Source: a virus
Direction: 5' to 3' (one strand)
DNA length: 23,646 nt
Virus record (IMG/VR): IMGVR_UViG_3300010885_072136
Coordinates: 1 to 23,646 of that record
The position numbers were made by a program, and so were the translations under genes. The number at the start of each line of letters is the position of its first letter. Within the stretch, counting starts at the first letter, position 1. This document shows positions 1 to 23,646 of the stretch, one piece after another. Under the pieces are notes generated by a model. It was not told the DNA's origin. It worked only from the letters and a program-made list of their open reading frames with translations, and did not search any database.

Positions 1-1
1 A

Positions 2-2026
2 CTGATAGGTGAAAAAGGACCTGAGTGGGTGCTTAATGCTTCACAAATGAAAGACACTATTGAAAATGCTGGCATGACAGGTGTTAAGAATGTATTAGGT
101 AAATTGCCAGCTGCCGGAGGCGGCGGTGGTGGAAATATTAATTTAAAAGAAATTGCCAGCAGCATCAGCACATCAATTAGTTCTGTAACAAAAGCACCTG
201 CAGCCGCTAAATCTACAGCACCAATACCTACAGTAGTAGAACAGTCAATGTCTATGGGCAAAATGACTCTTAAAGATGATCAAAAGAAAATCTTTGATGA
301 GATGATGTCGCTTAGTGATACACAATCTAAAGCAAAATTAGAATCAATAAAAGCAGAACATCAAGCTGCTATTAACGCTAACAAAGCATCAACAGCAGCT
401 ATTGACGCTATGGAAGATAAGTTAGAAGCTGAAGGCAAAAATATTAAAGATATTTCAGCTGAAGATCGTAAAAAATATGACGAGTTAAGAAAACAACAAA
501 ACGAATCTTCAGATGCATGGAATAAGTCTGCAGAAGCAATTCGTGCAGCTGAAAAAGCAGAGTCTACAAGACTGAATCTTCAAAAGATGGGGTACGAAGT
601 AGGTGTTAAACAAGAAGAAGATAAAGCAAAAATAGTTGAAGAGCAAAGTGAAAAAATTAAAACTGACATTGCTAATGCATTGCCTGTTAAAGATATTGCT
701 GATAAAGTAGAAGAAGCAAAAACCGTATTATCTGATCACCAAAAATCAGTTTTAAAATATGCCTACGAAGATGCTGAAGGCAAACAGATGCAACTGGACA
801 ACCAGAAGAATCGCATTAAAGGCGAACTTAATAGCATTGCAGAAAAAAATAAACAAATTGAAGACATACAAAATGCAGCCGACGGTAAAGAACTAACTAA
901 TCGAGAAAAGAGCCGCATTGAACGACTGCAAAAAGAAATTGAAGGCGGAAAAGAAAGTTTAAAATTTAGAGAAGAAGAACTATTTGTATATCAGAATTTA
1001 GATAAACTAAAAGCTGAAAATGAAATTAAGGCTAAAACAGAAACAGCCACAGTTGTTGAAAAACAAAATGAAAAGATCACAGCTGATATTAAAGACGCAC
1101 TGGGTACAGCAACTGAAAAATTAACAGTTAATGATAAAGACGTAGATCCAAAGAGTGATGAAGGCAAAGCAGCACTTGACCAAATGGAAAAAGTCAAAAT
1201 ATTAATGCAATCTACTATGGGCGGCATTATAAAAGAGTTACCTAATGCATTAGGCACAGCAACTGAGAAACTAACAGTCAACGGTAAAGACGTAGATCCA
1301 AAGAGTGATGAAGGCAAAGCAGCACTTGACCAAATGGAAAAAGTCAAAGCTGAGATGGGTAAATTTTTTAAAGACGGTGTTAAGTCATTACCTACTAACG
1401 AAGCTGGCAAAGAAAAAGACTTTAGTAAAATTGTTGCAGGGCAAGATGCAGACATTAAAACAAAATATGACGAACTGTTTAAAGCAGTAAAAAATCCTTT
1501 TAGCGGTATTAAAAAAGATGAAGAAGTAGGTAAAGAAAAAGACTTTGGTAAGATTGGAGTAGAACAAGGTGCAGAAGCAGAAGCCAAAGCCAGATATGAC
1601 GCACTTAAAAAAAGTGCAAGCGGTGTTGAAGATAAGCAAGAAGCTAAACAAATACCTAACGTACCAAAAGCGTCATCAATTGGAATTGATTTAAATTCTA
1701 TAAACTTGCCAGGATTTGGACCGCAACTTAAATCGGGAACAGCATCTATACCTGAAAAGAAAGCCAGCCCTGGTAAGAAAATTAATCCAGAAACTGGAGA
1801 AGAATATACTCCAGTACCAGACAAAGCTGACAAACCAAAAAAAGAAGAAAAAGCATCTACTACGGAGACTGCAAGTAAGAAAGACGCTACCTTATCTGAC
1901 GTAGTCACTTCTTTAAATATGTTAAATAAACAGATGGGACAGCTTCTTTCTCAGCAAGACGAACTTGGAAGAAAACAAATTCAAGCCACGCAAGCTAACA
2001 GTTCCAACGTTTACGCTAAACAATAA
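2..2026 (+). CDS. Long coiled-coil virion protein with tape-measure-type motif (5' partial)
   Basis: The frame is open from base 2, so the gene starts upstream. A GTG at 29 with AAGGA at 15-19 could be read as a start, but it would cut off the motif LIGEKGPEWV encoded at bases 2-31. 'GE(K/R)GPE' motifs are common near the C-terminal parts of tail tape-measure and related long virion proteins. After a Gly-rich linker (near 115-135) comes a very Lys/Glu/Ala/Gln-rich stretch (about 280-1100) that should be a long alpha-helical coiled coil, then two internal repeat pairs (1097-1348 and about 1400-1620), a Pro/Lys-rich segment and a helical Gln-rich tail ending at TAA 2024-2026. No membrane segment is seen. 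The portal gene starts 5 bases later, so the two are probably co-transcribed. T4 has its tail-tube gene 19 here; this protein does not look like a tube protein. The function is inferred; a structural or tape-measure-like role is the best guess. Confidence 0.6.
   Translation: MIGEKGPEWVLNASQMKDTIENAGMTGVKNVLGKLPAAGGGGGGNINLKEIASSISTSISSVTKAPAAAKSTAPIPTVVEQSMSMGKMTLKDDQKKIFDEMMSLSDTQSKAKLESIKAEHQAAINANKASTAAIDAMEDKLEAEGKNIKDISAEDRKKYDELRKQQNESSDAWNKSAEAIRAAEKAESTRLNLQKMGYEVGVKQEEDKAKIVEEQSEKIKTDIANALPVKDIADKVEEAKTVLSDHQKSVLKYAYEDAEGKQMQLDNQKNRIKGELNSIAEKNKQIEDIQNAADGKELTNREKSRIERLQKEIEGGKESLKFREEELFVYQNLDKLKAENEIKAKTETATVVEKQNEKITADIKDALGTATEKLTVNDKDVDPKSDEGKAALDQMEKVKILMQSTMGGIIKELPNALGTATEKLTVNGKDVDPKSDEGKAALDQMEKVKAEMGKFFKDGVKSLPTNEAGKEKDFSKIVAGQDADIKTKYDELFKAVKNPFSGIKKDEEVGKEKDFGKIGVEQGAEAEAKARYDALKKSASGVEDKQEAKQIPNVPKASSIGIDLNSINLPGFGPQLKSGTASIPEKKASPGKKINPETGEEYTPVPDKADKPKKEEKASTTETASKKDATLSDVVTSLNMLNKQMGQLLSQQDELGRKQIQATQANSSNVYAKQ
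1097..1348 (+). repeat. Direct repeat pair, period 150 bp, inside the coiled-coil gene
   Basis: Bases 1097-1198 and 1247-1348 are near-identical, and almost perfectly so from about 1133 onward in the first copy. Both encode a 34-residue unit beginning ALGTATEKLTVN and containing KDVDPKSDEGKAAL. The 150-bp period keeps the reading frame. It looks like a recent in-frame duplication that lengthens the protein. Confidence 0.9.
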
Positions 2027-2031
2027 AAATT

Positions 2032-3756
2032 ATGAGTTGGAAAAAATACTTCACACCTGTTAATGTTAATAACAACCCGTCTTCGGGTCCGTTGACTAAC
2101 ACTGGCGGCATGGGACCTGCACGTAAAAACTACAGTAGTTTCTTACCAGATGTGTATACAGGAGCTCCTAATAGAGTTGAACGTTATCTGCAATACGATA
2201 CAATGGACATGGACAGCGAAGTTAATGCTGCCTTAGACATTATTGCTGAATTTTGCAGCCAAAAAAACAGAGAAAATCAAACACCGTTTCATTTGTTCTT
2301 TAAAAGCAAAGCAACTAACAGCGAAATTAGCATTTTAAGAGAATACTTACAACAGTGGGCAAAGTTACAAAATTTTGAAACCCGCATATTTAGAATTGTA
2401 CGCAACGTATTCAAGTACGGTGATGCATTTTTTATTCGTGATCCTGAAACTAAGAAATGGTTCTATGTTGATGCCGCCAAGATTGTTAAAATTATAGTTA
2501 ACGAAAGCGAAGGTAAAACTCCCGAGCAATATGTTATCCGTGACTTAAATCCTAACTTTATGGATCTTGTTACTACAACTATTAATCCTAATACTACAAA
2601 TACCAATAACAGAGGCACTGCTTACGTAGCAGGTGGTCAAGCTGCTCGAGGAATGACAGGAGCCTATCCTGCATCAAGTAGCAGTTCTACAAGATTTGAT
2701 ATTCAACAAAATGAATTAGCAATAGATGCTGACCACGTTATTCACCTAAGCCTGTCCGAAGGATTAGACAATAACTTTCCGTTTGGCAACAGCTTGCTGG
2801 AAAGTGTATTCAAAGTATATAAGCAAAAAGAATTATTAGAAGATGCTATTCTAATATATCGCATACAACGTGCTCCGGAAAGACGTATTTTTTACATTGA
2901 CGTTGGAAATATGCCCAGCCACTTAGCCATGGGCTTTGTTGAAAGGGTAAAAAATGAAATACACCAAAGAAGAATACCAAGTGCTACTGGTGGTTCTACT
3001 AATGTTATTGATTCAGCATATAACCCGTTGTCTATTAATGAAGATTACTTCTTCCCAACTACCGCTGAAGGACGAGGAAGTAAAGTTGAAACTCTACCAG
3101 GAGGCACGAATCTTGGCGAGATTGATGACCTAAAATACTTTACTAACAAGTTATTCCGTGGTTTACGTATCCCAAGTAGCTACTTACCAACAGGTGCAGA
3201 TGACGGTGCAGCGCAGTATAATGATGGTCGAGTGGGCACAGCATACATTCAAGAACTGCGTTTTAACAACTACTGTATGCGTCTGCAGAGTCTAATGCAA
3301 GATCAGTTTGATCAAGAATTTAAACTGTATTTGTATGAAAGAGGTATCAACATTGATTCAAGTTTGTTTGAATTAAAGTTTCAGCCTCCACAAAACTTTG
3401 CAACTTATCGTCAAGCAGAACTTGATAACCAACGTATTAACACATACGGTACTATTTCACAACAAACTTATATCTCAAAACGTTTTGCTTTAAAGCGTTA
3501 CTTAGGATTAAGCGAAGAAGAAATTGCAGAAAACGAACGCCTATGGGCAGAAGAAAACGGCAAAGGTGCACCTACAACAACTAATTCCAGTGGCGAATTA
3601 CGTGGCGTTGGAGTAAGCCAAGCTGGGATAGAATCTGATACTACTGCATTAGGTGACGCAGTGCCACCACCAGGAATGCCAGATGCTACAGGCGCACCGG
3701 CTCCGGGAGCACCAGCACCAGCACCAGCTGCTCCGGCAACTCCGCCCGCAGCATAA
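2032..3756 (+). CDS. 20: Portal vertex protein (T4 gp20 family)
   Basis: This 574-residue protein is the dodecameric portal at the unique head vertex: it starts prohead assembly, is the channel for DNA packaging and later joins the neck. T4-family signatures include RIQRAPERRIFYIDVGNMP (from residue about 277), LPGGTNLGEIDDLKYF (from about 355) and the following FRGLRIPSSYLP. Upstream, MDMDSEVNAALDIIAEFC (about 60-80) matches the conserved N-terminal wing region. It is slightly longer than T4 gp20 (524), mostly through a Ser/Thr/Asn-rich insert near residues 185-225 and a low-complexity Pro/Ala/Gly tail over the last 35 residues. ATG 2032 follows the upstream stop by 5 bases with no clear Shine-Dalgarno, which suggests translational coupling. 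The stop TAA at 3754-3756 lies 8 bases before the next ATG. Confidence 0.96.
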   Translation: MSWKKYFTPVNVNNNPSSGPLTNTGGMGPARKNYSSFLPDVYTGAPNRVERYLQYDTMDMDSEVNAALDIIAEFCSQKNRENQTPFHLFFKSKATNSEISILREYLQQWAKLQNFETRIFRIVRNVFKYGDAFFIRDPETKKWFYVDAAKIVKIIVNESEGKTPEQYVIRDLNPNFMDLVTTTINPNTTNTNNRGTAYVAGGQAARGMTGAYPASSSSSTRFDIQQNELAIDADHVIHLSLSEGLDNNFPFGNSLLESVFKVYKQKELLEDAILIYRIQRAPERRIFYIDVGNMPSHLAMGFVERVKNEIHQRRIPSATGGSTNVIDSAYNPLSINEDYFFPTTAEGRGSKVETLPGGTNLGEIDDLKYFTNKLFRGLRIPSSYLPTGADDGAAQYNDGRVGTAYIQELRFNNYCMRLQSLMQDQFDQEFKLYLYERGINIDSSLFELKFQPPQNFATYRQAELDNQRINTYGTISQQTYISKRFALKRYLGLSEEEIAENERLWAEENGKGAPTTTNSSGELRGVGVSQAGIESDTTALGDAVPPPGMPDATGAPAPGAPAPAPAAPATPPAA

Positions 3757-3764
3757 ATATTATT

Positions 3765-4004
3765 ATGATACTTCGCGAATTATTTTACATAGATAAAGAT
3801 ATCAAAGCTATATCGGATAACCTACGTTACGATGGTGCTCGTGACTCTACTTCTATGAAAAAAGATGACACACGAAAAACAAAATTAACTCTTAAGCAAA
3901 TTAACGAGTTACGTAAAGCGAGCGAACAACACATTCTTGAACAAGAAAAAGAGTTGGAATTTGTAGAACAAATGTACAAAGCACCAGCACAACCAGCAGC
4001 TTAA
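3765..4004 (+). CDS. Small conserved-type head-module protein between portal and prohead core
   Basis: A 79-residue, strongly charged protein, probably mostly helical. Its core LTLKQINELRKASEQ is followed by a Glu/Lys-rich helix and a short Ala/Pro tail (APAQPAA) that echoes the Pro/Ala tail of the portal. It lacks a visible Shine-Dalgarno and starts 8 bases after the portal stop, so it is probably translationally coupled. T4 has the small core genes 67 and 68 between 20 and 21; this gene shares that position, but I cannot claim sequence identity with either. A minor prohead-core or portal-associated role is inferred from position only. Confidence 0.7.
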   Translation: MILRELFYIDKDIKAISDNLRYDGARDSTSMKKDDTRKTKLTLKQINELRKASEQHILEQEKELEFVEQMYKAPAQPAA

Positions 4005-4053
4005 ATTAAAAAAGCTAAAAAAACGCCATATTGCAGTATATTTTACAGTTTTG

Positions 4054-4061
4054 TGTAAATA
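4054..4061 (+). promoter_or_regulatory. T4-type late promoter-like octamer
   Basis: TGTAAATA matches the T4 late promoter box TATAAATA at 7 of 8 positions. It sits in the only sizeable gap (4005-4101) of the upstream head operon, 41 bases before the next ATG, which leaves room for a short leader. It would be read by a host RNA polymerase carrying phage late factors (gp55/gp33 type). Such an octamer is easily found by chance in AT-rich DNA. Confidence 0.4.
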
Positions 4062-4090
4062 TATTCGACAGCCTTGCACAATACAATCAT

Positions 4091-4096
4091 AGGAGA
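4091..4096 (+). promoter_or_regulatory. Strong ribosome binding site (AGGAGA)
   Basis: AGGAGA ends 5 bases before ATG 4102. Unlike its two upstream neighbours, which lack a clear site, this gene has a strong one. This fits the high copy number expected of a prohead core protein. Confidence 0.8.
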
Positions 4097-4101
4097 CAAA
4101 C

Positions 4102-4986
4102 ATGACTGATCGATCAAAGTTCGAGCAGATGCTCGAGTATCTAATTTCTGAAGAACAAGACAAAGCCAAAGAGCTTTTCCATCAACTTGTAGTTGAAAAA
4201 TCACGTGAAATTTACGAAACTATTCTTTCCGAAGACTTCGAAGATCTTGAAGAAAAGAAAGACGAAGATGACGAAGAAGAAGTAAAAGAAGTAGCTGATG
4301 ATGAAGATGACGAAGACAAAGTTGAAGAGAATTTTGGCTTTGGAGAAGCAGACGACGAAGAAGAATTCGGCAGCGATGCAACTGATGATTTTACCGGCGA
4401 TATCGAAGCTGGTGATGATGAAGGTGACATGGACGACATGGGCGGCGAAGGCGACATTGAAGATCGCGTAGTTGACCTTGAAGATGCACTTGACGACCTT
4501 AAAGCAGAATTTGAAAAAATGATGGGCGGTGAGGACGACATGGGCGACATGGGCGATGAAGAAGGTATGGACGACATGGGCGGTGACGACATGGGCGGTA
4601 TGGACGATGAAGAAGAAGTTAAAGACAGCTTCAGCATCAGCGACAACTTCATGCGCGAATACATTGAAAAAGTTACTATGCCAAAGCACGGTGATGACGG
4701 CGTTAACAACAAGTCTATCGTAGCGAAAGCAAACAATATGGGCGGCACAACTGCTAATATTGTAAAAGGTGGCACAAGCGAAAGCGGTGGCACAAAAGGT
4801 GGATTAGCAAATCCATCTACTAAAGAAGAAAACTTTGGTAACATCAACGTGCCAGGTGGCAATGCAGGTAAAACAGCATTCAAGAAGAAAGAGCCAGGAC
4901 ACGGTGCAGAACGTAAAGGTAACGGCGACAACGGTGATAAGGGCGCAGGCTCTCCAATCAACGGTGCTCCAGGCCGAGCCAAATAA
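4102..4986 (+). CDS. 67: Acidic prohead core protein (gp67 position)
   Basis: A 294-residue protein of three visible parts. Residues 1-45 are helical (EQMLEYLISEEQDKAKELF and on to KSREIYETIL) and resemble in pattern the N-terminus of T4 gp67. Residues about 46-175 are extremely acidic, with long Asp/Glu runs and a Met-Gly-Asp low-complexity stretch near 108-170. The C-terminal third is Gly/Asn/Lys-rich and basic at the end. T4 gp67 is a small, acidic, abundant prohead core protein cleaved by gp21; this one is over three times longer. Position between portal and protease, acidity and a strong ribosome site support the call. I see no perfect (L/I)-x-E|(A/G/S) protease site in it. The family assignment is an inference from position and composition. 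Confidence 0.55.
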   Translation: MTDRSKFEQMLEYLISEEQDKAKELFHQLVVEKSREIYETILSEDFEDLEEKKDEDDEEEVKEVADDEDDEDKVEENFGFGEADDEEEFGSDATDDFTGDIEAGDDEGDMDDMGGEGDIEDRVVDLEDALDDLKAEFEKMMGGEDDMGDMGDEEGMDDMGGDDMGGMDDEEEVKDSFSISDNFMREYIEKVTMPKHGDDGVNNKSIVAKANNMGGTTANIVKGGTSESGGTKGGLANPSTKEENFGNINVPGGNAGKTAFKKKEPGHGAERKGNGDNGDKGAGSPINGAPGRAK

Positions 4987-4996
4987 GGTTAGATAG

Positions 4997-5626
4997 ATGA
5001 ACTATCTTCGAGAAAATTTGAGTTTTGACCAGGCAAGAATAGTCGTTGAATCCGACTCTGCTGATGGTGGCAAAAATCTTTATATGAAAGGTATTTGCAT
5101 TCAAGGCGGCGTTAGGAATCAGAATCAGCGTGTTTATCCTGTCAATGAGATTGGTAAGGCTGTCAAAACCCTGAACGATCAACTTGCAGGTGGATACTCA
5201 GTACTCGGAGAAGTAGATCATCCAGATGACCTAAGAATCAACCTTGATCGTGTAAGCCATATGATCACAGAAATGTGGATGGAAGGCCCTAACGGTTACG
5301 GTAAACTTAAAATCCTTCCTACACCGATGGGACAACTTGTCAAATCGATGTTAGAAAGTTCAGTTAAGTTAGGAGTTTCGTCACGCGGATCTGGAAACGT
5401 CAAAGAAGACGGTTCCGGTGAAGTGAGCGATTTTGAGATTATCACAGTAGATGTGGTAGCTCAACCAAGTGCTCCAGGAGCGTATCCTACACCAATCTAC
5501 GAACACCTCATGAACAATCGTGGCGGTTATAGTAGCCTTCGTATAGCGAAGGAAGTGCAGGGCGATCCTAAGGCGCAAAAATATCTAAAAGAGAGCTTAT
5601 TGAAAATAATAAGCGGACTCCAATAA
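4997..5626 (+). CDS. 21: Prohead core maturation protease (T4 gp21 family)
   Basis: This 209-residue serine protease assembles inside the prohead and, once activated, cleaves scaffold, core and capsid proteins before DNA packaging. Visible family features are GKNLYMKGICIQGG near the N-terminus, GEVDHP with the likely catalytic His75, LGVSSRGSG with the likely nucleophile Ser128 or Ser129, and DFEIITVDVVAQPSAPGA containing a conserved Asp region. Near the C-terminus, L197-K198-E199|S200 fits the T4 consensus (L/I)-x-E|(A/G/S), suggesting self-cleavage that removes the last 10 residues. Length matches T4 gp21 (212). ATG 4997 follows the upstream TAA by 10 bases, with an AAGG element at 4985-4988 that overlaps that stop. 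The scaffold gene starts 13 bases after this gene. Confidence 0.95.
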   Translation: MNYLRENLSFDQARIVVESDSADGGKNLYMKGICIQGGVRNQNQRVYPVNEIGKAVKTLNDQLAGGYSVLGEVDHPDDLRINLDRVSHMITEMWMEGPNGYGKLKILPTPMGQLVKSMLESSVKLGVSSRGSGNVKEDGSGEVSDFEIITVDVVAQPSAPGAYPTPIYEHLMNNRGGYSSLRIAKEVQGDPKAQKYLKESLLKIISGLQ

Positions 5627-5639
5627 AGAGGAGAATCAC

Positions 5640-6626
5640 ATGTTGGAAGCACTAAAATCTCTGTTTGAAAATAATGTGGTTTCTGAAGATGTCAGAGCAG
5701 AAATTGAATCTGCTTGGGAATCTCGCATTGTCGAGAACCGTACCCAAGTAACTCAACAACTAAGAGAAGAATTCGCACAACGCTACGAGCATGACAAACA
5801 AGTTATGGTTGAAGCAATTGATCGCATGTTGGGCGACCAACTACGCGAAGAAATTTCTCAATTTGTTGAGGATCGTAATCAACTTGCCGAAGCTAAAGCT
5901 AAGGTAGTTGCTAAGTCTAAGAAAGATGCTGAGAAGATGAAAGAATTTATCATTCGTCAACTATCAACAGAAGTCAAAGACCTACACGAAGATCAGAAAC
6001 AAATGGCTGACAAGTTTATTAAACTTGAACAGTTTGTTGTAGAAGCTCTTGCACAAGAAATTGCAGAATTTCATATAGACAAAAAAGACATTGCAGAAAC
6101 AAAAGTACGCTTGATCCGTGAAGGAAGAGATGCTTTTGCCAAAGTAAAAGGACAATTCATCCAACGTGCAGCTAAACTTGTTGAAAATACAGTTGAAACA
6201 ACTCTGTCATCAGAGATTGGTCAACTAAAAGAAGACATTGAAACTGCTCGTCAAAACGACTTTGGTCGTAAGTTGTTCGAATCGTTTGCTAATGAATATC
6301 AAACAAGTTACCTGAACGAAAGATCAGAAACAAGTAAATTGCTCAGGGTTATAAACCTGAAAGAGTTAGAAGTTGCACAAGCACGTAATGATGCTTCGCA
6401 GGCGCAACAACTCGCAGAAAGCAAAGAATACAAAATTAAGGCTCTGGTGGAGAGCAAAGAACGACAAGAAGTTATGAATGAACTCATTGCTCCGTTAAAC
6501 GGAAGTCAAAAGCAGATCATGACAGAACTACTTGAAAGTGTACAAACAACAAAATTACGTAGTAGTTTTGACAAGTACTTGTCAGCAGTAGTTGCTGGCG
6601 AAGCTCCACAAAACGTAAGGCACTGA
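5640..6626 (+). CDS. 22: Prohead scaffold (core) protein (T4 gp22 family)
   Basis: A 328-residue, almost wholly alpha-helical, charged protein, the expected form of the gp22 major scaffold that shapes the prohead and is then degraded. The segment LIAPLNGSQKQIMTELLES followed by FDKYLSAVV (about 282-318) resembles the gp22 C-terminal region (T4: LTESQKEKVVALVEGM, then FSSKLSAIVEM). Six sites fit the gp21 consensus (L/I)-x-E|(A/G/S): after E84, E161, E214, E260, E271 and E299. A strong AGAGGAGA site precedes ATG 5640. The annotated frame ends at TGA 6624-6626, but an overlapping frame continues with scaffold-like sequence to 6733 (separate entry), so this C-terminus may be truncated by a 1-base deletion or bypassed by frameshifting. 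Confidence 0.88.
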   Translation: MLEALKSLFENNVVSEDVRAEIESAWESRIVENRTQVTQQLREEFAQRYEHDKQVMVEAIDRMLGDQLREEISQFVEDRNQLAEAKAKVVAKSKKDAEKMKEFIIRQLSTEVKDLHEDQKQMADKFIKLEQFVVEALAQEIAEFHIDKKDIAETKVRLIREGRDAFAKVKGQFIQRAAKLVENTVETTLSSEIGQLKEDIETARQNDFGRKLFESFANEYQTSYLNERSETSKLLRVINLKELEVAQARNDASQAQQLAESKEYKIKALVESKERQEVMNELIAPLNGSQKQIMTELLESVQTTKLRSSFDKYLSAVVAGEAPQNVRH

Positions 6627-6733
6627 TAGAGGCAAAAGAGATAACAGGAAATAAAATTCCGAACAGCGCAAGTAGTAGCGAGACTGATAATAATATCATC
6701 GATATACGTAAGCTCGCTGGTTTAAAAATTTAA
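6627..6733 (+). other. Open -1-frame continuation of the scaffold gene
   Basis: In the frame one base behind gp22, sequence is open from 6572 to TAA 6731-6733. Past the gp22 stop it reads EAKEITGNKIPNS, then SETDNN, then IIDIRKLAGLKI. There is no ATG, GTG or TTG in this frame, so it cannot easily be a separate gene. Across the junction it creates A-L-I-E|A, a perfect gp21-type cleavage site. Its stop overlaps the gp23 ribosome site, the normal spacing for this operon. The simplest reading is that it is the true gp22 C-terminus, disconnected by a single missing base (for example in the A-run 6610-6613) or joined by ribosomal frameshifting. No canonical slippery heptamer is visible. Confidence 0.55.
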
Positions 6734-6738
6734 GGAGA
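6732..6738 (+). promoter_or_regulatory. Strong ribosome binding site of the capsid gene (AAGGAGA)
   Basis: AAGGAGA lies 7 bases before ATG 6746 in an A/T-rich, probably unstructured context. It fixes the capsid start and fits very high expression. Confidence 0.85.
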
Positions 6739-6745
6739 AATTTAA

Positions 6746-7912
6746 ATGTCAGAACTACTAACAAGCCGTTGGAACGAGACCAAGGAAGCCCTATTAGAAG
6801 GCCTACAAGGCAATCGTAAATCCGCAATGGCTGTAACATTAGAAAACACACGCAAGTATCTTGCAGAATCAGCAACAGCTGGTGCTACATCTGCAGGTAA
6901 CGTTGCAACACTTAACCGCGTAATTTTACCGGTTATTCGTCGCGTCATGCCAACCGTTATTGCTAACGAATTGGTTGGTGTACAGCCAATGACCGGCCCA
7001 GTTGGACAAATCCACACCCTACGTGTTCGCTATAGCGATACATCAGGACCTGCGGGCGTAACAGCTGGTGAAGAGGCATTTAGCCCATTCAAGATTGCAG
7101 AAGCTTATTCTGGCAACACTACAACTGGTAAAGCTGCAACAACAGCTAACCTCGAAGGTGCTGCTGGTAACAAGATGAGCATCCAGATCTTGAAACAAAC
7201 CGTCGAAGCTAAGACACGTAAATTGTCTGCTCGTTGGACATTCGAAGCTGCTCAAGATGCACAAGCCCAACAAGGCATTGACATCGAAGCAGAAATCATG
7301 GCTGCTCTTGCACAAGAGATCACAGCTGAGATTGACCAGGAAGTTCTTGCTTCGTTAAGCACACTTGCTGGCTCTGCATCTGAGACATACAACCAAGCTT
7401 CTGTATCTGGTACAGCTACATTCGTTGGTGACGAGCATGCCGCATTGGCAGTTCAGATCAACCGTGTTGCTAACTTGATCGCTCAGCGTACACGTCGTGG
7501 CGCTGGCAACTGGGCAGTTGTTTCACCAACAGCATTGACAATTCTTCAAAGTGCTACAACTTCTGCGTTTGCAAGAACAACAGAAGGCACATTCGAAGCA
7601 CCTACAAACACTAAGTTTGTTGGTACATTGAACAACGCAATGAAGATTTATGTTAATACATATGCAACAAACGATGATGTTCTTATCGGTTACAAAGGTT
7701 CAAGCGAGTCAGACGCAGCGGCATTCTATTGCCCTTACGTTCCTCTAATGAGCAGTGGTGTTGTACTTGACCCATCAACATTCGAACCAGTCGTATCATT
7801 CATGACACGTTATGGTTATGTTGAACTAAGCAACACAGCGTCATCTTTAGGTAACGCTGCTGACTACTTAGGTAAGGTTGGTATCACAACAGCTAACGTT
7901 AAGTTTAGCTAA
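6746..7912 (+). CDS. 23: Major capsid protein (T4 gp23 family)
   Basis: A 388-residue HK97-fold shell protein. Family sequence includes ILPVIRRVMPTVIANELVGV and GVQPMTGPVGQI (about 60-90), TVEAKTRKLSARWTFEAAQD (about 150-170), then IEAEIMAALAQEI, and near the end VLIGYKG, AAFYCPYVPL and FMTRYGYVELS. The N-terminal 41 residues are a likely delta domain: L39-A40-E41|S42 fits the gp21 cleavage consensus, and L16-L17-E18|G19 is a second fit. T4 gp23 is similarly trimmed after residue 65. The protein is much shorter than T4 gp23 (521), with a short N-terminal propeptide and little room for the T4 insertion domain. A strong ribosome site precedes it and a strong terminator follows. No gp24-type vertex gene follows in this window. 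Confidence 0.97.
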   Translation: MSELLTSRWNETKEALLEGLQGNRKSAMAVTLENTRKYLAESATAGATSAGNVATLNRVILPVIRRVMPTVIANELVGVQPMTGPVGQIHTLRVRYSDTSGPAGVTAGEEAFSPFKIAEAYSGNTTTGKAATTANLEGAAGNKMSIQILKQTVEAKTRKLSARWTFEAAQDAQAQQGIDIEAEIMAALAQEITAEIDQEVLASLSTLAGSASETYNQASVSGTATFVGDEHAALAVQINRVANLIAQRTRRGAGNWAVVSPTALTILQSATTSAFARTTEGTFEAPTNTKFVGTLNNAMKIYVNTYATNDDVLIGYKGSSESDAAAFYCPYVPLMSSGVVLDPSTFEPVVSFMTRYGYVELSNTASSLGNAADYLGKVGITTANVKFS

Positions 7913-7940
7913 TCAACATACCGAAAGGTTGTTAAAATTG

Positions 7941-7964
7941 AAAGGGCTCTTCGGAGCCCTTTTT
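7941..7964 (+). terminator. Intrinsic terminator after the capsid gene (cUUCGg loop)
   Basis: AAAGGGCTC-TTCG-GAGCCCTTT forms a 9-bp perfect stem with a C(UUCG)G tetraloop, followed by more T. It starts 28 bases after the capsid stop. This hyperstable loop is typical of T4-type terminators. It should end the head operon transcript. Confidence 0.95.
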
Positions 7965-7972
7965 CATTGTGA

Positions 7973-7980
7973 GCTAAATA
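7973..7980 (+). promoter_or_regulatory. Possible late promoter box
   Basis: GCTAAATA agrees with TATAAATA at 6 of 8 positions and lies right after the terminator, where a new transcript for the fibre block would be expected to begin. Context supports it more than sequence does. Confidence 0.35.
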
Positions 7981-8008
7981 CATAGTACGACTTACACACG
8001 GTAAGTTT

Positions 8009-8029
8009 TATGCGGTAACCCACCGCGTA
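8009..8029 (+). other. Leader hairpin before the 234-residue protein gene
   Basis: TATGCGGT and ACCGCGTA pair over 8 positions (one G-U) around the loop AACCC. The hairpin ends 21 bases before the AAGGAG site at 8051-8056. It could stabilise the 5' end of the transcript or affect translation. No riboswitch family is recognised. Confidence 0.45.
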
Positions 8030-8064
8030 TGGTCTAAAACGCCACTTTTCAAGGAGAAAATAAA

Positions 8065-8769
8065 ATGGGACGTCCTTTAAACAAAAAATATTTTGGTAAC
8101 CGTAACATCGGTACCGCAGTTACTACCGATGACAGCATTGGCGGTAAAGGAATAGCCAGCGTAACTATTGCTGGTGTCTGGAGTGGATTCACTCAAGCAA
8201 CATCAACTGTTACATTTACTGCTCCACAATTGCCAGGCGGTGTAACAGCTACTGGTACTGTGACAATCACAGCAGGAGCTCCAACATTAGTCACAATGAC
8301 TAACAAGGGTTCTGGATATACAGCATTGCCAACAGTTACTATCGCTGACAGCGATGTTGGCGCAGAAACAAGTGGTACAGCAACAGCAGTATTTGAAGTT
8401 GATACTGGCGCAGTTGGATCCTCAACAAATAACGAAAATGCTATTTCAATGACGGCATTTCTGCCAGGTGGTTCAGCTGGTCCAGTTGACATTATTCGTC
8501 AAGTTTCTACACGTCGTTACAAAGTAACAGACGGAACACGTACCGGTATTGTAACGTTGAAAGCATCAGTTGCCACAGCAGCCGGTGAAGGCAGTATTCG
8601 GTTAGTTGATACAACAGGAACTGGTACATACTTTGCTACTAAGTTAACAGCTCACAAAGCTACAATTACTCGTGGCACAGGTACACAGGCAGCTTTTGCA
8701 ACCAATGATGCAGTAGAATGGAATATGACAGCAGCAACAGCAACATCGTTATTAATTGATAACGCTTAA
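8065..8769 (+). CDS. Beta-rich virion structural protein, function unknown
   Basis: A 234-residue protein starting MGRPLNKKYFGN, an N-terminus I associate with small structural proteins of marine T4-type phages. Residues about 30-115 are Thr/Val/Gly-rich beta sequence containing GSGYTALPTVTIAD, the same 'GxGY...P.V.I' beta motif seen in the first giant fibre gene (near 11600-11800). The middle has IIRQVSTRRYKV followed by a short beta domain, and the C-terminus contains ITRGTGTQAAFATNDAVEW. There is no signal peptide or membrane segment. It has a strong AAGGAG site and is the first gene after the terminator. A head-decoration or tail/fibre component are both possible; sequence does not decide between them. 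Confidence 0.75.
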   Translation: MGRPLNKKYFGNRNIGTAVTTDDSIGGKGIASVTIAGVWSGFTQATSTVTFTAPQLPGGVTATGTVTITAGAPTLVTMTNKGSGYTALPTVTIADSDVGAETSGTATAVFEVDTGAVGSSTNNENAISMTAFLPGGSAGPVDIIRQVSTRRYKVTDGTRTGIVTLKASVATAAGEGSIRLVDTTGTGTYFATKLTAHKATITRGTGTQAAFATNDAVEWNMTAATATSLLIDNA

Positions 8770-8782
8770 TTAGGTTAGTAAT

Positions 8783-10012
8783 ATGTCAGCAAAGATAGTT
8801 AGAGTTCATGGCGGCGACTACAAGATTATTGTAGGTTCTGATGTAACCTACGGTAATATCCTGTTGGATACTAATCCAACAGGATTAGTTGGAGCTCAAG
8901 GAAAGGTTACTATTACAGGTGACCTTGAAGTCCTTGGAAATACAACTACTATTGAATCAGAAACTCTAACTGTTGTAGACAATATTATTAGACTAAACGT
9001 TGGCGAGTCACCGTCAAACTTTGGGGTCAGTGCATTAGGCACATCATCAGGGCTTGACATTGAACGTGGCTTAGCCGCAAACTTTTTTGCAGTGTGGGAC
9101 GAAACAGTAACAAGTTACGACCCCACCGGAGCTCTTGCAGCTCAACTTCCTCCAGATATACACGGAACATTTGTATTCCGAGATGCTAACTCTAATCTAC
9201 GTGCAATTGGCACTAACAGTATTAATTCCAACGGCGGCAACTTAGCTTTAATTTGCAGCGGTGCTGGTATCATCACTGTTACTGGCACAGCCGATTATGA
9301 ACGACAAGTTTTAAATTATTCTAATATAGGTGTTGTACTTACAATAAGTGCAATAGGTAGAACAACTAATGTAACAACAGTTATAACAACTGCACCTCAC
9401 GGATTATTAACAGGTAACAGAGCTACTATTACTTGTTACAGTGATTCGTCATTTACAGCAGAAAGAGTAGCTGTTACATATCAATCTGCAACAAGATTTA
9501 CTTATTCTAATGCAGGCATTAATGTTGCATTAGGATCAACACTTGGTGAAGTTAGACGTGATGTGATTAGGGATGATGATACTGTTCCTAACATGGCAGC
9601 AATTATTGATTATACTGCACATGCTATTTCTTCTATCTCTCAGAATACCATTAGAGAAAACGATACTAAAGTTCAAACTTACGATGCTGATATTTCAGGT
9701 GTTAGTGAAATAACATTTGAAGTAGATGGCGTTGAAAAAGCATCTGTCAACACATATGGATTAAATGTTGGTAATTTAAGATTTAATAATAACAGTATTT
9801 CTAACGTATCTAACGATAATATTTTATTAGACAACACGTTAAATATTGCAAATAAAACATCAGTACCATCTACTCCAACAGGCTATGTTAAGTTATATTC
9901 ATCAAATGTTCCCGGAAACGGCGGCACAGGATTGTATTTTGTAAATACTACTGGAGTTAACGACGAGTTGGTAAGTAAGACAAGAGCATTGCTTTACGCA
10001 TTGATATTATAA
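8783..10012 (+). CDS. Fibre-like virion structural protein
   Basis: A 409-residue beta-rich protein built from modules common in phage fibres. Near residues 43-75 is ITGDLEVLGNTTTIESETL followed by TVVDNIIRLN, a repeat-type motif also used in the giant genes. Residues about 198-258 form an 'HGL' module (TAPHGLLTGNRATITC, then RFTYSNAG) that recurs in both giants. The C-terminal part has GGTGLYFVNTTGVNDELVSK and ends in ALLYALIL, a conserved-looking end of marine phage fibre proteins. The start at ATG 8783 has a weak AGGTTAG upstream and follows the preceding gene by 13 bases. No enzymatic motif is seen. It is probably a short fibre, a fibre connector or a partner of the two giants; the role is inferred from modules and neighbours. 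Confidence 0.75.
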   Translation: MSAKIVRVHGGDYKIIVGSDVTYGNILLDTNPTGLVGAQGKVTITGDLEVLGNTTTIESETLTVVDNIIRLNVGESPSNFGVSALGTSSGLDIERGLAANFFAVWDETVTSYDPTGALAAQLPPDIHGTFVFRDANSNLRAIGTNSINSNGGNLALICSGAGIITVTGTADYERQVLNYSNIGVVLTISAIGRTTNVTTVITTAPHGLLTGNRATITCYSDSSFTAERVAVTYQSATRFTYSNAGINVALGSTLGEVRRDVIRDDDTVPNMAAIIDYTAHAISSISQNTIRENDTKVQTYDADISGVSEITFEVDGVEKASVNTYGLNVGNLRFNNNSISNVSNDNILLDNTLNIANKTSVPSTPTGYVKLYSSNVPGNGGTGLYFVNTTGVNDELVSKTRALLYALIL

Positions 10013-10021
10013 GGACAACAA

Positions 10022-10357
10022 ATGGCAATCCAAAGCTCACTTTTATTAAACACTACCTCGGCTATCAGTCCTTCTGTTGCATCGGACATTGCAGTTACTA
10101 CGCTGATATTTTGTAATTTAAATATACCAGACCCATTAGATACTTCAATAGGTAGACAGAATATTGACGTGCATGTTGTTGCCAGCGCAAGCATACCTAC
10201 TAACACCAATAAGATTATTAATCAATTGCCAATTGATGCAGGCGATACATTTTCATTTAGTACAGAAAGAATAGTTTTAGGACAAGGAGATAGGATATAT
10301 TCAAAAACAACTGATAACAATCAGGTAAGTGTTACTATAAGCTACGTAACTCTATAA
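10022..10357 (+). CDS. Small beta-rich structural protein
   Basis: A 111-residue protein with alternating hydrophobic strands typical of a beta-sandwich: IAVTTLIFCNLNIP near the N-terminus, then LPIDAGDTFSF, then LGQGDRIYSKT and a final VSVTISYVTL. This 'AGDTF...LGQGD.I' pattern is seen in small virion proteins encoded beside phage fibres. An AAGGA site (10012-10016) precedes ATG 10022, and the next gene begins 2 bases after its stop. It probably works with the adjacent fibres, for example as an adaptor. I do not recognise a named family. Confidence 0.7.
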   Translation: MAIQSSLLLNTTSAISPSVASDIAVTTLIFCNLNIPDPLDTSIGRQNIDVHVVASASIPTNTNKIINQLPIDAGDTFSFSTERIVLGQGDRIYSKTTDNNQVSVTISYVTL

Positions 10358-10359
10358 TT

Positions 10360-13300
10360 ATGAAATACTTTCGCAGTCAAAATTTAAACCCGGGTAACAT
10401 ATTAGACAACACGGTTAGTGTATTGTCTAATGGTGATGTAGAAATAAATCCAACTAATAAAGTTACCATCAATGGCGATCTACTGGTTGTTAACGGAAAC
10501 GTTCCTGGTCCAGAAGTTACTAATGTAATATATGTTACATTAGATGGCAATGACGACAATACTGGCCTTGGCGAAGGTCCTGATCAAGCCAAGCGAACAT
10601 TAAAAGCAGCCTGTGCTATGGCTCAAGAAGGCACTACTATCTTTATGCGTAGTGGTGAATTTTATGAAGATAATCCTGTTAGAGTTCCGCCAAAAGTAAG
10701 TATTATTGGTGACAACTTACGTAGAGTTATTATACGTCCATTAAACGGACCACTCTCATTTAATATTTCTAATATTGTAAGAACCAACGGTTATGTCACT
10801 ATCACTACTACAGCGGCCCACGGATTGAATGCACGAGATAGAGTGAGAGTTCGATGCAGTAACAATAGTATTGATCAAGTAGATGTTAATTTAACTGCTG
10901 TTACTTCTAACACAATGACCTATAGACAACCCGGTGCTAATATTATTCCTTCTGCGGCATCAGGTAAAGTATTACACGGTAGAGATATGATGTATGTTAA
11001 TAGTCAATCATATATTGCCGGAGTAGTATTCAAAGGGCTTCAGGCTCCTGCGTATTGTATTAACATCGACAGTGATGCCATTGTTGATACATCACCATAT
11101 GTTCAAAATTGTTCAAACATTAACGGACCATGGATGAGAAATGGAACTGAATGGAGACCGTTTATTACAGAACAGCCCGATTTAAACGGCACCATGGTCA
11201 CAGGTCCTCGACCGTTGTTAGACAACGAAATAGCAGTAGGACAAGATACAATTTATGGCATTGACCTGGAAGGCGCAGGCGGCGGCATGTTAATTGATGG
11301 CGATCGTTACAGCAGTGAAACTCCTATTAAGTCTATGGTTGCTGATGCTTTCACACAGGTTTCGCAAGGTGGCATTGGTTTCCATATTACTAACTTTGGT
11401 TACATGCAACTGGTTTCTTGCTTTGCAGTATTCTGTTCAAAAGCATTTTATGCAACACGTGGTGGCTACCTATCTATCTCCAACTCGGTTATTGACTTTG
11501 GTACAGAAGGATTTGTAGCTGATGGATACTATCTTGATCCGTATGCCGAAGGTCGAGTTATTAACAGTTATTACTCATCTGTGGGATCAATTTCTGTTGT
11601 AACAGAAGGCGCTGGATATAATGGAACAAGTCCTATTGTAGTAACTATCGATCCGCCAGCAGCACCGGGTGGTGTACAAGCAACTGCAAGTGCAAACTAT
11701 GATCCTATAACTGGTAAAGTTAATGCGGTTAGCATCGACGAACCAGGAACTGGTTATGCTGAAGAACCAACTATTATAATCAGCGGCGGCGGCGCAACAA
11801 TTGACGCAACTGTGATTGCTAATCTAAATAGAAATAGCACAATATCTGTTAGTTACTTGCCAAGCAAACCGCAAGTAGGTAGTATTATGTTTGTTGGTAC
11901 TAATCCGGTAGCACACTACATATCAAATACAGTGGGCAGTATTGCACCATTTACCTATAACGAAACTAAGTGTCGCAGAGATACTGGATACATTATTGAC
12001 GGTGTGTATTATGATGCAGCTTTAGGCACAAATTATAACGCAGTTATCAACGGTAGATCATATAGACGAGCAACAGCTTCTGAAGTTATTGACAGTCAAT
12101 TAACACAGACTGTGGGTGCTATTAATTATTTAAAAACATTATTAGCTGCTGAACTGTCTACTAATGCCACTGCTATTTCAAGAAGCAACAGTGCTATTAC
12201 TGAGATAGTTGATATTATAGAAAACGGTATTCCTGCTGTTAACGCATTAACATTTCCAGACCCAACCGGTGCAAATACTAATTTAATCAGTGCCAAAGAA
12301 CAACTCATTGACAACAGAGCGTTTATTATGGCAGAAATTACTGCCTGGATTGCAGATCAAGTTGCCGGTCCTATTGCACCATTTACTGGCGCATTTACCT
12401 ACGATGCAGTAACATGTGCTCGCGATGTAGGTTATATTGTTGATGCATTATGCTATGATATAATTTACGGTGGTAACAGTGCAACAAAAATTGCAGCTCA
12501 GGCATACTTTGAAAATTCAGTATCTGTGCTACCAGCTGGCCAAATATTGCCAACAGCCGCAGCATTTGCAAGATTACAATCAATTGCACAAGACATCGTA
12601 CAAGAAATTGCAGTAACAACATCTTCAACAAATATTGAAATTCAAGATGTCAGCGGCACACCTGCAACTGCAACAGAAGGTACTGAAGTTTTTGATTTAG
12701 TACAAATTATCATTGACGTGATAGTTGCAGGCAACACCAGTGGTATGCCATCAACATCAAATCCTTCAATTAGTTGGGCAGACGCAGGAATTCAAACCGC
12801 AGTAACTAATCTTGCAGCAAATAAATCAGCTGTGATTGATGATACAATTTTTTATATTGATCAAGAGTATGCCAGCTTATTCACATACGACCAACAAAAA
12901 TGTAAGAGAGACGTTGGCATTATTTTAAATGCTGTGCTTGCAGATATGACTTTTGCATCTAATTACCAAAGTACTGCTGCCGGTGTAGCATACCTTCGTT
13001 CATACTCAAGCAAAGTTACCAGCTTACAAAAGAGTCAGACTATAGCTGGACTTGAAGAAGCAAGAGATCAGACATTAGCATTAACAGTTAACCCAACTGC
13101 AATTACTGATATTACTACAAATTTTAATATTGTAATTGATATTATTAACAATGGTTTAGCAAGTATTCCTACATTGGCATTGCCAGCACCAACATTAGTT
13201 AGAGGCGGCTTTGCTGAAGCGTCAGCAATACTTGATGCAAATAGAACATTTATTCAAGATGAAATTACAGCTTGGATTGCAGTAAATTATCCAGTACTTG

Positions 13301-16176
13301 CGGCAACTTACAATAGTGCCAAGTGTCGTAGAGACATCAGCTACATCATCGACGCAATGCGTTATGATATGACCTACGAAGGTAATACGCAAACAACCAA
13401 TGCTGCATTGGCCTATGTTGAAGGCAGTGTTATATTTGGCCAAGTAGAAGAAACTCAAGACGCTTACGAATATTTAAAAACAATAGTAGGCGCTGTTATT
13501 ACTAATAATACAATTAGTAGAAGTTTAGGTAATACCACTACTCAAAATGTATTATTACCAGTAGGCAGTCCAGCGCCGGCACCAAATAGTCCATCGAACA
13601 TAGCTGAACAATTGTTACAGATTATTATTGACGAGATTGATCACGGTCCTGGATATATTCCAGATCCACTAAGCTATCCAGCATATACCAAAGGTGACAG
13701 TACTTTAAATTCAGTAAGACTTTCCATACTAACATCACTTACAGACATTCAAGATGCTGTAATATCTTTCTTAAATGTTACCTACGGCGGAAGTATAACG
13801 GTATCAGTATTTCCTGCAATTACTACAATTGCAGCTGGCACTGAAGTTAGTTTCCATAATGTATCTACAATTTCAACAGGCGGAACTGCCCTTGAATATG
13901 TTGGTGCCGGTGTTACCTACAACGCATTGCCGTTCTTTGGCGGAGAGCCAATTGCTGCAAAAGAACGAATTGAGATAAACAATGGTAAGTGTTTTACAGT
14001 TACTAACGATCAAGTTGGTAATTATAGAGTTGGAGAATACTTTACAGTTAATGCACTAACAGGTGCAGTAACTATTGATGCAGACAACTTAAATCTAAGC
14101 GGCCTTGCAGCCATTGGTCCATTTAAACGCAATGGTATTCCTGTAGGTATACAGTTACGAGAAGTTAGCGATAACAACAATTTAATTGCCAGCACAGGTA
14201 CACAAGACGGAAACACTACACCAACACAACGTGCAGTGGCTACCTATGTTCAAAATCGATATTTAAATAAAGTACAATTAACGCCACAGACTATTTCCGG
14301 TGATATACAATTTAGCAGTGATGTTAATATAGATCAAGATTTAAATGTTGACGGTGGTGATATTACAACTACATCCGGATCAATTAATTTACTAAACACA
14401 AATGCATCCGTAATTAACTTTGCAGGTGCAGCAACTGATTTACAAATTGGATCAACTACAGGCATAACAACAGTTAATAATAATTTAACAGTTGATGGAA
14501 ATTTAATTTCAGGAAGTGCAACTGCTGTAAACGAAATTAAAGGCCTTACCAGTTTTATTGGAACTGGCGCAGAAGAATTTACTGTAAAAATTAAAGGCAG
14601 CACAACTGGTGCATATTTGGCTGTTGGTACTAAGAGTGATCCTGCTTACGGTATTGTAAACCAAATTTTAAAATATGATGCCAGTGGTTACTTAAAGTAC
14701 TCAGTAACTGCCTCTGAAATTAAATTTAATATTGCAAATGGTTCTGCTGCTGCTGTACAAAATGATGCACTGAAAATAACAGATACTGGATATGTATATG
14801 TAGGTAGCACTATTCCAGCTACTAATTCAACAAGTGGAGCACTACAGGTCGCTGGCGGTGTTGGCATTGCCGGAAACTTATACGTTGGTAGCAATGAAAC
14901 TATAACTGGTGACTTAGAAGTTCGCGGCGGCGATATTACTACTAACGCTGCAACGTTTAATTTATTAAATGCCACTGCTACTACAATCAATGCGTTTGGC
15001 GCAGCTACAACATTAGAATTTGGAGCAGCAACAGGTACAACCAACATCAATAATAATTTAGACGTTGACGGCGATGTTAATATTGATGGCGGTGACCTAA
15101 CTGTAAGCACATCTACATTTAACTTAGCTAACACTACCGCCACAGTTATTAACTTTGCTGGCGCAGCCACTTCAATTAGTATTGGCGCTGCTACAGGTAC
15201 TACAACTATTAATAATGCTAATACCGTAGCGTCAGGTGACCTTGCAGTTAATGGCGGCGATATTACCACAACTGAAACAACATTTAATTTATTAAATGCC
15301 ACTGCGACTACTGTTAATTTTGCAGGTGCTGCAACAGCATTAAATATGGGTGCTACTACCGGCACTACTACCGTTCGAAACAATTTTGAAGTTGATCTAA
15401 ACGCTACTATTAACGGCAATCTTGATGTTGACGGTGATGTCAATATTGACGGCGGTGATTTAACAGCCAGCACAACAACATTTAACTTATTAAACACCAC
15501 AGTAGAAACAGGCAATGTACTTGGCGCAGCCACAACAATTAATGTTGGAACAACTGCTGTAACAGCTGGAACTTTAAAAGTTGGCCCATTAGTAACCGGC
15601 AATACATTAAAATTACAAAGTACAACAATTGGCACTGTTAACTATACAACCGATGTAACATCCGGAACAGTCAATGCTTGGCAAAGCCTAACAGGCACAA
15701 TTAATATTGGGTCAAGCGGCACTGTAAATTTAGGTACAAGTATATCAGCAACTACCACAGCCGTAGTAGGCGGAGCATTAACAGGCAATACATTAAAGAT
15801 TGCCAGCACTGCTGGTGGAACTGCTAATTTATCAAGTGATGTAACAACAGGAATAGTCAATGTCTTTACTGGGGTAACAACTGGCACAGTCAATGTTGCT
15901 ACAGGCGGTACTAATACAATTAATGTGGGCAGTTCCACAAGTACGGTAAATATTGGCAACTTAGTTTTAACAACAGACTTAGCAGTACAATATGGCGGCA
16001 CTGGACGTAGTACATTTACAGCTAATGGAGTTATATATGGTAACACAGCAGATGGATTATTAGTTACAGCGGCAAGTGTTCCTGGCAGTAATGCTACAAC
16101 AAGTTATGGAATTTTAACAACAAACGGAAGTAATGTTCCTGTTTGGACAGACACAATAGACGGTGGAAGTTATTAA
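10360..16176 (+). CDS. Giant modular fibre-like protein 1
   Basis: 1938 residues. Order of parts: a short N-terminal beta segment; a beta-helix, pectate-lyase-like region (about 56-390) opening IYVTLDGNDDNTG and containing FMRSGEFYEDNPVRVPPKVS and IIGDNLRRVIIRPL; within it an 'HGL' module (about 154); two 'GxGY' beta motifs (about 415-500); four alpha-helical 'KCxRD' repeats (about 533-1120); a segment with NYRVGEYFTVNALTG (about 1220); repeated 'GGD...TFNLLN' units (from about 1332) including ALQVAGGVGIAGNLYVG; and a C-terminus with YGGTGRSTFTANGVIYGN and PVWTDTIDGGSY. No Shine-Dalgarno is visible; ATG follows the upstream stop by 2 bases, so coupling is likely. Such modular beta proteins form adsorption fibres or other virion appendages. 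The beta-helix could bind or degrade surface glycans, but I cannot assign catalytic residues. Confidence 0.85.
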   Translation: MKYFRSQNLNPGNILDNTVSVLSNGDVEINPTNKVTINGDLLVVNGNVPGPEVTNVIYVTLDGNDDNTGLGEGPDQAKRTLKAACAMAQEGTTIFMRSGEFYEDNPVRVPPKVSIIGDNLRRVIIRPLNGPLSFNISNIVRTNGYVTITTTAAHGLNARDRVRVRCSNNSIDQVDVNLTAVTSNTMTYRQPGANIIPSAASGKVLHGRDMMYVNSQSYIAGVVFKGLQAPAYCINIDSDAIVDTSPYVQNCSNINGPWMRNGTEWRPFITEQPDLNGTMVTGPRPLLDNEIAVGQDTIYGIDLEGAGGGMLIDGDRYSSETPIKSMVADAFTQVSQGGIGFHITNFGYMQLVSCFAVFCSKAFYATRGGYLSISNSVIDFGTEGFVADGYYLDPYAEGRVINSYYSSVGSISVVTEGAGYNGTSPIVVTIDPPAAPGGVQATASANYDPITGKVNAVSIDEPGTGYAEEPTIIISGGGATIDATVIANLNRNSTISVSYLPSKPQVGSIMFVGTNPVAHYISNTVGSIAPFTYNETKCRRDTGYIIDGVYYDAALGTNYNAVINGRSYRRATASEVIDSQLTQTVGAINYLKTLLAAELSTNATAISRSNSAITEIVDIIENGIPAVNALTFPDPTGANTNLISAKEQLIDNRAFIMAEITAWIADQVAGPIAPFTGAFTYDAVTCARDVGYIVDALCYDIIYGGNSATKIAAQAYFENSVSVLPAGQILPTAAAFARLQSIAQDIVQEIAVTTSSTNIEIQDVSGTPATATEGTEVFDLVQIIIDVIVAGNTSGMPSTSNPSISWADAGIQTAVTNLAANKSAVIDDTIFYIDQEYASLFTYDQQKCKRDVGIILNAVLADMTFASNYQSTAAGVAYLRSYSSKVTSLQKSQTIAGLEEARDQTLALTVNPTAITDITTNFNIVIDIINNGLASIPTLALPAPTLVRGGFAEASAILDANRTFIQDEITAWIAVNYPVLAATYNSAKCRRDISYIIDAMRYDMTYEGNTQTTNAALAYVEGSVIFGQVEETQDAYEYLKTIVGAVITNNTISRSLGNTTTQNVLLPVGSPAPAPNSPSNIAEQLLQIIIDEIDHGPGYIPDPLSYPAYTKGDSTLNSVRLSILTSLTDIQDAVISFLNVTYGGSITVSVFPAITTIAAGTEVSFHNVSTISTGGTALEYVGAGVTYNALPFFGGEPIAAKERIEINNGKCFTVTNDQVGNYRVGEYFTVNALTGAVTIDADNLNLSGLAAIGPFKRNGIPVGIQLREVSDNNNLIASTGTQDGNTTPTQRAVATYVQNRYLNKVQLTPQTISGDIQFSSDVNIDQDLNVDGGDITTTSGSINLLNTNASVINFAGAATDLQIGSTTGITTVNNNLTVDGNLISGSATAVNEIKGLTSFIGTGAEEFTVKIKGSTTGAYLAVGTKSDPAYGIVNQILKYDASGYLKYSVTASEIKFNIANGSAAAVQNDALKITDTGYVYVGSTIPATNSTSGALQVAGGVGIAGNLYVGSNETITGDLEVRGGDITTNAATFNLLNATATTINAFGAATTLEFGAATGTTNINNNLDVDGDVNIDGGDLTVSTSTFNLANTTATVINFAGAATSISIGAATGTTTINNANTVASGDLAVNGGDITTTETTFNLLNATATTVNFAGAATALNMGATTGTTTVRNNFEVDLNATINGNLDVDGDVNIDGGDLTASTTTFNLLNTTVETGNVLGAATTINVGTTAVTAGTLKVGPLVTGNTLKLQSTTIGTVNYTTDVTSGTVNAWQSLTGTINIGSSGTVNLGTSISATTTAVVGGALTGNTLKIASTAGGTANLSSDVTTGIVNVFTGVTTGTVNVATGGTNTINVGSSTSTVNIGNLVLTTDLAVQYGGTGRSTFTANGVIYGNTADGLLVTAASVPGSNATTSYGILTTNGSNVPVWTDTIDGGSY
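11956..13440 (+). repeat. Four diverged helical repeats (KCxRD type) in giant protein 1
   Basis: Copies begin near 11956 (YNETKCRRDTGYIIDG), 12400 (YDAVTCARDVGYIVDA), 12886 (YDQQKCKRDVGIILNA) and 13309 (YNSAKCRRDISYIIDA), 141-162 residues apart. The first three copies end with a helical stretch reading close to 'NR.FI..EI.AWI' or an equivalent. They diverge strongly in DNA, so the duplications are old. Confidence 0.85.
14353..15510 (+). repeat. TFNLLN beta-repeat array of giant protein 1
   Basis: Units with the pattern 'GGD(I/L)T..(A/S)TTFNLLN.TAT..N.AGAAT...(I/F)GA.TGTT.IN' start (at GGD) at 14353, 14926, 15088, 15253 and 15451. The adjacent ones are 162, 165 and 198 bases apart; the gap after the first holds another beta module. 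Regular short strands suggest an elongated, probably trimeric fibre shaft. Confidence 0.85.
15088..15144 (+). repeat. 57-base block identical to 22698-22754
   Basis: This block, within a colinear region that begins at 14908 (matching 22518, offset 7610 throughout), is identical in DNA to 22698-22754 in giant gene 2. Over 14989-15144 and 22599-22754 the two proteins are identical for 52 residues. Confidence 0.9.
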
Positions 16177-16247
16177 GGGCGGTGGGGAAACCCACCCTGA
16201 CCCGCTGGGCGTCGAAAGACCTGACCCGACCTTTTTAGGATGACAAC
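16177..16247 (+). ncRNA. GC-rich structured spacer between the two giant genes
   Basis: This 71-base spacer is far richer in GC than its surroundings. It holds hairpin 1, GGTGGG-GAAA-CCCACC (16181-16196), a GNRA-capped 6-bp perfect stem, and a weaker hairpin 2 near 16208-16227, with GTC-GAAA-GAC inside an outer GGG/CCC pairing. CCTGACCCG occurs twice (16196-16204 and 16220-16228). A T-run (16232-16236) and a TAGGA ribosome site (16236-16240) follow. It could act as a partial terminator, an RNA-processing site or a translation control element for the next gene. It matches no RNA family I recognise, and the core of a hammerhead ribozyme is absent. Confidence 0.5.
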
Positions 16248-19200
16248 ATGGCAAGTAGAATTAAACACAAGCGTTCCAGTGTAGCTGGAAGAATCCCACT
16301 CGCAGCTGATTTAGAAGCAGGCGAACTGGCACTTAACACTAATGACGGTAAAGTATATCTAAAAAAAGATGATAATAGTGTCTTAGATATCACATCAACA
16401 ATTTTTAAAAATGATACCAATGTTACTGTAACTGATACAGGCGCAGACGGCACTGTGTCAGTCACCGCTGACAACGTTGAGAAATTAAGAATCAATGCAA
16501 CGCAAGTTCAGTTTAAAGAAACTACAACAATTGAAAATGCCAAAGAACTTCAATTTAAAGAATTAACAGGCAGCGGCAGTAATTATGTAGGCGTTAAAGC
16601 TCCTGATTTACTGACAGCAAATTATACATTAACATTACCATCTGGTGCAGGCGGAGTTGGTCAAACATTATCCAGCGACGGTTTAGGAAACTTAGAATGG
16701 AGTGATCCAGACATCTTCGGCGGAAATAGAATTTATGTTTCTGGTTCTAAAGGTAATGATGCCAATGACGGTATTACTGCTCCGGTACAAACACTTAAAA
16801 GAGCTCTACAAATATCATCCGGGTATGTTTATTCATCTCTTGGTGCAGTTAATAATCAAAAGGTTGTGGTAGTAGTATCAACAGGCGACTATACAGAAGA
16901 TAATCCGTTGATCGTACCTGATAATGTAACTGTTCTTGGTGACAGCCTACGTTCGTGCGTCATCAGACCAGCTAACGCTAACCAAGATATGTTGCGTGTT
17001 CGAAATGGTTGCTACTTCGGTGAATTCACATTCCGCGATGGATTGAGTTCAGGTAGTCCTGCGTACACTTTCAACTACGCAGTGGCATTTGACGACCCGC
17101 TTGACACTTCGGTGAGTCGTGTAGGCTACACATATTTGCCAAGCACTAAGCCACGTATCAATCAATCACCGTATGTTCAGAATTGCTCTATTATATCATT
17201 CCTTGGAGGCAACGGTGTGCTTGTTGACGGTAGTAAAGTTACTACCCCTAATACCCCAGCTGACCCATTAGAAGTAGAAAGACCAGTTTCAAGTCCTTAC
17301 CCTGAACAAGGTAAGTCTATGGTTGCTAATGCGTTTACCATGCTGTCATTTGGCGGCACAGGCTGGCGAATTATCAACGATGCATACGCACAGATTGTTT
17401 CTTGCTTCCAAATTTTCATGTTGAACGGTGTATACACACAGAGTGGCGGCTACTGTTCTATTACTAACTCTGCTACTAACTTTGGTTTGTATGCTCTACG
17501 TGCTTCGGGGTATAGTCCGTTATCGTTTGCATTTGATAGAGGTTATATTGGAACAACAGGTGCGTTCGGCAGCGTTCAAACAATTACTGCATTTGGATGG
17601 AATAGACCAGAAGGTCCTGTTGAAGAATTTGTTATTAGAGTATATGATCCAACAACAGAAGCTGATATCACAGATAGTTTTAAAAGTACATTACCTGGTT
17701 TTCTTGAAGTATCATTCAACGCAGCCACTGCCGTTAGTGCAGCAACAAATATTTTTACCATCACTACTCATGGTTTCAACAACGGCGATGCTGTAATTTA
17801 TAACAGTAATGGCGGCACAGATATCAATGGTATGTTTAATGGCGATACTTATTTTGTCAAATACATTAATGCAAATCAATTCACACTAACCTTTGATAAC
17901 AGTTTATCAAAAGATGTTGATATTTTTGTAGTTGGTACAGGTACTCAAAAGTTTAAAAAACAAGACTATGAAATGTATGTTAATGATATTGCCGAATACC
18001 ATAATACTTTTCAAGAATTAATAATTTCAGGTGGACCGTTTGTAAGTTTTGCACCAGGAGACGTAATTGAAGGTCAATCAGGCGGATTACCTAACAATGC
18101 TTATGTCTACAATTGGAATAGTGGTACAAGTACGCTAACAGTTTCTGTTAATAAGGTTACCATCGGCGTAGCATCAGTTAGAAATGTATTCTTAACTGCT
18201 GGCGAAATTACAAAAGTAGGCAGTACAGTTGTTAGCTATACTATAACAGGAACGTCTGCGTTATCTAATTTATATGCCGCAACGTTTGAAGTATTGCCTA
18301 CAATTGTTGGCGGTCAATTAATTGACACTGCTAACTTAGCAGGCAAGAAAATTTATTTCCATAGACCAAGCGTTACTAATAGCTCAGGACATACTTGGGA
18401 ATATGCTGGATCCGGCACAGACTACAACGCACTACCTCAGAACGGTGGACAGACTGTAAGCAGATACGAACAGTATGCAGAAAATGCAGGCCGTGTTTAC
18501 TCTTCAGGCACTAACGAACTTGGAGACTTTAAAGTTGGCGACTTTATTACTGCCTACAACAGAACAGGTAACATTACATTTAGAAATAAAGTTACTGTTG
18601 ACACACTCGACGTACTACGTCTTGCATTAAGTGATATTGAAATTACCGGTATTAGTACGGACGTTGACCTTGGCGAAAACGAAGTTGGTGGTCCAAGCAA
18701 CGCTCGATTAAGTACCCAATTAGCAACATGGGCCTATGCAAATAACAGACTTGGCTCGTTCATTGATAAATCAGTTACCACATCAGCTATTCCGGGATCT
18801 ATTGTTCAATTGAACAGTAATGGCCAAATTAATTCTGACTTAATTCCTACTCAAAGAAACTTTACCAGCTTTATAAGCCAAGGATATCGTTCTCGTTTAG
18901 CACAAGTTGATAATATTCCTGCAGGCGATATGCAATCGGGAGATATTGCCACTGAGAATTTTGAACAAATTGAAATTACGCTTAACAGTGGGTTAGCAAC
19001 AAGTTTTATTGATGGTGCAACTGTAACACAGGCTGTTACCGGAGCAACCGGCCTATTAAAAGGTGACTATGCCGCAGGTACAACAGTTATACGAGTAGCC
19101 AGCGTGTACGGAACATTTGCTGTAAGTTTTGCCACTGGCGCCGCAAATACATTAACTATTGCAGGAACAGCAACAGCAAAGTATCCTACATTATTAGGCA

Positions 19201-22200
19201 CTGCTGAAGCTACCAGTGCTAACTATTTTTTACGTGGAGCCACTTCTGGACAATACTTAATATTACCAAATAGTGGATCTTATACATTTACCAATGCAAC
19301 AATCAGTACTGCATTTAGATACAACAACATTGCATATCTTAAAACCAGTGCAGCACATAATTTAGTAACAGGCAATCAAGTAAACATTGATGCTGGAACT
19401 GCAACTTACGATGCTATACCGTTTGTAACAGTTTTAGATTCAGACGAATTTTATTATTCTAACACCGCAGCTGATAGTGCAACGTCAGCAAGTACTACTG
19501 CTACAGCAACACTGGCTGGCGCAACATCGGCATTGACAATGACTGGAAGTGTAACATCTGGAGCACTAACGGGAACCATTGTTGTAGGTAATTTTGTATT
19601 TGACGTAGCTGGTACTATTCCTGTTGGTTCAAAGATTACCACTGTTAATATGGCAGCAAGTCCGCGAACATTTACAATTACATTTCCGGCTTCATCAACC
19701 GTTGCAAGTACTGCAACTGCACAATTAAAATTCTTTACTCCAACAGCGGAAACTGGAACTGTTCGATCAGTGATCACTGCCGCTGACTCATTAAGCCAAG
19801 GTACATTTAGTGAATTAAGAAGCGGAGTGCTGACTAATGTAAACAATCTTGGATTAACAGGCGGCACTGCATATGTTCCTGGAATTTATTTAAGAGTTCC
19901 ATTAACTAATGTAAGCGGCAGCGGTACCGGAGCTCTTGCAGATATCACAGTTAACTCAACTGGCGCAGTAACCGACGTTGATTTAATATTTGGCGGCACA
20001 GGATATGCCAGCGGCAATGTACTCAGCGCAAGTAACACTAATCTTGGCGGCATTGGTACTGGATTTCAAATTACTGCAACTGCGGCAGAACGTCGAGTAT
20101 ATATTACAATCTCAGGTGGTCAATTATTTGTTGCTACACCTACAGCACCTGACTTTGCTGAAGATAACAATACTTCAAGATTTAGTATAACCTCAACTAA
20201 TAGTATTACTAAAACATTTAATGCAGCACCAACGGGTACAGGCGGCAACGTAGATTACGCAACAAATTATATTACTATAGCAACGCACGGTTTAACCAAC
20301 GGTGATCCAGTAATTTATGATCCAGGTGTTAATTCTACAATGGGCGGCTTAATAACATTAAACTGTTATTATGTTAAAGTAGTAGATGCTAACACTATTC
20401 AATTGTGTGCAACTTATAATGTTGCATCGGTTGCAGCATTGGCATTAGGTCCAAGCTCAACAGGAACGCATTCGTTATTCCGATACTCAGTTAACTTGAC
20501 AGACAACAGTGTGTTGGCCCTGGCTCATGGATTAGTTACAGGCGATGCTGTAAGAATTACAGGCTCAAATTTATTTGAAATTGACTCTGTTGCTATATCA
20601 GATAACGATAGATTCTTTGTAGGATCGATTACTACCAACAGCTTTACATTACATACATTACGAGCTGATGCAATATTAAGTATTGCAGGCAATGTGACTA
20701 ACGGTTCTGATATCACAGCCAAAGGCACAGGCACTATTACCTTTGTTGCTAACAATGTACGAATTAACGGAACTGTAAACACAAGTAGTAATAATGTATT
20801 AAATTGGAACTCGTTAGTTTCAACAAATATTGATGCAACTAATATTATTTCTGGCATCATTGCCACAACAAGATTAGCCAGCGGATCGGCAAGCAGTGAT
20901 ACTTTCTTAAGAGGTGACTCTGTATGGAGCACGGCTGTTAAGAGTGTTGCTGTGGCAGCGGGCTCACCAATAACAGCATTAGGCAGTGGCTCAGGACCGT
21001 ATTACGGAAATGTTACTCTTGACGTAATTAAAGTTGATTCAGCAACTGGCTCGGGTGGATACTCCTCAACCGGAGCTGCCAGTTTTAATGTTTCTCAGTT
21101 TGCAGTTGGCCTTGGGGACAGTGTTTCTGCAGGACAAGTTTATATTAAAAATGGTGTTGTTGATGCAGGTACGTTAGACACCTATGACAGTTCGTATTTC
21201 TTAAATCCAAATAACTTAACAAGTGTTGTTCCGCCTAACAAAGGCGGTACAGGTTTGTTTAATTACTCAGCTGGTGACACAATATACGCAACTGGTCCTA
21301 CAACAATTAACTTATTAAATATTGGCCCGGCTGATACAGTTTATACCAGCACAGGATCTATACCACAATGGAGTCCCGGACTAACACTGGGTAAATCAAT
21401 TAGTGTTACTGGTGCAGAAGTTACGACTAACAGCGTCAGTGCAAGTTCGTTATTTAATACTACTACCAAAGCTCTTAATATTGGAGGCGCTGCATCCAGT
21501 GTTGTAATCGGCACAAGTTCTGCAAGTGAATCGTTAACTTCTAATGTAAAAGTTTATACTACCAGCGGAACTCCAACAACAACCGTCACAGTTGCTATGG
21601 GGCCAACAATGGCTATTTCTACAGTGGCTCGAAGTGCAGGTACTGCCACTATCACTACTACTTTAAATCATGGTTTAACAAGTGGCAATACTATTACGAT
21701 TGTTGCAACGGCACCAGATGCTACATTTAATACAATAAATGCATCAGTGACTGTAACAAGTCTTACAACATTCACCTATACAAACGCTGGAACTAATCTT
21801 ACAACTACTGCAGGAACTGGTAGTGTATTTGTTGGAAGCTGGGGCGTGGCATTAGCGGCTACTGTTATTGCAAGTGGAACATCTTTAACATTTGCCAGCG
21901 TAACTAATATTCAAACTGGTCAAGCTGTTAGCGGCAGTGCAAGTATTCCTACAGGAACGACTGTGATTGGTATTAGTGGTACTACTGTATACCTAAGCGA
22001 TTCTCTTACTAACAGTATTACCGCAGGAACTGCCATAATCTTTACAGAAACTGTAAAGAGTCTTGGATTAAAAACTGGCGATCAAATTACCATTGCAAGT
22101 TCTGGTGTTACTAACCTTGACGGTACATGGTCAATTACAGGCGCAACAATTAATTCATCATCTTTTAGTATCACAACTGACGCCAATGTTACTGCAACTA

Positions 22201-23646
22201 ATGTTGCAAGAGCAGGTACAATTGTAAAAGTTAATACTATACTGTTGCGCAATAGAACAGTGACCTTAGGCAGCAGTGAAGCCAGCGGCACACCTATAGC
22301 AGCTATACTAAAAGGTGAGAATGCTGTTGGCACAAACATCAGCGCAAGTAACTTTACAATTACACCGGGCCTTGCTACCGGAACCGGAACAAGTGGTAGC
22401 TTTATTGTTGCTACTGGCACAACTGGTTCCTCAGGTGCTGCTAAACAATCTGCAACATCACGATTAACAATCGCAGCCAACGGTCAAGCAACATTTGCAA
22501 ATGATGTAGTTATTACCGGCGACCTTGCAGTTAACGGTGGAGATATTACTACAAGTGCAACTACATTTAATTTACTAAATGCCACAGCAGCCACAGTTAA
22601 TGCGTTTGGCGCAGCCACAACATTAGAATTTGGAGCAGCAACCGGAACAACTAATATCAACAACAATTTAGATGTTGATGGTGATGTTAATATTGACGGC
22701 GGTGACCTAACTGTAAGCACATCTACATTTAACTTAGCTAACACTACCGCCACAACTATAAACTTTGGTGGTGCAGGTACTGCAATTGCCGTTGGCGCAG
22801 GCACTGGTACAACTACTATTAATCACAATGCTGCAATAACACTTGACTTAGCAGTCAATGGTGGTGATATTACCACAACTGCAACTACGTTTAATTTAAT
22901 AAATGCCACAGCAACCACAGTTAATTTTGCACAAGCAGGTACTGCTATCAGTATTGGTGCTGCCACAGGTACTACTACTATACGGAATGATCTTGCAGTC
23001 AACGGTAATACAACTCTTGGAGATGCAAGTGGTGACACAGTAACAATCAATGCAGGAACACTAACAGCACCAAACACAATTACGTTTGCTGTTGATGATG
23101 CTACTACAGCTGGAATTAGTTATCCTGTTAAAATTCAGCACACTACATCTGGTACGCCAGCTGTTGGTATCGGCGCAGGCTTGCAATTTATTACAGAAAC
23201 CAGTGCAAGTACTAACAAGACAGGAATGCAAATTGAAGCAGTAACTACTGATGTAACGGTTGCCTCAGAAGATTTTGACTTTGTATTAAAATTAATGCAA
23301 AATGGTTCCGCTGCCGCAGAACGTTTTAGAGTCAACAGTGCTGGCGATGGAACCTTAGTCGGCGACTTAGCCGTCAATGGTGGAGACGTTACTACAACTG
23401 CAACAACATTTAACTTATTAAACACAACTGTTACAACTGGTAACTTGTTTGGAGCAGGTACTGCAATCAGTATTGGTGCAGGCACAGGTACAACTACAAT
23501 CAATAATGCTAACACAGCAGTCACGGGTGACCTTGCAGTCAATGGTGGAGACGTTACTACAACTGCAACAACATTTAACTTATTAAACACAACTGTTACA
23601 ACTGGTAACTTGTTTGGAGCAGGTACTGCAATCAGTATTGGTGCAG
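16248..23646 (+). CDS. Giant modular fibre-like protein 2 (3' partial)
   Basis: I read this frame codon by codon from ATG 16248 to the window edge and found no stop: at least 2466 codons. TAGGA lies 7 bases before the ATG. Parts in order: an N-terminal fibre-adaptor-like motif (GRIPLAADLEAGELALNTND, residues 14-33); a beta-helix region (about 162-425: IYVSGSKGNDANDG, STGDYTEDNPLIVPDNV, GGYCSITNSA) paralogous to that of giant 1; several 'HGL' modules (about 506, 1037, 1346, 1426, 1806); a segment with LGDFKVGDFITAYNRTGN (about 757); NKGGTGLFNYSAGDTIY (about 1664); and from about 2097 an array of 'TFNLLN' units that is still running at the edge. No transmembrane segment or protease motif was noticed. 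It is inferred to be a virion fibre or appendage protein, perhaps the largest of the phage. Confidence 0.85.
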   Translation, partial: MASRIKHKRSSVAGRIPLAADLEAGELALNTNDGKVYLKKDDNSVLDITSTIFKNDTNVTVTDTGADGTVSVTADNVEKLRINATQVQFKETTTIENAKELQFKELTGSGSNYVGVKAPDLLTANYTLTLPSGAGGVGQTLSSDGLGNLEWSDPDIFGGNRIYVSGSKGNDANDGITAPVQTLKRALQISSGYVYSSLGAVNNQKVVVVVSTGDYTEDNPLIVPDNVTVLGDSLRSCVIRPANANQDMLRVRNGCYFGEFTFRDGLSSGSPAYTFNYAVAFDDPLDTSVSRVGYTYLPSTKPRINQSPYVQNCSIISFLGGNGVLVDGSKVTTPNTPADPLEVERPVSSPYPEQGKSMVANAFTMLSFGGTGWRIINDAYAQIVSCFQIFMLNGVYTQSGGYCSITNSATNFGLYALRASGYSPLSFAFDRGYIGTTGAFGSVQTITAFGWNRPEGPVEEFVIRVYDPTTEADITDSFKSTLPGFLEVSFNAATAVSAATNIFTITTHGFNNGDAVIYNSNGGTDINGMFNGDTYFVKYINANQFTLTFDNSLSKDVDIFVVGTGTQKFKKQDYEMYVNDIAEYHNTFQELIISGGPFVSFAPGDVIEGQSGGLPNNAYVYNWNSGTSTLTVSVNKVTIGVASVRNVFLTAGEITKVGSTVVSYTITGTSALSNLYAATFEVLPTIVGGQLIDTANLAGKKIYFHRPSVTNSSGHTWEYAGSGTDYNALPQNGGQTVSRYEQYAENAGRVYSSGTNELGDFKVGDFITAYNRTGNITFRNKVTVDTLDVLRLALSDIEITGISTDVDLGENEVGGPSNARLSTQLATWAYANNRLGSFIDKSVTTSAIPGSIVQLNSNGQINSDLIPTQRNFTSFISQGYRSRLAQVDNIPAGDMQSGDIATENFEQIEITLNSGLATSFIDGATVTQAVTGATGLLKGDYAAGTTVIRVASVYGTFAVSFATGAANTLTIAGTATAKYPTLLGTAEATSANYFLRGATSGQYLILPNSGSYTFTNATISTAFRYNNIAYLKTSAAHNLVTGNQVNIDAGTATYDAIPFVTVLDSDEFYYSNTAADSATSASTTATATLAGATSALTMTGSVTSGALTGTIVVGNFVFDVAGTIPVGSKITTVNMAASPRTFTITFPASSTVASTATAQLKFFTPTAETGTVRSVITAADSLSQGTFSELRSGVLTNVNNLGLTGGTAYVPGIYLRVPLTNVSGSGTGALADITVNSTGAVTDVDLIFGGTGYASGNVLSASNTNLGGIGTGFQITATAAERRVYITISGGQLFVATPTAPDFAEDNNTSRFSITSTNSITKTFNAAPTGTGGNVDYATNYITIATHGLTNGDPVIYDPGVNSTMGGLITLNCYYVKVVDANTIQLCATYNVASVAALALGPSSTGTHSLFRYSVNLTDNSVLALAHGLVTGDAVRITGSNLFEIDSVAISDNDRFFVGSITTNSFTLHTLRADAILSIAGNVTNGSDITAKGTGTITFVANNVRINGTVNTSSNNVLNWNSLVSTNIDATNIISGIIATTRLASGSASSDTFLRGDSVWSTAVKSVAVAAGSPITALGSGSGPYYGNVTLDVIKVDSATGSGGYSSTGAASFNVSQFAVGLGDSVSAGQVYIKNGVVDAGTLDTYDSSYFLNPNNLTSVVPPNKGGTGLFNYSAGDTIYATGPTTINLLNIGPADTVYTSTGSIPQWSPGLTLGKSISVTGAEVTTNSVSASSLFNTTTKALNIGGAASSVVIGTSSASESLTSNVKVYTTSGTPTTTVTVAMGPTMAISTVARSAGTATITTTLNHGLTSGNTITIVATAPDATFNTINASVTVTSLTTFTYTNAGTNLTTTAGTGSVFVGSWGVALAATVIASGTSLTFASVTNIQTGQAVSGSASIPTGTTVIGISGTTVYLSDSLTNSITAGTAIIFTETVKSLGLKTGDQITIASSGVTNLDGTWSITGATINSSSFSITTDANVTATNVARAGTIVKVNTILLRNRTVTLGSSEASGTPIAAILKGENAVGTNISASNFTITPGLATGTGTSGSFIVATGTTGSSGAAKQSATSRLTIAANGQATFANDVVITGDLAVNGGDITTSATTFNLLNATAATVNAFGAATTLEFGAATGTTNINNNLDVDGDVNIDGGDLTVSTSTFNLANTTATTINFGGAGTAIAVGAGTGTTTINHNAAITLDLAVNGGDITTTATTFNLINATATTVNFAQAGTAISIGAATGTTTIRNDLAVNGNTTLGDASGDTVTINAGTLTAPNTITFAVDDATTAGISYPVKIQHTTSGTPAVGIGAGLQFITETSASTNKTGMQIEAVTTDVTVASEDFDFVLKLMQNGSAAAERFRVNSAGDGTLVGDLAVNGGDVTTTATTFNLLNTTVTTGNLFGAGTAISIGAGTGTTTINNANTAVTGDLAVNGGDVTTTATTFNLLNTTVTTGNLFGAGTAISIGA
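22536..23646 (+). repeat. TFNLLN beta-repeat array of giant protein 2, reaching the window edge
   Basis: Units start (at GGD) at 22536, 22698, 22860, 23379 and 23544. The gap of 519 bases between the third and fourth holds a different beta module. The last two are a perfect tandem copy in DNA: 23373-23481 equals 23538-23646 base for base (109 bases, period 165, 55 residues), and the match is cut off by the window edge. Confidence 0.9.

Follow-up and report, generated by a model that had tools for sequence, protein, structure and literature searches.

The window, as the whole analysed stretch of DNA is called here, corresponds to an entire IMG/VR record, a linear fragment of 23,646 bases. Its features are collected in Table 1. 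Two neighbouring tail-fibre genes are found downstream of the portal and major capsid genes: the first is complete, and the second starts with an ATG and stays open, free of stops, for the 2466 codons from 16248 to 23645. They are separated by 71 bases (hereafter, the leader), in which a pair of similarly built hairpins is followed by a smaller one that includes the Shine-Dalgarno sequence.

Table 1. Features of the window, with coordinates, strand and the evidence on which each is based.
Feature	Coordinates	Strand	Basis
Portal protein gp20	2032..3756	+	Pfam Portal_T4, E 6e-112
Major capsid protein gp23	6746..7912	+	Pfam Gp23, E 2e-101
freshwater-2 RNA (RF02980)	7990-8067	+	Rfam, 66.4 bits, above the gathering cut-off of 49.9
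Complete upstream tail-fibre gene, 1938 aa (partner gene)	10360..16176	+	PHROG 5342, 4527, 9851
Leader hairpin, copy 1: GGGC-GGTGGG-GAAA-CCCACC-CTGACCC	16177..16203	+	Fold, comparison
Leader hairpin, copy 2: GGGC-GTC-GAAA-GAC-CTGACCC	16207..16227	+	Covariance model, pair counts, stem test
Small hairpin CCU-UUUU-AGGA, holding Shine-Dalgarno AGGA	16230..16240	+	Fold
Giant tail-fibre gene lacking its 3' end, 2466 codons or more	16248..23646	+	Open frame, PHROG 5342, orthologue alignment
Adaptor-type domain at the N-terminus (residues 1 to about 50), MASRIKHKRSSVAG...	16248..16397	+	Related N-termini, alignment conservation
Region of highest conservation (residues 155-450, approximately), probably a right-handed beta-helix	16710..17597	+	PHROG 529, AlphaFold, Foldseek
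Shaft built of 54-55-codon (162-165 nt) repeats, with one interruption	22518..23646	+	Last two copies 97% identical

From the base composition, the chance of an open run of 2466 codons is about 10^-70. Homology backs the frame along its whole length: two relatives, indicated here by locus numbers, align in frame at 54% identity each, L039 over residues 1-2464 and L007 over residues 1-2395. Since these alignments cover nearly the whole length in the same frame, a frameshift concealed within the body of the gene can be discounted. The original prediction of an open frame of at least 2466 codons, with a good ribosome site (AGGA, 7 nt ahead of the ATG) and a fibre-type N-terminus, is therefore borne out, the last point by the PHROG 5342 match and by a relative whose N-terminus matches annotated tail-fibre proteins. 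Neither the exact repeat at the contig end nor the structured leader that includes the ribosome site featured in that prediction. It had also been proposed that such a frame is easily missed; gene callers with default settings normally include incomplete genes at the ends of contigs, which counts against this. The short opposite-strand frames, described as shadows of the repeats, are such from 22484 on, where the repeats lie, and not at 19454-19867, 20525-20932 and 22082-22480; none of the six opposite-strand frames tested across the giant frame matches a PHROG.

Three PHROG families are hit by the encoded protein: 5342 (tail fiber, E 4e-156), 529 (E 8e-17, residues 367-430) and 4527. A Pfam search of it returned no match. 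Relatives are encoded at 80 IMG/VR loci, found by protein homology. The adaptor-type N-terminus is conserved across an alignment of 22 sequences, and that of one relative resembles L-shaped and other tail-fibre proteins of Klebsiella and cyanobacterial phages. The AlphaFold model of the N-terminal part is weak (pLDDT 61) and confident mainly at residues 180-330; its Foldseek matches, beta-helical tailspikes and pectin or alginate enzymes, have low TM scores and are only indicative. A right-handed beta-helix is thus a probable, model-based assignment for residues 155-450 or so; a PDB profile search with the N-terminal alignment returned nothing useful. In the proposed architecture the N-terminal adaptor would join the fibre to the tail, the beta-helix and then the long repeat shaft would extend it, and a distal module, absent from the contig, would terminate it. 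Altogether, the region from 16248 to the window edge is very probably the beginning of a giant tail-fibre gene of modular build, with an RNA leader in front; the source would be a T4-like phage of aquatic habitats, uncultured and probably jumbo.

Complete IMG/VR orthologues starting at the same residue are 2114 to 3646 aa long. As complete relatives of 2.1 to 3.6 thousand residues are common, the emphasis originally laid on an unusual size does not hold, and, judged from sequence comparison, the gene is ordinary in kind rather than exceptional. Its final size had been called unknown; the end does lie outside the window, but the orthologues nearest by N-terminus measure 2390 to 2852 aa when complete and one, L039, is still open at 2997 aa, so that the size is not wholly unknown. 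Since the shaft in the window runs past the point where L001, L007 and L008 near their ends, a full length of about 2500-3100 aa is estimated.

No stop codon is reached because the contig breaks off precisely where an exact repeat within the shaft repeats ends: the last 109 bases (23538-23646) are a copy of 23373-23481, ending on the final base of the contig, and form the longest exact repeat within the window. The assembler presumably halted there, and the last 37 codons or so, i.e. the last copy, are insecure, as is the number of repeats. None of the contig ends of 15 other truncated relatives falls on a repeat, so that a break of this kind is specific to the contig of the window. The repeat at the end, together with shaft repeats common to the upstream fibre gene, might indicate that the giant frame is itself a product of assembly, with collapsed or looped repeats, the real gene being shorter or having a different end. 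This is very improbable, as independent contigs hold full-length orthologues of similar or greater length, which align over the body, and only the last 37 or so codons depend on the repeat. As regards the shared repeats, 492 bp of shaft-repeat DNA are 79% identical between the two fibre genes (14901-15392 and 22511-22999), including an exact match of 57 nt (at 15088 and 22698), which suggests an exchange of repeats between the neighbouring genes.

Orthologue alignment distinguishes three distal ends among the relatives. L001-type fibres end in a 125-residue tip, modelled (pLDDT 85) as a small beta-sandwich with similarity to T4 gp9 and to the C-terminal domains of tailspikes from Acinetobacter phages; an S74 intramolecular chaperone ends L019 and L028 (Pfam, E 2e-16 and 5e-13); and L004-type relatives carry a third ending, GFVNASDV...FG. 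As three different ends occur on related bodies, the fibre body is a common stalk with exchangeable ends.

Both the gp20 portal and the gp23 capsid protein, which identify a T4-like phage, were matched in Pfam, and a head protease gene was also recognized in the window (PHROG/Pfam). The closest capsids from isolates are those of Phosso (73.5% identity, genome of 469 kb), Vibrio 2.275.O (70%, 349 kb) and PA5oct (69%, 287 kb), and the portal-protease-scaffold-capsid gene order matches that of jumbo isolates. On the basis of gp23 similarity and of this order, the source is probably a T4-like phage of the jumbo kind; a fragment of 23.6 kb cannot prove the genome size, and close relatives are found on contigs of up to 383 kb.

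The leader follows the design GGGC-stem-loop-stem-YUGACCC, in one or two copies. Copy 2 of the window scores 53.7 bits (E 4e-14) with the covariance model R1, the window sequence being among the 18 model sequences. The pattern was found in 31 of the 80 loci fetched by protein homology, every match being directly before the fibre start. When unique upstream regions are considered, 67 of 80 carry the leader, i.e. 67 of about 73 unique fibre starts. Among the 13 regions without it, about seven are no fibre starts by translation, and the others are either variants (L013, L215) or real absences (L015, L018, L078); the relatives L015-L018 have the fibre and lack the leader. Across 12 entire records, 48-383 kb in size, copies that are self-complementary, either single or in a tandem pair, occur solely before the fibre start, in agreement with the covariance model. 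Rfam 15 reported no family at 16177-16247, even at E up to 1, and none on the leaders of five relatives' loci. The leader is accordingly regarded as a conserved folded RNA, apparently undescribed and located almost only before this fibre gene. Leaders were also seen ahead of other proteins, at L194 (14028-14089) and L178 (742-776), which by eye share the adaptor-type N-terminus; the leader may travel with the corresponding N-terminal domain.

Taken alone, the window leader folds no better than its shuffles (z -0.7), and the case for an RNA rests on comparison. Thirty-eight distinct hairpins were collected, with stems GUC:GAC, GAC:GUC, AUC:GAU, ACC:GGU and GCC:GGC, plus longer ones. In an alignment of 56 distinct rows, fitted to the covariance model, 99.8% of the cells are paired, and two-sided changes are seen at three pairs, in 18 cells. 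None of 500 shuffles reached the covariation score, where rows include related sequences and neither shuffles nor E-values are corrected for descent; an earlier, unfitted alignment of 18 rows had given the same verdict. In the small Shine-Dalgarno hairpin, 47 distinct rows have U:A as the third pair, and 2 have A:U instead (CCA:UGG). GNRA or UNCG tetraloops account for 15 of the 27 distinct four-base loops, against 4.7% expected (binomial P 1e-13).

The association between stem and gene was evaluated in IMG/VR. GUC:GAC stems stand ahead of fibre genes in 90 of the 120 matches listed and compensated GAC:GUC stems in 18 of 37, against 0 of 24 for the broken GUC:GUC stem (Fisher P 2e-5 for compensated versus broken, and 1e-12). 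When only the 3' half was searched, leaving the stem unconstrained, a pairing GGGC stem was present at 78 and a fibre ORF at 77 of the 80 places listed; two of the exceptions have neither, and one is cut by the locus end. The same 3' half is absent from a collection of bacterial and archaeal genomes, and hence gives no clue to the host. A base-paired RNA tied to the fibre gene is well supported by these comparisons. Symmetric changes would also fit a dyad in DNA, either a binding site or a recombination site for swaps of fibre modules. Fibre genes do exchange modules, and the leader persists even when the parts that follow it are different. We consider such a DNA element improbable, in view of the strong GNRA/UNCG excess, the variable stem length, the fixed orientation, the asymmetry of the conserved loop and the occurrence of G-U pairs.

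A late-promoter-like sequence, [AGT]ATAAATA, lies directly upstream of 47 of the 67 leaders, against a background of 0.5%. All 47 have a single hairpin; of the remaining 20 leaders, 11 have two, the one in the window included; no T4-type late promoter was found on the + strand of the window. Given the late-promoter-like sequence, the leader should be transcribed, and would lie either towards the 5' end of a late mRNA or in between two fibre cistrons. Many relatives (L019, L027, L032, L208 and similar) have one more inverted repeat, e.g. ACAGTGATTGCTATCACTGT, some 50-60 nt ahead of the fibre start, where it is flanked by the late-promoter-like sequence on one side and the leader on the other; it seems to vary in a paired fashion.

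The most likely role of the RNA is control of the fibre mRNA, by tuning either its translation start or its stability. That stability or processing is the chief function, with hairpins at the 5' end of a long late transcript blocking or directing RNase and the Shine-Dalgarno hairpin being incidental, is a rather unlikely reading: the hairpin does follow the late-promoter-like sequence in most relatives, near the expected mRNA 5' end, and the leader type of the window is doubled and placed between two fibre genes, but the conserved GGGC and YUGACCC, the near-fixed distance to the start codon and the compensatory change in the Shine-Dalgarno hairpin all point to the ribosome site. Within the preferred reading, control of translation start or stability, a protein would perhaps bind the invariant GGGC/YUGACCC loop. 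We tentatively propose, as a possibility falling somewhat short of an even chance, a new class of phage cis-regulatory RNA for the receptor-binding fibre: the GGGC/YUGACCC hairpin would be bound by a protein of the phage or of its host, possibly the adaptor of the fibre itself, and the amount of fibre set in this way. If this is true, binding at a hairpin would set the output of a very costly protein. In aquatic phages, giant fibres are believed to determine which hosts are infected. The leader represents a compact RNA element marking fibre genes across many uncultured phages, suggests post-transcriptional control of the production of the receptor-binding fibre, and may be used as a tag for fibre gene starts in metagenomes.

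Several known systems can be compared. The giant fibres of T4-like cyanophages (PHROG 5342; S-PM2 'T4-like GC 830', S-SCSM2R and DSL-LC03; 3161, 3403 and 3338 aa from annotated coordinates) have the beta-helix and shaft in common with the window fibre, at 42-46% identity over parts; the N-terminus is different in DSL-LC03 and S-PM2, all three phages are without the hairpin leader, and the capsid of the window is nearer to jumbo phages of heterotrophs. The jumbo phages PA5oct, Vibrio 2.275.O, Phosso and Eneladusvirus share with the window a 67-74% identical capsid and the order portal, protease, scaffold-like, capsid, but none has the leader, nor freshwater-2 above the cut-off. Searched with the leader covariance model, eight isolates, cyanophage and jumbo, gave no match. 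A giant long tail fibre encoded by a single gene is known from another T4-like phage, S-CREM2, where 286 unique peptides of ORF85 (42559-57474, 4971 aa) were detected in virions (PMC10665884); S-CREM2 belongs to another phage group and infects Synechococcus. Structured cis-regulatory RNAs of the Rfam families wcaG, manA, glnA and PhotoRC have been reported in T4-like phage genomes (PMC9964418, PMC10665884); the leader differs from them in having no Rfam match and in its location before a fibre gene.

A second structured RNA in the window, freshwater-2, is the leader of the gene that follows gp23 (8065-8769), whose 234-aa product has no PHROG or Pfam match and is 35-55% identical in relatives. 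Twelve related phage records each have a single copy, as a rule a short distance behind gp23, and 14 control genomes have none at E 0.001; for this reason the Rfam family looks like a phage element. Preceding the portal gene, a 674-aa protein without PHROG or Pfam match is encoded by a gene that contains a 64-nt exact direct repeat, at 1135 and 1285.
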